The notes beneath the pieces are model-generated. The model searched no databases. It had not been told where the DNA came from and was given only the letters and a program-made list of their open reading frames with translations. From Acidobacteriota bacterium (lineage in GTDB: Bacteria > Acidobacteriota > Terriglobia > Versatilivoradales > Versatilivoraceae), in assembly GCA_028875575.1 (NCBI GenBank), contig JAPPDF010000092.1, positions 1 to 59,817 on the forward strand: DNA of 59,817 nucleotides, given 5' to 3'. Made by a program: the position numbers and the translations under genes. Below are positions 1-59,817 of this stretch, piece after piece; the first letter of the stretch is position 1, and every line of letters begins with the position of its first letter.

Positions 1-214
1 TGAGGGGGAGTCGCAGAAGCCGAGCCGCAGGCGAAGGCTGATGCGGAGGGGGGCAATCGCGACGCTGCAAAGTAGCGCCGAATGGCGAAGGCTGATGCGG
101 TGGGGGGGTAGGCTCGGCTCCGGACCGTGCGACAGGGCGGCTGAAACAGGGGTGTTTCAGACAGGTGCCGACCGCTTCCCGGTGGAACCTCCGTCGGAGA
201 TAGTTAGCTTAATT
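1..214. repeat. Dispersed-repeat tract downstream of the cyclophilin gene
   Basis: No gene is seen here. Two copies of a short dispersed repeat occur at about 16-54 and 84-108; both contain GGCGAAGGCTGATGCGG followed by a G run. Related copies lie at 7335-7379 (inverted), 40549-40590 and 59721-59758 (inverted). A perfect hairpin, CTGAAACA / loop GGGG / TGTTTCAG, sits at 141-160. It could stop transcripts from the cyclophilin gene, whose stop codon is at 215, but it has no following T run. The stretch before it (about 130-140) resembles sequence near 23270. Confidence 0.6.
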
Positions 215-862
215 CTAGGGCAGGATTTCGACCTTTTTAATCACCAGCGGCCGGGTGGGCCGGCTCATCTCACCGCTGCTGCTGCGGGCCGTCGGAACAG
301 TTGCCAGAGCATCCACCACCGGCATGCCTTCCACCACGTTGCCGAAGATCACATAGTTGGGCTGCAGGCGCGAATTGCCGTGCATGATGAAGAACTGGCT
401 GCCGTTGGTATCGGGGCCGGCGTTGGCCATGGCTACAATGCCGCGGCGATAGCCCCGCCGGTAAAGGGTGGAACCACGATCGATGTCGTCGTTGAATTCG
501 CCTCCCCAGGCGCTTTCGCCCCCGGTCCCATCCCCTCGGGGGTCTCCCCCCTGGATCATGAAGCCTTCCACCACCCGGTGAAAGGTGAGTCCGTCGTAGT
601 AGCCATGCTCCGCCAACAGGCGAAAGTTCTCCACGGCCGTGGGAGAGTCGTCCGCGTAGAATTCAATGGTAATGTTGCCCATTTCGGTTTCGATCCGAGC
701 TTGCTTTCCACCCGAGCTCTTGGCCCCCTTGGGCACCTTCGGGTTTCCCGGTCCGGAGGCGGAACAGCCCATCAAGGCCGCCGCCACGAACCAAACTGCC
801 ATGAGTTGCCAATAAAGACCGATTCCCATATCCGCCCAAAACGGTCGCAGGTTCATCAACAT
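215..862 (-). CDS. Cyclophilin-type peptidyl-prolyl isomerase, lipoprotein
   Basis: Predicted peptidyl-prolyl cis-trans isomerase of 215 residues that catalyses proline isomerisation during folding of exported proteins. Residues 1-33 form a lipoprotein signal: a hydrophobic segment ending AALMGC, with Cys33 as the lipidation site, so the protein is probably membrane-anchored outside the cytoplasm. The cyclophilin domain runs from about 52 to the end and shows FHRVVEGFMIQGGDP (the Arg and the MIQGGD core of the active site) and GSQFFI. The usual active-site tryptophan region is replaced by QPNYVIFG, as in many bacterial single-domain forms. The start at 862 has AAAGGA about 10 bases upstream; Met12 or Met21 would also leave a signal peptide. 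The gene stands alone, divergent from the nqr operon. Confidence 0.88.
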   Translation of the reverse strand: MLMNLRPFWADMGIGLYWQLMAVWFVAAALMGCSASGPGNPKVPKGAKSSGGKQARIETEMGNITIEFYADDSPTAVENFRLLAEHGYYDGLTFHRVVEGFMIQGGDPRGDGTGGESAWGGEFNDDIDRGSTLYRRGYRRGIVAMANAGPDTNGSQFFIMHGNSRLQPNYVIFGNVVEGMPVVDALATVPTARSSSGEMSRPTRPLVIKKVEILP

Positions 863-1376
863 GGTGCATCATTCCTTTCCCCGGATTCCGGTGGCGCAAC
901 TGACATTAGATAGTCCCTGATCCTCTTGGCTGCGCGTCAGACTCCTTGATTGTACCCCCTGGGGCAAGAGTGCTTGAACCGTCCACTCCCTCCCGCGGCG
1001 AATCAGGAGACGGTCCGGCAAAATTTCTGCTTGAATCGCCCCCAACTTTCGTTTGTGTTCTGCGCCGGCATGGTGTTAAGCTTTCGTTTGTGAGATTATT
1101 CACAACATGGCGTAAGGGATGATGTTTCCGTTGCCCGCCTTGAATTCCACTTACACTCGAATGTCGACGTCCTCGATCGATGCCGCCGCCGTCACAGCGG
1201 TGGCTGCACCTCTCTGCCAAGACCGGGACAACAGAGGAGGCCGGAGAGGAGGCCGGTAGTCTGGTGGCGCCACACTCCTATGAGTCGGTTCCGGGAGGCT
1301 GTCCCGGTTTGGCGGAGTCCGCTCGACGGCTCCGAACGCCGGGAGAGACTTTCCGGTGGCCCCACCCTTAGGTCGA
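863..1376. other. Intergenic region between ppi and nqrA: regulatory and leader sequence
   Basis: I see no convincing gene in these 514 bases. They hold a CRP-type palindrome (1088-1105), two direct copies of CTTTCGTTTGTG (1046-1057 and 1081-1092), and from about 1226 a GC-rich stretch rich in hairpins just before nqrA. The hairpins include the palindrome GTGGCGCCAC near 1264-1273 and the stem CCGGGA / GGCTG / TCCCGG at 1291-1307. The latter part probably forms the 5' leader of the nqr transcript. I could not match it to a known riboswitch class. Confidence 0.45.
1088..1105. promoter_or_regulatory. CRP/FNR-family-like operator upstream of nqrA
   Basis: The 18 bases read TTGTGA-N6-TCACAA, an exact match to the E. 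coli CRP half-sites TGTGA-N6-TCACA with both outer bases also paired. It lies about 270 bases before nqrA and 225 bases before the divergent cyclophilin gene, so either could be the target. The sequence match is direct; binding by a CRP/FNR-family regulator in this organism is inferred. Confidence 0.5.
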
Positions 1377-2744
1377 ATGCTTCACAGAAACACCAAAGGT
1401 CTGGATCTTCCAATCGCCGGCGAGCCCGAGCACCGAATTGACACAGCCTCGCCGGCGCATCAGGTGGCCCTGCTGGCCGCCGACTACCCGGGTATGCGCC
1501 CGACCATGCACATGCGGGTCGGGGACGAGGTTCGTCGAGGCCAACTCCTTTTCGAAGACAAGAAGACCTCCGGGGTTCGATATACCTCGCCGGCCTCGGG
1601 CCGGGTGACGGCCATCCACCGGGGGGAGCGGCGCGCCTTTCAGTCATTGGTCATTCAACTGGACGCCTCCGAGCTGGGCGGCCGCGCCGACAGTGTCACC
1701 TTCAGCGCCTATACCGGACGGCACCCCGGCTCCCTCACCAGGACCGAAGTCCAGGAACTACTGCTCGAATCCGGCCTCTGGACGGCGTTGCGGGCCCGGC
1801 CCTTCGGCAGGGTGGCCAACCCGGCCGAAACCCCGCGCTCGATCTTCGTCACCGCCACGGACAGCAACCCTCACGCGCTTCCTGCCCGCCTGGCGCTGGA
1901 AGGACAGGAGGCGGCCTTCGAACGGGGACTGCGGACCGTGGCCAGGCTGACCCAAGGGCCGGTCTTCATTTGCGAGAGCCCGGCGAGCGGGTTCCCCGTT
2001 CCTTCCGACTCCCAGTTCCGCCGGGAGGAGTTCAGAGGACCTCATCCTTCCGGCACCGTCGGCTTCCACATTCACACCCTCGACCCGGTAGACAGGAATC
2101 GCCTGGTCTGGCACTTGAACTTCCAGGACGTGGTGGAAATCGGCAGACTTTTCGCTGACGGACAGTTGCACCCGGAGCGGATCATCTCTCTGGCTGGCCC
2201 CTCGGTCCGGCAGCCCCGTCTGCTCAGGACGCGATTGGGCGCCTCCACCAGGGATCTCACCCAGGGAGAGTTGACCGAAGGAGAGTCCCGCATTATCTCG
2301 GGATCGGTCCTTTCCGGCCGGACTGCCTCGGGCGAGGCGTTCGGCTTTCTGGGACGCTATCATCAACAAGTATCCGTTCTCCCGGAAAACCGCTCCCGGG
2401 AGTTCCTGGGATGGCTTTCGCCCGGGGTCAACCGCTATTCCACCATCAACACCTACCTCTCCAAGCTGATACCGGGCAGGAAATTCCGCTTCACCACCTC
2501 GACCAACGGATCCTCCAGGGCCATGGTTCCCATCGGGATGTACGAGCGCGTCTTCCCCTTCGACATCCTTCCCACTTTCGTACTGAGGGCCCTGCTGGCG
2601 GGCGATACCGAGAAGGCCGTAGAACTGGGCTGCCTGGAGCTGGATGAAGAGGACCTGGCCTTGTGTTCCTTCGTCTGCCCGGGCAAGGTCGAGTACGGCC
2701 CCCTCTTGCGACAGGTTCTGACCACTATCGAGAAGGAAGGCTGA
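1377..2744 (+). CDS. nqrA: Na+-translocating NADH:quinone reductase subunit A
   Basis: Subunit A of the six-subunit Na+-NQR complex, which oxidises NADH, reduces ubiquinone or menaquinone and pumps sodium out of the cell. NqrA is the large peripheral cytoplasmic subunit and carries no flavin. The protein is about 455 residues, close to the family's usual ~446, with the typical N-terminal [11 protein letters not shown] and the [19 protein letters not shown] stretch. The ATG at 1377 ([12 protein letters not shown]) fits the family start better than the in-frame GTG at 1356. The stop overlaps the nqrB start by one base, so the two are translationally coupled. It is the first gene of nqrABCDEF. 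Confidence 0.93.
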
Positions 2745-3967
2745 TGAAGATCCTGCGCACCATTCTGGATTCACAGGCCAAGCACTTTCACAAGGGCGGA
2801 GCTCTGGAACGCGCCTATCCCTTCTACGAAGCGCTCGACACCTTTCTGTTTACGCCGGGACAGGTCACCAAGGGCGGCTCCCACGTCCGGGACGGACTCG
2901 ACCTGAAGCGCATGATGGTGACGGTGGTCATCTCTCTCATTCCCGCGGTGTTCATGGCCATGTACAACACCGGCCTGCAGGCCCATCGGGCCATCTCCCA
3001 GGGGGCCCTCCCCCTGGAGACCTGGCAGACGGCGGTGATGATCCAATTGGGGCTGGGCGGGTTCGACCCGGGCGACCCAATGGCCTGCATGCTGCACGGT
3101 GCGCTCTACTACCTTCCCGTGCTGCTGGTCACCTTCCTGATCGGGGGCCACTGCGAGGCTCTTTTCGCTGTCATCCGCAAGCACGAAATCAACGAGGGGT
3201 TCCTGGTGACGGGAATGCTCTTCCCCTTGACCCTGCCGCCAACCATACCCTTGTGGCAGGTGGCCTTGGGCATTGCCTTCGGCGTGATCGTCGGCAAGGA
3301 GATCTTCGGGGGGACGGGAATGAATATCCTGAACCCGGCACTGACGGCCAGGGCCTTCCTCTTCTTTGCCTATCCCGCCGAGATTTCGGGAAACAAGGTC
3401 TGGGTAGCGGCACAAACCAGCGCCGACGGCGTCAGCGGGGCGACCTGGCTGGCCGAGGCGGCTACCCTGGGGCATCAAGTGCTCCTGGAGGGACTGAGCT
3501 GGTGGGACGCCTTCCTGGGTCTGATCCCCGGGTCCATGGGCGAAACCTCGACCCTGGGGTGTCTCATCGGAGCCTTGATTCTGATCGTGACAAAGGTGGG
3601 CTCCTGGCGCATCATGTTGAGTGTGGTGCTGGGCTCCCTGGCGGCCTCGACCCTTCTCAATGCCATCGCCTCCGACACCAATCCCCTGCTGGCGGTTCCC
3701 TTCGGTTGGCACGTGGTCTTGGGGGGGTGGGCCTTCGGCGCAGTCTACATGGCCACCGACCCGGTCTCGGCTTCCCACTCCAACACCGGGAAGTACATAT
3801 ACGGTCTGTGCATCGGGGTCCTGGCTATCCTGATCCGGGTGGTCAACCCGGCCTACCCCGAGGGAATGATGCTGGCCATTCTCTTCGTCAATCTGTTTGC
3901 CGGCCTGATCGACTACTTCGTGGTTCAGGCCAACGTCAAGCGCAGGAGGGCCCGCTATGCAGCATAG
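2744..3967 (+). CDS. nqrB: Na+-NQR subunit B, membrane flavoprotein
   Basis: Membrane subunit of Na+-NQR (407 residues) that carries covalent FMN plus riboflavin and forms much of the sodium path. About ten hydrophobic segments are visible, with the conserved [16 protein letters not shown] block near residues 190-204. The flavinylation motif DGVSGATW is present; Thr234 is the expected FMN-bearing residue, attached by the ApbE enzyme encoded downstream. The ATG at 2744 overlaps the nqrA stop. The gene ends inside the start of nqrC (11-base overlap). Confidence 0.94.
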
Positions 3968-4739
3968 CGTCGGCTACACCATTCTCTTTGCCGGCCTGAT
4001 TTGCGTCGCCTGCGCCGTGCTGGTCTCTTCCTCGGCGGTGTCGCTCAGCGAAATGCAGCAGGCCAACGCGGCCCTGGACAAACGCAAGAACGTCCTGCTG
4101 GCGGCAGGCCTGGCTCGACCCACCGAAAGACTGGACGCCGCACAGGTTCAGGAACGATTTCGGGTGGTGAAGCCGGTGGTCGTCGACCTGCAGTCCGGAG
4201 AGGAGGTTCCGGACATCGACCCCTCTGCCTTTGACCAGAGGAAAGCCCGCAACGATCCCGACTCCAGCCGTGAAGCCCCGCCCAACGACTCGAGCATCAG
4301 TCGTCTGCCCAATCACGCCGTGGTCTACCAGGTTCTCAACGACTCCGGGGAACTGCAGATGGTGGTGCTCCCCATCGAGGGATACGGGCTCTGGTCCACG
4401 CTTTACGGCTTCCTGTCCCTGGATGCCGATACCAGGACGGTGCGGGGGCTCACCTACTACCAACACGGCGAGACCCCCGGATTGGGAGGCGAGGTCGACA
4501 ATCCCCGCTGGAAGGCCCGCTGGCCCGGCCGGCTCGCCTTCGACGGCGCCGGTCAAACGGTGATCGAAGTGATCAAGGGGCAGGCCGGTCCTCCCGAGGA
4601 GGATCCTCATCGGGTTGACGGACTGGCCGGCGCCACCATTACCAGCCGGGGCGTCACCAACATGCTGCGGTTCTGGCTGGGAGAAAACGGATTCGGACCC
4701 TTTTTGAAGAGACTTCGCGACACCCGCAAGTCATCCTGA
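3957..4739 (+). CDS. nqrC: Na+-NQR subunit C, FMN-binding
   Basis: Subunit C of Na+-NQR, 260 residues. One N-terminal membrane helix (about 7-28) is followed by an extracytoplasmic FMN-binding domain. The covalent flavin site is [10 protein letters not shown] near residues 221-230, giving Thr227 as the likely FMN acceptor; the residue before GAT is Ala rather than the common Ser. The family motif [10 protein letters not shown] is at 171-180. It overlaps nqrB by 11 bases and lies 9 bases before nqrD. Confidence 0.93.
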
Positions 4740-4748
4740 GGAAGCGAA

Positions 4749-5375
4749 ATGGCAGGTCCCGGGCGCAAGGCGCTACTCGATCCACTCTTTGAAAACAATC
4801 CCATCGCTCTGCAGGTGCTGGGGATCTGTTCGGCCCTGGCCGTGACCACCAAGATGGAGACCTCGGTGGTGATGTGCGGGGCGGTGATCTTCGTTCTGAC
4901 CTTTTCCAACTTCTTCGTCAGCCTGCTTCGCAACAACATCCCCAGCTCCATCCGCATCATCGTGCAGCTGACCATCATTTCGTCCCTGGTGATCATCGCC
5001 GATCAGTTCCTGAAGGCCTACCTCTACGACATCAGCAAGCAACTTTCGGTGTTCGTGGGTTTGATCATCACCAATTGCATCATCATGGGGCGGGCTGAAG
5101 CCTTCGCCATGCAGAATCGGCCCAGCCTGAGCATCATGGACGGCCTGGGCAACGGCTTTGGTTACAGCCTGATACTGCTGGCCACCGGCTTCTTCCGGGA
5201 ACTGCTGGGGTCCGGAAAACTCTTTGGCCACACCGTGTTCCCCCTGGCGACGGAGGGAGGGTGGTACTCGCCCAACGGATTGATGACGTTGTCGGCCGGC
5301 GCATTTTTCATTATCGGCGGCTTCATCTGGGCGCTGCGTGTCTGGAAGCACGACCAGGTGGAAGAGGAGGGCTGA
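4749..5375 (+). CDS. nqrD: Na+-NQR subunit D
   Basis: Integral membrane subunit of Na+-NQR, 208 residues with about six hydrophobic helices. NqrD and NqrE are homologous inverted-topology subunits, related to RnfE and RnfA, that hold an iron centre between them and form part of the ion channel. Typical stretches are visible, such as [15 protein letters not shown] near the middle, and the conserved cysteine of NCIIMGR. It is separated from nqrE by only 5 bases. Confidence 0.93.
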
Positions 5376-5380
5376 ACGGC

Positions 5381-5998
5381 ATGCTGGAACATTATCTCGG
5401 TCTGGCCGTCAAGACGATTTTTGTGGAGAACATGGCCCTGGCCTTCTTTCTGGGCATGTGCTCTTTCCTGGCGGTATCCAAGAAGATCAACACCGCTTTC
5501 GGCCTGGGCCTGGCGGTGATCTTCGTGCTCACGGTGACGGTGCCGATCAACAACCTGCTGTTCAAATACGCCCTCACGGAGGGGGCTCTGGCTTGGCTCC
5601 ATCCCGATCTGGCCGGCTACGACCTTTCCTTTCTGGGATTCCTCTGCTACATCGGAACCATTGCCGCCATGGTCCAGATCGTGGAGATGACCCTGGACCG
5701 CTTCGTACCCACCCTCTACGCGGCACTGGGAGTCTTCCTGCCCCTGATTGCCGTCAACTGCGCCATTCTGGGCGCTTCCCTCTTCATGGTGGAGCGGGAC
5801 TACAACTTCGGTGAGAGCGTGGTATTCGGACTGGGTTCCGGGATCGGCTGGTTCCTGGCGGTGGTGGCTCTGGCCTCCATCCGGGAAAGAATGCGCTACA
5901 GCAATGTTCCCCCGGCGCTGAGGGGGTTGGGCATGACCTTTATCCTGACCGGCCTGATGGCCATCGGATTCATGGCTTTTGGAGGCATTCAGCTCTAG
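5381..5998 (+). CDS. nqrE: Na+-NQR subunit E
   Basis: Membrane subunit of Na+-NQR, 205 residues, homologous to NqrD and RnfA. The protein starts [20 protein letters not shown] and shows the [12 protein letters not shown] and [11 protein letters not shown] blocks; their cysteines are the expected ligands of the inter-subunit iron site. An in-frame reading extends upstream to 5261 but would overlap nqrD; the ATG at 5381 matches the family start. It is the fifth gene of the operon. Confidence 0.93.
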
Positions 5999-6038
5999 GA
6001 GGCAGGACACTTAAGCATCGCAGGAGGGACGGTTCCTG

Positions 6039-7271
6039 ATGACTGTGACTGTGATTCTGGGCGTGATCATGTTCACCGTGGTCATCCTTTCGCTGGTGGT
6101 GGTGCTGATGGTCGCCAAGAGCAAGCTGGTGGCCGGCGGCGAAGTCAACATCGTGATCAACGACGATGCCGACAACACCATTCAGGTGCCCGCGGGAGGG
6201 ACCCTGCTGGGCGCCCTGGCGGCCCGTAAGATCTTCATTCCGTCGGCCTGCGGTGGCAAGGGGAGCTGCGGCGTATGCAAGGTGGACGTCTTCGAGGGCG
6301 GCGGCGCCATGCTGCCCACCGAGCCCCCCCATATCACCCGCAGGGAGGCTCGGGAAGGGTGCCGGCTCTCCTGTCAAGTCAAGGTCAAGCAGGACCTGAA
6401 GATCGGTGTCCCGCCAGAGGTGTTCAGCGTTCGCCAGTGGCGCTGCAAGGTGCGTTCGAACCATAACGTGGCCACCTTCATCAAGGAGCTGGTGCTGGAG
6501 CTGCCTGTCGGCGAAGAGGTGCCCTTCCGCGCCGGAGGATACATCCAGATCACCTGTCCACCCCACACCGTCGGATACAGGGACTTCGAAATCGAGGAAG
6601 AGTTCCGCCAGGACTGGGACCGGTTCAATCTGTGGGAGATTCAGTCCACGGTGGAGGAGCCCGTGGACCGAGCCTACTCCATGGCCAACTATCCGGAGGA
6701 AAAGGGGATCATCATGCTCAATATCCGGGTGGCCACCCCGCCTCCCCGCAGCCCCAAGGGAACGCCTCCGGGAAAGATGTCCTCCTACACCTTCGGTCTG
6801 AAGCCGGGCGACGACGTCACCATCTCAGGCCCCTTCGGCGAGTTCTTCGCCAAGGACACCGAGGCGGAAATGGTCTTCATCGGCGGCGGCGCCGGCATGG
6901 CCCCCATGCGCTCCCACATCTTCGATCAGTTTCGCCGCTTGAACACTCAGCGGAAGGTCAGCTTCTGGTATGGAGCCCGCAGCCTCCGCGAGGCCTTTTA
7001 CCTCGATGACTTCAACCAGATCCAGGCTGAAAATTCCAACTTCAAATGGCACCTGGCCCTGTCGGAACCCCTGCCCGAGGACCAGTGGACCGGCTACACC
7101 GGTTTCATCCATCAGGTCCTCTACGACAACTACCTCAAGGACCACCCCGCCCCGGAAGACATCGAGTACTATATCTGTGGTCCCCCCCCGATGATGAATG
7201 CCTGCTTCAAGATGCTGGATGACCTGGGGGTAGAGCCGGAGAACATCGCCTTCGACGACTTCGGCGGCTAG
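6039..7271 (+). CDS. nqrF: Na+-NQR subunit F, NADH dehydrogenase component
   Basis: Electron-input subunit of Na+-NQR, 410 residues. One N-terminal membrane helix (about 4-25) is followed by a [2Fe-2S] ferredoxin domain with Cys71, Cys77, Cys80 and Cys112. Then comes an FAD-binding domain with RAYSMANYP, and a C-terminal NADH-binding domain with [15 protein letters not shown] and [10 protein letters not shown]. The order and length match NqrF. An AGGAGGG box lies 11 bases before the ATG. It ends the structural nqr genes; the maturation genes follow after a repeat-filled gap. Confidence 0.95.
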
Positions 7272-8142
7272 GCCGGTATTTCACAGCCGGTGTAGCTGAA
7301 GCGACTTGGCTTGGCCGCAACCTGGCAGCCCGGTGTCCCCCCCACCGCATCAGCCTTCGCCTGCCGGCTCGGCTTCGGTACAAAACGGCCACGTCGTTTA
7401 CACATTAGACCGCGAACATGTTTTACATCGCACCCAGGAATCGGGCAATACGCCTTGTGCAAGCCTCAAGTATCACTCCCCCCTGGAGGGGGAGTCGGTG
7501 AGACAAGGGCTCCGCCCGCAGTCGAACCGGTGGGGGGACGGAATCGGCGAGATCGCCACATAGGAGATTCCGCCCGCAGTCGAGCCGGAGGGGGGCAAAC
7601 GCGGCGTCCCGAGAGTGACAATCAGTAGCACAGGAAGTGCCGCGTGGGTGGCGGCAGCGTGTAAGCGTGACGTGGGGCGGTATTTCATTGGGAAAGCAAT
7701 GCGTTCTCGAACGGGTGCTTTCTATTCGCCGCATTCGCGGCTGGGTTGGCGTAGAAACCATACGACCCCGGGCTGCCGCCCGGGGCTACCCTGAGCCGCA
7801 GCTACGCAGCTCTATAAGGATGGCCCGTAGGTAGCGTCTCGCCGGGTAACCCACGTCAGCCGCAGCATTCGCAGCTCTCCCCTAACCCACAACACTGCAA
7901 GGGGAAACGTGCTTTTCTATTTGGAATATGTCCCGGGCCGTGGCCCGGGACGAGCCATTGGGACGCAGACGTCACATAGGGGGTTAGAGCCGCGAACGCA
8001 GCGGCGGCAAACACCGGTGAACCAAACTCAAGCGCAAGCCCGTTACTCATCTGCAAAAACGCTGCATGAGCCAGCCTCCTTGACAGCCGCGAATGCGGCG
8101 GCAACAGGTAGCCGTGGGCGTCAGCCGGGCTCGGGCCGGGTC
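7272..8142. other. Repeat-filled gap between nqrF and apbE
   Basis: I see no independent gene here. In order it holds an inverted copy of the ~40-bp dispersed repeat (7335-7379), a tract around 7480-7620 with GGCTCCGCCCGCAGTCGA and a shorter nearby copy of the same block (it recurs inverted near 23000), and the ~400-bp element (7637-8012). Part of a further element copy begins at 8084. An open reading frame from 7909 runs into apbE, but its first part lies in the repeat and its translation shows no protein features. Confidence 0.5.
7637..8012 (+). repeat. Dispersed ~400-bp intergenic repeat, copy 1
   Basis: By eye this aligns along its whole length, at high but imperfect identity, with the reverse complement of 20246-20640. 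Shared landmarks in the same order are GGTGGCGGCAGCG, GAACGGGTGCTT, ATTCGCCGCATTCGCGGCT, a perfect hairpin CCCCGGGC / TGCC / GCCCGGGG, GGCTACCCTGAGCCGCAGCT, GCAGCTCTCCCCTAACCCAC, and a CCCGGGCC/GGCCCGGG-type hairpin. No terminal inverted repeats and no coding potential are evident. Confidence 0.75.
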
Positions 8143-8165
8143 GTGGCCCGGGACAAGCCATCGGG
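8084..8165 (+). repeat. Partial copy of the dispersed element, inside the apbE 5' region
   Basis: This stretch contains GCCGCGAATGCGGCGGCAAC, GCCGTGGGCGTCAGCC and a GGGCC...GGCCC hairpin followed by ACAAGCCATCGGGACG. The same modules occur at the end of both long copies of the dispersed repeat. It overlaps the possible N-terminal extension of apbE, so that extension is repeat-derived if it is translated. Confidence 0.55.
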
Positions 8166-9294
8166 ACGCGGACCTACGACTTCGAAGTCGGCCGTTCATG
8201 CCGCTCGGCAACCAGGCCGTCCCGGATCGGCGGCCGGGTATCTCCTGCTGGTCCTGCTGACGGTTGCAACGGGATGTCAGGCGCCAGACTTCGTCCAGGA
8301 ATACCGCTTCCAGGGAAGCAGCATGGGGACGACCTTCGAGGTGAAGGTGGTGGCATCCCGGCTGCCGGAACAACGGCAGGAGGCGGTGCGCGAGGCCATT
8401 CAGGCGCAACTGCAGGATGTCGACGGCAAGATGTCGACCTACAGGGAAGCTTCCGAAATTTCCCACCTGAACCGCTCGCGGGAAACCACCCCCCAACCGC
8501 TTTCCCGGGAAACCTTCACCGTGCTGGCGGAAGCCCAAAGAATCAGCCGGATGACGGGCGGAGCCTTCGACATAACGGTCGGCCCCCTGGTCAATGCCTG
8601 GGGCTTCGGGCCCGCGCCTCACCCCGCATCGCCCCCGACGGCCGCCGAGATAGAGCAGTTGAAGTTGCGAAGCGGTTGGGCCAAAATTGAACTGTTCCCC
8701 CGGGATTCGACGATTCTCAAGCAGGAGCCGGCCCTTTACCTGGACCTCTCGGCAATTGCCAAGGGGCATGCCGTCGACAGGATCTCGGAAGTCCTGGCCG
8801 AAATGAACCTCACCAGGCATATGGTGGAACTGGGAGGCGAGGTGAGAACCAGCGGCCGCAATGCCGGCGGGAACCCCTGGCGGATTGCGATTGAGAAACC
8901 GATATCCGGCGGCAGGGCTTTCCAGCGAATCCTTCCCCTGGAGAACCTGGCCGTTGCCACCTCCGGAGACTACCGAAATTTTCGCGAGGCGGAGGATGGA
9001 CACCTCTCCCATACCATCGATCCCAGGACGGGCCGTCCGGTCAGGCACGAGCTGGCTTCCGTCAGCGTGGTGGCCACTTCCTGCATGCGGGCCGACGGCT
9101 ATGCCACGGCCCTGATGGTCTTGGGGGAAGACGAAGGCTACCGCCTGGCGGCCGAGCAGGATCTGGCGGCGCTGTTCCTGGTGCGGACCCGCGAGGGATC
9201 CTTCCGTGAGAGGGAAACGCCGGCCTTCCAGCGTCATTTCGGGGGCAAGCCTACCGGGACTGGTCCGGACACGGAGAGGGAGAGTGGATCGTGA
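8143..9294 (+). CDS. apbE: FAD:protein FMN transferase, lipoprotein
   Basis: ApbE-family flavin transferase, which cleaves FAD and attaches FMN to the threonines of NqrB and NqrC. It is a predicted lipoprotein: the hydrophobic run GYLLLVLLTVATGC ends at the lipidation cysteine. Family blocks in order are GSSMGTTFEVKV, DLSAIAKGHAVD, ELGGEVRTSG, HTIDPRTGRPV and RADGYATALMVLGED. The frame is open back to an ATG at 7909, but that part lies in a dispersed repeat; the GTG at 8143 is the nearest standard start to the signal and is chosen with low certainty. The stop overlaps the nqrM start. Placement after nqrF fits its role in maturing the complex. Confidence 0.9.
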   Translation: MARDKPSGRGPTTSKSAVHAARQPGRPGSAAGYLLLVLLTVATGCQAPDFVQEYRFQGSSMGTTFEVKVVASRLPEQRQEAVREAIQAQLQDVDGKMSTYREASEISHLNRSRETTPQPLSRETFTVLAEAQRISRMTGGAFDITVGPLVNAWGFGPAPHPASPPTAAEIEQLKLRSGWAKIELFPRDSTILKQEPALYLDLSAIAKGHAVDRISEVLAEMNLTRHMVELGGEVRTSGRNAGGNPWRIAIEKPISGGRAFQRILPLENLAVATSGDYRNFREAEDGHLSHTIDPRTGRPVRHELASVSVVATSCMRADGYATALMVLGEDEGYRLAAEQDLAALFLVRTREGSFRERETPAFQRHFGGKPTGTGPDTERESGS

Positions 9295-9488
9295 GTCTTT
9301 TCCTTGTCACGCTGGTTGTGGTGGGTGTGGTCATGGTCCTCATGGCAGTAGGCCTTTTCTTCAAAAGACCCTGCCTGCGCGGCTCCTGCGGCGGCCCCGA
9401 CCTGTTCGACTCCAAGGGAGAGTCTCTCACCTGCGCGGCATGTCCCCGCCGCCGATCCCTCTCTGCCGAGGGTAAGCCACAGCGCTAA
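9291..9488 (+). CDS. nqrM: Na+-NQR maturation protein NqrM
   Basis: Small membrane protein of 65 residues with one N-terminal helix and a cysteine-rich tail: CLRGSCGG followed by CAAC. This is the NqrM (DUF539) pattern. NqrM is needed to deliver or insert the iron centre held between NqrD and NqrE. It starts with GTG inside the apbE stop (GTGA overlap), so it is translationally coupled to apbE. Its end meets the convergent ilvD end by four bases. Confidence 0.88.
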
Positions 9489-11167
9489 CCCGCAGTGGGT
9501 CTTGTGACCGCTCCCTGTGAGGCCGAAGAAACCAGAGCCATGTACTTGGCGAACACCCCGGAGGAATAGCGCGGCTCGGGCTCGGTCCATTGGGACAGGC
9601 GCCGCCCAATCTCCTCCTCGGACAGCTCGACATCCAGCCGACGCCGGTCGATGTCCACCACAATCATGTCCCCTTCGCGTACCGCTGCGATGGGGCCGCC
9701 GCGCGCTGCCTCGGGTGCCACGTGGCCGGCCATGAGTCCTCGGGTGGCGCCGCTGAATCGCCCGTCGGTGAGCAGGGCCACGCTCTCGCCCAGCCCTGCT
9801 CCCACCACGGCAGCCGTAACCCCCAGCATCTCCCTCATGCCAGGTCCTCCACGAGGGCCCTCGTAGCGAATGACCATCACGTCACCCGCCTGGATCTCTC
9901 CACGGGTCACCGCCTCCATGGCCGGCTCCTCCCGATCGTAGACGCGCGCCGGACCTCGGTGGTAGAGCCTCTCGTGGCCGGCCACCTTGATCACGCATCC
10001 CTCCGGGGCCAGGTTGCCGTGCAGGATCACCAGGCCACCCGTGTTCTTGACAGGGTTGGACAGCGGGCGCAACACCTCCTGGCCCGGCGTTTCTCTGGCT
10101 TCCCGGCATTCCTCTCCCAGGGTCCGGCCGGTGACGGTCTTTTGAGCACCATCCACAAATCCGCCATCCACCAGCCGTTGAGCAATCACAGGCACCCCGC
10201 CGGCTTTATCGACGTCCACGGCTACAAACCGTCCTCCGGGCTTCAAGTCGGCGATCAAGGGCGTCCGCAAGCTGATCTTGTCGAAGTCGTCGATCTCCAG
10301 TTCCACCCCCGTTTCTCGGGCCAGCGCCAGGAAGTGCAGAACGGCGTTGGTGGATCCACCCGTGGCCGCCACACTGGCAATTGCGTTGTCGAAGGATTGA
10401 CGAGAAATCAGGTCTCCGGGGCAGGTGCCGCTCCGGACCAGGTCCATCACCAGCTTTCCGGCCTCGAAAGCCACCCCATCCTTGCGGGCATCGGTGGCCG
10501 GCACGCTGGAGGAACCCATTGGAGACAGGCCCAGGAATTCGAGGGCCGTGGCCATGGTATTGGCCGTGTACTGGCCGCCGCAGGCGCCCGCCCCCGGACA
10601 GGCCGTGTTCTCGATCTCCAGCAACTCGGCATCGCTGATGCGTCCCGCCGCATTGGCGCCCACGGCTTCGAAGACGTCCTGGATGGTGATGTCCCGCCCT
10701 CGATGCCTCCCCGGGGCGATGGAACCCCCATACAACACCAGCGAGGGCACATTGAGCCGCATCAGACCCATGGCGCCTCCCGGCAGGGTCTTGTCGCAGC
10801 CAACCAGGGCGATCATGGCATCGAACATGTAGCCCCGGCCCACCAGCTCGATCGAGTCCGCCACAATTTCACGGCTTACCAGCGAGGCCTTCATTCCTTC
10901 GGTACCCATGGTGATTCCATCGCTCACCGCGATGGTGTTGAACTCCATGGGGGTCCCGCCGGCAGCCCGCACACCTTCCTTGACCTTTACGGCCAGAGTC
11001 CGCAGGTGAAAATTGCAGGGCATGGCCTCGATCCAGGTATTGGCGATTCCGACAATGGGCCTGGACAGGTCCTCGTCGGTATACCCGATGCCCTTCAGGA
11101 AGGACCGTGCGGGGGCGCGATCCCTGCCCTGCAGGATGGTTCGGCTGCTCAGTGGTGGGTTGGACAT
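9485..11167 (-). CDS. ilvD: Dihydroxy-acid dehydratase
   Basis: Third enzyme of valine and isoleucine synthesis (and of the pantothenate branch); it dehydrates 2,3-dihydroxy-acids to 2-keto-acids. At 560 residues it has the family length. Visible motifs are [10 protein letters not shown] and [16 protein letters not shown], whose cysteines bind the Fe-S cluster, then GGSTNAVLH, and in the C-terminal domain the [13 protein letters not shown] and [14 protein letters not shown] blocks. The cluster type (2Fe-2S or 4Fe-4S) cannot be told from this. The ATG at 11167 gives [21 protein letters not shown], a typical start. No other branched-chain gene lies next to it. Confidence 0.95.
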
Positions 11168-11285
11168 GCAATACCTCCGGAAACAAGAGATTATCCGGCC
11201 GAGACTGCCGGAATTGGGGTGAGGGCTTGGCCAGGATCGAGTTTCGAATCACCAGGCCGGCGGGCCTGACGGTTCCACGTGCGGA

Positions 11286-11936
11286 TCAGCGGCGCCGCAA
11301 GAGAATATAGAGGGCTCCGCCGCCGCCGTCCGCAAGGCGAGCCGATGCATAGGCGATGACGTGACGGCTCATGCGCCGCGTGTCCAGCCATTTCGACAGC
11401 TTGTCCTTCAATGTCGGCTGGCCTTCCGGCGAGTGGTTTCCCCGACCGTGAACCACACGAACGCAACCGTGGCCCCGCTTGAGGCTGGAATGGATGAAAT
11501 CCTCGAACGCCTTCCTGGCCTCGGTGGCGATCAATCCGTGGAGATCGAGGTGAGCCTGCACCGAAAAACGCCCCTTCCTCAAGCCACCGATCCAGCGGCG
11601 GCCCTCGGGATGCGGCGTCCCCTCCAGGTATTCTCCACTCATGGTCAAGTCGAAACGCCCTTTCCCCGAAACAAACTCCTGCAGCAAGCGCAACCCTTCT
11701 TCCTCGTCGTCGATGGGGTCCGGTATCTCCAATGCCGGAGTCGGCCGGGATGGAATGGAACTCCAACCCAGGGGAACTACATCCCGCATGGACAGGGCAA
11801 ACAGATCGCCGTCGCTGAGAGTCTCGGGCAATCCACCCGGGGCCTTGGGCTTTTCCGGGACCGCCTTGGGGGATCGCGGGCGAATCCGAGCCAATTCGGC
11901 AAAGGACTTGAAGGCTCGATATGAGGGCGTTTTCAT
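11286..11936 (-). CDS. Smr-domain (MutS2 C-terminal-like) protein
   Basis: Protein of about 216 residues with a C-terminal Smr domain: HLDLHGLIATEARKAF (the LDxHG motif) and VRVVHGRGNHS (the HGRG motif), followed by an alpha/beta stretch ending ALYILLRRR. Smr domains bind or nick nucleic acids, and stand-alone forms act on branched DNA or on mRNA at collided ribosomes. The N-terminal ~100 residues are proline- and charge-rich and not recognised. The start at 11936 (MKTPSYRAFK) is preferred over an in-frame ATG at 12005. Confidence 0.78.
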   Translation of the reverse strand: MKTPSYRAFKSFAELARIRPRSPKAVPEKPKAPGGLPETLSDGDLFALSMRDVVPLGWSSIPSRPTPALEIPDPIDDEEEGLRLLQEFVSGKGRFDLTMSGEYLEGTPHPEGRRWIGGLRKGRFSVQAHLDLHGLIATEARKAFEDFIHSSLKRGHGCVRVVHGRGNHSPEGQPTLKDKLSKWLDTRRMSRHVIAYASARLADGGGGALYILLRRR

Positions 11937-12023
11937 TGAATTTGTTCCTTCGGGACGGACAGGGCGAAAAAACAACCCTGAGTTTGAAGGAAACGGCTGG
12001 GGCAAATTCCGGGGGCGAGCAGT

Positions 12024-12572
12024 TCAATTCCGGGCAGCGGTCCGATTCAAGAGCGCCAGTTGTTCCTCGAGCAGCTCCAGCTCCCGATCCACGGCCGACA
12101 GGACCTGATTCCGCTCCGCGGCCCTCGCTTCCCCCGGGTTGCCCGCGTACTCCCCAAGCAGCAGCACCCTTTGCACCAGCAGTTCCTTGAGCCGGCCCCT
12201 CAACAACCGGCGCGACCTGTCCAGAGCCGGCGAGCGATTCGCCAGGAGCCCGTTCAACTCCGCCTGAACCGCATTACCCTGCCGGCGCAGGCGTTGAAGC
12301 CTCTCGCGACCCTGGGCCGTCAGCAACCCCGGCTCCCCTGTGTCGGCCAAGGGTGCCGTCGACCGATTCGGCACCATGGACGCAGCCCTTTCGCCGGTCC
12401 GGACGACCGCCGGAGAGGCGCTGCTCTCCCTTTGCCAGGCTCTCAGGAACAGCAGAACTCCGACGATCAGAGCCGCGCTGAAAGCCAGCACGATTTTCAT
12501 GATCAGCGCGATCCTGCGCCTCTGAGGACAGAACAGGCACTGCGCGGGTTGGCTCAACTCGATCATCGGCAC
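12024..12572 (-). CDS. Unknown membrane-anchored coiled-coil protein
   Basis: Unrecognised protein of 182 residues. A short N-terminal part with CLFC is followed by one hydrophobic helix (about 26-44), then an Arg/Glu/Leu-rich region with heptad-like leucines (about 85-180) suggesting a coiled coil, e.g. LELLEEQLALLNR. It may be a single-pass protein with a periplasmic coiled coil. Met25 is an alternative start. It lies 87 bases downstream of the Smr gene's start on the same strand and could share its transcript. No function is proposed. Confidence 0.5.
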   Translation of the reverse strand: MPMIELSQPAQCLFCPQRRRIALIMKIVLAFSAALIVGVLLFLRAWQRESSASPAVVRTGERAASMVPNRSTAPLADTGEPGLLTAQGRERLQRLRRQGNAVQAELNGLLANRSPALDRSRRLLRGRLKELLVQRVLLLGEYAGNPGEARAAERNQVLSAVDRELELLEEQLALLNRTAARN

Positions 12573-12696
12573 CGGGACAGGAAGGAGGGTTCGACCGGAG
12601 CCATTTTACGCCAGAATCGGACCGTGGGTAAACCGACTGCGGGGAGCTGCGCAGGTGGCGGGACGAATTTGCGCCGGCCCTACGAGGAATGGTCGA

Positions 12697-13107
12697 TCAG
12701 GCTGCTTCCAAGTCCTCGGAGATATCCGGCGGATCTCCCCAATACGGACCATAGAGCTGAATCAAACGGGAGGTCGTCTTCTCGAACCCATTCAGGTAGG
12801 CGGCCTGGAGAAAACGGCGATTCTGCCGAGCCCGGGGAACACCCGGACTCTCCAGGTAGTGGCTGCGGAGAATCCGGCGAATTTCCCGTCCCAGCAGGTC
12901 GGAAAAATCAGGGATCCGAGAATCTGCTGACGGCCCTTGCGTTTCCCGAATGCTTTTCAATCGAGCTTCAATATCGCGGTGAATCTCGAAGGCCGCACCG
13001 GCAAACCCCCAGGCGATCAGCATCCCCAGGATCTGACGCTCTCTGTGGACCCTTTCTCGAAATCGGTCCAGCCATTCAGCCGTCTCCACCGGCAGTGTCA
13101 GTTCCAT
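12697..13107 (-). CDS. Conserved hypothetical protein
   Basis: Unrecognised protein of about 136 residues beginning MELTLPVETAEWLDRFRERV. A mostly helical, charged sequence surrounds one weak hydrophobic stretch (LGMLIAWGFAGAAF). The start at 13107 is supported by AGGAGG five bases upstream; the frame extends to 13155 without support. It lies just downstream of lexA on the same strand (86 bases), so SOS co-regulation is possible but unproven. Confidence 0.6.
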   Translation of the reverse strand: MELTLPVETAEWLDRFRERVHRERQILGMLIAWGFAGAAFEIHRDIEARLKSIRETQGPSADSRIPDFSDLLGREIRRILRSHYLESPGVPRARQNRRFLQAAYLNGFEKTTSRLIQLYGPYWGDPPDISEDLEAA

Positions 13108-13193
13108 GGAAACCTCCTGGTTATCTTTCCTCAAAATAGATCTTCCTGACGGCACGGGAGAAATTTCATCCGACGGTCCCCCGGGCGCGAATC

Positions 13194-13802
13194 CTAGAAT
13201 CTCCGCAAGACTCCGATCACCTTCCCAACGATCTCAACCTCATCCGCTCCCAGCTCAATGACCTGGTAGCGGGGGTTTTCCGGCTTTAGACGGATCTTTC
13301 CGTCCAATCGATAGAAACGTTTCAGCGTGGCCTCGTCTCCGTTGACCCGAGCCACCACGATCTCTCCGTTTTCGGCCAGGGGCTGTTTTCGAACCAGAAC
13401 CATATCCGCCGACAGAATGTGAGCGTCGATCATGCTGTCCCCTTCCACCTTGAGCAGAAAGACGGTTTCGTCCCCGACCCATTCGCGTGGCAGAGGAATC
13501 GTCCCCTCCCGGTTCTCCTCCGCCAGAATCGGGAGGCCGGCCTGGATGCGTCCCAGCAGGGGCAGATCCACCACCCGCTCATTCTCGGAAACCCCTGCCA
13601 GGGGCACGTTGGCGCGCGACTTGGAAGGCTGGTGGTCCAGATAACCCTTGGCCCGCAGGACCTCGATGTGTTGCTGGATGGCCTGGGCTGACTTTCCCAG
13701 CGCCCGGGCTACCTCTCTCACCGACGGAGGCAGTCCGTGACGGATGAAGTAGTCCTGAATAAACTCGTACACCCGGCGCTGCTTTTCGGTTAACGCTCTC
13801 AT
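13194..13802 (-). CDS. lexA: LexA repressor
   Basis: SOS repressor and self-cleaving protease, 202 residues. The N-terminal winged helix-turn-helix includes GLPPSVREVARALGKSAQAI. The cleavage site is the Ala-Gly of RIQAGLP, the catalytic serine is in EGDSMID, and the catalytic lysine is in EATLKRFYR. The ATG at 13802 (MRALTEKQRRVYEFI) has AGGAGG about 9 bases upstream; the same frame is open back to 14219 without support. A strong sigma-70 promoter with an internal palindrome lies at 13935-13963, suggesting autoregulation. Confidence 0.95.
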   Translation of the reverse strand: MRALTEKQRRVYEFIQDYFIRHGLPPSVREVARALGKSAQAIQQHIEVLRAKGYLDHQPSKSRANVPLAGVSENERVVDLPLLGRIQAGLPILAEENREGTIPLPREWVGDETVFLLKVEGDSMIDAHILSADMVLVRKQPLAENGEIVVARVNGDEATLKRFYRLDGKIRLKPENPRYQVIELGADEVEIVGKVIGVLRRF

Positions 13803-14251
13803 GAGGCTCCCCTCCTGAAGGCCGGCAATGCCCTGCGTTCCGGGAGTTTCCTTGCTGCTGTCTGCAACCAGGGGTGGCAGTCGTTGAAGCGACACACATG
13901 CAATTGACGCCACCTCTGCATACAGACACGCGTCAGCATAGACATCTGTCTGTACCATGTCAAGATGATTTTTTGACTGTCCCCCGGCCGCCGGTTCGGG
14001 GGACTCCACTGAGCACCGGTGCTTCCAGTTCCTCTCCGGAACCGTCATAATCGTAGTGGCCCCTCTGCCGATGGCCTGGAGTTCCATCGGGGTTTCCCTG
14101 GATCTGGAATCGGTAGTCGGGCACATTCCATGAGCCGGCCTCCAGTGAGGCCGGACGCCACCGCCACCAAAAAAAAGAAACCGAAGCAGCCGCGGCTTCG
14201 TTGTAAATGTATGTCCCAAACAGCCGGGCTGCGGTCGGGAACGCCGGGGCC
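13803..14251. other. Divergent intergenic region between lexA and the ECF sigma gene
   Basis: No gene is seen in these 449 bases. It holds the lexA promoter (13935-13963). Nearer the sigma factor lies a perfect hairpin, CCGGCCTC / CAGT / GAGGCCGG, at 14135-14154, followed by an A run at about 14168-14175. I could not pick out a confident promoter for the sigma factor operon. Confidence 0.45.
13935..13963 (-). promoter_or_regulatory. lexA promoter with palindrome in the spacer
   Basis: On the minus strand, TTGACA (13958-13963) and TATGCT (13935-13940) are separated by exactly 17 bases, a near-consensus sigma-70 promoter for lexA. The spacer holds AGACA-N2-TGTCT (13940-13951), and a wider inverted pair TACAGAC / GTCTGTA spans 13921-13954. 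Either palindrome could be the LexA operator; the placement would block RNA polymerase. The LexA box of this lineage is not known to me, so operator assignment is inference. Confidence 0.65.
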
Positions 14252-14833
14252 ATGACGCCGCAGACCGAACTGGTTCGACGCAGCCAGCAAGGCGATGTGC
14301 AGGCCTTTGAAGAACTGGTCCGCAGTTGCCAGCAAAGAGTGTTCGGTCTGATCTACCAGGTCCTGAGATCCCCGGAGGAGGTAGAAGACGTCGCGCAGGA
14401 GGTCTTTACCAAGCTGTACTTTTCTCTGTCCCAGTTTCGTCTGGACTCCTCCTTTCAAGCCTGGCTCTACCGCATCGTAGTCAACCAGTGTTATGACCAT
14501 TTGCGCAAGCGCAAGCGCACCCCTCAGATCAACTACTCGGATCTTTCCGAGAGTGAGGCCGCGGCCTTTGAGAGTCTGCCGTCGCTCACGGAATCCAGGC
14601 TTCCCGATATCGCCAAGACCGTGGAGTTGCGGGAGATCTCGGACCGCTTGCTGAGCCTGCTGCCGCCTGGAGATCGCATGTTGCTCGTTTTGAAAGAGAT
14701 GGAGGACTTTTCCGTCGAGGATCTGGCCGAGATTTTCAAGATTTCCAAGAACGCGGTAAAGCTGAGGTTGTTCCGGGCGCGCAACCGGTTGCGGCGTGCC
14801 TATGAGAAAGGGAGGCTCCCTCGGAGGAAGTAG
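14252..14833 (+). CDS. ECF-type RNA polymerase sigma factor
   Basis: Sigma-70 family factor of the extracytoplasmic-function type, 193 residues. Region 2 covers about 15-85, with FEELVRSCQQRVFGLIYQ, DVAQEVFTKLY and FQAWLYRIVVNQCYDHLRKR. Region 4 covers about 130-185, with LPPGDRMLLVLKEMEDFS and the helix-turn-helix VEDLAEIFKISKNAVKLRLFR-type block ending in RARNRLRRA. It resembles the RpoE-like group. The ATG at 14252 gives the family start; the frame opens at 14207 without support. It lies 4 bases before an anti-sigma-like gene. Confidence 0.9.
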   Translation: MTPQTELVRRSQQGDVQAFEELVRSCQQRVFGLIYQVLRSPEEVEDVAQEVFTKLYFSLSQFRLDSSFQAWLYRIVVNQCYDHLRKRKRTPQINYSDLSESEAAAFESLPSLTESRLPDIAKTVELREISDRLLSLLPPGDRMLLVLKEMEDFSVEDLAEIFKISKNAVKLRLFRARNRLRRAYEKGRLPRRK

Positions 14834-14837
14834 CCAT

Positions 14838-15365
14838 ATGGGCCATCGAAACGTGCGATTGCTGCTGGAAGAGTTTGCAGAGTCCAAGCTGCCTCTGGAA
14901 CAGAAGCAAATGGTTGAGCGCCACCTGGCCGGTCGTTCGGACTACAGTCGGCACCTGCGCGCCCTGGGGTGGATACGAGCGCTGATGCGGATGATCAAGT
15001 TGAACGACGCTCCGGAACCCTCCCCGGGATTTGCACGGAGGCTGGTCAACCGCCTGGAGAGCCACCGGGAGGTCTACCTCTTCTGGCTGCCGCTTCGCGC
15101 GATGGCCCTCAGAGCCATTCCGGTGATGGCGCTTGTGACGATTCTCCTGGGGGCCATGGCCTACCTTCAAGGACCATCGGAAGCACCGGTCGTTGCCCAG
15201 TGGGAGGACCCTCTGCTCGAATCCTTCTCTGAGCAGCAGGAGGGAGTGACGGAAGCCATATTCTCGGAAGCTGTTGCCGGAGATCGGAATCTGGTCGTCC
15301 GGACTTTGATGGGAGACCCCGCAATTGGAGTCGCGGAGGATGACGACTATGATGAATCTTTCTAA
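14838..15365 (+). CDS. Anti-sigma-factor-like membrane protein lacking zinc cysteines
   Basis: Protein of 175 residues immediately after the ECF sigma factor, starting MGHRNVRLLLEEFAESKLP. The layout matches an anti-sigma factor: a cytoplasmic N-terminal domain, one membrane helix (about 92-112, ALRAIPVMALVTILLGAMAY) and an acidic extracytoplasmic tail. The usual ZAS signature HxxxCxxC reads HLAGRSDYSRHL here, so the His remains but both cysteines are gone. It may still bind the sigma factor, but not through a zinc site. The stop overlaps the next gene. Function is inferred from position and topology. Confidence 0.62.
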   Translation: MGHRNVRLLLEEFAESKLPLEQKQMVERHLAGRSDYSRHLRALGWIRALMRMIKLNDAPEPSPGFARRLVNRLESHREVYLFWLPLRAMALRAIPVMALVTILLGAMAYLQGPSEAPVVAQWEDPLLESFSEQQEGVTEAIFSEAVAGDRNLVVRTLMGDPAIGVAEDDDYDESF

Positions 15366-15741
15366 ATTCAAGGCCCTGCTGATCATTGCGGTAGTCTTCC
15401 TGCTGGGGGCGGTGGCCGGCGCCTCGCTTAGTCGGACCGTTCTTTGGTCGATTTCCGGCAAGGGCCACCACCACCACTCCCGCGGATCCTTTATTGAGAA
15501 ACTGCAGGGGCGGCTCGACCTCTCCGACGAGCAGAGGACGCAAATACAGGCCATACTGGATGAATCCCACCAGCAATTCCGCGGGCTGCACAAGAGCGTC
15601 AAGCCCCAGTTCGAAACCATTCGCCAACAGATGGCGGAGCGGATTCGCAAAGAGCTGAATCCGGACCAAGCCCGGAAATTCGCGGCCATGCGCGCCGAGT
15701 ACGAACAGCGCAGGGCCAAGCGTGAGAAGAAGTGCCGGTGA
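15349..15741 (+). CDS. Spy/CpxP-like periplasmic protein
   Basis: Protein of 130 residues with an N-terminal signal or anchor helix (KALLIIAVVFLLGAVAGASL), a short HHHH stretch, and a helical domain with LDLSDEQRTQIQAILDESHQQF and LNPDQARKFAAM. The LT/SxxQ pattern is that of the CpxP/Spy and heavy-metal sensor (CnrR-like) families, which bind unfolded proteins or metals in the envelope. GGAGG lies 9 bases before the ATG. It follows an ECF sigma/anti-sigma pair, suggesting the whole unit senses envelope or metal stress. Confidence 0.7.
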   Translation: MMNLSKFKALLIIAVVFLLGAVAGASLSRTVLWSISGKGHHHHSRGSFIEKLQGRLDLSDEQRTQIQAILDESHQQFRGLHKSVKPQFETIRQQMAERIRKELNPDQARKFAAMRAEYEQRRAKREKKCR

Positions 15742-16505
15742 GATTGCCTGAACTCTCCCAGAACCGTTTCCGCATCCGCTCAAAGCACCCTCTCGTTAAC
15801 CTCCTCTATTCCCTGCTTCTGACAGCGGCCCTGGCGTCGGCACTCCCTCGAGCCGCCTCCGACAGCATCGCCCAGGGTCCACCTCGCTACAAGGGGCGCG
15901 TGATTGCTCCCGTGATGAGCGCCAGCGGGGCCGACTGGCTCAATCGCCCCGAGCGCGAGAAGACGGAGATGCCCGACCGCTTGCTGGATGCCCTTGAGAT
16001 CAAACCCGGGATGACGGTGGCGGACGTGGGGGCCGGAATCGGTTACTTCAGTTGGAGAATCGCCAGGCGGGTGGGTCCCGAGGGTCGAGTCCTGGCGGTG
16101 GAGATTCAGCCCGAGATGCTGGAGCGTCTAGGGGTGGAAATGAGGAAGCGGAACATCAGCAATGTCCGGTCCATCCTGGGGACGCCGGTGGATCCGATTC
16201 TGCCCGCCCAATCGGTGGACCTGGTGCTCATGGTGGATGTCTACCACGAGTTTCAGCACCCGGAGGAGATGGTCGCCAAGATCCGCAATTCCCTCAAGGA
16301 GGACGGCCGCATGGTTGTGGTCGAATACCGTGGCGAGGATCCGACGGTGCCCATCCGGCCGGAACACAAGATGACGGTCAAGCAGGTCCTTCTGGAAATC
16401 CTGCCCATGGGTTTCCGACTTCAGTCCCGGCTCGATTTTCTTCCCTGGCAGCACGTCTTCATTTTCGTCAAGGATTCGGGAAACCGCCCGGAACCCTCCG
16501 ACTAA
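15732..16505 (+). CDS. Exported class I SAM-dependent methyltransferase
   Basis: Protein of 257 residues with the SAM-binding motif VADVGAGIGYFSWRIAR, an acidic motif II (VLAVEIQPEML) and a motif near DLVLMVDVYHEFQHPEE, typical of the UbiE/type-11 methyltransferases. The N-terminus has a hydrophobic stretch (HPLVNLLYSLLLTAALASALP), so it may be exported or anchored, which is unusual because SAM is cytoplasmic. The GTG start (15732, or 15738) overlaps the end of the Spy-like gene, so it belongs to the sigma-factor operon. The substrate is unknown. Confidence 0.75.
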   Translation: MPVRLPELSQNRFRIRSKHPLVNLLYSLLLTAALASALPRAASDSIAQGPPRYKGRVIAPVMSASGADWLNRPEREKTEMPDRLLDALEIKPGMTVADVGAGIGYFSWRIARRVGPEGRVLAVEIQPEMLERLGVEMRKRNISNVRSILGTPVDPILPAQSVDLVLMVDVYHEFQHPEEMVAKIRNSLKEDGRMVVVEYRGEDPTVPIRPEHKMTVKQVLLEILPMGFRLQSRLDFLPWQHVFIFVKDSGNRPEPSD

Positions 16506-16608
16506 CCCGCCTTGCAGGCCCACCGGACTGTTTGGGATCGAGCACCAGGAATGATTGCTTCCGCCGCCTACGCGGCTTGCTGAATGCCTCGGGCTGGCAG
16601 GGGGGGTA

Positions 16609-16724
16609 GGGGACGTTGTTGAATTACTGGAATAACTTTTCAAGAGGGCGTCGGTGACGCTATTGAACAAAGGCGATTCCGGAGCTACCGGTCCAAGTTA
16701 CTCCAGTAATTCAACAACGTCCCC
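16609..16724. mobile_element. MITE-like element with 28-bp terminal inverted repeats
   Basis: A 116-bp element with ends starting GGGGACGTTGTTGAATTA. The two 28-base arms (16609-16636 and 16697-16724) differ at one base. The internal 60 bases have no coding potential. A second element with the same type of termini lies at 50140-50387. Such ends resemble those of non-autonomous elements mobilised in trans by REP-associated or IS200-like transposases; no transposase for it is encoded in the window. It sits 4 bases from the end of the ACT-domain gene. Confidence 0.75.
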
Positions 16725-16728
16725 AGCG

Positions 16729-17106
16729 CTACACGCATTCACGATGCACGTCGACATCATGCCCCCCACCGATCAAGGCATCCCGGGCCGGTTGCCGCTG
16801 CGAGTCACGGACAAGAAAGTAATCGGTACGGTAGCCGCTCATCACCAGCACGCTTATGTCGGCTGCCGCCAGCAACCCCGTGACCTCGGCGGCAACTCCG
16901 ACCGCGCCCAGTGGAATATCCGCGTCAATGCGGAAGCAGGCCCAGTCGTCCCCGGCATGGCTTCCTGCGTCCGGAATCGGGACCAGGATCGAATGGTCAC
17001 CCTCGAACGCGCAGGCGAATGCGCCATTCACCATCATGGAACGCAGGGACTCAAGGTCCTCACAGCGAACAAGTCGATACGGCGTCACATGCTCCTGGAA
17101 TCGCAA
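16729..17106 (-). CDS. ACT-domain protein
   Basis: Protein of 125 residues with an ACT-like C-terminal half: IPLGAVGVAAEVTGLLAAADISVLVMSGYRT-type beta-alpha-beta pattern, then YFLVRDSQRQPARDAL. The protein resembles stand-alone ACT proteins (CASTOR/ACT_7 type), which bind amino acids and regulate enzymes or transcription. The ligand and partner are unknown. It lies downstream of the oxidoreductase operon on the same strand (about 90 bases). Its last codons abut a MITE-like element, so the true 3' end may have been affected by the insertion. Confidence 0.62.
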   Translation of the reverse strand: MRFQEHVTPYRLVRCEDLESLRSMMVNGAFACAFEGDHSILVPIPDAGSHAGDDWACFRIDADIPLGAVGVAAEVTGLLAAADISVLVMSGYRTDYFLVRDSQRQPARDALIGGGHDVDVHRECV

Positions 17107-17195
17107 AGCGCCACTCTCCTGAAGCGGCCTCGGCTGCAGGAGTTGCCGACCTTCGGGGGACGGTACACCTTCTCCGCCGCCCAGCCGCGGAACGA

Positions 17196-18077
17196 CTACC
17201 TCAACCCGGCGAGTTGCTCCATCAGCGTGAAAATGACTGAATGATCCTTCTGTCCCTTGCCCTGGGCACTGCAGGAGGAAAACATCTCGTGCACCAGGCC
17301 GGTGGATGGCAGAGCCACTCCCAGGGCCTTGCCGGCCAGCAGAGCGTTCTTGATGTCCTTGATGTGCAGGTCCATCTTGAAACCGGGTTCGAACTTGCCC
17401 TCCACAAAGGCCGGGATCTTCATGTCCAGGGTCCGTCCGCCGGCCATGCCGCCGCGAATGGCCTCATACACCAGTTGGATGTCCACACCGGCCTTCTTGG
17501 CCAGGACCATGGCCTCGGAAACTGCCTGGAGCACACCGGCCACAATCACCTGATTGGAGAGCTTGGCGAACCCTCCCGCCCCCACCTCTCCGACACGCAC
17601 CACGCTCTTGCCCATGCTCTCCAGAATGGGCTTGACTCGCAAAAACACCGATTCCTCGCCCCCGACCATGATGGAGAGGATCCCCTGAATGGCGCCGATC
17701 TCGCCGCCGCTGACGGGAGCGTCCAGCATGGCGACGCCCCGGCCTTTCAATTCTGCGGCGATCCGCTGGGTGGTGATGGGAGAAATGGAGCTCATGTCCA
17801 CCACAACCCCATGCTCGGCAATACCCTCGATCACCCCGTTGTCGCCCAAAATGACCGACTCCACCTCGGGGGAATCGGACACCATGGTGATGACCACCTC
17901 CGCACTGGCTCCCACCTCCCTGGGCGACCCGACCTGGCGTGCTCCCAACTCCACCAGCTCCGCGGCCTTGGAAGCGGTCCGATTGTAGACCACCAGTGGA
18001 TACCCAGCCTTGATGAGGTTTCTGGCCATGGGTTTCCCCATGATGCCCAGACCGATGAATCCGATCGTTTGTGCCAT
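17196..18077 (-). CDS. Beta-hydroxyacid dehydrogenase (GarR/tartronate semialdehyde reductase-like)
   Basis: NAD(P)-dependent 3-hydroxyacid dehydrogenase family enzyme, 293 residues. The Rossmann motif IGFIGLGIMGKPMARNLIKA is at the N-terminus, the substrate-binding LDAPVSGGEIGA near 118-129, and the catalytic lysine in GAGGFAKLSNQVIVAG. The overall pattern is closest to 2-hydroxy-3-oxopropionate reductase, which makes D-glycerate in glucarate, galactarate or glyoxylate degradation; 3-hydroxyisobutyrate dehydrogenase is the main alternative. It is the last gene of a three-gene set with two Gfo/Idh/MocA dehydrogenases (26 bases to the next). Confidence 0.85.
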   Translation of the reverse strand: MAQTIGFIGLGIMGKPMARNLIKAGYPLVVYNRTASKAAELVELGARQVGSPREVGASAEVVITMVSDSPEVESVILGDNGVIEGIAEHGVVVDMSSISPITTQRIAAELKGRGVAMLDAPVSGGEIGAIQGILSIMVGGEESVFLRVKPILESMGKSVVRVGEVGAGGFAKLSNQVIVAGVLQAVSEAMVLAKKAGVDIQLVYEAIRGGMAGGRTLDMKIPAFVEGKFEPGFKMDLHIKDIKNALLAGKALGVALPSTGLVHEMFSSCSAQGKGQKDHSVIFTLMEQLAGLR

Positions 18078-18103
18078 GACGTTCTCCTATGAATTCCTTC
18101 GCA

Positions 18104-19147
18104 TCAATCCGGCGGGAACTCCACCGGCCTTCTCTCTCTGGCCGAGCGATAGACCGCCAGAACAATCTCAAGGGCCTTGAGGCCCTCTTCCCCGTCCACC
18201 AGGGGAGACCGTTCCTCCCGAATGGCAGCCATGAAATCCTGGAACTGGCGTCGATGGTTGGTCACCTCCGACTCCATGGATGCCGAGAACGGATCGGAGT
18301 CCCCCGACCCGGCTGCCGTTCGATGTTCCTTGCCGCTGCTCGTCCCCGGCACGTCCCAGCGCGCGATCTCATCCCCCTCCAGAAGCAGGCTGCCCTTCTC
18401 GCCGAAGATCTCCAGGCGCCTCGGGAACCCCGGCCGCAGGGAGGTGGCTCCCTGAAGCACGCCCAAGGCCCCGCCCTGGAATTCTATAACAGCCACCGCG
18501 GTATCCTCCGCCTCGATGGAGGCATGCAGAAGATTCTTGGCAAATCCAAACACCGACCTGGGCCGGCCCACCAGGTATTGCAGCAGGTCGATGGTGTGAA
18601 TGGACTGGTTGATCAGCGCCCCTCCGCCGTCCAGGGCCCAGGTAGCCCGCCAGGGGCCGGACCGGAAGTAGTCGGGCTTGCGAAACCACTGCACCGCCGC
18701 CTCCGCCAGTAGCAACTTCCCCAGAGCCCCGTCCTGGACTGCAGCCCGAATCCTTTGAACCGCCGGCAGAAAACGAGATTGAAAAATGACTCCCAGTCGG
18801 ACGCCGGCCTCCCGGCAGGCAGCGGTCAGAAGCCTGCCCTTTTCCAGGCTCACCTCAATGGGCTTCTCCACCATGACGTGCTTGCCGGCCCGGGCCGCAA
18901 GCATCCCCAGCTCACCGTGTGTTCCAGTGGGAGTGCAGACACTCACGGCATCCATTCCGGGGCGCTCCAGAAAACGATCCAGGTCCAGGTCCCAACTGGC
19001 GCCGTAGCGCTCGGCCTGACGCTCGGCGCGAGGCCGGGTCCGGTTGTGGAAACCGATCAGCCGGGCGCCGGGAATGGATTGAATGGCCTGGGCATGCACA
19101 TCGGAGATCCCTCCGCACCCGATGATTCCAAACCCGATTTCCGCCAT
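18104..19147 (-). CDS. Gfo/Idh/MocA-family oxidoreductase
   Basis: NAD(P)-dependent sugar or inositol dehydrogenase family protein, 347 residues. The Rossmann start is IGFGIIGCGGISDVHAQAIQ; the catalytic EKP motif is in HVMVEKPIEVSLEKG; the C-terminal half contains NQSIHTIDLLQYLVG, where the His and Asp typical of the family sit. The exact sugar substrate cannot be told. It is the middle gene of a set, 30 bases after the other Gfo/Idh/MocA gene. Confidence 0.88.
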   Translation of the reverse strand: MAEIGFGIIGCGGISDVHAQAIQSIPGARLIGFHNRTRPRAERQAERYGASWDLDLDRFLERPGMDAVSVCTPTGTHGELGMLAARAGKHVMVEKPIEVSLEKGRLLTAACREAGVRLGVIFQSRFLPAVQRIRAAVQDGALGKLLLAEAAVQWFRKPDYFRSGPWRATWALDGGGALINQSIHTIDLLQYLVGRPRSVFGFAKNLLHASIEAEDTAVAVIEFQGGALGVLQGATSLRPGFPRRLEIFGEKGSLLLEGDEIARWDVPGTSSGKEHRTAAGSGDSDPFSASMESEVTNHRRQFQDFMAAIREERSPLVDGEEGLKALEIVLAVYRSARERRPVEFPPD

Positions 19148-19177
19148 GCCGTCAGTCTCCTTGGCAAAGGATGGGTC

Positions 19178-20203
19178 TCAACTCTTGCCGCCATCCGTCA
19201 AACGATCCAGACGAACGACCTGCCCCGATTGGGCCGACAGGTAGGCTGCCTCCAGCAACAGAGAAGCCTTCATCCCCTCATCCCCCGGAACGGCGGGAGT
19301 GCGATCTTCCAGGATTGCGCCATTGAAATCCTCGACCAGCGGCCGATGGACATTCTCCGCCTTGGGAGTCGAAAACGTGGTGACACCTGCTCCCGTCAAT
19401 TCCAGGCGATCTCCGTTAAGAGGCGCCGACTTCAAACAGCCCTCGGTACCCAGAATCTCAAAATCGTCTCGCGGAGGATCGACGCAGTGGCTGGCGAAGA
19501 CCATGGCGTGAATCCCCCCGGCAAAACGGATGAGCAGACTTCCGGTGTCCTCGACTTCGATGGGACAGACGCGGGTATCGGTCAAGGCCGACACCGACTC
19601 GGGAGGTCCGAAGAGCATGACCAGCACGTCCAGCCGGTGGCTGGCCATATCCATCAGCAGACCGCCGCCCCCCTGGTCCCGCACAAATCGCCAGCCCGGA
19701 TGGCCTCCCTCATTCAACCGGGCATGTTCCACCAGGGTGGACCGCACCAGAATGGGCCGGCCAATCGCCCCTCGATCCAGGAGATCCTTCATCTTCAGCA
19801 CCACCGGATAGAAACGCCGGTAGTAGGCGACACCCAGCTTGACCCCGTTGCCGCGGCAGGCATCGATCATGCGCCGGCACTCCTGTGGGTTCATGGCCAT
19901 GGGCTTCTCACACAACACGTGCTTGCCGTTTTCGGCGGCCTCAATGGTCTGGGAGCTGTGCAGCCAAACGGGCGTCGCCAGGTAAACGGCCGCCAGCTCG
20001 GGGTCGCCGAGCATTTCCCGGTAGTCGGCATAGCCCTTGGGGATGGAGTGCCGCGACTGAAACTCGGCCAGACGTTGAGGGTCGCGGCGAGTGCAGCCCG
20101 CCAGCCTGCCCCGTGCCGATACCTGAATGGCCTGCACCACCCGCTTTTCGGCAATGTCGCCGCATCCCGCCAAGCCCCAGGTTACTTCCCGATTCACGGT
20201 CAA
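19178..20203 (-). CDS. Gfo/Idh/MocA-family oxidoreductase
   Basis: Second family member, about 341 residues from the chosen TTG, and the first gene of the set. It shows WGLAGCGDIAEKRVVQAIQ (Rossmann), HVLCEKPMAMNPQECRRM (catalytic EKP) and DMASHRLDVLVMLFG (HxxD). The TTG at 20203 has AGGAAGG nine bases upstream; an in-frame GTG at 20197 is possible. The frame runs on to an ATG at 20263, but that ATG lies inside the 20246-20640 dispersed repeat, so I discount it. Two such enzymes plus a GarR-like reductase suggest a sugar-acid or cyclitol degradation route. Confidence 0.86.
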   Translation of the reverse strand: MTVNREVTWGLAGCGDIAEKRVVQAIQVSARGRLAGCTRRDPQRLAEFQSRHSIPKGYADYREMLGDPELAAVYLATPVWLHSSQTIEAAENGKHVLCEKPMAMNPQECRRMIDACRGNGVKLGVAYYRRFYPVVLKMKDLLDRGAIGRPILVRSTLVEHARLNEGGHPGWRFVRDQGGGGLLMDMASHRLDVLVMLFGPPESVSALTDTRVCPIEVEDTGSLLIRFAGGIHAMVFASHCVDPPRDDFEILGTEGCLKSAPLNGDRLELTGAGVTTFSTPKAENVHRPLVEDFNGAILEDRTPAVPGDEGMKASLLLEAAYLSAQSGQVVRLDRLTDGGKS

Positions 20204-20245
20204 TACCCCGATCCTTCCTATTCTCTTGCCCGGACGTTTTCCATG

Positions 20246-20640
20246 GGCTGACGCCCACGGCAACGTGCTGCCGCCGCATTCGCAGCTTAACTCCCCTACG
20301 CGACGTTGCCCGATGGCTCCCCCGGGCTCTGGCCCGGGGCATTATTCTAGATAGAAACGCACGTTCCCCCCGGCAGCGATGTGGGTTAGGGGAGAGCTGC
20401 GGAGCTGCGGTTGACGTGGGGTACCCAGCGAGACGTCCCCTACGAGCCATCCTTTTAGAGCAGCGTAGCTGCGGCTCAGGGTAGCCCCGGGCGCCAGCCC
20501 GGGGTCGTTCCGGTCCCGCGCCAACAGAGCCGCGAATGCGGCGAATCGGAAGCACCCGTTCGGGAACCCACTGCTTCCCCAAGGAAACGCCGCCCCACGC
20601 CACGATCACCCGCTGCCGCCACCCTCGGGGTGCTGCCGGC
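20246..20640 (-). repeat. Dispersed ~400-bp intergenic repeat, copy 2 (inverted)
   Basis: Read on the minus strand, this matches 7637-8012 from end to end with many substitutions, plus an extra GTTGCCGTGGGCGTCAGCCC tail that is also present near 8110-8127. It keeps the CCCCGGGC / GGCGCCC-type hairpin and the second CCCGGGC hairpin. It fills the gap between the zinc-ribbon gene and the Gfo/Idh/MocA operon. No open frame in it has protein character. Confidence 0.75.
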
Positions 20641-20661
20641 ACCAATTGGACGGATTCACCT

Positions 20662-21348
20662 TCAGGACTGGTTGGCGCGGCTTTTCCCGAACAGATAGGC
20701 GCCCAAGACTCCACCCAGGGTGGTAAAAATCCCGCAAAGGATCAACTTGGTCAACAGGCTGACGATGATGAATACAGGGTCGAGCGGATCTTTCAAGAAC
20801 TCCATCGCCTGCTCCAGGCCCTCCACAAACTCGGGGGGGAGCCCTTCGATCGCGCCAATCTGTTCCTGAGCATCTCGCAGTTCCTCCGGCCCGGAGGCCA
20901 ACCTGACCAGAATCTCCAGGATCTGCCACACCAGGGAGCCGAACAGGCCGGTGAGCAGCCCCAGGCTGGCGCCGGTCCCGGACGAAATCAGCCCCGGCGT
21001 CTCGGTCCGGAGAAAGTAGACAGCCAGGACTCCGCCGCCTGCCACCCAGAGCAGACAGCAGGTGCTCACGTAGGGCATGGCCGAGAGCACTCCCAGAATG
21101 ACTCCGGCCATCAAGGCCGGCTTGTTCAAGCTGGGACCGGGAGCGGGTGGGAAGGGGGGTGGCGAGGACGCTGCCGGCGGTGACGGTTCGATGGGGGCAG
21201 GTTCTTCGGCATCTGAAAACGATTGGTTCAGAGGAACGTTCACCGGCTTGGGATTGGGATCGACATGACCCACCGGCGCTCCGCAGATGGGGCACAAGCT
21301 TGCACTGTCGTCAAGCATCTGCTGACAACTGGGACACTCTTTGGGCAT
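20662..21348 (-). CDS. Zinc-ribbon multi-pass membrane protein
   Basis: Unrecognised protein of about 228 residues from MPKECPSCQQ. A zinc ribbon (CPSC ... CPIC, 14 residues apart) opens it, followed by a Pro/Ser-rich linker (about 40-75) and four or so hydrophobic helices, including LMAGVILGVLSAMPYVSTCC and FGSLVWQILEILVRLA. A charged helical segment lies between the second and last helices. Similar zinc-ribbon membrane proteins of unknown role are widespread. The frame extends to 21384; 21348 is preferred because it starts just before the ribbon. Confidence 0.7.
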   Translation of the reverse strand: MPKECPSCQQMLDDSASLCPICGAPVGHVDPNPKPVNVPLNQSFSDAEEPAPIEPSPPAASSPPPFPPAPGPSLNKPALMAGVILGVLSAMPYVSTCCLLWVAGGGVLAVYFLRTETPGLISSGTGASLGLLTGLFGSLVWQILEILVRLASGPEELRDAQEQIGAIEGLPPEFVEGLEQAMEFLKDPLDPVFIIVSLLTKLILCGIFTTLGGVLGAYLFGKSRANQS

Positions 21349-21479
21349 GGCCTGAAAACCTCCGGCCCCAAAGCTTGTAAGCAAGCAGACAGGTTGTCAA
21401 GCAGAAGAAAAGGCGGGCGAAGAAAAAGGCGGGGAGAAAGAAGTTCTCCCCGCGAAGGGTGGGATTGCCGGTGGCACTC

Positions 21480-22877
21480 CTATTCTGTTTCTTTGGGATC
21501 GTAAAGGTCGTGTATCCGTTCCAACCTGAAATTCCCCTTGTCAAATCGGTCCATCTCGTCAAAGTAGATGGTATCGCCGCTCATCGTTTGCCCGTCGACC
21601 TCCTCGGCAAACAACCGGTAGCCGATAAGGGGGGGAAGAGAATCCCTGGAAGGGGGAGCATCAAAGAAATTTTGAATTTCCAAGAGAATTGTTCCGTTGA
21701 CAACCTCCCCTTCAATGAGAAATACCCGGTCAATGGTGGGGAAGGTCCCGCTCAGAATTTCAAGCGCCCCGTACAGCATGTCCCTTTCCTGATGGAGCGT
21801 CACCTTGATTTCAGCGTTCGTGATCGTCCCGGTCAGGTCGCCTTCCCAGATTCCGGCGATCGCAGGGGTTTCCGGTTGGGGCAGGGCAAAGGCCGGAAAG
21901 AACCCGGCGAAGGGACCGGTGGTACTTTCCACCAGGGAGGTGGCCACAATTACCGGCTCACCCTCGATCCGCTCCGGGTTGGGGTAGTCGACCTCGATGA
22001 TGATCTGACCGAAGGTGCCGGGCACCGACGAGCGAATGTCGTCGCTTACAAACATGCCATTGGCTCGGACATCGACGGAAGGAAGAGTCTTTTGCAGGGC
22101 TCCGTTTCGGTCGAATAGTTTGATCCGGAGGCTTCCCGTCCCTTGGCCAACGTTAACCACCGCCAACCGAGACTTGAAGGATCCCGCCTTGACCGAGGAC
22201 TTAATGAGGAGCGGGTTCCAGGGAGTACCCTTGCTCTCTACGAAAGCTGCGGGTTTGAAGATCTGGTCCGCGATGGCCAACTCCATGGCGGGATCGTTGT
22301 CCGCCCGGTCCAGAATGACCGAAGCCCAAGCGGTGATGGGTTCATCCGAGAAGATCAGCAACCATCCTGTGGTTGCCGTCCCCCTTCCGGGTTCAGGCAC
22401 CATATCTCTATGGCTAAAGATATCGTTGATCTGAAGCATCTGGTTCGACCGCACGTCAAAGAAACCGACTCGGTCCAGGTTTCCGGATGGATCGTACAGT
22501 AGAATCAATACGCTCGCTTTCGGGTCGGCCCTACCCTTCTGTACCGAATACCGGGTGAAGTTGTTGAGGCCGACGTTGGTTCGGGCTCCGTCCTCACTGG
22601 TGACCATCGGTATCACGATGGAATAGTTGTCGTAGTCGCCGTCCCCAGAACCCTCCTGATTGGCTTGCTGCAATTGGCTGCGCAGTTTCTGCAGGGTGCC
22701 ATTAAGACTGGGTCGGCTGAGGCGGATGGCCCTCACGCGGTCCTGCATCGCTTCCCTTCCCCCGACCGCCCTCCTCAAGGCCGCCTCTCGCCCGGCGCCT
22801 CGGTCCTCAGCCCAGCTCGCCGGTGATATCAGTAATACGGCTGTCAGGCACCACGTTGCCCGTTCAAGGATTCGCAT
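21480..22877 (-). CDS. Exported protein of unknown function
   Basis: Protein of about 465 residues starting MRILERATWCLTAVLLISPASWA, a Sec signal peptide cleaved after SWA. The mature part is beta-rich and contains repeated-looking modules: SIVIPMVTSEDGARTNVGLN, SVLILLYDPSGNLDRVGFF and SRLAVVNVGQGTGSLRIKLF. These resemble immunoglobulin-like or C-terminal-processing domains seen in secreted proteins. AAGGAGG lies just before the ATG at 22877; the frame extends to 23069 only through a dispersed repeat. No function is proposed. Confidence 0.7.
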   Translation of the reverse strand: MRILERATWCLTAVLLISPASWAEDRGAGREAALRRAVGGREAMQDRVRAIRLSRPSLNGTLQKLRSQLQQANQEGSGDGDYDNYSIVIPMVTSEDGARTNVGLNNFTRYSVQKGRADPKASVLILLYDPSGNLDRVGFFDVRSNQMLQINDIFSHRDMVPEPGRGTATTGWLLIFSDEPITAWASVILDRADNDPAMELAIADQIFKPAAFVESKGTPWNPLLIKSSVKAGSFKSRLAVVNVGQGTGSLRIKLFDRNGALQKTLPSVDVRANGMFVSDDIRSSVPGTFGQIIIEVDYPNPERIEGEPVIVATSLVESTTGPFAGFFPAFALPQPETPAIAGIWEGDLTGTITNAEIKVTLHQERDMLYGALEILSGTFPTIDRVFLIEGEVVNGTILLEIQNFFDAPPSRDSLPPLIGYRLFAEEVDGQTMSGDTIYFDEMDRFDKGNFRLERIHDLYDPKETE

Positions 22878-23311
22878 GGCCTTCCTCCTTGCTGATCGAA
22901 TGGCTGGATCGACTCCCAAGAGAATGCTGGTTGTGATGCCCCCGACGCCCAAAGGGTTGACGGTCGTGCCGCTGGTAGTCGCTCCCGGGACGCCGAGTCT
23001 GCCACCCTCCGGCTCGACTGCGGGCTCCGCCCTGGTCTCGCCGACTCCCCATGCGATGGGGAGTCTCATTAGGAATGAAACCGGGGTATATCAGAGAAGT
23101 GTTTCGTAGAGATTTTCGGGAGCAGGAAAGTCCGTGATGACCTGGCAGCACACTTTGAAGAACGGCGCCAACACCGCCAAGATGCTTTGCGTGTGGATCC
23201 AACAACTATCCACTAATCACTCGCCACTATCCACTTTTCACCTAGTTGCGCCACCGTCCCATCCGACGGGACGGCTGATACAGGATGAAACAGGTGTATT
23301 CCCGACAAGGT
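22878..23311. repeat. Intergenic tract of hairpin repeats
   Basis: No gene is seen. Around 22965-23060 lies an inverted relative of the 7480-7620 tract, ending in a hairpin CTCCCC / ATGCGAT / GGGGAG. About 220 bases on is a second hairpin, CCGTCCC / ATCCGAC / GGGACGG; each is followed by a short similar segment with ATGAAAC and GTAT. Between them, ACTATCCACT occurs twice near 23205-23240. The first part supplies the unlikely N-terminal extension of the exported protein at 21480-22877. Confidence 0.5.
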
Positions 23312-25231
23312 TCAGAGTTGGGCGGAAATTTCGTCCAGGCGGGATTGGTTCACCAGGATTTCTCCCTTTTCCTGCATCCGGGTCCTGGTTCCCTCCAGGA
23401 AGGCATCGAAAACAGTCTGCCGCTTACGGGTCAACAACCGGTTGCGTATCTCCTCTTTTTCCGTGGCGAAACGGTTCGGATCGATATCCTGCCTCTCGGT
23501 AAGAACAGCCACCACCAGCCGCCTGCCCACCTGGATGGGCTCGCTGACCTCTCCTTCCTTGGCCGAAAAGGCAAACTCATCCAGCGGGGTGCTCGCGCCC
23601 AGATCGGGGATGGAGCCATTGCGGCTGAAGGGATCGCTGAGCTTGACCTCGATTCGGTCTCGCCGCGCCGCGGACGACAACTTTCGACCGGCTTTCACTC
23701 TCTTGACCAGGTCCTCTGCCTTGGATCGAGCCTCAGCATCGCCCTTCCTGGTTCTCACGTCCTGTTGCACCCTGCGACGAACCTCCTCGAATTCAGGAAC
23801 TTGGGAGGGCTTCACCTGGACCAGACGGGCCAGAACGAATCCGTTGGGAACCCGCTGGGGTGCGCTCACGGCCCCCTCCGTCATGGAGAACACCCTGGTT
23901 GACAGATCCGGTGCGTTTCCAATGCCGGGAATCGCTGCTCCCGGAGAGAAAAAGGGCGAGGTTTCCGTCACCAGATTCAATTCCTTGGCAATGTCTTCTA
24001 AGGAGCGCTCATTCCTGGTTTGCCGGTAGGCCTTGTCGGCCAGGTCTCTTGCCGCCGACTCGGCCTTCTCGCTGGTAATGGAAGACTTGATGAGATTTTC
24101 CACTTCTTCGAAAGCCTGGGTCCGAGCGACCTGCTTTTCGAGCACCTTGATGATGTGAAATCCAAACTGGGTGGTCACCAGGCTGCTGATCTCACCCTTG
24201 GCCAGGCCGAATGCCGCCCGTTCGAATTCAGGCACCATCCTGCCGCGGCCGAAGAACCCCAGGTCTCCCCCGTTCGCGGCCGAACCGTCCTCGGAGTGCC
24301 GCTGCGCCAATCGGGCAAAATCCTTGCCCGCCTTGGCCTCTTCCAGAACCTTCTCGGCCTTCTGCCGAATCTTCTGCACGGACTCGGGCGACTCGCCGGC
24401 AGTCTTGAACAGAATGTGAGAAGCCTGAACCTGTTCCTGAACCTGAAACTCGGATCGGTTGTCGCGGTAGTAGTCCTGCATCTCCTCGGCAGTGGGCTCG
24501 AAGGTAGCCCTGAGCCGGCCGATGTCCGCCAGGAGATACTCGATCTGGCGTTGCTCGGGAAGCCGGTAGCTTGACTTGTTCTCCTCGTAGTGGGCCTGGA
24601 CTTCTTTCATGGCGATGAACTCCAAATCCTCGAACGAAGTCGGGTCGACGACCGCGTAGCGGATTCGGGCCTTCTCGTTCCGAAGCCGATAGTCTTCCTC
24701 GGCCTCCCAATCGGAGACGTTCACATACTCGGTGACCAGACCACGCAGTTTCTCCTGCATGATCTCGTAACGAATCGACTCTTCGAACTGCTCCACCGTC
24801 AGTCCGTTTTGGCGCAGGATCGCCTTGTATCGCTGGAGAAAGAAGTTCCCCTCTTCAAGGAAGGCCGGAACGGTCAGGATCTTCTCTTGAATCTCCTCGG
24901 ATGTCGCGTCCACCCCTAGCCGGCGTCCCTGTTGCAAAACGATTTCCCGGCTGATGAGCTGATTGAGGATCTGCTGTTCGATCCTCAACTGCCGCAACAG
25001 CTTGCGGTCGTAGGGCACGTTGCTGCTGCGCAGGAACCGGAACAGGGCATCCCTCAGTTCCATCGGCGAGATCTCGGCGCCGCCCACCCGGGCGACAAAG
25101 GGCGCCCCGATCTCTTGCCCCCATTGCATGCCGGCTCCCGGGATCAGGTAAGCCACCAGCCCTACCACCAGCAGCGGCAGAAACAACCAGGCGAACAACC
25201 GCTTTCGCCGACGCATGAGATCCAGGATCAT
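23312..25231 (-). CDS. PpiD/SurA-like peptidyl-prolyl isomerase, membrane-anchored
   Basis: Periplasmic foldase of 639 residues. One N-terminal helix ([21 protein letters not shown]) anchors it to the inner membrane, followed by a SurA-type N-terminal chaperone domain. A parvulin rotamase domain starts with [20 protein letters not shown] and contains [17 protein letters not shown] and [13 protein letters not shown] second, less conserved parvulin-like region follows before the C-terminus. The anchor and layout match PpiD more than SurA. It is divergent from mreB. Confidence 0.88.
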
Positions 25232-25370
25232 TGGTCTTCACACTCTCCTGTTGAGCAGCCGTCAAAAGTGCGACAGCCATATGCCAACAACGGACAAACC
25301 TCAAAAATGCCATTATACCAGAGCCGCAAACGTCGGACAGCAATCCCCCGCACAAGTGCCGGTTAAGTGT

Positions 25371-25399
25371 TTGTAAATTAAGGGAAACTTTGCTATGCT
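25371..25399 (+). promoter_or_regulatory. Promoter of the mreBCD-mrdA operon
   Basis: TTGTAA (25371-25376) and TATGCT (25394-25399) are separated by 17 bases, a good sigma-70 promoter about 95 bases before the mreB start. The surroundings are A/T-rich compared with neighbouring sequence. The call rests on the match to consensus only. Confidence 0.6.
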
Positions 25400-25492
25400 G
25401 GGGCAATCGCAACAGGGTTGTCGCCCGCTTCGTCCGCGGTCCAGGCATGATTTTTCCCAACGCTACCTGAATCTGTTTCAGTTGTAGACCGC

Positions 25493-26524
25493 ATGAGTTT
25501 TCGAACCGCCTTCCACCTCTTTTCCAGCGACCTCGCCATTGACCTGGGCACGGCCAACTCCCTGGTTTACGCCAAGGGCAAGGGAATTGTTGTCGATGAA
25601 CCCTCCATCGTGGCCGTCAACGAATCCAACGGTGCGGTGGAAGCCGTGGGCCGGGAGGCCAAGTACATGCTGGGACGCACCCCGGCAAACATCGTTGCCA
25701 TCCGGCCGTTGAAGGACGGCGTCATCGCCGACTTCAAGATCACCGAAAGGATGCTGACCTATTTCATCCGCAAGGCCCATGGCCGCAAGTTGCTGGTCCA
25801 CCCCAGGATCGTCATCGGAGTTCCCTCGGAAATCACTCAGGTCGAGAAGCGGGCGGTCATCGACTCCGCCTACAGATCCAAGGCCAGCGAGGTCTACCTG
25901 GTGGAGCAGGCCATGGTGGCGGCGCTCGGGGCAGGGCTGCCGGTCTCGGAACCTTCAGGGAATCTGGTGGTGGACATCGGAGGCGGAACCACCGACATCG
26001 CCGTTATCTCCTTGTCCGGGATAGTCTACGGTCGTTCCGTCAGGCTGGCCGGCCACGAGCTGGACGACTCCATCATTCGATACATCCGAGCCAAGCACAA
26101 CCTGCTGATCGGCGAACGCACCGCGGAACAGATAAAGATCGAAGTCGGTTCGGCCTACCCCCTGGACGAACCGGTCACCATGGAGATCAAGGGACGCAAC
26201 CTGGTCGAGGGAATCCCGAAAACCGTGGTCATTACCGACGGCGAGATTCGTGAAGCTCTGGCGGAGGGCGTGGGGGCCATCGTCAATGCGATCCGGGCGG
26301 TGCTGGAAAAAACCCCTCCCGAACTCTCGGCCGACATCGTGGACAAGGGCCTTATCCTGACCGGAGGAGGCGCCTTGCTTCGGAACCTGGACAAGTGCAT
26401 CCGGGAGGAAACCGGGCTGCCGGTCACCGTGGCGGAAGATCCCCTGTCCTGCGTGGTCCGCGGTACGGGACAAATGTTGGGAGATTTCGATCTCCTCAAG
26501 AAAATCTCCGTCGACTCCTACTGA
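25493..26524 (+). CDS. mreB: Rod-shape-determining actin homologue MreB
   Basis: Actin-like cytoskeletal ATPase, 343 residues, that forms membrane-associated filaments and directs lateral wall synthesis. Nucleotide-binding motifs are visible: DLGTANSLVYAKGKG (phosphate 1) at the N-terminus, VVDIGGGTTDIAVIS (phosphate 2) in the middle, and LTGGGALLRNLD (adenosine) near the end. A short amphipathic N-terminus (MSFRTAFHLFSSD) may bind the membrane. It leads the operon mreB-mreC-mreD-mrdA. Confidence 0.96.
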   Translation: MSFRTAFHLFSSDLAIDLGTANSLVYAKGKGIVVDEPSIVAVNESNGAVEAVGREAKYMLGRTPANIVAIRPLKDGVIADFKITERMLTYFIRKAHGRKLLVHPRIVIGVPSEITQVEKRAVIDSAYRSKASEVYLVEQAMVAALGAGLPVSEPSGNLVVDIGGGTTDIAVISLSGIVYGRSVRLAGHELDDSIIRYIRAKHNLLIGERTAEQIKIEVGSAYPLDEPVTMEIKGRNLVEGIPKTVVITDGEIREALAEGVGAIVNAIRAVLEKTPPELSADIVDKGLILTGGGALLRNLDKCIREETGLPVTVAEDPLSCVVRGTGQMLGDFDLLKKISVDSY

Positions 26525-26585
26525 CGACGTCACGACCGGACCACAAACCGGCATGGGTTGAGAGCCCTCCGGAGGCGTGGCATCC

Positions 26586-27407
26586 ATGAAGCCGCTATTC
26601 CAGTCGCGAAGAGAAGCGCTGATCGTCATTGTAACCCTGGCGGCTCACCTGGCCCTGCTCTCCTCCCAGATCCCGAAGGCCAGTTCCACTCCCCTTTTGC
26701 GCACCTGGGCCATGGAGTTCGTTCTGCCCTTCCTGAGGGGAGCTGTCGGAGGCGTCAGCAGCCTGAGCGGGCTATGGGAGGACTACGTCCGCTTGAGGGT
26801 CGACAAGGAGGAGCATGAGCGCCTCAAGAGCGAGGTGGAGGATTACCGGCAAACCCTCCTGGTCTACAAGGAAGAGGTCAACAGGCTCAAACGGTTGGAG
26901 GTTTTGGATCTGGTCAAGGCCGCTCTGAACCGACCCAGCGTGGCAGCCAACGTGATCGGCGGAGACGATCGCATGGGTTACAGCTCCAGAGTCGTGGACA
27001 AGGGTTCCAGCTCGGGGATCAGTTGGGATTGCCCGGTGATCAACTCCGAAGGCGTGGTGGGTCGAATCGTGCACGTTTCCAGGAACAGCGCGGTGGTCCA
27101 GTTGATCTCCGACCTGGACAGCGGCGTGGGCATCCTGCTGGAAACCAGCCGGGCTACCGGCGTCCTGAGGGGCACGGGCCAACAGACGGCCACCATTCAC
27201 TATGTCCCCCCCTCCGAAGAGGCTGCACCCGGTGAGCGAGTGATCACCTCGGGACTGGATCGGATATATCCCAAGGGACTGCTGGTTGGAAGCGTGCTGT
27301 CGGCGACCTCTTTGCAGACCGGTTTGCAGCAGGTCAAGGTCGCCATCGCCGCCCGCATGCAAAAACTTGAAGAGGTCCTGATTCTCAAGAAAGAGTCGAC
27401 CGGATGA
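26586..27407 (+). CDS. mreC: Rod-shape-determining protein MreC
   Basis: Bitopic membrane protein (273 residues) that links MreB to the periplasmic wall enzymes and activates PBP2/RodA. It has an N-terminal helix, a charged coiled coil (about 75-100, with EEHERLKSEVEDYRQTLL) and a beta-rich domain containing RVVDKGSSSGISWDCPVIN and GVVGRIVHVS. The ATG at 26586 has GGAGG ten bases upstream; a GTG at 26577 is in frame. Its stop overlaps mreD (ATGA). Confidence 0.92.
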   Translation: MKPLFQSRREALIVIVTLAAHLALLSSQIPKASSTPLLRTWAMEFVLPFLRGAVGGVSSLSGLWEDYVRLRVDKEEHERLKSEVEDYRQTLLVYKEEVNRLKRLEVLDLVKAALNRPSVAANVIGGDDRMGYSSRVVDKGSSSGISWDCPVINSEGVVGRIVHVSRNSAVVQLISDLDSGVGILLETSRATGVLRGTGQQTATIHYVPPSEEAAPGERVITSGLDRIYPKGLLVGSVLSATSLQTGLQQVKVAIAARMQKLEEVLILKKESTG

Positions 27408-27901
27408 TGCAATCCCTCATCCAGTCCCTGGTGGACGTACTGCTGCTGACGGGGATGGTGGTCATTGAAGGCGTGTCCGCCCACTTCTTCCCCAATGCCG
27501 CTTCCTTGTTGAATCTGCCGCTGATCGTCCTGGTTTACATGACGCTGACCCAAGCCAACCTGCCCTGGATACTCTTCCTGGGAGCGCTGGTCGGCCTGCT
27601 GCAGGACAGTCAGGGCGTCCACCTTCTGGGACTCAGCGGATTCTGTAATCTGTCGGTGTGCATCCTGGTCTACGTGGGCGGCACCATGATTGCGATGGAC
27701 GGCTGGATTATGCGCACCAGCATTCTCGGGCTGGCCTTTCTGGTCTCCGGCTCCCTCTCCTGGGTCCTGCGGGTTGCTTTCCTGGACCGGTACGAGAGCC
27801 TCATGTTCGACCAATTGCTGGTGGGTGGTCTGGTTTGCGCCGGCCTGGGGCTGCCGATCTTCACTCTTTTCGATCGAATCCTGAAAGAACGAGCACGCTG
27901 A
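27404..27901 (+). CDS. mreD: Rod-shape-determining protein MreD
   Basis: Integral membrane protein of 165 residues with about five helices, e.g. AASLLNLPLIVLVYMTLTQA. MreD proteins are poorly conserved, so the call rests on size, topology and position between mreC and the PBP2 gene. The start overlaps the mreC stop by four bases, and the end is 3 bases from mrdA. Confidence 0.85.
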   Translation: MMQSLIQSLVDVLLLTGMVVIEGVSAHFFPNAASLLNLPLIVLVYMTLTQANLPWILFLGALVGLLQDSQGVHLLGLSGFCNLSVCILVYVGGTMIAMDGWIMRTSILGLAFLVSGSLSWVLRVAFLDRYESLMFDQLLVGGLVCAGLGLPIFTLFDRILKERAR

Positions 27902-27904
27902 TCG

Positions 27905-29785
27905 ATGCAACTTCGAGACTTCTACAAAGACAAGGAGGCCGCTCAGGCTCGAATCCCGATTCTTCAGGTGTCGATCATCCTGGGGTTCCTGCTGCTGCTG
28001 GCCGGACTGTGGAAGGTGCAGATCCTGCGCCACAACCATTACGCCGCCCGTGCCGAGCAGAATCAGGTCCGATCCATCCGCTGGGTGGCGCCTCGAGGCA
28101 AGATCCTGGATCGCTATGGAAGGCCGCTGGCCAACAACCGCCGTTCCTATACTCTCAGCGTAACCCGAAAGGACCTCTCCGAGCTCGAATCCTCCCTTGA
28201 TCTCCTGACGGAGGGCCTCCAGTTCGAGCCCGGCTTCCTGAAGTCCCAAATCGAGAAGCAGCTACGCCGGCCCAGGCACCTGCCCCTGGTCCTCAAGGAG
28301 GATGCCGGAATCGGCGATATTTCCTTCATCGAGGCCCACCGCCAGGAGCTTCCGGCCATTCAGGTGGTTCCCCATCCCATCAGAAACTATCCTGAAGACG
28401 AGGTGGCGGCTCACCTGCTGGGTTACGTGACCGAGATATCGGAGAATCAACTGGAATCGGGGATATTCGGAGACACGGCCAAACCCGGCGACATCGTTGG
28501 CCAAAAGGGCGTGGAACGGGTCTACGACCACATCCTCAGGGGGGTGGACGGGAAAAAGACGGTACGGGTCGACAGTCGCGGCCGCGAGATCGAAACCATC
28601 GACCTGATCCCGCCCTACGCCGGAAACAACCTGCGCCTGACCATCGATATCGATATTCAGCGGGCCGCTGAGAGAGCCTTCGGAGACAAGGCAGGAGCAG
28701 CCGTCGCCGTTGATCCCAAGACCGGGGAGGTGCTCTGCCTGCTGAGCCGCCCCGCGTTCGATCCCAACAGCTTCGCCACCCGCATCAGCCGGCAGAAGTG
28801 GGACCAACTGTTGCTGGATCCCCAAAAACCCATGCAGAACCGAGCGATTCAGAGCCGCTTTCCCCCGGGTTCGGTATTCAAGATATTCCTGGCCGTCGCC
28901 GGCCTGCAGGAAGGGGTACTGACCCCGACCCATACCGAGTACTGTACCGGGGGCACGCGGATCTACGGCCGCCGCTTCGCCTGTTGGAAAAAGGAAGGAC
29001 ACGGAGAGGTCAATCTGCACAGCGCCATTGTGTCTTCCTGCAACGTCTTTTTCTATCGCCTGGGTCGAAAACTGGGGATTGACAAGATTGCGGTCCATGC
29101 CAAGGCCATGGGATTGGGATACAAGACCGGAATCGATCTGCTAGGCGAAAATCCGGGAGTCATCCCCTCGCCCGAATGGAAGCGGCGAATCTACAATGCC
29201 AACTGGTATCCCGGAGAAACCATTTCGGTGGCCGTCGGCCAGGGGGCGGTTTCTCTGACCCCCATTCAACTCGCCCGGGCCCTGGGGGGATTGGGCATGG
29301 GAGGAGTCTACAACGTGCCCCACGTGGTACCGTCCGAGGATCGCACTCGCGCGGGCACGCGCTTGCCTGCCGCATTCAAGCCGGACCCTCCTCTCCAACC
29401 CCGAACAGTACGGCTCATCAGTCAGGGACTGTGGGGTGTCGTCAACGAGTACGGCACCGGCCGGCGGGCTGCCGTGCAGGGATTCGATGTCTGCGGCAAA
29501 ACGGGGACGGCCCAGGTCATCAGTCGGGAAGGGCGGGCGCGCTTGAAAGTGGATGGCGAATCGTTCCAGGACAACGCCTGGTTCGTCGGCTTCGCCCCCA
29601 GAGACCTTCCGGAAATTGCGGCTGCCGTTTTCGTGGAACAGGGAGGAAGCGGCGGCGCCAGTGCGGCGCCTGTCCTTCAGGCCATGTTCCAGGTCTATTT
29701 CGACAAGCACAAGAAAAAGCAGTCTCAACCCGGGGTCTCCTCGGAGCAAATCACCTTTTCCCTGCCTTCCGAAAGGGTGAACTAG
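27905..29785 (+). CDS. mrdA: Penicillin-binding protein 2
   Basis: Elongasome transpeptidase, 626 residues, that cross-links new peptidoglycan with RodA as its glycosyltransferase partner. It has an N-terminal anchor helix (about 20-40), a dimerisation/pedestal domain with RGKILDRYGRPLANNRRSYTL-type start, and a transpeptidase domain. The catalytic serine is in PPGSVFKIF (SxxK), followed by SSCNVFFY (SxN) and CGKTGTAQV (KTG). It directly follows mreD. Confidence 0.94.
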   Translation: MQLRDFYKDKEAAQARIPILQVSIILGFLLLLAGLWKVQILRHNHYAARAEQNQVRSIRWVAPRGKILDRYGRPLANNRRSYTLSVTRKDLSELESSLDLLTEGLQFEPGFLKSQIEKQLRRPRHLPLVLKEDAGIGDISFIEAHRQELPAIQVVPHPIRNYPEDEVAAHLLGYVTEISENQLESGIFGDTAKPGDIVGQKGVERVYDHILRGVDGKKTVRVDSRGREIETIDLIPPYAGNNLRLTIDIDIQRAAERAFGDKAGAAVAVDPKTGEVLCLLSRPAFDPNSFATRISRQKWDQLLLDPQKPMQNRAIQSRFPPGSVFKIFLAVAGLQEGVLTPTHTEYCTGGTRIYGRRFACWKKEGHGEVNLHSAIVSSCNVFFYRLGRKLGIDKIAVHAKAMGLGYKTGIDLLGENPGVIPSPEWKRRIYNANWYPGETISVAVGQGAVSLTPIQLARALGGLGMGGVYNVPHVVPSEDRTRAGTRLPAAFKPDPPLQPRTVRLISQGLWGVVNEYGTGRRAAVQGFDVCGKTGTAQVISREGRARLKVDGESFQDNAWFVGFAPRDLPEIAAAVFVEQGGSGGASAAPVLQAMFQVYFDKHKKKQSQPGVSSEQITFSLPSERVN

Positions 29786-30064
29786 CCCGCATTTCTCACC
29801 AGGGGGCATGATCATGGTGCAGGCATTGTTTCCTTCAGCGCGTGCTCGCGACCGAAGAGCGTAGCGGTCACTACGGTCGAGGGAGCCTGTGCGCGCTGAA
29901 GGGGAAAGGACAAGCCAGGGCATGCCCAGCGCCGTCTGTGATGCCCAAGCCCTTGACATGGAGCCAATCAAGGTACTGAGAGATAAACTACCCTTCGTCA
30001 TGCCGTCAGCGGCCTGGTGAGAAATGCGGACTAGTGCTCCTCCGAGACAGAGAAACGACCTAAC
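29786..30064. other. Gap between mrdA and rodA with nested inverted repeats
   Basis: No gene is seen. The segment 29832-29905 is bounded by CCTTCAGCGCG and CGCGCTGAAGG, and inside it CGTAG / CGGTCA / CTACG forms a further stem. It could be a structured RNA element or a palindromic repeat. A TTGACA at about 29954 has no convincing -10 partner at 16-18 bases. Confidence 0.4.
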
Positions 30065-31159
30065 TTGCCAAAACAGATCCTGCCCTATCTCAAGCAGTGT
30101 GACTGGGTGATGTTGTCCCTGGCCCTGGCCATCGCCGCCGTGGGCGTGGTTGAGATCTACAGCGCCACCCAATACGAGCTGTCGGAATCCTATTACGTCA
30201 AACAGCTCTACTACATCATCCTGGGACTGGTAGTCCTCGCCCTGGTGGTCAGCCTGGACTATCGACTCCTGTCCCAGCAGGTGCCCTACATCTACCTGGT
30301 TGCAGTACTCTCGCTGCTTCTGGTCCTGTTCATTGCCCCGGCCATACACGGCACGCGTGGATGGATTCCGCTGGGCGCCTTCAAGATCCAGCCCGCGGAA
30401 TTCGCCAAGGTGGCAATCGTACTGACGCTTTCCCGGTTCCTGAGCGAGAACCGCACCCACTTCCTCACCTCCAGCCATATCATCAAGGCCTGCCTTCTGG
30501 TTGGACTCCCCCTGGGACTGATTCTGCTGCAACCCGACCTGGGTTCGGCCATCACCCTGGCTCCGCCGCTTGCCGTCGGCCTGGTGCTTGGAGGGCTCCG
30601 CCGCAGGTGGATCCTGGCCGGGGTTGTCGTGGTGACCTTGATTAGTGCCGCCGGATGGTATAGTCTCAAGCCGTATCAGAAGGAGCGTGTCTACACGTTC
30701 CTGGAGCCGGAACGGGACCCTAGCGGCCAGGGTTACCAGGCGATCCAGTCCCGCATAGCCATGGGCTCCGGCGGTCTATTGGGGAAGGGAGTCACCCAGG
30801 GAAGCCAGACGGCGCTGGGTTTTCTTCCCGAACGCCATACCGACTTCATATTTTCGGTCGTAGGCGAAGAGCTTGGATTCGCTGGATCGTTCATTATTCT
30901 GGCTTTCTACTTTCTGATCATCATGCGTTCGATACGCATTGCACAGACCGCGCGCGACAAGCTTGGAGTGTTTCTCGTGCTGGGGTCGGTGAGCGTGCTC
31001 TTTTTCCATATCCTGGTGAACGTCGGCATGGTGGTGGGCTTGGCGCCCATCACGGGTATTCCCCTTCCATTGCTGAGCTATGGAGGGTCTTCGATGCTCA
31101 CCACGTTCATATTGCTGGGATTGATCATCAACGTCGGAATGAGACGGTACATTTACTAG
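30065..31159 (+). CDS. rodA: Peptidoglycan glycosyltransferase RodA
   Basis: SEDS-family glycosyltransferase, 364 residues with about ten helices, which polymerises lipid II during elongation. Family signatures are present: GTRGWIPLGAFKIQPAEFAKVA, LQPDLGSAI, the long extracellular loop with QGYQAIQSRIAMGSGG, FSVVGEELGF and TGIPLPLLSYGGSS. The Asp of QPDLG matches the catalytic position. The start is TTG (LPKQILPYLKQ). It lies 279 bases after its partner mrdA rather than adjoining it. Confidence 0.94.
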   Translation: MPKQILPYLKQCDWVMLSLALAIAAVGVVEIYSATQYELSESYYVKQLYYIILGLVVLALVVSLDYRLLSQQVPYIYLVAVLSLLLVLFIAPAIHGTRGWIPLGAFKIQPAEFAKVAIVLTLSRFLSENRTHFLTSSHIIKACLLVGLPLGLILLQPDLGSAITLAPPLAVGLVLGGLRRRWILAGVVVVTLISAAGWYSLKPYQKERVYTFLEPERDPSGQGYQAIQSRIAMGSGGLLGKGVTQGSQTALGFLPERHTDFIFSVVGEELGFAGSFIILAFYFLIIMRSIRIAQTARDKLGVFLVLGSVSVLFFHILVNVGMVVGLAPITGIPLPLLSYGGSSMLTTFILLGLIINVGMRRYIY

Positions 31160-31555
31160 TGTCCTGTCTCGGAAATAGGATTCCGACCGGACTTCTGGTC
31201 TATTGACGCTAACTGGGGCGGCCGGGTTTGAAGCTCCGAGCCGGCCCTGAAATTTACCAACGTTTGTTCCAAATATTGCAACTCGATCCCGGCTCGACAG
31301 GGATTGTCGAGCGGATCGGGGCTATTGAGAAACACCCAAGAGCTTGAACGGTAGTGTTCCCGGCGAGCCCGACTTGCTCGTCAGCGGAAGCCAGGCATTG
31401 GCATGGCCAAAGGATTAGATCCATGATGGGATCGACAGGACTCTCGCTCGATCTAGGGTCGAGTATGCCCCACCAACCCGGGCATTCGACTCTCTACAAC
31501 CCACCCTCTGCCCCACCGAACAGCTCCTCAGTGTTTCACCAAGGAGGAGTACCTC
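31160..31555. other. Long leader region before the RNase E/G gene
   Basis: No gene is seen in these 396 bases. A perfect stem GCTCGACA / GGGAT / TGTCGAGC lies at 31292-31312 and a weaker CTCGA / TCGAG stem near 31446-31462. An AGGAGG lies 6 bases before the RNase start. Part or all of it may be the 5' untranslated leader; rne in E. coli has a leader of similar length that mediates autoregulation. Confidence 0.4.
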
Positions 31556-34453
31556 ATGTCGAAGGAGCTTATTGTTTCCGCTTCGTCACAAGAAACCAAG
31601 GCCGCCATCCTGGAGGGCGGCGAAGTCGTTGAAATCCACATCGAGCGCGAAGGAGACCAAGGAATCGTAGGAAGCATCTGCAAGGGTCGAGTGACCAAGG
31701 TGCTTCCGGGAATGCAGTCGGCTTTTGTCAACGTCGGCCTGGAACGCGATGCCTTTCTCTATGTCTCCGATTTTTTCGAAGACACTGACGAATATGACCT
31801 GATTGCAGGCACGGCCGACGAGCCTGTCGCCAAGCCGGACCAGGCCCCAGGTCCCGAAACCGCCAGGCAACCCGCACCGGGCGGAGAAGACTCCGGTGGC
31901 GCCCGCCATCCGGACCGTCGCATGCGCCCCCGGAGGGCCAGGCGGGGCCGCTTGCGAGGGAAGCGCCAGGAGGCAGCTCCTTCAGAGCCCAGCGCCGCAG
32001 CGGCGGAAAGCCCCGCGCCGCCCCCACCCCCAGCTTCGGTTTCCGGCCCACCCGAGTCCCTTTCCGTCCTTCCCGGCGAAACACTGGCCAAATACGCGGC
32101 GGTTTCCGAGCCGCCCCCGGCGGTGGAACCCGAAGGCGAGCCTCAGGACACCGTTCAGTCCGAACCGGCTGCGACAGCCGAGACAGCCTCAACAACCGAG
32201 CCCCTCGCTCAGTCCGAACCGTCCGCAGCAGAGGAAACGACGGTCCAGCCCGAACCTACCGCGGCAGGAGAGCCGGCCCCTGCAACCGAGCCCGAGTCCC
32301 GTCCCCTCAAGGGTAGAAGGGGCAGAAGGCGTTCCAGGCAAGCTGCCACCGAGAGCGCTGAGGCAGATGCCTCTGCAGCATCCCCTGAAGCAGCGAAGGG
32401 CCCGGACACTGAAGCGGAGGTTCATGCCGACGGCGAAGCCGGGACCGCGGAAGTGGAGGAACCGACCGCCCAAGCGGAAGAGCCGACCGCCGAATCCGTG
32501 ACAGTCGAAGTGGAGGAGACAACCGCCGAATCCGGACCATCCACCGGCGACTCCGAGCCGACAACGGAAGCCTCTTCCGAGGCAGCCGCGGACTCGGTGA
32601 CACTGTCGGAAGAGCCCGAAGCAGCCACCGAGGAGACCCCTCCCGGCCCGGCTCAGGCAGAGTCGGGGGCCGAGGAACCGGGCGAGGAAGCTGAAGCTGC
32701 CTGGGAAACGGACGCGCAGGCGCCACCGGAATCGGACGCCGCCGAGGAGACCGATTCCGCTGGAGAACCGACTCCCGAGGTCGCCGAGCCGGCCGCGGAG
32801 GTCGCCGCCGATGAACCCGGCGCCGCTGCCGCCGCAACCGACGATGACGCCGGGGAACAGGTGGCGGCAGCCGAAGCCTCGACCGCGGTGGACAGCCCCG
32901 AGGAACAGGACGCAATCTCGACCGAGACGGACCAGGCTCGGGAACCGGCTCCGGCCGAGGTCGCCGAAAGCCCGGATTCTCCAGCTGACGGGCCGTCCGC
33001 AAGCGCCGGCGAAGGCCCATCCGACCCGAATCAGCCCGAGGATCCGAACTCGACAGGAGAGGCCGCCGAACCTGAAAGCGAAACGGTCGGGGCAGCCAAG
33101 ACATCCTCCGGCCCCGCTTCCAGGCCTCGGGCCTCCAACGCCCAGTATCGCAGTCGTCCCAGCACGCCACGGTTCTTCCGCCGGTCACCCGACCGGCGCC
33201 GCTCCCAGAATCGCGGCGAGGATCGGCAGCGTCGGGAGGCGTCCTCCCCCGCACCCATGATCGCCGACCTCCTCAAGGAGGGTCAGGAGATCCTGGTCCA
33301 GATCGCCAAGGAGCCGCTGGGGACCAAGGGAGCGCGGATTACGTCCCACATAGCCATTCCCGGTCGCTACCTGGTCTACATGCCCACGGTCAACCACATC
33401 GGAGTCTCCCGCAAGATCAGCTCCGGAGACGAGCGCCAGCGACTCAGGAGGATCATCCAGGACAACCGTGGGGATCTGCCGGGCGGGTTCATCGTTCGTA
33501 CGGCCGGTGAGTACAAGGGAGAGGACGAATTCAAGGCCGACATCGGTTTTCTTCGGGCCCTCTGGACGGAGGTCAAGACCCAGTCCGACAAGAAGTCCGC
33601 CCCCGCCATCATCCACCGGGAATTGAACCTGGTGCAGCGGATTCTCAGGGACCAGTTCAACCGCGAATTCTCCGCGATCCGGGTGGATAACGAGTTGGCC
33701 TACGCCTCCATCGTGGAGTTGATCCACCGATTCCAGCCCAGCCTGGTCAAGAAGGTCAAGCTCTACACCCGGGAGACACCCATATTCGAGGAGTTCGGGG
33801 TCCAGGCGGAACTGGACAAGGCCCTGCGCTCCAAGGTCTGGCTGAAATCGGGAGGCTATATCGTCATCGACCAGGCCGAGGCCCTGGTGGCCATCGACGT
33901 GAACACCGGAAAGTACGTGGGCAAGTCGAACAAGCTGGAAGACACCATTGCCAAGACCAATATGGAGGCAGCCAAGGAGATTGCCCGTCAACTGCGGCTG
34001 CGCGACCTGGGAGGCATCATCGTTTGCGACTTCATCGACATGGAGGACCGCAAGAACCGGCTCAAGGTGACCCAGACGCTGGAGCAGGCTCTGAGGCGGG
34101 ACAAGTCACCCTCGAAGGTGCTTCAATTCAATGACTTCGGCCTGGTGGCCATTACCCGCAAGCGGGTGAAGCAATCGCTGCTGAAAGCGTTGTGCGAGCC
34201 CTGTTCCGAATGCTGCGGGTCGGGAATGGTGAAATCTCCCCAAACCGTCTGTTACGAGATTCAAGGGGAAGCGCGGAAGATGGCCAGCGCCATCGAAGAT
34301 CCGGAGATCACGATCCGCGTGCACCCCAGGGTAGCCAAGGCCCTCAAGACCACCGAGGCCTCGGTCGTCGACGAGTTGGAGTCGAGCCTGAAGAAAGACC
34401 TGGTGATCAAGAGCGACCCCCTCTTCCCCCAGGAACGCTTCGACATCTTTTAA
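31556..34453 (+). CDS. Ribonuclease E/G with a ~480-residue insertion in the S1 domain
   Basis: Endoribonuclease of the RNase E/G family, 965 residues, acting in mRNA decay and rRNA processing. The S1 domain begins (GSICKGRVTKVLPGMQSAFVNVG-type strand, FLYVSDFFED at 67-76) and is broken by an Ala/Glu/Pro/Thr-rich acidic low-complexity segment (about 84-563). That segment has basic islands near 118-138 and 525-560. The fold resumes at LLKEGQEILVQIAKEPLGTK. Catalytic aspartates are in VAIDVNTGKYVG and IIVCDFIDMED, and the zinc-link cysteines in CEPCSECCGSG. The insertion probably serves as a scaffold or RNA-binding arm. It converges with the epimerase gene. Confidence 0.92.
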   Translation: MSKELIVSASSQETKAAILEGGEVVEIHIEREGDQGIVGSICKGRVTKVLPGMQSAFVNVGLERDAFLYVSDFFEDTDEYDLIAGTADEPVAKPDQAPGPETARQPAPGGEDSGGARHPDRRMRPRRARRGRLRGKRQEAAPSEPSAAAAESPAPPPPPASVSGPPESLSVLPGETLAKYAAVSEPPPAVEPEGEPQDTVQSEPAATAETASTTEPLAQSEPSAAEETTVQPEPTAAGEPAPATEPESRPLKGRRGRRRSRQAATESAEADASAASPEAAKGPDTEAEVHADGEAGTAEVEEPTAQAEEPTAESVTVEVEETTAESGPSTGDSEPTTEASSEAAADSVTLSEEPEAATEETPPGPAQAESGAEEPGEEAEAAWETDAQAPPESDAAEETDSAGEPTPEVAEPAAEVAADEPGAAAAATDDDAGEQVAAAEASTAVDSPEEQDAISTETDQAREPAPAEVAESPDSPADGPSASAGEGPSDPNQPEDPNSTGEAAEPESETVGAAKTSSGPASRPRASNAQYRSRPSTPRFFRRSPDRRRSQNRGEDRQRREASSPAPMIADLLKEGQEILVQIAKEPLGTKGARITSHIAIPGRYLVYMPTVNHIGVSRKISSGDERQRLRRIIQDNRGDLPGGFIVRTAGEYKGEDEFKADIGFLRALWTEVKTQSDKKSAPAIIHRELNLVQRILRDQFNREFSAIRVDNELAYASIVELIHRFQPSLVKKVKLYTRETPIFEEFGVQAELDKALRSKVWLKSGGYIVIDQAEALVAIDVNTGKYVGKSNKLEDTIAKTNMEAAKEIARQLRLRDLGGIIVCDFIDMEDRKNRLKVTQTLEQALRRDKSPSKVLQFNDFGLVAITRKRVKQSLLKALCEPCSECCGSGMVKSPQTVCYEIQGEARKMASAIEDPEITIRVHPRVAKALKTTEASVVDELESSLKKDLVIKSDPLFPQERFDIF

Positions 34454-35301
34454 TGGGGCGCTCCGGCAATCAACGCCTCATACCCTTCCCTAAAGGTCGG
34501 ATATCGAAAGGCGTAGCCCGAATCCAGCAACCGGGTGTTGCGACACCGCTTGGTGCCCCGGGCGGGCTTGCCTGGCTCCGGGGACACCCGGGACGGCTCC
34601 GGAACCCTCAACCGCCGCGAGATCCAGCGCAGGACCCCGCACTGTTCGGCCGGCTCCTGGTCCACCAGCAGGTAGAGAGACCGCGGGTTGTCGACCCCCA
34701 TCAAATGAGCCAGCGCTCCCGAGCAGTCGTCTCGATGGACATGGTTCAGATAGCGGGGCGGCCCTTCGAAACAGCAGGCCTCCCCTCGCCGGACGCTGTC
34801 GATCAGCCGCTGCCGGCCCGGCCCATAGATCCCTCCGACCCGAACTACGGTGCCCGCGATCGGGCTTTCCAGCAACACCTGTTCGGCCTCTCTGAGCAAC
34901 CGCCCCCGGAAGTGGCGGGCCTCGGCCGCTGAATCCTCGTCTATCCATTCGCCGCTGGACTGGCCGTAGACCGCCGTGCTGGAGGTGAAGAATATCCTGC
35001 GCACGGGAGGGTTCTGCCCCTGCAGCGCCCCAATCAGGTTCCCCAGCCCCTGTAGGTAGGCCGATCGATAGCCCGCTTCCGAGCGACGATCGGCCCCGGC
35101 CGTGTAGAACACCACATCGAAGGGCCCGGGCAGGTCCCCCAGCGTCTCCGGCCGGGTGAGATCGGCGCTGAACCCGCGCAGCCCCGGCGGCAGCCGACTC
35201 GGACCGCGCCGCAAGCCGCAAACAAAGTGCCCCTCGCGAACCAGGCGCAGACCCAATTCCTGCCCCACGTAGCCGCAACCGGCAATGAGAATGCGAGCCA
35301 T
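34450..35301 (-). CDS. NAD-dependent epimerase/dehydratase-family protein (extended SDR)
   Basis: Extended short-chain dehydrogenase, 283 residues. The NAD-binding motif is ILIAGCGYVGQELGLRLV, and the central TSSTAVYGQSSGEW contains the Ser and Tyr of the active-site region. It resembles YeeZ-type proteins, with GCGYVG in place of GxxGxxG, whose substrate is unknown. The C-terminal lysine region is unclear. The end overlaps the convergent RNase gene by four bases. Confidence 0.8.
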   Translation of the reverse strand: MARILIAGCGYVGQELGLRLVREGHFVCGLRRGPSRLPPGLRGFSADLTRPETLGDLPGPFDVVFYTAGADRRSEAGYRSAYLQGLGNLIGALQGQNPPVRRIFFTSSTAVYGQSSGEWIDEDSAAEARHFRGRLLREAEQVLLESPIAGTVVRVGGIYGPGRQRLIDSVRRGEACCFEGPPRYLNHVHRDDCSGALAHLMGVDNPRSLYLLVDQEPAEQCGVLRWISRRLRVPEPSRVSPEPGKPARGTKRCRNTRLLDSGYAFRYPTFREGYEALIAGAPH

Positions 35302-35436
35302 GGAGTTCGATTACTTCCGGATGGAGGCTGGACCCGGCGCGGCGCTACCGGGGGGCACGGGAGGATAGGAATCCGGTTCCGCCGCGGCGGCTGCATCCAT
35401 CCCTCAACCGACCCACCGCGCACCGCCCCACCCCAG

Positions 35437-37590
35437 TCACACCGCCCGATACGAGAACAACCTGGCCGAATTGGGAGCCAGCGGAACCGTGAGACCGCCG
35501 TGCATCAGCTCACTCCCCGACAGGACCCGGCTTTCTCCGGTGCCCTCGTCCCGCAGGCGATAGCGGCGGCCGGCGTCCAGGGACTGCAGGAAAACGGATT
35601 GGCGAGGGCGGCGCCCCAGGTAACGGAAGACGAAAACGGCTCCTTCGTTGGAGCCGTCGCAGAACTGGGCAGCGTCCCAATCGGCCTCGCTGTTGGGCAC
35701 CGACAGCAACCGGTAGAAGTCCTTCACCAGCAGCGGCCGGATCTTCTTGTAAATCCCCACCCAGTGCTTGGCGCGCCGCAATACTTCCGGCGGCCAGGCG
35801 GCCAGCCCGCCGTGCAGAAGCATCTGCCCGGTCATGCGGCTCAGAAAGGCCTGGTCCGGAAAGCCGACATCCAGACCGTGGTCCCGGCCCTCCCGGTCGG
35901 GTCCCACCGCCAGGCCCATGTAATTGGCGGGGATGAAGGCATTGGCTCCGAGCTGGATCATGCGGCAGGAGTGGGGATGCCCGCTCATGTCGTTGGCCCA
36001 GGCGCAGTGGTGACGCCTCAGGCTGCCCAGATCAATGGCGTTGCCGCCCCCGGCGTTCAGCTCCAGCATCAGGCGGGGGTGCCGGCTGGTCAGTGTTTCC
36101 CACACCTGATAGAGCCCGCGCACGTGGGCGAAGCGGGTTTTACCGTCGGAGTCCACCAGGTCCCAGTGAAAGGATTCCTCGCCCCGCATGGGATCGGTAT
36201 AGAAATCGGCCCGGATATAGCGCAGGTCATAGCGCTCCACGAAGCCGCCGACAAGGTCGATCCAGTGGTCGCAGGCCTCGGGCAAGCTGAAGTTGTACTT
36301 GAGCGGGTGGAACCCCTCGGGAAGCTTGTAGAAGAACTCGGGATGTTCCCGGGCCAGCCTGGTCCAGGGAAAGGCTACGGCCTCGAAGTAGAGTCCCATC
36401 CCCATCCCCTTGGAGCGGACATAGTCGGCAAAGGGCTCCAACCCCCGGGGAAACTTCTCGGGATCCACCTCCCAGTTGCCCCTGCCCCGGGAATGCCCTC
36501 CCTTGTACCAGTCGGCGTCCACGCAGAACATCTCCACCCCGGCCTCGGCCGCCGCATCCACCTGGCGGCGGAGCTCCTCCTCGGTGTAGGTCACGCTGAT
36601 GCCGGGCCAGAGCGTGTAGGCCACGTGCGGCACCATGGGTTTTCCACGGTAGTGGGGCGTCAGGCGCTGGTGAATGTAGCGGCGCAAGCCGTTGGTGCCC
36701 GACTCGAAGCCCATCTCGAAGAAGCCCAGGTGGACCACCGGAAGGTCCAGGCTCTCCCCCGGATCCAGAACCAGGTCCTTGATCAAGGGACCGACCTCGA
36801 TTTTCACGTCGGAGGGTGATCCGTCATAGGCGACGCGGGCCTGCCAGAAGGTGGACCATTCAATGCCGAAGAAGAGCCCGGGCTGGTCCGAATCGGGGCC
36901 CTGGCTGACCATGAACAGGGGAAGATCCTGGGAAGAGGACCCGGTCCAGCGTTCACCGAAGCCCCGCTGCTTGACGGGAACCGCTACCTCGCAGGAGCCG
37001 GTGGGGCACCCGCTCAGGTTCCGGTGGCTGGCGAACTCCACCGGACGGTAGTGGAAGGGTTCGATCCAGCGGGGGCGAAAGGCATCCGAAGGGAACTCGC
37101 GGGCGTGGGGAAAATAGGAGGCGCTGCCGGCCCCGGAACAGGCCATGATCCGGGGATCGGTGACTCCGCCCAGCCGTAGAAAGAGAGAATAGAGGCGGGT
37201 CAGGGGCTGGGAACGCCCGTCGGAGGTGTTGGTCAGCTTCACCCGGTATTCGGCCGCTCGCAGGGTCCGGTCCAACCGCAGGCTTCCGGCAGCCTCGAGC
37301 CCGTCCTGGGAGCGGTAGCGAAACTTCCAGAGATCGGCGGACTCCGACTCGAGGGACTCGAGATTCCAGTCCAGCATCTCTCCGTTCCGCTCCATGGCGA
37401 ACCCGGGACCCGGTTTCAGGGAAACTCCCTGGGGCGCCAGCTCTGCCATAACCTCCACCAGGCTTGCCGGCTTCCCCGACTCCTGGCCGGCAGCCGCCGT
37501 TGCGGCTCCGACCCAGGCGGGTGTGGTTGCCATAACCGCAGTGCTGCTCAGGAATTGACGGCGGTTGATCCCCTCCAACGGTGTTTCCAT
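35437..37590 (-). CDS. GH36-like alpha-galactosidase, Tat-exported
   Basis: Glycoside hydrolase of 717 residues. The N-terminus NRRQFLSSTAVMATTPAW is a twin-arginine signal, so it is exported folded. The catalytic barrel has VDADWYKGGHSRGRG, the nucleophile candidate in YIRADFYTDPM and the acid/base candidate in CAWANDMSG near a glycine-rich GGGNAID, as expected for clan GH-D. The usual WxEPE motif is changed to YFEAVAFPW, so the substrate may differ from plain alpha-galactosides. It is probably used to take sugars from external glycans. Confidence 0.8.
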   Translation of the reverse strand: METPLEGINRRQFLSSTAVMATTPAWVGAATAAAGQESGKPASLVEVMAELAPQGVSLKPGPGFAMERNGEMLDWNLESLESESADLWKFRYRSQDGLEAAGSLRLDRTLRAAEYRVKLTNTSDGRSQPLTRLYSLFLRLGGVTDPRIMACSGAGSASYFPHAREFPSDAFRPRWIEPFHYRPVEFASHRNLSGCPTGSCEVAVPVKQRGFGERWTGSSSQDLPLFMVSQGPDSDQPGLFFGIEWSTFWQARVAYDGSPSDVKIEVGPLIKDLVLDPGESLDLPVVHLGFFEMGFESGTNGLRRYIHQRLTPHYRGKPMVPHVAYTLWPGISVTYTEEELRRQVDAAAEAGVEMFCVDADWYKGGHSRGRGNWEVDPEKFPRGLEPFADYVRSKGMGMGLYFEAVAFPWTRLAREHPEFFYKLPEGFHPLKYNFSLPEACDHWIDLVGGFVERYDLRYIRADFYTDPMRGEESFHWDLVDSDGKTRFAHVRGLYQVWETLTSRHPRLMLELNAGGGNAIDLGSLRRHHCAWANDMSGHPHSCRMIQLGANAFIPANYMGLAVGPDREGRDHGLDVGFPDQAFLSRMTGQMLLHGGLAAWPPEVLRRAKHWVGIYKKIRPLLVKDFYRLLSVPNSEADWDAAQFCDGSNEGAVFVFRYLGRRPRQSVFLQSLDAGRRYRLRDEGTGESRVLSGSELMHGGLTVPLAPNSARLFSYRAV

Positions 37591-38055
37591 TGTTGCCCCT
37601 CCTCGTTGCTCCCGAAGGCGGCATCATACCACGGCGGTGCGATTCGCCCGGGGCGTGGTGCGATGGGAATCCGGGCTTGGCTTTCGCGCCGACTCCCCCC
37701 TCAATAGCGGAATGATACCCCGGGCGTCAGTCCGGGGGTTCGAGACGAACGGCGAAGCCGCGGCAGCACTTAGCAGTGGGTGTAAACCTGGCGCGGGCTG
37801 GCCTTGCCGCCGACTCGCAACAGTGGATAGAGTATGCGCTTGTGCTGAGCCGCGAAGGCAGCGACAGCAATCGTCCCCGATGTTCGATTACAGCCACCCC
37901 ACAGCCCACCCCAATCCCTGCCCTCAAAACTCCCCTGAAAAAGTCACCGAAAGTCTGCCGGACGAACACCATCTGGTAAACTGTGGCTGACCTGCAGGCG
38001 GCCCGCGGTGCGGGCCTGCCGCACCTCTTCGATTGCTACGGGAGAACTGAGAGAC
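37591..38055. other. Divergent intergenic region with weak repeat similarity
   Basis: I see no gene. It contains a hairpin CCCCGG / CCGGGG around 37720-37737 like the one in the ~400-bp repeat, followed by GGCGAAGCCGCGGCAGCA. This suggests an eroded repeat copy. No clear promoter was found for either flanking gene. Confidence 0.35.
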
Positions 38056-38913
38056 GTGCTCAAACAAAATGATCGCAAAGACCGCATCGTCGAGACTGAT
38101 TGGGCCGGAATGACCCTGGGGAAACGCATAGAACACCTGGAGGTGGAGGGCTACCTGGTCCTCCCCGACCTGCTGGACCCCGACCACATCCGGCGCCTTC
38201 AGGCCGAGACCGGCAAGTTCGAGACCTTCCACGTCGACTACAGCGTTTATCAGAGGGGATGCCAGGATATCCAGTTCCGGGGCGGAGCTATCACCGAGCT
38301 GATCGCCCATCCGCCGCTCATTGACTTCCTCAAGGCGCTGTGCGGCCCCGAGCTGATCTTCATGAGCTATGACTACTCCCGCTCCGAGCCCGGCCATCCC
38401 GGAATCAGCCTGCACTGCGACGGGCAGCCCTGGGGGTCGGAGATTTTTGGCTACGAGCAGAGCTGCCCCCGCCTGATTCGAGTGCTCTACTACCTGCAGG
38501 ACCTCACTCCCGAGGTGTCGGCCTTCAAGGTGGTGCCGCGCTCCCATCTGAGTTTTCACCATGACGGCAATCCCTACCTGCGCTATGACGCGCATCCCGA
38601 GCAGGCCATGGTCACCTGCCGGGCGGGCTCGGCAGTGTTGATCAACCAGAACGTCTTTCACGGGAACTACCCCAACATCGGCACCTACGCCCGCGAGATG
38701 CTGGGCCTCGCCTACCGCCCCTCATGGGCCGGACCCAGCGACAAGATCAAGCCGTGGGACCCGGAGGAGCTGGCCAAGGTGCCCTCCGACGTGCGGGAAC
38801 TCATGGGCGACCCAAACACCCGCATCTGGCACTTCGAAGGGGGGAACAAACCTCCCAACATGGCCAATGAGGGACCCGGCATCGACGCCAGCCGCTGGGA
38901 GCGGACCAGATAG
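38056..38913 (+). CDS. Phytanoyl-CoA dioxygenase-family protein
   Basis: Non-haem Fe(II)/2-oxoglutarate-dependent oxygenase of the PhyH family, about 285 residues. Iron ligands appear as the HxD of SLHCDGQPWG and the distal His of NVFHGNYPN; a 2-oxoglutarate-binding Arg may lie in YAREMLGLAYRP. PhyH proteins hydroxylate varied small molecules and the substrate here is unknown. The start is uncertain: GTG at 38056 (VLKQNDRKD) is chosen, and GTG at 38008 is also open. Confidence 0.8.
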   Translation: MLKQNDRKDRIVETDWAGMTLGKRIEHLEVEGYLVLPDLLDPDHIRRLQAETGKFETFHVDYSVYQRGCQDIQFRGGAITELIAHPPLIDFLKALCGPELIFMSYDYSRSEPGHPGISLHCDGQPWGSEIFGYEQSCPRLIRVLYYLQDLTPEVSAFKVVPRSHLSFHHDGNPYLRYDAHPEQAMVTCRAGSAVLINQNVFHGNYPNIGTYAREMLGLAYRPSWAGPSDKIKPWDPEELAKVPSDVRELMGDPNTRIWHFEGGNKPPNMANEGPGIDASRWERTR

Positions 38914-38953
38914 TCTCACCGATGCGGCCAAGACTTGAACCCTGGGAGGACTT

Positions 38954-39304
38954 ATGGCACCCAACTGTCCGAAATGCCAAGATGAATTGCCTCGCCAAGT
39001 GGTCCGGAAGGGATTCAATTTGGGCTCCCTGGAAAAGGCCGAGATCGCATGTCCCCGATGCCGACAGGTGCTCCGCATCACACCCAACAGGGCTGTGGCT
39101 ATCATGACGATGGCCATGCTGCTGGCCGCTGTGCCGATAGCGCTTGTGGCCATCTTGTTCCTGACCCCGCCGCGTATGGATCTGGCCGGCACGCTGTTTA
39201 TACTGGTTCTGTACCCCTTGACGTATTCCGCACTGCTGCTTGTCTTTTACCTGAAGCTGGCCCGGTTTCACGAAAAACGCTCGCCGTACTCCATCAGGGC
39301 TTGA
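38954..39304 (+). CDS. Small zinc-ribbon membrane protein
   Basis: Unrecognised protein of 116 residues. A zinc ribbon with CPKC and CPRC occupies the first ~40 residues, followed by two membrane helices (about 48-70 and 76-102). It begins 40 bases after the PhyH gene with GGAGG upstream of MAPNCPKCQDEL. The role is unknown; it may act as a membrane-bound regulator or scaffold. Confidence 0.65.
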   Translation: MAPNCPKCQDELPRQVVRKGFNLGSLEKAEIACPRCRQVLRITPNRAVAIMTMAMLLAAVPIALVAILFLTPPRMDLAGTLFILVLYPLTYSALLLVFYLKLARFHEKRSPYSIRA

Positions 39305-39374
39305 CCAACCCCTCCCCACCCCCCAGCGACGTTAGGGGGCAGGGCCATCGATTGCGCTCCGGAGTCTTGATCCC

Positions 39375-40331
39375 ATGAACAACAAAGCATTGGCTCTGCT
39401 GCTCGTCCTCCTGATCGCCCTGTCGGCCATTGCGGCCGGAACCGACCAGACGGAAAGCGAGCGGAAGTGGCTCAGCATGAGCGGCACTGTCATCAAGACC
39501 CTGGAAGCCCTGCAGGCCCACAACGCCACCCTGCCGCCACCGCCGGTCGAGGCCCGCGACACCGGGCTCCGGCTTCGGGTGTTGACCTTCAACATTCACA
39601 ACTTCAGAGGCTACCCGGAGGACCTTGGAACGGCGCGCTGGAAGAGCGACCCCCAAGAAAAGCTGGATATCCAGCTCAGGACCCTGGGGATGCTGGACGC
39701 CCACCTGGCATCCCTGCAGGAATGTGACTATGACAAGCCCCTGCAGCTCCGGCTGATCGAACGACTGGGATACCTGGCCAGCTTCTTCCCGGCCTCCCAC
39801 CACAAGCACTGCGCCGGCGCCACCCTGAGTCGATACCCGCTGCTGGACAACCTGAATCTGACCTTCCTGGAGATGGAGGGCCAAGTGGTCGTGAAGCGGT
39901 TTCTGGGGCGTTCACTGGTTCGCCTGCCGGGAGGACAGGAGATCCTGATCTACGGTGGACACTACGATCCGGCGCCGGACGCCGAGATGGACCTCATCGA
40001 GGAAGTCTGCCGCCTGGACCGAGCCCTGAAACGTCCCATGATCTGGATGGGCGACTGGAACATTCAGCGGACCCACGGCCTCTACAAGCGATTCCACGAG
40101 ATGGGCCTGGTGGATGGATTCGTCCACCTGGGCCTGCCCCATACCGCCACCAGCCTCAAGGGAGACCGCACCCGGGGCGGCATCGACTACATCTTCTGCA
40201 CGCCCGACATCGCCGACCGCCTGGAGTCCATCGAAATCGTGGCTCGCGGAGCGGCCGCCCTCGACCCCAACGACCCCGAAAGCATCGCCGCTAGCGACCA
40301 CCTCCCCGTGCTGGCCGTGTTCCGGTTCTAA
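39375..40331 (+). CDS. Exported endonuclease/exonuclease/phosphatase-family protein
   Basis: EEP-superfamily metal-dependent phosphoesterase, 318 residues, with a signal peptide (LALLLVLLIALSAIAAG). Family catalytic residues are visible: Asn in LTFNIHNF, Glu in LQECDYD, His in GGHYDP, Asp and Asn in GDWNIQ, and the final Asp-His in SDHLPVLA. Members cleave nucleic acids, phosphoinositides or sphingomyelin; the substrate here is not known. A dispersed repeat tract follows it. Confidence 0.82.
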   Translation: MNNKALALLLVLLIALSAIAAGTDQTESERKWLSMSGTVIKTLEALQAHNATLPPPPVEARDTGLRLRVLTFNIHNFRGYPEDLGTARWKSDPQEKLDIQLRTLGMLDAHLASLQECDYDKPLQLRLIERLGYLASFFPASHHKHCAGATLSRYPLLDNLNLTFLEMEGQVVVKRFLGRSLVRLPGGQEILIYGGHYDPAPDAEMDLIEEVCRLDRALKRPMIWMGDWNIQRTHGLYKRFHEMGLVDGFVHLGLPHTATSLKGDRTRGGIDYIFCTPDIADRLESIEIVARGAAALDPNDPESIAASDHLPVLAVFRF

Positions 40332-40334
40332 GCC

Positions 40335-40542
40335 CCCCGGGAGCGCGGGCGTCCCGCCCGCATCCTTATGTCCTTGGCCTCCGCTGGTTCCCTGCGATGC
40401 TTCAGCCAGCCACCAGGTCGGCCTGGTCGGCAACCGCCAGGCCGACGGAAAGCCAGGGTGCCGTTCCCGGTTGATCGCAATGGGCAAAGATGGCCGAGGC
40501 TGTGCCAGGCTTTGGGCGGGAGGGACGCCCGCGCTCCCGGGG
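40335..40542. repeat. 208-bp element with 27-bp inverted termini
   Basis: The arms at 40335-40361 and 40516-40542 are inverted copies that match at 26 of 27 bases; each contains GGGAGCGCGGGCGTCC in one orientation. The internal 154 bases carry no gene. It may be a MITE-like element or a pair of convergent palindromic repeats. It is unrelated at its ends to the GGGGACGTT elements. Confidence 0.65.
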
Positions 40543-40548
40543 GGATCA

Positions 40549-40590
40549 CCGAAGCCGAGCCGCCAAGCGAAGGCTGACGCGGCGGGGGGT
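40549..40590 (+). repeat. Copy of the ~40-bp dispersed repeat
   Basis: This sequence starts CCGAAGCCGAGCCG, continues AAGCGAAGGCTGACGCGG and ends in a G run. It is the same family as the copies at 16-54, 84-108, 7335-7379 (inverted) and 59721-59758 (inverted). All copies are intergenic. Confidence 0.65.
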
Positions 40591-40674
40591 AAAGCGGGGC
40601 CACACCCTGGCTCTGCCTCCCCTTCCCCACTCCCTCACTTGACAATATCGCCACATTCTGAAAAATGTTCGCCC

Positions 40675-41916
40675 ATGAGACACCAAATAACCCTTGCTAT
40701 TCTCCTTGGCGCACTGGTCTTCACCGTTGCCGCCTCCCCCGTCCAGGCTCAAATCTTCGAGAGCCGTGAGGACCCGTCGCTCGACTATCCGATCGAGGTG
40801 CTGGAGGCCGATCCCTATTGGCAGCCGGCCGGCAAGTGGGCGCTGGATTCGCCCCTGACCACCCTGGGAGCCATGCGAGCCGTCTATCGCAAGCTGGGAA
40901 CGCTGCCCGCCCAGCGGCTGCGACTGCCGGTTCCCAACTCGCCCTGGAAGCTGACGGGGCGAGTCAGCCGGACCGGCGACGGTACCATCCACGCCGCCTT
41001 CGGCCGCTACCTCTACCGTTCCACCGACGCAGGCCGAAGCTGGCAGGGAAGGAAGCTGGACAACCTTGCCGGCGCCCGGGAGGGACAACCGGTCAGCACC
41101 GCCGCCTTCGGAGGCAACGACGAATACATCTTTCTGGCCCACGCTCACCGGGGACTGCTCCCCATCGACCCCGAGTCGGAGAACCCCACCTACCCGGAGG
41201 TCATCTCCCGATCCAGCGACGGCGGCCGGACCTGGCAAGCCAGCGATCCCCTGAAACATGCCTTCAAGAAAGCCGGGGGCGACGGCAATCACATCGTCAG
41301 CCTGGGCGGAGGTGAGCTGCTGGCCAATCTGGATGGATACGGAGGATCGCTGGACCCGAGTGTCAAGCGCGAAGGCGGCATGGTTATCTTCCGCAGCACC
41401 GACAACGGAAAGACCTGGAAGCTGGACTCCGTCGTACCCCGGGTCGCCGAAACCGGCTTCCTGCACCTGGGCGGCCGGCGGATGTTGGCAGCCTTTCGCA
41501 ACGAAAGCGGGAAACACGACAGCAAGACGGTGCAGTTGGCCAACTCGGACGATGGGGGACGCACCTGGCACAGCCATCGCCCCCTCACCCGCATGTACGG
41601 CCAGGCTCACGGAGACCTGGTCGCTCTGCCGGGAGGCGGCGTGGTGGCCACCTTCGAGAACCGCTACCCCTACGCCGACGGGGGCGCCATGCTGGCCCGG
41701 GTCAGTTGGGATGAGGGCCAAACCTGGGAACCCGAGCTCTACAAGCTCACCCGGGGCCACGGCTACTCCGGCTCGGTGGTGCTGAAGGATGGCACCATCG
41801 TCACCCTGGCCGGCGACGGCCAGCTCAGCCGTGTGGGCCGCCCCACCGGCCGCCGCTACACCCTGCAGGCCGTGCGCTGGAAACCGTTGCCGAAGGGGAA
41901 GAAGGTTGGGGAGTAG
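40675..41916 (+). CDS. Exported sialidase-like beta-propeller protein
   Basis: Predicted exo-sialidase/neuraminidase superfamily protein, 413 residues, with a signal peptide (IALAILL-type hydrophobic run, cleavage near VQAQ). At least five Asp-box-like repeats (SxDxGxTW) are visible: STDAGRSW, SSDGGRTW, STDNGKTW, NSDDGGRTW and WDEGQTW. They give a six-bladed propeller. I could not place the full arginine triad, so sialidase activity is uncertain. The ATG at 40675 is chosen; the frame is open far upstream through repeats. Confidence 0.75.
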   Translation: MRHQITLAILLGALVFTVAASPVQAQIFESREDPSLDYPIEVLEADPYWQPAGKWALDSPLTTLGAMRAVYRKLGTLPAQRLRLPVPNSPWKLTGRVSRTGDGTIHAAFGRYLYRSTDAGRSWQGRKLDNLAGAREGQPVSTAAFGGNDEYIFLAHAHRGLLPIDPESENPTYPEVISRSSDGGRTWQASDPLKHAFKKAGGDGNHIVSLGGGELLANLDGYGGSLDPSVKREGGMVIFRSTDNGKTWKLDSVVPRVAETGFLHLGGRRMLAAFRNESGKHDSKTVQLANSDDGGRTWHSHRPLTRMYGQAHGDLVALPGGGVVATFENRYPYADGGAMLARVSWDEGQTWEPELYKLTRGHGYSGSVVLKDGTIVTLAGDGQLSRVGRPTGRRYTLQAVRWKPLPKGKKVGE

Positions 41917-41974
41917 CTGGACTGCTCCCACCTTTCCGATACCCGCATCCATCCCATCATTGGGGCCGCATTCC

Positions 41975-42676
41975 GTGACTCTGCTTGCCGTCGCCGCTGC
42001 CGTCTCCCTGGCGCTTGTTCTGGGCGCACTGTGGGGACTGTACGGTCGCTTCGGCGACCGTACCGAGGGGTTTGTCCTGGCCGCGGGCGGCGGCGCACTG
42101 ATGTTCTCCGCGGTGCTCGAGCTGATCGTGCCCGCTCGCGAATTCATTAGCCTGACCGCGACGGGATTGGCGCTGTTGATCGGGGCGGGAACTTTCGCCC
42201 TCATCGACTATCTCATCGACGAACGCTGGGGGGATGAGGGCGGCGTCGGCCTTCTGGCCGCAGTCACCCTCGACGGGGTGCCGGAGAACGTCGCACTGGG
42301 AGTGATGCTGATCGGCGCCGGCGCTTGGGAGGTCGCAGGCCTCGCCACCGCTATCTTTCTCTCCAACTTGCCCGAAGGCGCCAGCGGCGCCAAGGGGATG
42401 CGCGCAATGGGCTGGCGGCGCGGCCGCATCCTGGCGCTATGGTTCGGCACGGCACTGGTCCTGGTCGTGGCTACGGTAGCCGGAAACCTGCTGTTTCACG
42501 GTGCGCCGGAAGAGTATCTCGCGCTGATGCATGTCTTCGCGGGAGGCGCGGTCATCGCATCGCTCGCCACCGAGATCTTTCCCAAGGCCTACCGCCGCGA
42601 CCATCACATGGCGGGCATCGCGACCGCTCTAGGCCTCCTGGCGGCTCTCCTGGTCACCCACACCATGCCCGACTGA
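41975..42676 (+). CDS. ZIP-family metal transporter
   Basis: Membrane protein of about 233 residues with seven or so helices, resembling the ZIP zinc/iron permeases. The two metal-site helices read LDGVPENVALGV and LSNLPEGASGAK; the usual His of HNxPEG in the first is Asp here. Zinc, iron or manganese could be carried. The start is GTG (41975) or TTG (41960); an ATG is available only far upstream inside the preceding gene. Confidence 0.78.
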   Translation: MTLLAVAAAVSLALVLGALWGLYGRFGDRTEGFVLAAGGGALMFSAVLELIVPAREFISLTATGLALLIGAGTFALIDYLIDERWGDEGGVGLLAAVTLDGVPENVALGVMLIGAGAWEVAGLATAIFLSNLPEGASGAKGMRAMGWRRGRILALWFGTALVLVVATVAGNLLFHGAPEEYLALMHVFAGGAVIASLATEIFPKAYRRDHHMAGIATALGLLAALLVTHTMPD

Positions 42677-42900
42677 ACCGCAACCGGATCTCCGGAGACC
42701 GCGCCTTTTTTGGAACCAGAGATCCACTAACCATCACTCCAGCCGCGTACCATCCAACATAGCCAGCAAAGCAGATTGACTGCCTCATGAAACATCTGGA
42801 AGATATCAGAGCAACGTTTGCGCTAAATTAATACCGCAGTACCAGTAACAACTACCTTGGACCAAGCGGCAGTACTCAACAAAGAGGAGCAGCGCGGCCA

Positions 42901-45900
42901 TTGACGAACCCATTCTTCGAACAACCCGTCCTCAACTCGCCTTACGAGTACCCCAAACGACACTGGGAGCTGGATAAAACCGGCCAGCCGACTCAGAGGA
43001 TCATCGACAGCCGCCGACCGGCCGATTTCATCACACCAATCCCAAAGCCAAAAAAGCAAAAGGCGGCCAAGACACAAGCCAAATTGATATTCGATGAGGG
43101 GAAGGGTCTATCGACCGAGAAACAGCAGTACGAGCACACCGCAATTATCAATGCAGTTCGTCAACAAGTCGATCAGTGGCGGAAACTCCCAGACCCGAAT
43201 CAATGGCAAGTCACCCCGGAGACAGCCCGTCTGGTCCGTCACTGGCGGCACCACCGATTCACCGGTATTCGCCCTTTCTTTTGCCAGGTTGAAGCCCTGG
43301 AGACCGCCGTTTGGCTCACTGAAGTGGCGCCGCAGGCCGGTCCCAGAGGCAAGCGGTTTCTCGAACATCTTGCCAATACCAATAATGAAGCCAATCCGGG
43401 CCTTTCTCGGTTGGCTCTCAAGTTGGCGACCGGAGCAGGCAAAACCACCGTCATGGCCATGTTGATTGCCTGGCAGACCATCAATGCGGTCCGCCGCCCC
43501 CAGAGTCCCAGGTTCACCCGCGGCTTTCTGGTGGTCACCCCGGGGATCACCATCAAGGACCGCCTGCGCGTGCTGCAGCCCAACGATCCGGACAGCTATT
43601 ACCAAAGCCGTGAGCTGGTTCCGAGCGACATGCTCCCCGATCTGGAAAAGGCGAAGATTGTCATCACCAACTATCACGCTTTCAAGCGACGTGAGCGCCT
43701 GCCACTGTCCAAGGGCGGCCGGTCCCTGCTTCAGGGGCGGGGCGAATCGCTGAAAACCCTGGAAACCGAGGGGCAGATGCTCCAGCGGGTCATGCCCGAG
43801 CTCATGGGAGTCAAGAAAGTCCTGGTTCTCAACGATGAGGCACACCACTGCTATCGCGAAAAGCCGGGCGAGAAGGAGGAAGGCACGCTCAAGGGAGATG
43901 ACCGCAAGGAAGCCGAAAAAAACAGGGAAGCCGCCCGATTGTGGATATCGGGACTGGAAATCGTCGGCAGGAAACTGGGCATCAACCGCGTGATAGATCT
44001 TTCGGCGACGCCCTTCTTTCTGCGCGGTTCGGGCTATGTCGAAGGTACCTTGTTCCACTGGACCATGAACGACTTTTCGCTCATGGACGCCATCGAATGC
44101 GGCATCGTCAAATTGCCCCGGGTGCCTGTGGCCGACAATATCCCCGGCGGTGACTCTCCCAAGTTTCGCAACCTGTGGGAACACATCCGCACCCGGATGC
44201 CGAGGAAGGGGAGTGGCAAGGCCAATTCCCTCGATCCCCTCAGCCTGCCCGTGGAGCTTCAAACCGCCCTGGAAGCCCTCTACGGCCACTACCGGAAGAT
44301 CTTCGACCTTTGGGAAACAGCGGGCATTGAAGTACCGCCCTGCTTCATCGTGGTCTGCAACAACATTTCAACCTCCAAACTAGTCTACGACTATATCTCC
44401 GGCTTTCACCGCAAGAACGAAGGCGGCTCCACTTCACTCCGAAACGGGCGACTGGAGCTATTTCGCAACTTTGACGAGCATGGTAACCCGTACCCGAGGC
44501 CTCGGACCCTCCTGATAAACAGTGAGGAACTGGAGTCCGGCGACGCGCTGGACCGGGGCTTTCGTAAGATGGCCGCCGATGAGATCGACCGCTTTCGGAG
44601 GGAAATCATCGAGCGCACCGGCGACCGCCTCCAGGCCGAGAAAATCAGCGACCAGGACCTGCTCCGCGAGGTCATGAACACCGTGGGCAAACCCGGCCGG
44701 CTGGGAGATTCGATCCGCTGCGTGGTGTCGGTGTCGATGCTAACCGAAGGATGGGATGCCAACACCGTCAGCCACGTGCTGGGCGTGCGCGCCTTCGGCA
44801 CCCAGTTGCTATGCGAACAGGTGGTTGGCCGGGCTTTGCGCCGCCAATCCTACGACCTCAATGATTGCGGCAAGTTCAACGTCGAGTACGCCGATGTCCT
44901 GGGCATCCCCTTCGACTTCACGGCCAAGCCTGTTGTGGTAGAGCCAGTGCCGCCGCGAGAGACTGTTCAGGTAAAGGCCGTGCGGCCCGAACGGGACCCA
45001 CTGGAAGTCCGCTTCCCGCGAGTGGCCGGATACCGGGTGGAGTTGCCCCAGGAGCGGCTCAAGGCCCACTTCATTCCTGACTCGGTGTTGCACCTCACGC
45101 CGGACCTGGTTGGTCCGTCGATCACCAGGAACCAGGGGATCATCGGTGAGGGTGTCGATCTCAACTTGGTTCACACAAACGACCTGCGCCCCTCGACCCT
45201 GCTCTTCCATCTCACCCACCGGCTGCTCGACACCAAGTGGCGCGACCCGGGTGAAGAACCCAGGCTCTATCTTTTCGGGCAGCTCAAGCGTATCACCAGG
45301 CAATGGCTCGAAAGCTGCCTCGTCTGCAAAGGCGGCACCTACCCTGCCCAGCTCATGTACCAGGAACTGGCCGACATGGCCTGCGGGCGCATCACGGACG
45401 CCATAACTCAAGCGGAAATCGAGAGCCGGCCGGTCAAGGCGGTGCTGGATCCCTACAACCCGTTCGGCTCGACAGCCCACGTGAATTTCAATACGACCAG
45501 GACCAGCCGATGGGAGACCGATGCCCGCCGCTGCCACGTCAACTGGGTCGTTCTCGATAGCGACTGGGAAGCTGAATTCTGCCGCGTGGCCGAATCCCAC
45601 CCTCGCGTCAGGGCATACGTCAAGAACCACAATCTGGGCCTGGAGGTTCCCTACCGCTACGGCTCCGAAACCCGGACCTATCTCCCGGACTTCATCGTTC
45701 TGGTCGACGACGGCCGTGGTCAAGACGATCTCCTGCACCTCGTCGTCGAGATCAAGGGCTATCGAAGGGAGGATGCCAAGGAGAAGAAGGCCACCATGGA
45801 CACCTACTGGGTGCCCGGGGTGAACCGTCATGGCCGCTACGGCCGCTGGGCCTTTGCCGAACTTACGGACGTTTACGAGATGCAGTCGGACTTCGAGGCC

Positions 45901-46050
45901 ATAGTGGAACGGGCGTTCGACCAGATGATCGAAAGAGCGATAATTGGGCGTGAACGGCAGGCTGCCGAGGCCATGAGAGTCATGCGTGAGTTGCAAGGCA
46001 AGTTGCGCGTTGGACGCAAGTTGACGCGAGATGAAATGAATGAGCGTTGA
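42901..46050 (+). CDS. Type III-like restriction endonuclease subunit (Res)
   Basis: Restriction-modification helicase-nuclease, 1049 residues, resembling the BPTD_3080 type III restriction enzymes. Walker A is ATGAGKT (residues 176-182), the DEAH box LNDEAHH at 310-316 and motif III LSATPFF at 367-373. The C-terminal PD-(D/E)XK nuclease shows TYLPDFIVL and VVEIKGYR (about 929-950). It should translocate along DNA and cut when the partner Mod finds unmethylated sites. The start is TTG with AGAGGAG upstream. Its last 11 bases overlap a PIN-domain gene, with Mod next. Confidence 0.9.
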   Translation: MTNPFFEQPVLNSPYEYPKRHWELDKTGQPTQRIIDSRRPADFITPIPKPKKQKAAKTQAKLIFDEGKGLSTEKQQYEHTAIINAVRQQVDQWRKLPDPNQWQVTPETARLVRHWRHHRFTGIRPFFCQVEALETAVWLTEVAPQAGPRGKRFLEHLANTNNEANPGLSRLALKLATGAGKTTVMAMLIAWQTINAVRRPQSPRFTRGFLVVTPGITIKDRLRVLQPNDPDSYYQSRELVPSDMLPDLEKAKIVITNYHAFKRRERLPLSKGGRSLLQGRGESLKTLETEGQMLQRVMPELMGVKKVLVLNDEAHHCYREKPGEKEEGTLKGDDRKEAEKNREAARLWISGLEIVGRKLGINRVIDLSATPFFLRGSGYVEGTLFHWTMNDFSLMDAIECGIVKLPRVPVADNIPGGDSPKFRNLWEHIRTRMPRKGSGKANSLDPLSLPVELQTALEALYGHYRKIFDLWETAGIEVPPCFIVVCNNISTSKLVYDYISGFHRKNEGGSTSLRNGRLELFRNFDEHGNPYPRPRTLLINSEELESGDALDRGFRKMAADEIDRFRREIIERTGDRLQAEKISDQDLLREVMNTVGKPGRLGDSIRCVVSVSMLTEGWDANTVSHVLGVRAFGTQLLCEQVVGRALRRQSYDLNDCGKFNVEYADVLGIPFDFTAKPVVVEPVPPRETVQVKAVRPERDPLEVRFPRVAGYRVELPQERLKAHFIPDSVLHLTPDLVGPSITRNQGIIGEGVDLNLVHTNDLRPSTLLFHLTHRLLDTKWRDPGEEPRLYLFGQLKRITRQWLESCLVCKGGTYPAQLMYQELADMACGRITDAITQAEIESRPVKAVLDPYNPFGSTAHVNFNTTRTSRWETDARRCHVNWVVLDSDWEAEFCRVAESHPRVRAYVKNHNLGLEVPYRYGSETRTYLPDFIVLVDDGRGQDDLLHLVVEIKGYRREDAKEKKATMDTYWVPGVNRHGRYGRWAFAELTDVYEMQSDFEAIVERAFDQMIERAIIGRERQAAEAMRVMRELQGKLRVGRKLTRDEMNER

Positions 46051-46465
46051 AAATTTCATTGACACTAACGTCTTCGTGTATCAGCTTGAGCGACTTGACA
46101 CCCGCAAGGCCGCGATTGCAGAACATTTGATCCGGCATGGGATAGCGAGCGGAACTGCCTGTATCAGTTCTCAGGTCGTCCAGGAATGTCTCAACACGGC
46201 GATTCGTAAGGCGGAAATTAAGCTGAACAGGAATGAGATGGAAAAGTACCTGCAATCTGTGCTCGCGCCCTTGTTGCGGGTTCAGCCGAGTCTTCGCCTC
46301 TATCGATCATCCCTGGACATCCAGTCGCGTTATCAGTTTAGCTTCTACGACAGCCTGATCGTTGCCGCCGCGCTCGAAGCGGGCTGTAAAACCCTCTACA
46401 GCGAAGACCTGCAGCACGGACAGCAAATTGACGGAGTGACCATCGCAAACCCGTTCAGGACATGA
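46040..46465 (+). CDS. PIN-domain protein between Res and Mod
   Basis: PIN-fold ribonuclease-like protein of 141 residues. The acidic active-site residues expected for the fold are present: Asp in NFIDTNVFVY, Glu in VVQECLN and Asp in SFYDSLIVAAAL, with a final acidic group in YSEDLQHG. It resembles VapC toxins but has no antitoxin gene beside it; it overlaps the end of res by 11 bases and sits 8 bases before mod. It could be an orphan toxin held in check by the RM genes, or a phage-response effector. Confidence 0.85.
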   Translation: MSVENFIDTNVFVYQLERLDTRKAAIAEHLIRHGIASGTACISSQVVQECLNTAIRKAEIKLNRNEMEKYLQSVLAPLLRVQPSLRLYRSSLDIQSRYQFSFYDSLIVAAALEAGCKTLYSEDLQHGQQIDGVTIANPFRT

Positions 46466-46473
46466 GCTGACCG

Positions 46474-49314
46474 ATGGCGAAAACATCAAGGCCCAGGAAG
46501 CCCAAAGTCGTGGCGACCCTCACCCACGGCAAGGTCAAGCGCACCAACATTCCCACGGCCGAGTACCAGGCGGTGATGGCGGAGGACGACCGCAATCCCA
46601 TCCAGGTCGCCTATCAGCGCCGCAACCGGGACCTCGACCCGCAGCTAGTCTGGCGCGGCAAGGACCACCAGGACTGGTCGGATCTGGTGGTGCAGGCGCC
46701 GCCGCTATTCATTCAGGAAAAGGTGCATCCGAAGGTGCTGATCGACGACCTACGGCAGCGAAGCAAAGAGAGGAAGAAGGAAGACGGCAGATCCCCCTTA
46801 CAGGCCGACCTGTTCGCCGACTTCAACGGTCTGCCCAGCGAAGCGGCCGCCACCGAGTTCTACCAGCACGACGCCAACTGGTCGAACCGGATGATCCTCG
46901 GGGACAGCCTGCAGGTGATGGCGTCACTGGCGGAGCGGGAGGGGCTGCGCGGCAAGGTGCAATGTATGTATATCGACCCACCGTATGGCATCAAGTTCAA
47001 CTCCAACTTCCAGTGGTCTACCACCAGCCGCGATGTCAAGGACGGCAATGTCCTGCATATCACCCGCGAGCCGGAGCAGGTGAAGGCATTCCGGGATATC
47101 TGGCGGGATGGGATTCACTCCTATCTGACTTATCTGCGGGATCGATTGACAGTGGCGCGAGACTTATTGGCGGACAGTGGGTCGGTCTTCGTACAGATCA
47201 GTGACGAAAATGTGCATCTCTTGAGGATACTGGTCGACGAGGTCTTTGGCCCACAAAACGCAGTTGCGACGATTGTCTGGAAAAAGGGCGCTCCAAGCAG
47301 TAAGACAATTAAGAACGCATTCAACTACATTCTCTGGTACGCAAAGGACGTTGATGCCTGCAAGGTCCGCAAACTGTATAGATCCCGCGAGGTCAATGAA
47401 GGTTCTACAGAGGATCCTAAGAAGCTCGCCTTATGGGGAGAACTTCCTGACGGCATAACTAGACCGCTGACAACTGACGAGAAACGGGCTCCATGGCTCG
47501 TGCCCGAAGGAACACGAGTATTCAGAATTCAGGATCTAGAAGGGACGGGGGAACACTTTGCCGTTGAGATGAACGGAAATAGTTACTGGCCGCGCAAAGG
47601 CCGTCGTTGGCGAGGCAATCCGGAGCAGTTCCAGAGGCTGAAGTACGCCGGGCGCATTTCCGTCACTGACAAGGAGGGCCTTGGCTTTAAGTTTTTTGTC
47701 GTTGAGGATTCACCTGTGATTGAGTTTACGAACATGTGGGATGACACTGCGGGTAACGTTCAGGACATGATCTATGTCGTCCAAACGAATGCAAAAATAG
47801 TCAGCAGGTGCTTGCTGTTGGCTACCGACCCCGGCGACCTCGTCCTCGATCCTACCTGTGGCTCTGGTACCACCGCGTACGTCGCCGAGCAATGGGGACG
47901 CCGCTGGATCACCATTGACACTTCCAGGGTCGCTTTGGCGTTGGCCCGCTCCCGCGTCATGGGCTCCCGCTTCCCCTACTACCTTCTCGCCGACAGCCGC
48001 GACGGACAAATCAAGGAAGGCGAGCTTGTTCAGAAGGTTCCTTCGGAAGCTCCTACCTACAGCGACATTCGTCACGGTTTCGTGTACGAACGCGTCCCTC
48101 ACATCACTCTCAAGTCCATCGCCAACAATACCGAAATCGACGTGATCTGTGAGAAGCATGAGGAGCGGTTGGCACCGCTCCGCAACCGGTTGTCGGTGGC
48201 TATTGGTCGGACCAAAACACTTGAAGAGTGGGAAATTCCGCGAGGAATCCCCCAGGAATGGACTGAGGCGGCGCTTCCTATGCATGAAGCTTTCTGGAAG
48301 GCGATAGTCGCTCGTCAGCGCGAAATCGACGCCTCGATCGCCGCCAAGGCCGACTACGAATACCTCTACGACAAGCCTTACGAAGACAAGAAAAAAGTCC
48401 GCGTTGCCGGACCTTTTACGGTGGAAAGCCTTTCGCCCCACCGCCTTCTGGGCGTGAATGAGGACGACGAACTCATTGAACAGGCCGATGATCGAGCTAG
48501 AAACGTCGCGGAAGCCCGGCTCGGCTACGGCGACACTCAGGACTTCACCGGGTTGATACTTGACAATCTCAAGACCTCCGGCGTCCAGCAAGCCCACAAG
48601 GAGGACCGCATCGCCTTCTCGTCTCTCAGACCCTGGCCCGGTGATCTCGTCTGCGCCGAGGGAACCTACGTCGAAGGCAACGCCGATGCCGGCCCCCAGA
48701 GACGCGCCGGCGTCTTCATCGGCCCCGAATTCGGCACTGTTTCCCGACCCGATCTCGTGCAAGCCGCCCGAGAAGCCGCCGACGCAGACTTCGACGTCCT
48801 GATCGCCTGCGCCTTCAACTACGACGCCCACGCCTCTGAGTTCAGCAAACTGGGCCGCATTCCCATCCTCAAGGCCCGCATGAACGCCGACCTCCACATG
48901 GCCGACGACCTCAAGAACACCGGCAAGGGCAACCTCTTCGTCATCTTTGGCGAACCGGATATCGACATCATCGACGCGGAAGACAACCAAATCCAAGTCA
49001 AGGTCAACGGCGTGGACGTCTTTCACCCAAACACCGGCGAGATCCGCAGCGACAACGCCGACGGCATCGCCTGCTGGTTCGTCGACACCGACTACAACCA
49101 GGAGAGCTTCTTCGTCCGCCACGCCTACTTCCTCGGCGCCAATGACCCCTACAAATCCCTCAAGACCACCCTAAGGGCCGAAATCAACCAGGAAGCCTGG
49201 GAAACCCTCCACAGCGACACCTCCCGGCCGTTCCCCAAGCCCAATTCCGGCCGAATTGCCGTCAAGGTCATCAACCACCTCGGGGATGAAGTGATGAAGG
49301 TCTTTCGGGTGTGA
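46474..49314 (+). CDS. Type III-like DNA methyltransferase subunit (Mod)
   Basis: Site-specific DNA methyltransferase of 946 residues, the modification and recognition partner of Res. Motif IV is YIDPPYGIKF (about 166-174) and motif I LDPTCGSGTTAYVAE (about 457-471); this order is that of beta-class N6-adenine or N4-cytosine methyltransferases, with about 290 residues between for target recognition. The C-terminal ~400 residues are not recognised and may bind Res. It is much longer than classical EcoP1 Mod, as usual in this subfamily. A second PIN gene follows. Confidence 0.9.
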   Translation: MAKTSRPRKPKVVATLTHGKVKRTNIPTAEYQAVMAEDDRNPIQVAYQRRNRDLDPQLVWRGKDHQDWSDLVVQAPPLFIQEKVHPKVLIDDLRQRSKERKKEDGRSPLQADLFADFNGLPSEAAATEFYQHDANWSNRMILGDSLQVMASLAEREGLRGKVQCMYIDPPYGIKFNSNFQWSTTSRDVKDGNVLHITREPEQVKAFRDIWRDGIHSYLTYLRDRLTVARDLLADSGSVFVQISDENVHLLRILVDEVFGPQNAVATIVWKKGAPSSKTIKNAFNYILWYAKDVDACKVRKLYRSREVNEGSTEDPKKLALWGELPDGITRPLTTDEKRAPWLVPEGTRVFRIQDLEGTGEHFAVEMNGNSYWPRKGRRWRGNPEQFQRLKYAGRISVTDKEGLGFKFFVVEDSPVIEFTNMWDDTAGNVQDMIYVVQTNAKIVSRCLLLATDPGDLVLDPTCGSGTTAYVAEQWGRRWITIDTSRVALALARSRVMGSRFPYYLLADSRDGQIKEGELVQKVPSEAPTYSDIRHGFVYERVPHITLKSIANNTEIDVICEKHEERLAPLRNRLSVAIGRTKTLEEWEIPRGIPQEWTEAALPMHEAFWKAIVARQREIDASIAAKADYEYLYDKPYEDKKKVRVAGPFTVESLSPHRLLGVNEDDELIEQADDRARNVAEARLGYGDTQDFTGLILDNLKTSGVQQAHKEDRIAFSSLRPWPGDLVCAEGTYVEGNADAGPQRRAGVFIGPEFGTVSRPDLVQAAREAADADFDVLIACAFNYDAHASEFSKLGRIPILKARMNADLHMADDLKNTGKGNLFVIFGEPDIDIIDAEDNQIQVKVNGVDVFHPNTGEIRSDNADGIACWFVDTDYNQESFFVRHAYFLGANDPYKSLKTTLRAEINQEAWETLHSDTSRPFPKPNSGRIAVKVINHLGDEVMKVFRV

Positions 49315-49329
49315 GAGAGCGGATATTTG

Positions 49330-49818
49330 ATGAAACGTCGTGTATACATCGAAACCACCGTTATCAGCTACCTGACGGCCCGCCCGGCGCGCGACGTAGT
49401 TGTTGCTGGACATCAGCAGAGTACCCGAGACTGGTGGACGACCGCGGCGGAAAGGTTCGAGTTGGTCATTTCCGAGTTGGTTCGCCAAGAGGCCGGCGCT
49501 GGTGACCCTGACGCCGTCCACACCCGGCTCACCCTGCTCGCTTCACTTTCGTCGCTCGACGCGACTGCAGAAGCGCAGGAATTAGCCGAACGACTGATCA
49601 GGGCCAGGGCCGTGCCCGAGACCGCAATGCGAGACGCCGCGCACATTGCTATCGCCGCAGCCAACGGCGTCGAGTATTTTGTCACTTGGAACTTCCGCCA
49701 CCTCGCCAATGCGGTGACAAGGCCGCGGATCGAGTCGGTCTGTCGGCTAGCTGGTTTTGAATCTCCGGTGATCTGCACCCCTGAAGAATTAATGGAGGAC
49801 ATCGACGATGAGAAATGA
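49330..49818 (+). CDS. VapC-family PIN-domain toxin-like protein
   Basis: PIN-domain protein, about 162 residues, starting MKRRVYIETTVISYL. The first acidic residue is Glu (YIETT), typical of one VapC subfamily; other active-site acids appear in SELVRQEAG and MRDAAHIAIAAANG. It probably cleaves RNA. It overlaps the next small gene by 11 bases, giving a toxin-first order. The Met at 49327 is an alternative start. Confidence 0.85.
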   Translation: MKRRVYIETTVISYLTARPARDVVVAGHQQSTRDWWTTAAERFELVISELVRQEAGAGDPDAVHTRLTLLASLSSLDATAEAQELAERLIRARAVPETAMRDAAHIAIAAANGVEYFVTWNFRHLANAVTRPRIESVCRLAGFESPVICTPEELMEDIDDEK

Positions 49819-50011
49819 CCCTATTGTGTCTGAGGTTCGCGCAATACGAGACGCACTTGCAGCCCAGTGCGGCCACGACATCAAGAAAATCTTCCAGAAA
49901 CTACGGGAACAACAGGCCGAGTCGGACCTGCAGTACGTGCGCTACCCCGCCCGTCGGGCGGCTCCAACCGAAGGTGTACGTGTACCCACCCCACATAAAA
50001 ACACCCGTTGA
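49808..50011 (+). CDS. Small partner of the PIN protein, possible antitoxin
   Basis: Protein of 67 residues beginning MRNDPIVSEVRAIRDALAAQ, followed by DIKKIFQKLREQQ and a less conserved tail. Similar short proteins are often found just after this type of PIN gene, so I infer an antitoxin or stabilising partner. It has a single long helix and no DNA-binding motif that I can see. The overlap with the upstream gene implies coupled translation. Confidence 0.6.
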   Translation: MRNDPIVSEVRAIRDALAAQCGHDIKKIFQKLREQQAESDLQYVRYPARRAAPTEGVRVPTPHKNTR

Positions 50012-50139
50012 ATCCGTCAGATCAAGCAACGGGTCATTGTGGCTGATCGCGTGAGGAAATCATTGGAAAGTCTGTCTGCCCTGACCTGCATCATTCCGTG
50101 CGATTAACATTTTGCGGCGCAGACTCGTAGTGTTCAATA

Positions 50140-50387
50140 GGGGACGTTGTTGAAATAGTGGAATTACCCGGTCTGGTGTTTCTCTCGACGCCTAGAGTGG
50201 AAGGAAAAGTCCAGGATACCGTTGTGGGAACTGCTTGGTGCAACCATTCGGACGCATTTTGAGGACGCATCGCCGTGTCTGTGCCTGCGAATGTGCCGAA
50301 GTGCTCGGGAAGGCATCTGCTTTGCCGTTTTGGTCAGTCAGGAATAACAAACTGGGAGAGTTATTTCACTAATTCAAGAACGTCCCC
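50140..50387. mobile_element. MITE-like element, GGGGACGTT family, 248 bp
   Basis: The termini are GGGGACGTTGTTGAAATAG at the left and, inverted, GGGGACGTTCTTGAATTAG at the right, followed by similar GTGGAATTAC / GTGAAATAAC segments. They match the ends of the 16609-16724 element. The interior is different and longer, with no open frame. It separates the PIN pair from the AlbA-like remnant and so was probably inserted within the defence island. Confidence 0.7.
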
Positions 50388-50402
50388 ATTTTTCCCCCGA
50401 GC

Positions 50403-50618
50403 GTCGAAAGCGTCCGAGCCGGTGGTCATCCGCGGTCGAGGAAGGAGTCGATGGCAAACTACATGCAGGTCATGAGCTTCCTGGAGTAGCGGGGCAGGGG
50501 CTGGCCCGTGATGCGCAGGGCAATGCGTGGGTTCAATAGGACCGAGCCCGAAATCGTTCACGACGACCGGGCCAAGCGCGTCAGGGTAACCTTCCACCTC
50601 GCCTCACCCGAGGCATGA
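50403..50618 (+). pseudogene. Remnant of an AlbA/Schlafen ATP-binding protein
   Basis: The frame ending at TGA 50616-50618 reads YMQVMSFLE, an in-frame TAG, then RGRGWPVMRRAMRGFN, TEPEIVHDD and RVRVTFHLASPEA. This resembles the C-terminus of AlbA/Schlafen-type ATP-binding proteins (RGRGWP..RRAM, TEPE..., VRVTF). Only about 70 codons are left, and the 5' part is missing next to the MITE, so it is a decayed fragment. A read-through error at the TAG is an alternative. Confidence 0.5.
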
Positions 50619-50619
50619 A

Positions 50620-52761
50620 GTGCAATTCCGAATCGCCAACACCTTCATCGACAGCCTCGCCAAGCTCACTGGCAACGAGCAGAAGGCGGCAAAGACCACT
50701 GCCTTCGATCTTCAATTGAATCCGGCTCGGCCCGGATTGCGATTCCACAAGCTGGATAAATCCCAAGATCCCAATTTCTGGTCCGTCCGCGTCAGCCGCG
50801 ATGTCCGAATGATTGTGCACCGAGACCAGAACAGCCTGATGCTCTGTTACGTGGATCACCACGACAGCGCCTATAAATGGGCTGAGCGGCGCAAACTGGA
50901 AACCCACCCCAAAACGGGCGCGGCCCAACTGATTGAATTGCGAAAAACGATTCAAGAAATCACCGTGCCCAGTTGTGCGGCAACGGATCAGGAAGTGTCA
51001 CCCAAGCCACCCCTCTTTTCAGGCATCTCCGAGAACGATCTGCTGAGCTACGGCGTCCCGGCTGAATGGTTGGACGATGTACGCAACGCCAATGAGGACA
51101 ATTTTCTGGAACTGACCGATCATCTGCCGAGCGAGGCAGGGGAGGCACTGCTCGAGTTGGCTGTAGGTGTAACGCCGCAAATCGTTCAGCCGGAAGTTTC
51201 GGCCGCCGTTCCCTTTGAAATATCCGAGTCCCGGAAAGTAGCAGAATCCACAGCGCAATACGGGGTAGCCGCCGATCCATTCGATCATCCTGACGCACAG
51301 CGCCGCTTCCGGTTGATGAGCAATATGGAAGAACTGGAGCGCGCCCTCGACTATCCCTGGGACAAGTGGGCAGTCTTTCTTCATCCCGCGCAACGGCAAA
51401 TCGTGGAGACCGACTACGGCGGCCCGTTTCGCGTGGCCGGTGCCGCCGGCACAGGAAAGACCATCGTGGCAATCCACCGGGCCGTGTTTCTCACGCGCGC
51501 CAACCCGCACGCCAGGGTTCTGCTAACCACGATTTCAGACACTTTGGCTGATGTTCTGCGGACGAAACTCCGGCGGTTGATTTACAACGAGCCTCGGCTT
51601 GCAGAACGTCTGGAAGTCGACGCCATCGACAGGGTTGGCGAGCGGCTCTTTCGTGCTCAGCTCGGCCGCCCAAGGATCGCCAACCGCGAAATGGTTCGGG
51701 ACCTACTTACGAGAACTGCCGGAGAAGCAGAGACACCGCACCAATTCAGCTCTCGATTCCTGTTGAGCGAGTGGGACAACGTCGTTGACGCCTGGCAGTT
51801 GGATCATTGGGAAGCCTACCGAGACGCAAAGCGGCTTGGCCGCAAGACACGCTTGCCTGTAGAACAGCGCATGACGCTCTGGTCCCTCTTTGCACGGGTC
51901 AAGGCTGAACTTCGGGACCGTGGTCTGCGCACCCAGGCCGAACTGTTCAGCTTGCTGGTGGCGACTCTCAAGGATCGACGGAACCCACCGTTCGACTTCG
52001 TGATCGTGGACGAGGCACAGGACGTCAGCGTTGCCCAACTGCGTTTTCTGGCGGCATTGGGTGCCCACAGGCCAAACGGCCTCTTTTTTGCAGGCGACTT
52101 AGGGCAGCGGATCTTTCAAACGCCGTTTTCCTGGAAAGCGCTGGGGGTCGATGTTCGGGGAAGATCTCAGACTCTCAAACTCAACTATCGAACCTCCCAT
52201 CAGATCCGGATGCAGGCAGATCGATTGCTCGGTCCCGAACTTGCCGATGTCGATGGCAACGTAGAGGATCGGCGCGGGACGGTCTCAGCCTTCAGTGGCG
52301 AACGCCCGGCAATTCATCTGTTCGAGACCGAGCAAGAAGAAGGTGCGGCTGTTGCCGCATGGTTGCGGGAACGCCGAGACAGCGGTGTGGGGACTCAGGA
52401 AATGGCAATATTCGTGCGCTCGGGGAAGGAACTTGACCGAGCGCGCCGGGCGGTCCGCGACGCCGGGTTCTCGTTCCAGGTCCTGGATGAAGGCGTGGAG
52501 ACGAACAACGACTGCGTATCAATCAGCACCATGCACCTAGCTAAAGGATTGGAGTTCCGCGCTGTTGCGGTCATGGCTTGTGACGACGAGGTGATTCCAC
52601 TACAGGAACGGATCGAAACCGTCGCGGATGACGCGGACCTCGAGGATGTCTACAGCACAGAGAGACACTTGCTTTATGTCGCCTGCACCCGTGCTCGGGA
52701 CTATTTGATGATATCGGGAGTCGCCCCCGCGTCCGAGTTTCTGGATGACTTGCAGATGTGA
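50620..52761 (+). CDS. RelE-like domain fused to a UvrD-type helicase
   Basis: Protein of 713 residues. Residues 1-95 look like a RelE/ParE toxin (IANTFIDSLAKLTGNEQKAA, PGLRFHKLDKSQDPNFWSVR, VSRDVRMIVHRDQN). From about 265 there is an SF1 helicase with Walker A GAAGTGKTIVAIHRA, motif II FVIVDEAQDVS (about 459), AGDLGQRIFQ, MHLAKGLEFRAV and VACTRARDYL. The middle (100-260) is unassigned. No separate antitoxin is seen, so the RelE part may work as a nuclease within the helicase rather than as a free toxin. The start is GTG, directly after the AlbA remnant. It is convergent with the helicase-DarT-ARH operon. Confidence 0.85.
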   Translation: MQFRIANTFIDSLAKLTGNEQKAAKTTAFDLQLNPARPGLRFHKLDKSQDPNFWSVRVSRDVRMIVHRDQNSLMLCYVDHHDSAYKWAERRKLETHPKTGAAQLIELRKTIQEITVPSCAATDQEVSPKPPLFSGISENDLLSYGVPAEWLDDVRNANEDNFLELTDHLPSEAGEALLELAVGVTPQIVQPEVSAAVPFEISESRKVAESTAQYGVAADPFDHPDAQRRFRLMSNMEELERALDYPWDKWAVFLHPAQRQIVETDYGGPFRVAGAAGTGKTIVAIHRAVFLTRANPHARVLLTTISDTLADVLRTKLRRLIYNEPRLAERLEVDAIDRVGERLFRAQLGRPRIANREMVRDLLTRTAGEAETPHQFSSRFLLSEWDNVVDAWQLDHWEAYRDAKRLGRKTRLPVEQRMTLWSLFARVKAELRDRGLRTQAELFSLLVATLKDRRNPPFDFVIVDEAQDVSVAQLRFLAALGAHRPNGLFFAGDLGQRIFQTPFSWKALGVDVRGRSQTLKLNYRTSHQIRMQADRLLGPELADVDGNVEDRRGTVSAFSGERPAIHLFETEQEEGAAVAAWLRERRDSGVGTQEMAIFVRSGKELDRARRAVRDAGFSFQVLDEGVETNNDCVSISTMHLAKGLEFRAVAVMACDDEVIPLQERIETVADDADLEDVYSTERHLLYVACTRARDYLMISGVAPASEFLDDLQM

Positions 52762-52899
52762 CTTTGGCCTGTGTTCGTCAAGCGGGATGAAAGGGCTTCT
52801 ATAAATCGACCGCACCCATCTTGCCCGGATCATTTTTCTCAATGGAGTACGGTCCGGAAAGCCTCAACAGGCTGAACAACAAACCTCGAAGAAGCTCTC

Positions 52900-52934
52900 T
52901 CAATAGATCCTTTTCAAAGGAGAGGATTTATTGA
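52900..52934. terminator. Hairpin between convergent defence genes
   Basis: An imperfect inverted repeat, TCAATAGATCCT on the left and AGGATTTATTGA on the right, lies between the ends of the RelE-UvrD gene (52761) and the ARH gene (52951). It could end transcription from both sides, but there is no following T run on either strand, so the call is weak. Confidence 0.35.
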
Positions 52935-52950
52935 TAGGTCACAAAAGGCT

Positions 52951-54672
52951 TTATCGACGTTTACGTTGGCGTGCGAGTTTTGCCTTGGCGATTATTGCAG
53001 CGAAACCAATTGCACTGTCGACAGACCGTGTTTGATCTATGCAGTAGTTCAGGGACTTTCCAAGAGTATAGTCATCAAAACCAGATGAAATCACATCATC
53101 CGTCCATGAATCAACCGTACCCCGGTGAATTTGATTGGACCGCTGAGAAGGCGAATCTCTACCTAACTTCCCAGCTTGCTTTTCTGAACGACGATCCTGA
53201 AATGCCAATCCTTTCTGTCGCGGTTCATTGCCACTACGTGTAGTTGTCACATCTCTTTTTGTTTCCGCCCGCTGCCTAGGATCTGGAAGTTGAGAAAACA
53301 CAATTCTATCCTGTAGGTTTGACTTGCGCTTGGCCAGAATCGTCTGGCCAAAAGGCAATTCAAACCACTGCCAAACGGCATCACGTGAAGCGTATTCCGT
53401 ACCTACTGAGGTTAGGGGTCCTAGCCCGGCAATCGCGAGCTTACCGTTAAACCATCCTATTGAAGAATTCTGCCTAGCAGGTGGATCCCAGTTTCCAAGA
53501 TCAGGGTATGTGAAACTGTCTTGATGTTGGCCGCGAGAAATGGCAGCTAGCCTCTTTGCCTCACTGACAATATAACTATGGTCCTGCAAGGGCCAATCGG
53601 GCTCCCGCCTCGAAATCACGCCCAGTAGTGCGCCTCCCATAGTGGCAATAGTGTCGGTATCACTCTCAAGTTCATTAACCGCAGTTTGTAAAGCGTCTTC
53701 TACTTCAAAATTACGAAAAAGATACGCGAGTACAATTGCTGCGAGTGCGGTTTTCAATCCAGATCCCCGGAACTGTGGCTTCAAGCATCCCAATTGCCTA
53801 ACTATCTGCTTGTAGCCTTCTACGGGTGAAGAGTCTTTCAACTCTGTGACAAACTCAAGATCCCGTAGACCATCATCCCTGATCTTTGTAACTGCACGAC
53901 TTAATGACACCCCTGCACTAGTTTCCCACGCCGGCTTCCAAAAAGCGGCTAGCTGAGGTTCTTCTGCAACCAGGCGAGGCAGGTCCAAGAACCGATCAAT
54001 GTAAACTGCCCATTCTTCGGGTCTCGGCAATTCACGTTTCCTAAATGCATCTTCCAAGCAGAGAGCATGAAAAATAGCTCCACAGAATCCATGCGGATGG
54101 CCGTGAGTGACAATAGCATCCCTTAGGACGTCCACAATCAAGGAATCACCGCCGCTCGACGAGGACCAAACATGTGGCTGAATTCTCATGGCAGCCCCGT
54201 TACCACCACTATCTGTATACTTCTTTCCGCCGCGATTGTAGAAATTGGAATACCAATTCACGCTACGTCGTGACAAGCTAACTGCTGCAGTTTTGGTTCC
54301 CAGGCCGGCACCCAGAGCGTATGTTGGCCACACCGTCAATTCTACCTTCGCAAATGCCTCTACATCGAATGATCCGTCTCCGCGAATCGACCTTGCGACG
54401 GCAAGCCTTATTTGAGTGTCGTCGGAATATGTTCCAGCCAACAGATTCACCCTTGGGCCACCTCGACCACCGATGATGCGTTTCCACGCTACAGGTTTAG
54501 TTATTCTACTAACCCCTGTTCGTCGAACTACACCCCTGAGCCCGTGCGACAACTCGGTGATCCAACCTAATGCATCGCCAGTTGCCGCCCAAAGTGCAGA
54601 TTGGACAACAGCCCGTTCCCGCGCAACATGCGGTGTTGATTCCCATGTTGAAGATTGGTTTTCGAGATTCAA
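52951..54672 (-). CDS. ADP-ribosylglycohydrolase (ARH/DraG-type) with C-terminal extension
   Basis: Predicted ADP-ribosyl hydrolase, 573 residues. ARH signatures are GDALGWI (about 32-38), the metal-binding SDDTQ (83-87) and SDTDTIATMGGALLG (about 338), with HGHP in between. The core ends near 370; about 200 residues follow, including a basic, probably disordered part. The typical ARH is about 300 residues. The start is TTG in a TTGA overlap with the DarT-like gene, with AAAGGA 8 bases upstream; the frame is open to 54789 inside that gene. It is probably the antitoxin of the operon, removing ADP-ribose from DNA; its activity is inferred. Confidence 0.82.
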   Translation of the reverse strand: MNLENQSSTWESTPHVARERAVVQSALWAATGDALGWITELSHGLRGVVRRTGVSRITKPVAWKRIIGGRGGPRVNLLAGTYSDDTQIRLAVARSIRGDGSFDVEAFAKVELTVWPTYALGAGLGTKTAAVSLSRRSVNWYSNFYNRGGKKYTDSGGNGAAMRIQPHVWSSSSGGDSLIVDVLRDAIVTHGHPHGFCGAIFHALCLEDAFRKRELPRPEEWAVYIDRFLDLPRLVAEEPQLAAFWKPAWETSAGVSLSRAVTKIRDDGLRDLEFVTELKDSSPVEGYKQIVRQLGCLKPQFRGSGLKTALAAIVLAYLFRNFEVEDALQTAVNELESDTDTIATMGGALLGVISRREPDWPLQDHSYIVSEAKRLAAISRGQHQDSFTYPDLGNWDPPARQNSSIGWFNGKLAIAGLGPLTSVGTEYASRDAVWQWFELPFGQTILAKRKSNLQDRIVFSQLPDPRQRAETKRDVTTTRSGNEPRQKGLAFQDRRSEKQAGKLGRDSPSQRSNQIHRGTVDSWTDDVISSGFDDYTLGKSLNYCIDQTRSVDSAIGFAAIIAKAKLARQRKRR

Positions 54673-55328
54673 TTTGGGCGTCCTTTGAATTTTGCACTTG
54701 ACACAATCACATCGACGTCGTCCAAGCCAAACTCTTGGAGCCACCCACCTACCACGTCGTGATGATCGTTTTCCTCTACATAAATACACTTGAGATACTT
54801 CGTATCCAGTGAATTAGGATAAAGAACTTCAGCCTGTTCGCAGGTTGGCAAATGGGTTGGTCTACCTAGGCGCATCACAGACCACCGTTCTTTGCGATGT
54901 ACGACTGGTGCAAAAAGTGCTTGTAATCCGTGCGCTCCAACACCACGCTTACACAGCTGGTAGGAATTGTTGGTCGTTGCGAAGAGCACGTCGTCATGAG
55001 TCATAATGGTGGAGCCAAACTCTAGAATGCACCACCATACATCGGCATTATTGTGCCAGCGTTTGGATACCCCTAGAAACCGCGTATTGATCTCAGAAAT
55101 AGACAGATTTACATAATCTAGCCAATTCGCGCTTTTGTCAAAATCGGCTGCGGCTTCCGGACGCCTTGCAGCATTAACATGCAAGACATGCTCCAATAAA
55201 TTTTCACTTTGAAGCCTGCAACGTGACAATAGTGCTTTGACAGCAAGCGTACCTACCAACCCTCGATTGGTTGTAAAGTGCAACGCGCTCTCAATCCCTC
55301 GCTGACGGATAATTTCTTGTAAGCTCAA
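54669..55328 (-). CDS. DarT-like DNA ADP-ribosyltransferase
   Basis: Protein of 219 residues matching the DarT (DUF4433) pattern: ALHFTTNRGLVGTL (15-28), VNAARRP (51-57), LDYVNLSISEIN (70-81), ATTNNSYQL (117-125) and CEQAEVLYPNSL (163-174). DarT transfers ADP-ribose from NAD+ to a base in single-stranded DNA and is a toxin with antiphage activity; a catalytic Arg (55 or 56) and Glu167 lie near the positions known for Thermus DarT. The partner antitoxin is normally the DarG macrodomain; here the next gene is an ARH. The TTG start overlaps the helicase stop by 4 bases. GC is lower than in neighbouring core genes. Confidence 0.78.
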   Translation of the reverse strand: MSLQEIIRQRGIESALHFTTNRGLVGTLAVKALLSRCRLQSENLLEHVLHVNAARRPEAAADFDKSANWLDYVNLSISEINTRFLGVSKRWHNNADVWWCILEFGSTIMTHDDVLFATTNNSYQLCKRGVGAHGLQALFAPVVHRKERWSVMRLGRPTHLPTCEQAEVLYPNSLDTKYLKCIYVEENDHHDVVGGWLQEFGLDDVDVIVSSAKFKGRPN

Positions 55329-56728
55329 ACCCCTATCTCACGAAATGTACCGTCCACAAAATAGCTCACAAGTCTGGATTCCTCTCCTGGCTTGTAACCT
55401 ATGACAACTTCCTTTCTTGCTCGGGCAACGGCAACGGCAAGGAGACGGCGAAGCACAAACACTCTGTCGTCAACTTCCACGTCATCATGGGGCGTATTTT
55501 TATCGTTGAGGCCAAGAATGAATACATAGTCAAATTCGAGGCCCTTTGCAGAATTAAACGTAGAAAGTGCTACGTTCTCCGGCCCGTCTGGCCACTCTGA
55601 TTTACGTGTAATGCCCACGTAAGGAATGTTATGGATCTTCAAACGGCGCTCAATTTCTGAGAACCATTTTCCACCCTTCGGTTTCAAAAAGGCGACCGAT
55701 TCTCGCCCCAGATCGACCTTATCGATAATATAGTTTATAGCCCATTCAGCTTGTTTATTGTATAGCCCATGGAGCACAATCGGCAGTTGCCCCTGCCTTT
55801 GAGCGGCGTGTAAATTTGGCAGAGCTCCGTCTCCTTCGACGCTTATTCCATCTAGAATTCCAGCAGCAAAGGTAGCTATCTCTCGAGTATTTCGATGATT
55901 CGTCCGCAGCATATGTGAGCGCTCCCGCCGTACTAAGTACCCTGCCTCCGCCCAGGTAAATCCTCGAGCGTAAATACGTTGGACTGTATCAATAACAAAT
56001 GTAATTGCGTGTTCGGCTGCGAGATGATGACGAATAGCCCTCAGTTGATTTGCAGAAAAATCTTGGCTTTCATCGACGACCACAACGTCGTATTCAATAG
56101 GATTTTCGGCACGCATCATTTCGATGGAAACCATGTTCCAGTCTAATGCTTGTTGATTGTCCAGCCATGCTTGGTACGGCTCAACAACCTCGGAGAGAAT
56201 TCGCCGGCGTAACTCTCGTCCTATCCGTGGACGGGTCCCTCGACCAGTCCGTTCCACAGTGATGTAGTCTTCGATGTCTTCGGGAGCGAATCTCCCTGTT
56301 AGATACTCGACCTCATTGACGACATAGTCAGGGGTAAGTTCACTTATCCGTTGCGCGGCATTTCTCAAGTGGACCCTCGCTAAGTTGTCTTGGACCTCGG
56401 GAATATCAAGGTGTGACATGGCCCATCGGCCGAAAGTTTCAATCTCAAGGTCGATGTGCATATTTTCTGAAACTTGTTGTTCGGCGAGCGCCCGAACGTA
56501 TCCTGCGAGTGTCCGATTGAAGGTCAATACTAGTGCTCGTATAGGCTCAGGGTCACCTTGGCGTTTTCGCCGAGCTGCAAACATAAAAAACAGCGACTTG
56601 AGCCTCAGGAGTGCAGTCGATGTTTTGCCACTACCTGCCGCACCGCATATGATCTCAACCCCAAGGCGATTTTGACTGATAATAGGCAGTTGTTCCGAAA
56701 CCGCACTGATTTGTGGGAGTGTTTTCAA
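55325..56728 (-). CDS. Small UvrD-like SF1 helicase, first gene of the DarT operon
   Basis: SF1 helicase of 467 residues. Walker A is GAAGSGKTSTALL (29-41), motif Ia VLTFNRTLAGYVRAL, motif II VVVVDESQDFSANQ (214-227), motif III FVIDTVQRIY, then MLRTNHRNTREIATFA, STFNSAKGLEFDYVFI and VAVARARKEVVIGY. It is shorter than UvrD (about 720) and apparently lacks most of the 1B and 2B insertions. It resembles the helicase half of the RelE fusion across the island. It starts the three-gene operon; unwinding could give DarT its single-stranded substrate, which is inference. Confidence 0.85.
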   Translation of the reverse strand: MKTLPQISAVSEQLPIISQNRLGVEIICGAAGSGKTSTALLRLKSLFFMFAARRKRQGDPEPIRALVLTFNRTLAGYVRALAEQQVSENMHIDLEIETFGRWAMSHLDIPEVQDNLARVHLRNAAQRISELTPDYVVNEVEYLTGRFAPEDIEDYITVERTGRGTRPRIGRELRRRILSEVVEPYQAWLDNQQALDWNMVSIEMMRAENPIEYDVVVVDESQDFSANQLRAIRHHLAAEHAITFVIDTVQRIYARGFTWAEAGYLVRRERSHMLRTNHRNTREIATFAAGILDGISVEGDGALPNLHAAQRQGQLPIVLHGLYNKQAEWAINYIIDKVDLGRESVAFLKPKGGKWFSEIERRLKIHNIPYVGITRKSEWPDGPENVALSTFNSAKGLEFDYVFILGLNDKNTPHDDVEVDDRVFVLRRLLAVAVARARKEVVIGYKPGEESRLVSYFVDGTFREIGV

Positions 56729-56907
56729 TATCCGATTCCCTTGATTTTTGGTAGATGAATAGCCACCCAGCTACATACCTGAATCACGACCCCAAAAACC
56801 AGAAAACCTTCCTGCCACATTTGGTGTTAATGTCGGGTATTTAGCATGTGCAATGACAGCAATCACCTCATAGCCCGCCTGGCAGGGATGGTAGCCTACT
56901 CAGAAGT
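56729..56907. other. Upstream region of the helicase-DarT-ARH operon
   Basis: A/T-richer gap of 179 bases before the operon start. No strong sigma-70 promoter stands out; TTGCAC with TTAACA 17 bases on (minus strand, near 56830-56860) is a weak candidate. Confidence 0.3.
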
Positions 56908-57243
56908 CTAGTTTCTCCCTTGAAACCCTTGCACAGTATATCCCGGATGGACTGAGTAGGCGTATACTCCTAGAGTTGAGGTCTTGACGAGGCGGTTTGG
57001 GGCACTGTAGCGGAAAAGGTAGTCCTTTAAGCCCTTTTGCTTCTCTTTCAGGGTCTCATAGAACTTCTCATGGCCCTGGATGCGCGACTGCTCCTCCAGC
57101 GGCATATGTTGGAACCGCTCCACGAACCCGTTGCTCCGAATCAGGCGGACCGGAGTGTTCCCGCGACCGATCACTTCGTATTGCAGGAAAAGTGAGTGCC
57201 TAGCTATCCTTCTACCCGTCCCCCGCTTGCTTCCTAGCATCAA
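56908..57243 (-). pseudogene. Fragment of an integrase-core transposase
   Basis: The reading SNGFVERFQHMPLEEQSRI, then FYETLKEKQKGLKDYLFRYSAPNR, is the C-terminal part of a DDE integrase-core transposase (SNGFVERFxxxLLEE is characteristic, with the catalytic Glu). The preceding ~40 residues do not fit the family and the rest of the gene is missing. It is a decayed IS fragment at the edge of the low-GC operon. Confidence 0.65.
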
Positions 57244-57258
57244 ACGCAGCCAAACACC

Positions 57259-58428
57259 TCACCCTCCCCCCATCAACCAATCCATGGTGAACCGGGCGAA
57301 GGTGATGGTCTCGTACGGTATCGACTTTCCACGTTCGTAGAGACAGCCGATCGATCCGTCCGGGAGGATTGCCAGGTTGGAGTAGGCCGAGCGGCCGGGG
57401 TTCAGGAGTCTTGAGACGGGCCAGGTTTTTCCCGAGTCGTAGCTGAGCCGCACTGTCAGGTCGACTCGGTCTGTCTTGCTGGCCGGATTCGAGAAGAGGA
57501 GCCGGGAGGGTGACTCGGCGGCGCCGTGTCCGACGTGGCGTATGAGGCTGGCTTGGCAGATCGGCTCGATGAGGGTCGGGTCGAAGGAGAGTTCGGACCA
57601 GGTGGCTCCGCCGTCCTGGCTGGTCGCCAGGGCCCGCATGCCTCCGCGGTCGGGCCTGCCGCCCTGGCGTCCCCAGTAGTTGCGCATGTTGATCAGGAGT
57701 GTTCCGTCGTCTTTCTCGATAACCTGGCACTCGTCGGTGTGCGGGGCCACGGCGGCGCCGAGCTGCCAGGTTTCCCCGTGATCGTCGCTGTAGAAGACAT
57801 GAGAGTACTGAACTCTCTCATCGCCCTCCTCGCCACTGCCCTTGCCATGGTCGCTGGGGATAACCAAGCGCCCCTTGTAGGGCTCGTGTTCAAGCTGAAT
57901 TCCGATTCCGGGGCCGGTCGCCACCCAGGTCCAGTCAGGTTTCTTGACGGCAGCGGTGATGTCGACAGGGTCTGACCAGCTCACTCCGTCATCGGTACTC
58001 TTCGTCACCAGAACGTCCTTGTTGTCTCGGCAGAAGGGGAGCCAGATGGTACCGGTTTCCCGGTCCACCACGGGACAGGGGTTCCCGATGGTGATCTCTT
58101 CCGTTCCTCCCTCCTCGTACACAATCTGCGGATCCGACCAGGTTCGACCGCCGTCGGTACTTCTCTTCAACAGCAGGTCGATGTCGCCGTGGTCGCGGCG
58201 ATTGTTCTTTCGACCTTCACAGAACGCCAGCAGACTGCCTTCCCTGGTGACGATCAAGGCCGGAATCCGGTAGGTGTGGTAGCCGTCTTCCCCACTCACA
58301 AACAGGTCAGCCTGGCTGGGGCCGGGGGAGGACTCCTGCGTTTCAGGTGGCGGTCCGCACCCGATGCCGAGAATCATGATTGCCACGGAAGCCTTGAGCA
58401 GGCCGTTGAGAGGTTTGCTTCGATTCAC
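57259..58428 (-). CDS. Sialidase (GH33-like) lipoprotein
   Basis: Predicted exo-alpha-sialidase, about 389 residues. The signal KASVAIMILGIGCGPPPE is a lipobox. Next come YHTYRIPALIV (an arginine of the triad), CEGRKNNRRDHGDIDLLL with an acidic active-site residue, and Asp boxes STDGGRTW, STDDGVSW, SDDHGETW and SQDGGATW. A C-terminal Glu/Tyr-containing part YERGKSIPYETITFARF resembles the family's tail. It releases sialic acids or related sugars from glycans. GTG at 58428 has AAGGAGG five bases upstream. Confidence 0.88.
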   Translation of the reverse strand: MNRSKPLNGLLKASVAIMILGIGCGPPPETQESSPGPSQADLFVSGEDGYHTYRIPALIVTREGSLLAFCEGRKNNRRDHGDIDLLLKRSTDGGRTWSDPQIVYEEGGTEEITIGNPCPVVDRETGTIWLPFCRDNKDVLVTKSTDDGVSWSDPVDITAAVKKPDWTWVATGPGIGIQLEHEPYKGRLVIPSDHGKGSGEEGDERVQYSHVFYSDDHGETWQLGAAVAPHTDECQVIEKDDGTLLINMRNYWGRQGGRPDRGGMRALATSQDGGATWSELSFDPTLIEPICQASLIRHVGHGAAESPSRLLFSNPASKTDRVDLTVRLSYDSGKTWPVSRLLNPGRSAYSNLAILPDGSIGCLYERGKSIPYETITFARFTMDWLMGGG

Positions 58429-58723
58429 GATGCCTCCTTGGTCCGGTTCCCTTGGTTCCCTTCCTGACCGGCCGAATCCACGCCTTTCCGACATGTTGCT
58501 CGGCCGATAACGGGGCGTCCCTGTACAATCCCCAGGAAAGGGGCTAACGTCGTGACCAGCCCGATAACCTGCGAGCAGCAAGCGGGGTTCAACGACTGCC
58601 TTGTGGGGACATTCCCGTCAAGCCTAGTGGATTACGTCCCGTAGCTCAAGGGCTCGTTGGGAAGGGGCTGAACACCCCCATCCGCGGAGTGGAAGGGTCG
58701 TTTCAGGAGAGAGAGGAGGCGGG

Positions 58724-59569
58724 ATGATCAGAGTCGATATCCACAGCCATATCTACGAACGGCGTCACTTTGCCGACAGGACCATTGAGGAGATTGAGTC
58801 CACCTATGGCAAGACCAACAAGTGCCACTGTCCGCCCGATGAGCACTGGGAGCAGGTGGCCCAGAAAGTCGAGCGGGCGGCCGTTTTTGCCATGATGATG
58901 AATGCCGCCGGACTGGTGGTCCCCAACGATTACGTCCATGAGTATGTCCGGCAACATCCGGAGAAGCTGGTGGGAGTGGCCAGCGTGGACCCCAATGATC
59001 CCGGCTGTATCGAACAGTTGGAGCATGCAGTCAGGAATTTCGGTTTCCGGGCGGTCAAGTTGAGCGGCGCCTACCAGGATTTCAACCCGGCCGCCCCCTG
59101 CCACGACCCGCTATACCGCAAGGCCCAGGAGCTTGACATTCCCGTCTTCTGGCATCAGAGCACCACCCCCTTTGCCATCACCCCCTTGCGCTGGTCGAAA
59201 CCCATTCTCCTGGACGAGGTCGCCCAACGGTTCCCCAAGCTGCGGCAGATGATCTGCCATATCGGGCATCCCTGGCATACCGATGCGGTGATGATCGTTC
59301 GCAAGCATAGGAACGTTTATGCCGACATGTCGGGGTTCTGCATTCGGCCGCTACGATTCTACGAAGCGCTGGTCACGGCGATCGAATATGGGGTGGGTCA
59401 CAAGATTCTGTTTGGATCCGATTATCCCTATGTTGGAGTGGATGATAGCGTTCGCGCTCTCTATGACACGTCCAGCATGGCTGAGCGGGCTGGTTTGCCG
59501 CCGGTGCCGAAGGCTTTTGTTGAGGAGTTGCTGGAGCGGGATTCCTTGAAGATGCTGGGGATGGATTGA
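58724..59569 (+). CDS. Amidohydrolase-family metal-dependent hydrolase
   Basis: Protein of 281 residues of the amidohydrolase-2 type (as in decarboxylases such as ACMSD). Metal ligands are visible in VDIHSHIY (HxH), FWHQSTTP, CHIGHPWH and a late Asp in LFGSDYPY. The substrate is unknown. An AGGAGG lies 6 bases before the ATG. The gene is complete and ends 248 bases before the window edge. Confidence 0.82.
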   Translation: MIRVDIHSHIYERRHFADRTIEEIESTYGKTNKCHCPPDEHWEQVAQKVERAAVFAMMMNAAGLVVPNDYVHEYVRQHPEKLVGVASVDPNDPGCIEQLEHAVRNFGFRAVKLSGAYQDFNPAAPCHDPLYRKAQELDIPVFWHQSTTPFAITPLRWSKPILLDEVAQRFPKLRQMICHIGHPWHTDAVMIVRKHRNVYADMSGFCIRPLRFYEALVTAIEYGVGHKILFGSDYPYVGVDDSVRALYDTSSMAERAGLPPVPKAFVEELLERDSLKMLGMD

Positions 59570-59817
59570 GGGGGAGCATTGTCGGTGGGGGGCTGGACGT
59601 TCTGCGCGGGGGGTGCCGGGATAGTCTATTGGTAATTCCTTTCTTCTAGCAGCGTTGTCGCTTACGGTGGAGCTGCCGTATAAGCGGCTGGCGTGAAAAT
59701 GGAAACACAGTGACTACCACTACCGTATCAGCCTTCTCCATTCGGCTCGACTTCGGTGCAGACCGCATTCATCCTTTACACAATGAGCCGGGAGCGGAGG
59801 CGTCCTTGGTTGATCGG
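59570..59817. repeat. Repeat tract at the right end of the window
   Basis: No gene is seen. At 59721-59758 lies an inverted copy of the ~40-bp dispersed repeat (ATCAGCCTTCTCCATTCGGC, then GACTTCGGT), followed by TTTACACAATG. The copy at 7335-7379 is likewise followed, some bases on, by TTTACACATT, so the repeat unit may extend to about 75 bases. Confidence 0.55.

Follow-up and report, generated by a model that had tools for sequence, protein, structure and literature searches.

The window, by which we mean the whole analysed stretch of 59,817 nucleotides, contains three tightly packed minus-strand genes coding for a helicase, a DarT protein and an ARH, in that order. The features of the locus are listed below.

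52762..57254: inserted cassette; the flanks shared with other genomes end at 52761 (with G649) and resume at 57255-57259 (in five genomes of the same genus)
55325..56728, minus strand: gene 1, small SF1 (UvrD-like) helicase, 467 aa, TTG start; identified by Pfam and conserved columns
54669..55328, minus strand: gene 2, DarT1-like ADP-ribosyltransferase, 219 aa, TTG start sharing bases with the helicase stop (TTGA); PF14487
55161-55163, minus strand: codon of DarT Arg56, invariant in 51 aligned sequences
54969-54971, minus strand: codon of DarT Asn120, invariant in the same 51 sequences
54828-54830, minus strand: codon of DarT Glu167, likewise invariant in the 51 sequences
52951..54672, minus strand: gene 3, ARH/DraG-fold ADP-ribosylhydrolase, 573 aa, TTG start sharing bases with the DarT stop (TTGA); PF03747
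53524..54633, minus strand: ARH catalytic core, residues 14-383, from the predicted structure (match to 1t5j, Z 34.7 over 295 residues, rmsd 2.3)
53308..53475, minus strand: small beta domain C-terminal to the ARH core, residues about 400-455, with confident beta strands at 405-450
52954..53115, minus strand: C-terminal helical tail of the ARH, residues 520-573, with basic residues at its end in most members
50620..52761, plus strand: larger UvrD helicase, RelE/ParE-like at its N-terminus; its gene converges with that of the ARH and lies outside the module (profile and neighbourhood comparison)
42901..49314, plus strand: neighbouring defence-type genes as a group (profile matches)
42901-46050, plus strand: ResIII-type helicase of this group
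46040-46465, plus strand: PIN protein of this group
46474-49314, plus strand: type III methyltransferase of this group

Families were assigned by a Pfam profile search of all three proteins, and every match lay above the Pfam cut-offs. An earlier, sequence-only reading of this DNA had proposed three minus-strand genes with 4-base overlaps that encode a UvrD-like helicase, a DarT/DUF4433-like protein and a DraG/ARH-fold hydrolase. The Pfam matches agree with these family calls, and the arrangement is borne out by the coordinates and by the presence of TTGA at both junctions of the triplet, which gives each pair of stop and start codons a 4-bp overlap. The first ARH start in the open reading frame list, at 54789, lies 117 bp upstream of 54672, within the DarT gene; a start at the TTG of 54672 is more likely.

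The boundaries of the insert come from comparison with genomes of the same genus, which hold other cargo at this locus; the locus exchanges defence-type cargo between them. The GC content of the genes at 52951-56728 is 0.49, compared with 0.58-0.62 around them. The window copy is an insert of low GC, and the variable locus in which it sits adjoins type III restriction-modification genes. The larger RelE-UvrD helicase was considered as a module member and rejected: it adjoins only two copies of the cassette (in the window and at locus L087), and G649 has it without the triplet.

Gene 1 matches UvrD_C (E 3.3e-15) and UvrD-helicase (E 6.7e-10). It contains a Walker A motif, GAAGSGKT, at residues 29-36 and a DExQ-type motif II, DESQD, at 219-223, and motifs III-VI are evident in conserved columns, as is characteristic of UvrD-like SF1 helicases. 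The protein also matches GajB profiles (E 2.3e-21). Gabija consists of GajA and GajB, and a scan of window proteins near the cassette turned up no GajA nuclease.

A scan of species genomes with a DarT profile yielded 56 loci, 52 of which have helicase, DarT and ARH genes in the same order and on the same strand. One of the four exceptions is cut by a contig end; the other three (L058-L060) have classical NADAR-DarT1 pairs instead of the triplet and, being true DarTG1, were rejected as counterexamples. In a census of DarT loci, those linked to macrodomains and NADARs lacked the helicase. Hosts of the cassette include Alpha-, Beta- and Gammaproteobacteria, Actinomycetota, Acidobacteriota, Chloroflexota, Planctomycetota and Latescibacteria. 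The distance matrices of helicase, DarT and ARH are correlated at 0.89-0.95, against null maxima of 0.37-0.47, and an NTGA start-stop overlap is found at 41/59 helicase/DarT and 25/59 DarT/ARH junctions. The flanks have almost no family in common: among 104 neighbour proteins the commonest, phage integrase, occurs 4 times. Whether the three genes travel together had been named as a check, and they do, both in the 52 loci and in plasmid and phage loci. A chance adjacency of three unrelated genes, which nothing beyond the single window taken on its own would suggest, is refuted by the recurrence, the correlated divergence and the conserved overlaps, to which the unshared neighbours may be added; we regard its probability as negligible. 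The three genes form a conserved, co-inherited unit.

Gene 2 matches PF14487 (DarT) with E 2.9e-16 and 60.3 bits, compared with a cut-off of 22.5. Its AlphaFold model (pLDDT 91.6) has the ART fold whose lack would have spoken against the original proposal; DarT1 has the nearest fold (8baq, Z 24.4, rmsd 1.8 over 192 residues), while DarT2 structures are matched at Z 16.4-17.6. Residues R52, N104 and E152 of C7 DarT1, which are essential for activity (PMC11543638), align to R56, N120 and E167 of gene 2 (with an offset of one). Thus, the base-coordinating position is occupied by asparagine, as in DarTG1, in place of the DarT2 histidine (H119). DarT1 and DarT2 were ranked with the A1 DarT profile, since the A5 profile contained two DarT1-NADAR loci and was left out. 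Four of six NADAR-linked DarTs scored 33-56 bits with A1 (the other two scored below 10), and macrodomain-linked and other DarTs did not exceed 27 bits. Judged by sequence and model, gene 2 is DarT1-like, closer to DarT1 than to the thymidine-specific DarT2. The DarT identity claimed initially is therefore retained, by Pfam and by fold, with the amendment that the protein is of the DarT1 rather than the DarT2 kind and that its catalytic residues and fold predict guanine, not thymidine, as the target. The overall identity to DarT1 is low, about 26%, and across the cassette DarTs it ranges from about 22 to 27%; the position of DarT1 M71 is Phe, Tyr, Met or Leu in them, and DarT1 Asp54 has no clear counterpart in the alignment. 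Base specificity may differ, given the last two features.

Practically all copies of the cassette have a DarT that is catalytically intact by its residues. At one locus, L086, two helicase genes and the ARH are kept and no DarT was detected, as might be expected if the ARH and helicase cleared ADP-ribosylation made by others, or blocked DNA, with DarT engaged in signalling or housekeeping. ARG-centred systems acting against viral ADP-ribosylation have indeed been proposed, but they are defined by having no linked ART (PMC9503650), whereas nearly all the cassettes include an intact DarT; such a role in repair or counter-defence seems to us very improbable.

Gene 3 matches ADP_ribosyl_GH (PF03747) with E 4.1e-31 and 109 bits. 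D33, S83-D84-D85, GGNG at 156-159, T189-H190 and D338-T339-D340 are invariant in the ARH alignment; the motifs of the binuclear metal site (S83-D84-D85 and D338-T339-D340), the loss of which would have weakened the initial proposal, are therefore in place. The beta domain is kept in this ARH subfamily, with W436 invariant and G442 and Q443 nearly so. The fold of the core also matches ARH1, ARH3 and DraG, as well as ARHs of toxin/immunity pairs (6dre, Z 30.0; 8za7, Z 31.0). The score against the DraG equivalog (TIGR02662) is 35.3 bits, compared with a cut-off of 337. The Pfam search revealed no macrodomain in genes 1-3, so the suggestion that an ARH stands in place of the DarG macrodomain holds as a statement of composition; the NADAR antitoxin of DarTG1 is likewise absent beside the cassette DarT, the adjoining gene 3 being ADP_ribosyl_GH.

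ARH1 and DraG, to which the core is a close match, are established arginine-ADP-ribose hydrolases. One alternative is a reversible switch that acts on proteins, as in DraT/DraG: the ART would modify an arginine of a protein (for instance a replication protein of host or phage, or the helicase of the cassette), the ARH would remove the mark, and the helicase, nearly always present, would be the regulated effector. The ARHs tested point the same way: S. coelicolor SCO5809 and human ARHs did not remove ADP-ribose from guanosine in RNA, and NADARs are reported as the only family to achieve this removal (PMC11833690). However, both sequence and fold identify the transferase as a DarT; it has the catalytic residues of DarT1 and is closest to a DNA-guanine enzyme, and protein extracts were not labelled by DarT2 (PMC5179494). 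We consider the protein switch unlikely, if worth some weight.

The cassette is also found on plasmids, including a conjugative one, in a P2-like prophage, where it lies between the gpA and portal genes, in an inovirus and beside phage head genes. The P2 gpA-portal site is an anti-phage hotspot (PMC9122126). Known defence genes occur near some copies without being a constant neighbour; at L117, which is an Hma defence island, a DarT-ARH pair without the cassette helicase follows immediately after the SNF2 helicase HmaA. No match was obtained in E. coli complete genomes searched with the phage copy L006, nor in isolated phage records with DarT or the helicase. In viral contigs, the ARH profile was a useful query, and the matches listed for the helicase profile were unrelated helicases only. 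The cassette thus occupies mobile and hotspot contexts. Its carriage by plasmids and by unrelated phages of several types, together with its toxin-antitoxin composition, would also suit a plain addiction or stabilisation module (DarT as the poison, ARH as the antidote, the helicase serving to maintain the element) that was not selected for any anti-phage role. Against this, many copies reside at varied sites in contigs of chromosomal size, one occupies the P2 defence hotspot, and the locus in the window swaps defence-type cargo between genomes of the same genus. We rate the addiction reading as decidedly unlikely.

The cassette seems to be a hitherto undescribed relative of the DarTG anti-phage systems, from which it differs in the kind of antitoxin. 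Our best explanation, to which we give an even chance, is a horizontally mobile anti-phage module, toxin-antitoxin-like and of the DarTG kind, in which DarT would modify single-stranded DNA, the ARH would reverse this and the helicase would engage foreign DNA. DarT would consume NAD+ in modifying the bases, guanine most probably, and so block replication. The ARH would remove the mark, keeping uninfected cells safe, and might bind the toxin as well. The SF1 helicase would engage abnormal or replicating foreign DNA and expose or hand single strands to DarT, so that on invader DNA modification would outrun removal. Knowledge of the families makes guanine in single-stranded DNA the probable target and the ARH the putative antitoxin; the job of the helicase, the phage trigger and anti-phage defence itself are predicted roles. 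Counted against this explanation are the inactivity of tested ARHs on guanosine-ADP-ribose in RNA, the low identity to DarT1, the M71/Asp54 differences and the fact that only some copies have known defence genes nearby.

More tentatively, and short of probable, the cassette may define a third class of DarT systems, with an ARH-fold enzyme that takes ADP-ribose off guanine in DNA and a dedicated helicase that directs the toxin to invading DNA. If true, this would give the ARH fold an activity, guanine-ADP-ribose removal, not found in ARHs tested so far (PMC11833690). A widespread DarT1-like toxin with a constant ARH partner would mean either a new activity in the ARH family or a new DarT target, and the nearly obligatory helicase is a possible way to point a DNA-modifying toxin at foreign replication.

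In the literature consulted, the antitoxins described for DarT are macrodomains and NADARs; ARHs are not among them. The helicase-DarT-ARH composition, which the sequence-only reading could not place in any system it knew, was not found described in the main texts of the open-access papers searched. In PADLOC-DB 2.0.0, no model matches the cassette ARH and the DarT is matched weakly, so current annotation may miss the system. Of the known systems, DarTG1 (DarT1 with NADAR) has the transferase nearest in sequence, fold and essential residues, the same order of toxin gene and hydrolase gene and, presumably, the same enzyme-enzyme antitoxin logic; the cassette differs from it in having an ARH instead of NADAR, a dedicated SF1 helicase gene in first place and a DarT of low identity. 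DarTG2 (DarT2 with the macrodomain protein DarG) shares the DarT fold, the toxin-then-hydrolase order and occurrence in defence islands, whereas the cassette has Asn for the DarT2 His, no macrodomain, an added helicase and a weaker fold match. Tre1-Tri1 and the Listeria ART-ARH pair likewise combine an ART toxin with an ARH, here as its immunity protein, and the cassette ARH core matches 6dre and 8za7; these pairs are of the effector-immunity type and their ARTs are not DarTs, whereas the cassette ART is a DarT and a helicase gene is part of the operon. DraT-DraG also links an ADP-ribosyltransferase with an ARH-fold hydrolase; DraT, however, modifies nitrogenase reductase, and the cassette ARH is far below the DraG equivalog cut-off. 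Finally, defence systems that contain a helicase, among them Gabija (GajB) and Hma, also join it to an effector, a likeness underlined by the GajB profile match and by the L117 pair after HmaA, while the cassette has no GajA nuclease, Hma methylase or ATPase, and its effector is an ART.

The three genes of the cassette are found on the minus strand at the positions that the sequence-only reading had assigned to them:

56728–55325, minus strand: SF1 UvrD-like helicase, TTG start, 467 aa
55328–54669, minus strand: DarT, TTG start
54672–52951, minus strand: ARH hydrolase, TTG start, 573 aa

The sequence TTGA is present at both junctions, so that stop and start codons overlap by 4 bases in each case. 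The longest ARH frame opens at 54789, within the DarT gene; since relatives and the 4-base overlap favour position 54672, they point to the latter as the ARH start. All three family assignments were far above Pfam cut-offs; PADLOC matched DarT weakly and left ARH unmatched.

A scan with the DarT profile (one genome per species) retrieved 56 loci, and all three genes are present in identical order and strand in 52 of them. Of the rest, one (L056) is truncated by a contig end and contains DarT and ARH, and three (L058–L060, ca. 25% identity) have a DarT1-associated NADAR as the next gene. Gene order is also preserved in the very distant loci L061–L064 (DarT identity 24–30%). Since the genome scan used DarT as query, viral contigs were searched with ARH as a second query; this yielded four loci, three with the complete triplet and one (L066) that begins at ARH at a contig end. 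A plasmid protein search gave four records, and the triplet was found in all three that were opened (Cereibacter azotoformans, Salmonella enterica and Streptomyces tsukubensis). Altogether there are ca. 60 distinct full copies, L021 and L023 being near-identical and L008 and L043 belonging to one contig. In a control census of the general DarT family, DarT was detected in 26 of 396 genomes of the window's phylum; beyond the window, the helicase profile matched beside a single locus, L107, and the other DarT partners checked were macrodomain or NADAR proteins, with ARH in one case. At L113 (genome G132, 327-2106), a macrodomain-DarT pair is followed by a DUF1156-like methylase gene, and at L106 another DarT is located immediately upstream of the same macrodomain gene.

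Tree distances over 51 loci were correlated at 0.89 for DarT–ARH and at 0.95 for both DarT–helicase and ARH–helicase, with permutation maxima of 0.37–0.47 (999 runs). Stop and start codons can overlap at 41 of 59 helicase/DarT and 25 of 59 DarT/ARH junctions. The 104 neighbour proteins matched 114 Pfam families, each seen at most four times (the commonest being phage integrase); the triplet is therefore sharply bounded. Helicase, DarT and ARH almost certainly form a conserved unit.

Comparison with same-genus genomes shows that the window locus is variable and houses defence-type cargo. Shared sequence restarts at 57255–57259 in all five genomes compared. One of them, G649, has the RelE–UvrD helicase (window 50620–52761; 713 aa, with a UvrD helicase and an N-terminus weakly resembling RelE/HigB) at 89% (L131:1435-3575), and its triplet interval is occupied by another gene, of 706 aa, with a P-loop-like motif and no Pfam match. 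In other genomes of the genus the cargo is either a type IV restriction-like helicase fused to HIT, accompanied by an SprT-like gene, or a methyltransferase alongside a ThiF (E1-like) protein. A profile search of six same-genus genomes, with the best four candidates per genome scored, did not find the triplet helicase. The GC content of the triplet is 0.49 versus 0.58–0.62 in the surroundings, and a ResIII helicase, a PIN protein and a type III methyltransferase are located to its left. In this genus the variable stretch covers about 46800-57255 of the window and loci L127-L131, and its right edge, at 57255–57259, is sharp. At L087, a helicase resembling the RelE–UvrD helicase adjoins the triplet.

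Elsewhere the triplet is found in mobile contexts. In the P2-like phage locus L006 it is flanked by the replication gene A protein (PF05840) on one side and portal/terminase genes on the other, which is the cos-proximal hotspot of anti-phage systems described by Rousset and colleagues (PMC9122126). It follows inovirus Zot-like and secretin genes at L065, and is adjoined by a Mu-like phage repressor and transposase at L066 (cut at ARH by the contig end), by phage head genes at L005 and by a DpdF/PsyrT-like helicase at L016. The Cereibacter triplet is carried by a conjugative plasmid, and Tn7-like transposition genes adjoin that of the Streptomyces plasmid. A role of the triplet in mobile conflict or defence is very likely.

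The AlphaFold model of the window DarT (51-sequence alignment, mean pLDDT 91.6) has an ART fold, whose best solved-structure match is E. coli C7 DarT1 (8baq; Z 24.4, rmsd 1.8 Å over 192 residues, 26% identity); Z fell to 16.4–17.6 with DarT2 structures. The triplet-DarT profile likewise matched 8baq at 6e-12, the best DarT2 chain being no better than 0.49. In DarT1, R52, N104 and E152 are essential, and N104 replaces the base-coordinating H119 of DarT2 (PMC11543638). The 8baq chain carries E152A and its index is one ahead of that numbering; with this offset applied, the three residues align with window R56, N120 and E167, which are invariant in 51/51 aligned DarTs (two of them DarT1 proteins). 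In the window protein F84 occupies the DarT1 M71 position, where the family has Phe, Tyr, Met or Leu. From the DarT1-like fold, profile match and essential residues, we therefore predict a guanine-type enzyme; that its target is guanine in single-stranded DNA we consider an even bet. A remote variant, L085 (3899-10082), has two DarT genes (DarT-helicase-DarT-ARH), the first with an N-terminal hydrophobic segment. At L057 (4481-6363), two DarT halves lie ca. 1.27 kb apart and the second ends a 550-aa open frame; DarT of L019 (6001-6659) is frameshifted or split, by decay or assembly error.

The ARH model has a confident core (14–383) followed, at about 400–455, by a small beta domain; beyond it come a linker that is disordered and a helical tail whose end is basic in most members. 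For the core, the matches are MJ1187, ARH1, ARH3, DraG and, in addition, two ARHs of ART toxin–immunity pairs. The metal-site motifs are invariant in the family alignment. ARH1 and DraG cleave ADP-ribose off the arginine guanidino group, and guanine N2 belongs to a guanidine-like group. By this argument, cleavage of guanine-linked ADP-ribose by ARH would be chemically reasonable. Guanosine-linked ADP-ribose on RNA is cleaved by NADARs and not by human ARHs or one bacterial ARH-like enzyme (PMC11833690). We consider ARH the probable antitoxin of DarT. L086 (4877-10201) has an 884-aa ARH and two divergent helicase genes, with no DarT detected there; ARH of L006 (6676-8309) is frameshifted or split, through decay or an assembly error.

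The helicase contains complete SF1 motifs, conserved family-wide. At L117 (5824-12084), HmaA (an SNF2 helicase) is directly followed by DarT–ARH and the UvrD helicase is absent; the surrounding Hma-type defence island also contains a methylase and PDC-S19. This second DarT–ARH architecture, with another helicase, is a single case that lends indirect support to a helicase being part of the mechanism; whether the triplet helicase acts as an access or sensing factor is evenly balanced. Helicases of L025 (605-1999) and L046 (4548-5944) are frameshifted or split, again by decay or assembly errors.

We propose that DarT would modify guanine in single-stranded DNA, that in healthy cells ARH would take off or neutralise this mark, and that the helicase would open invading or replicating DNA to DarT or recognise it. 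The scheme of the sequence-only reading is thereby kept as a proposal, with the target base now predicted to be guanine from the DarT1-like residues and the 8baq match. The core reading, a mobile DarTG-like module with ARH as counter-enzyme, has in our judgement about equal chances of being right or wrong, an estimate that applies to this core and not to all the steps taken jointly. A description of the triplet was not found in the open-access papers searched. DarT antitoxins have been named as macrodomain or NADAR proteins (PMC11833690); the window ARH, for its part, scores under the DraG equivalog cut-off, and the defence profiles closest to the triplet helicase are the GajB-type UvrD helicases of Gabija.
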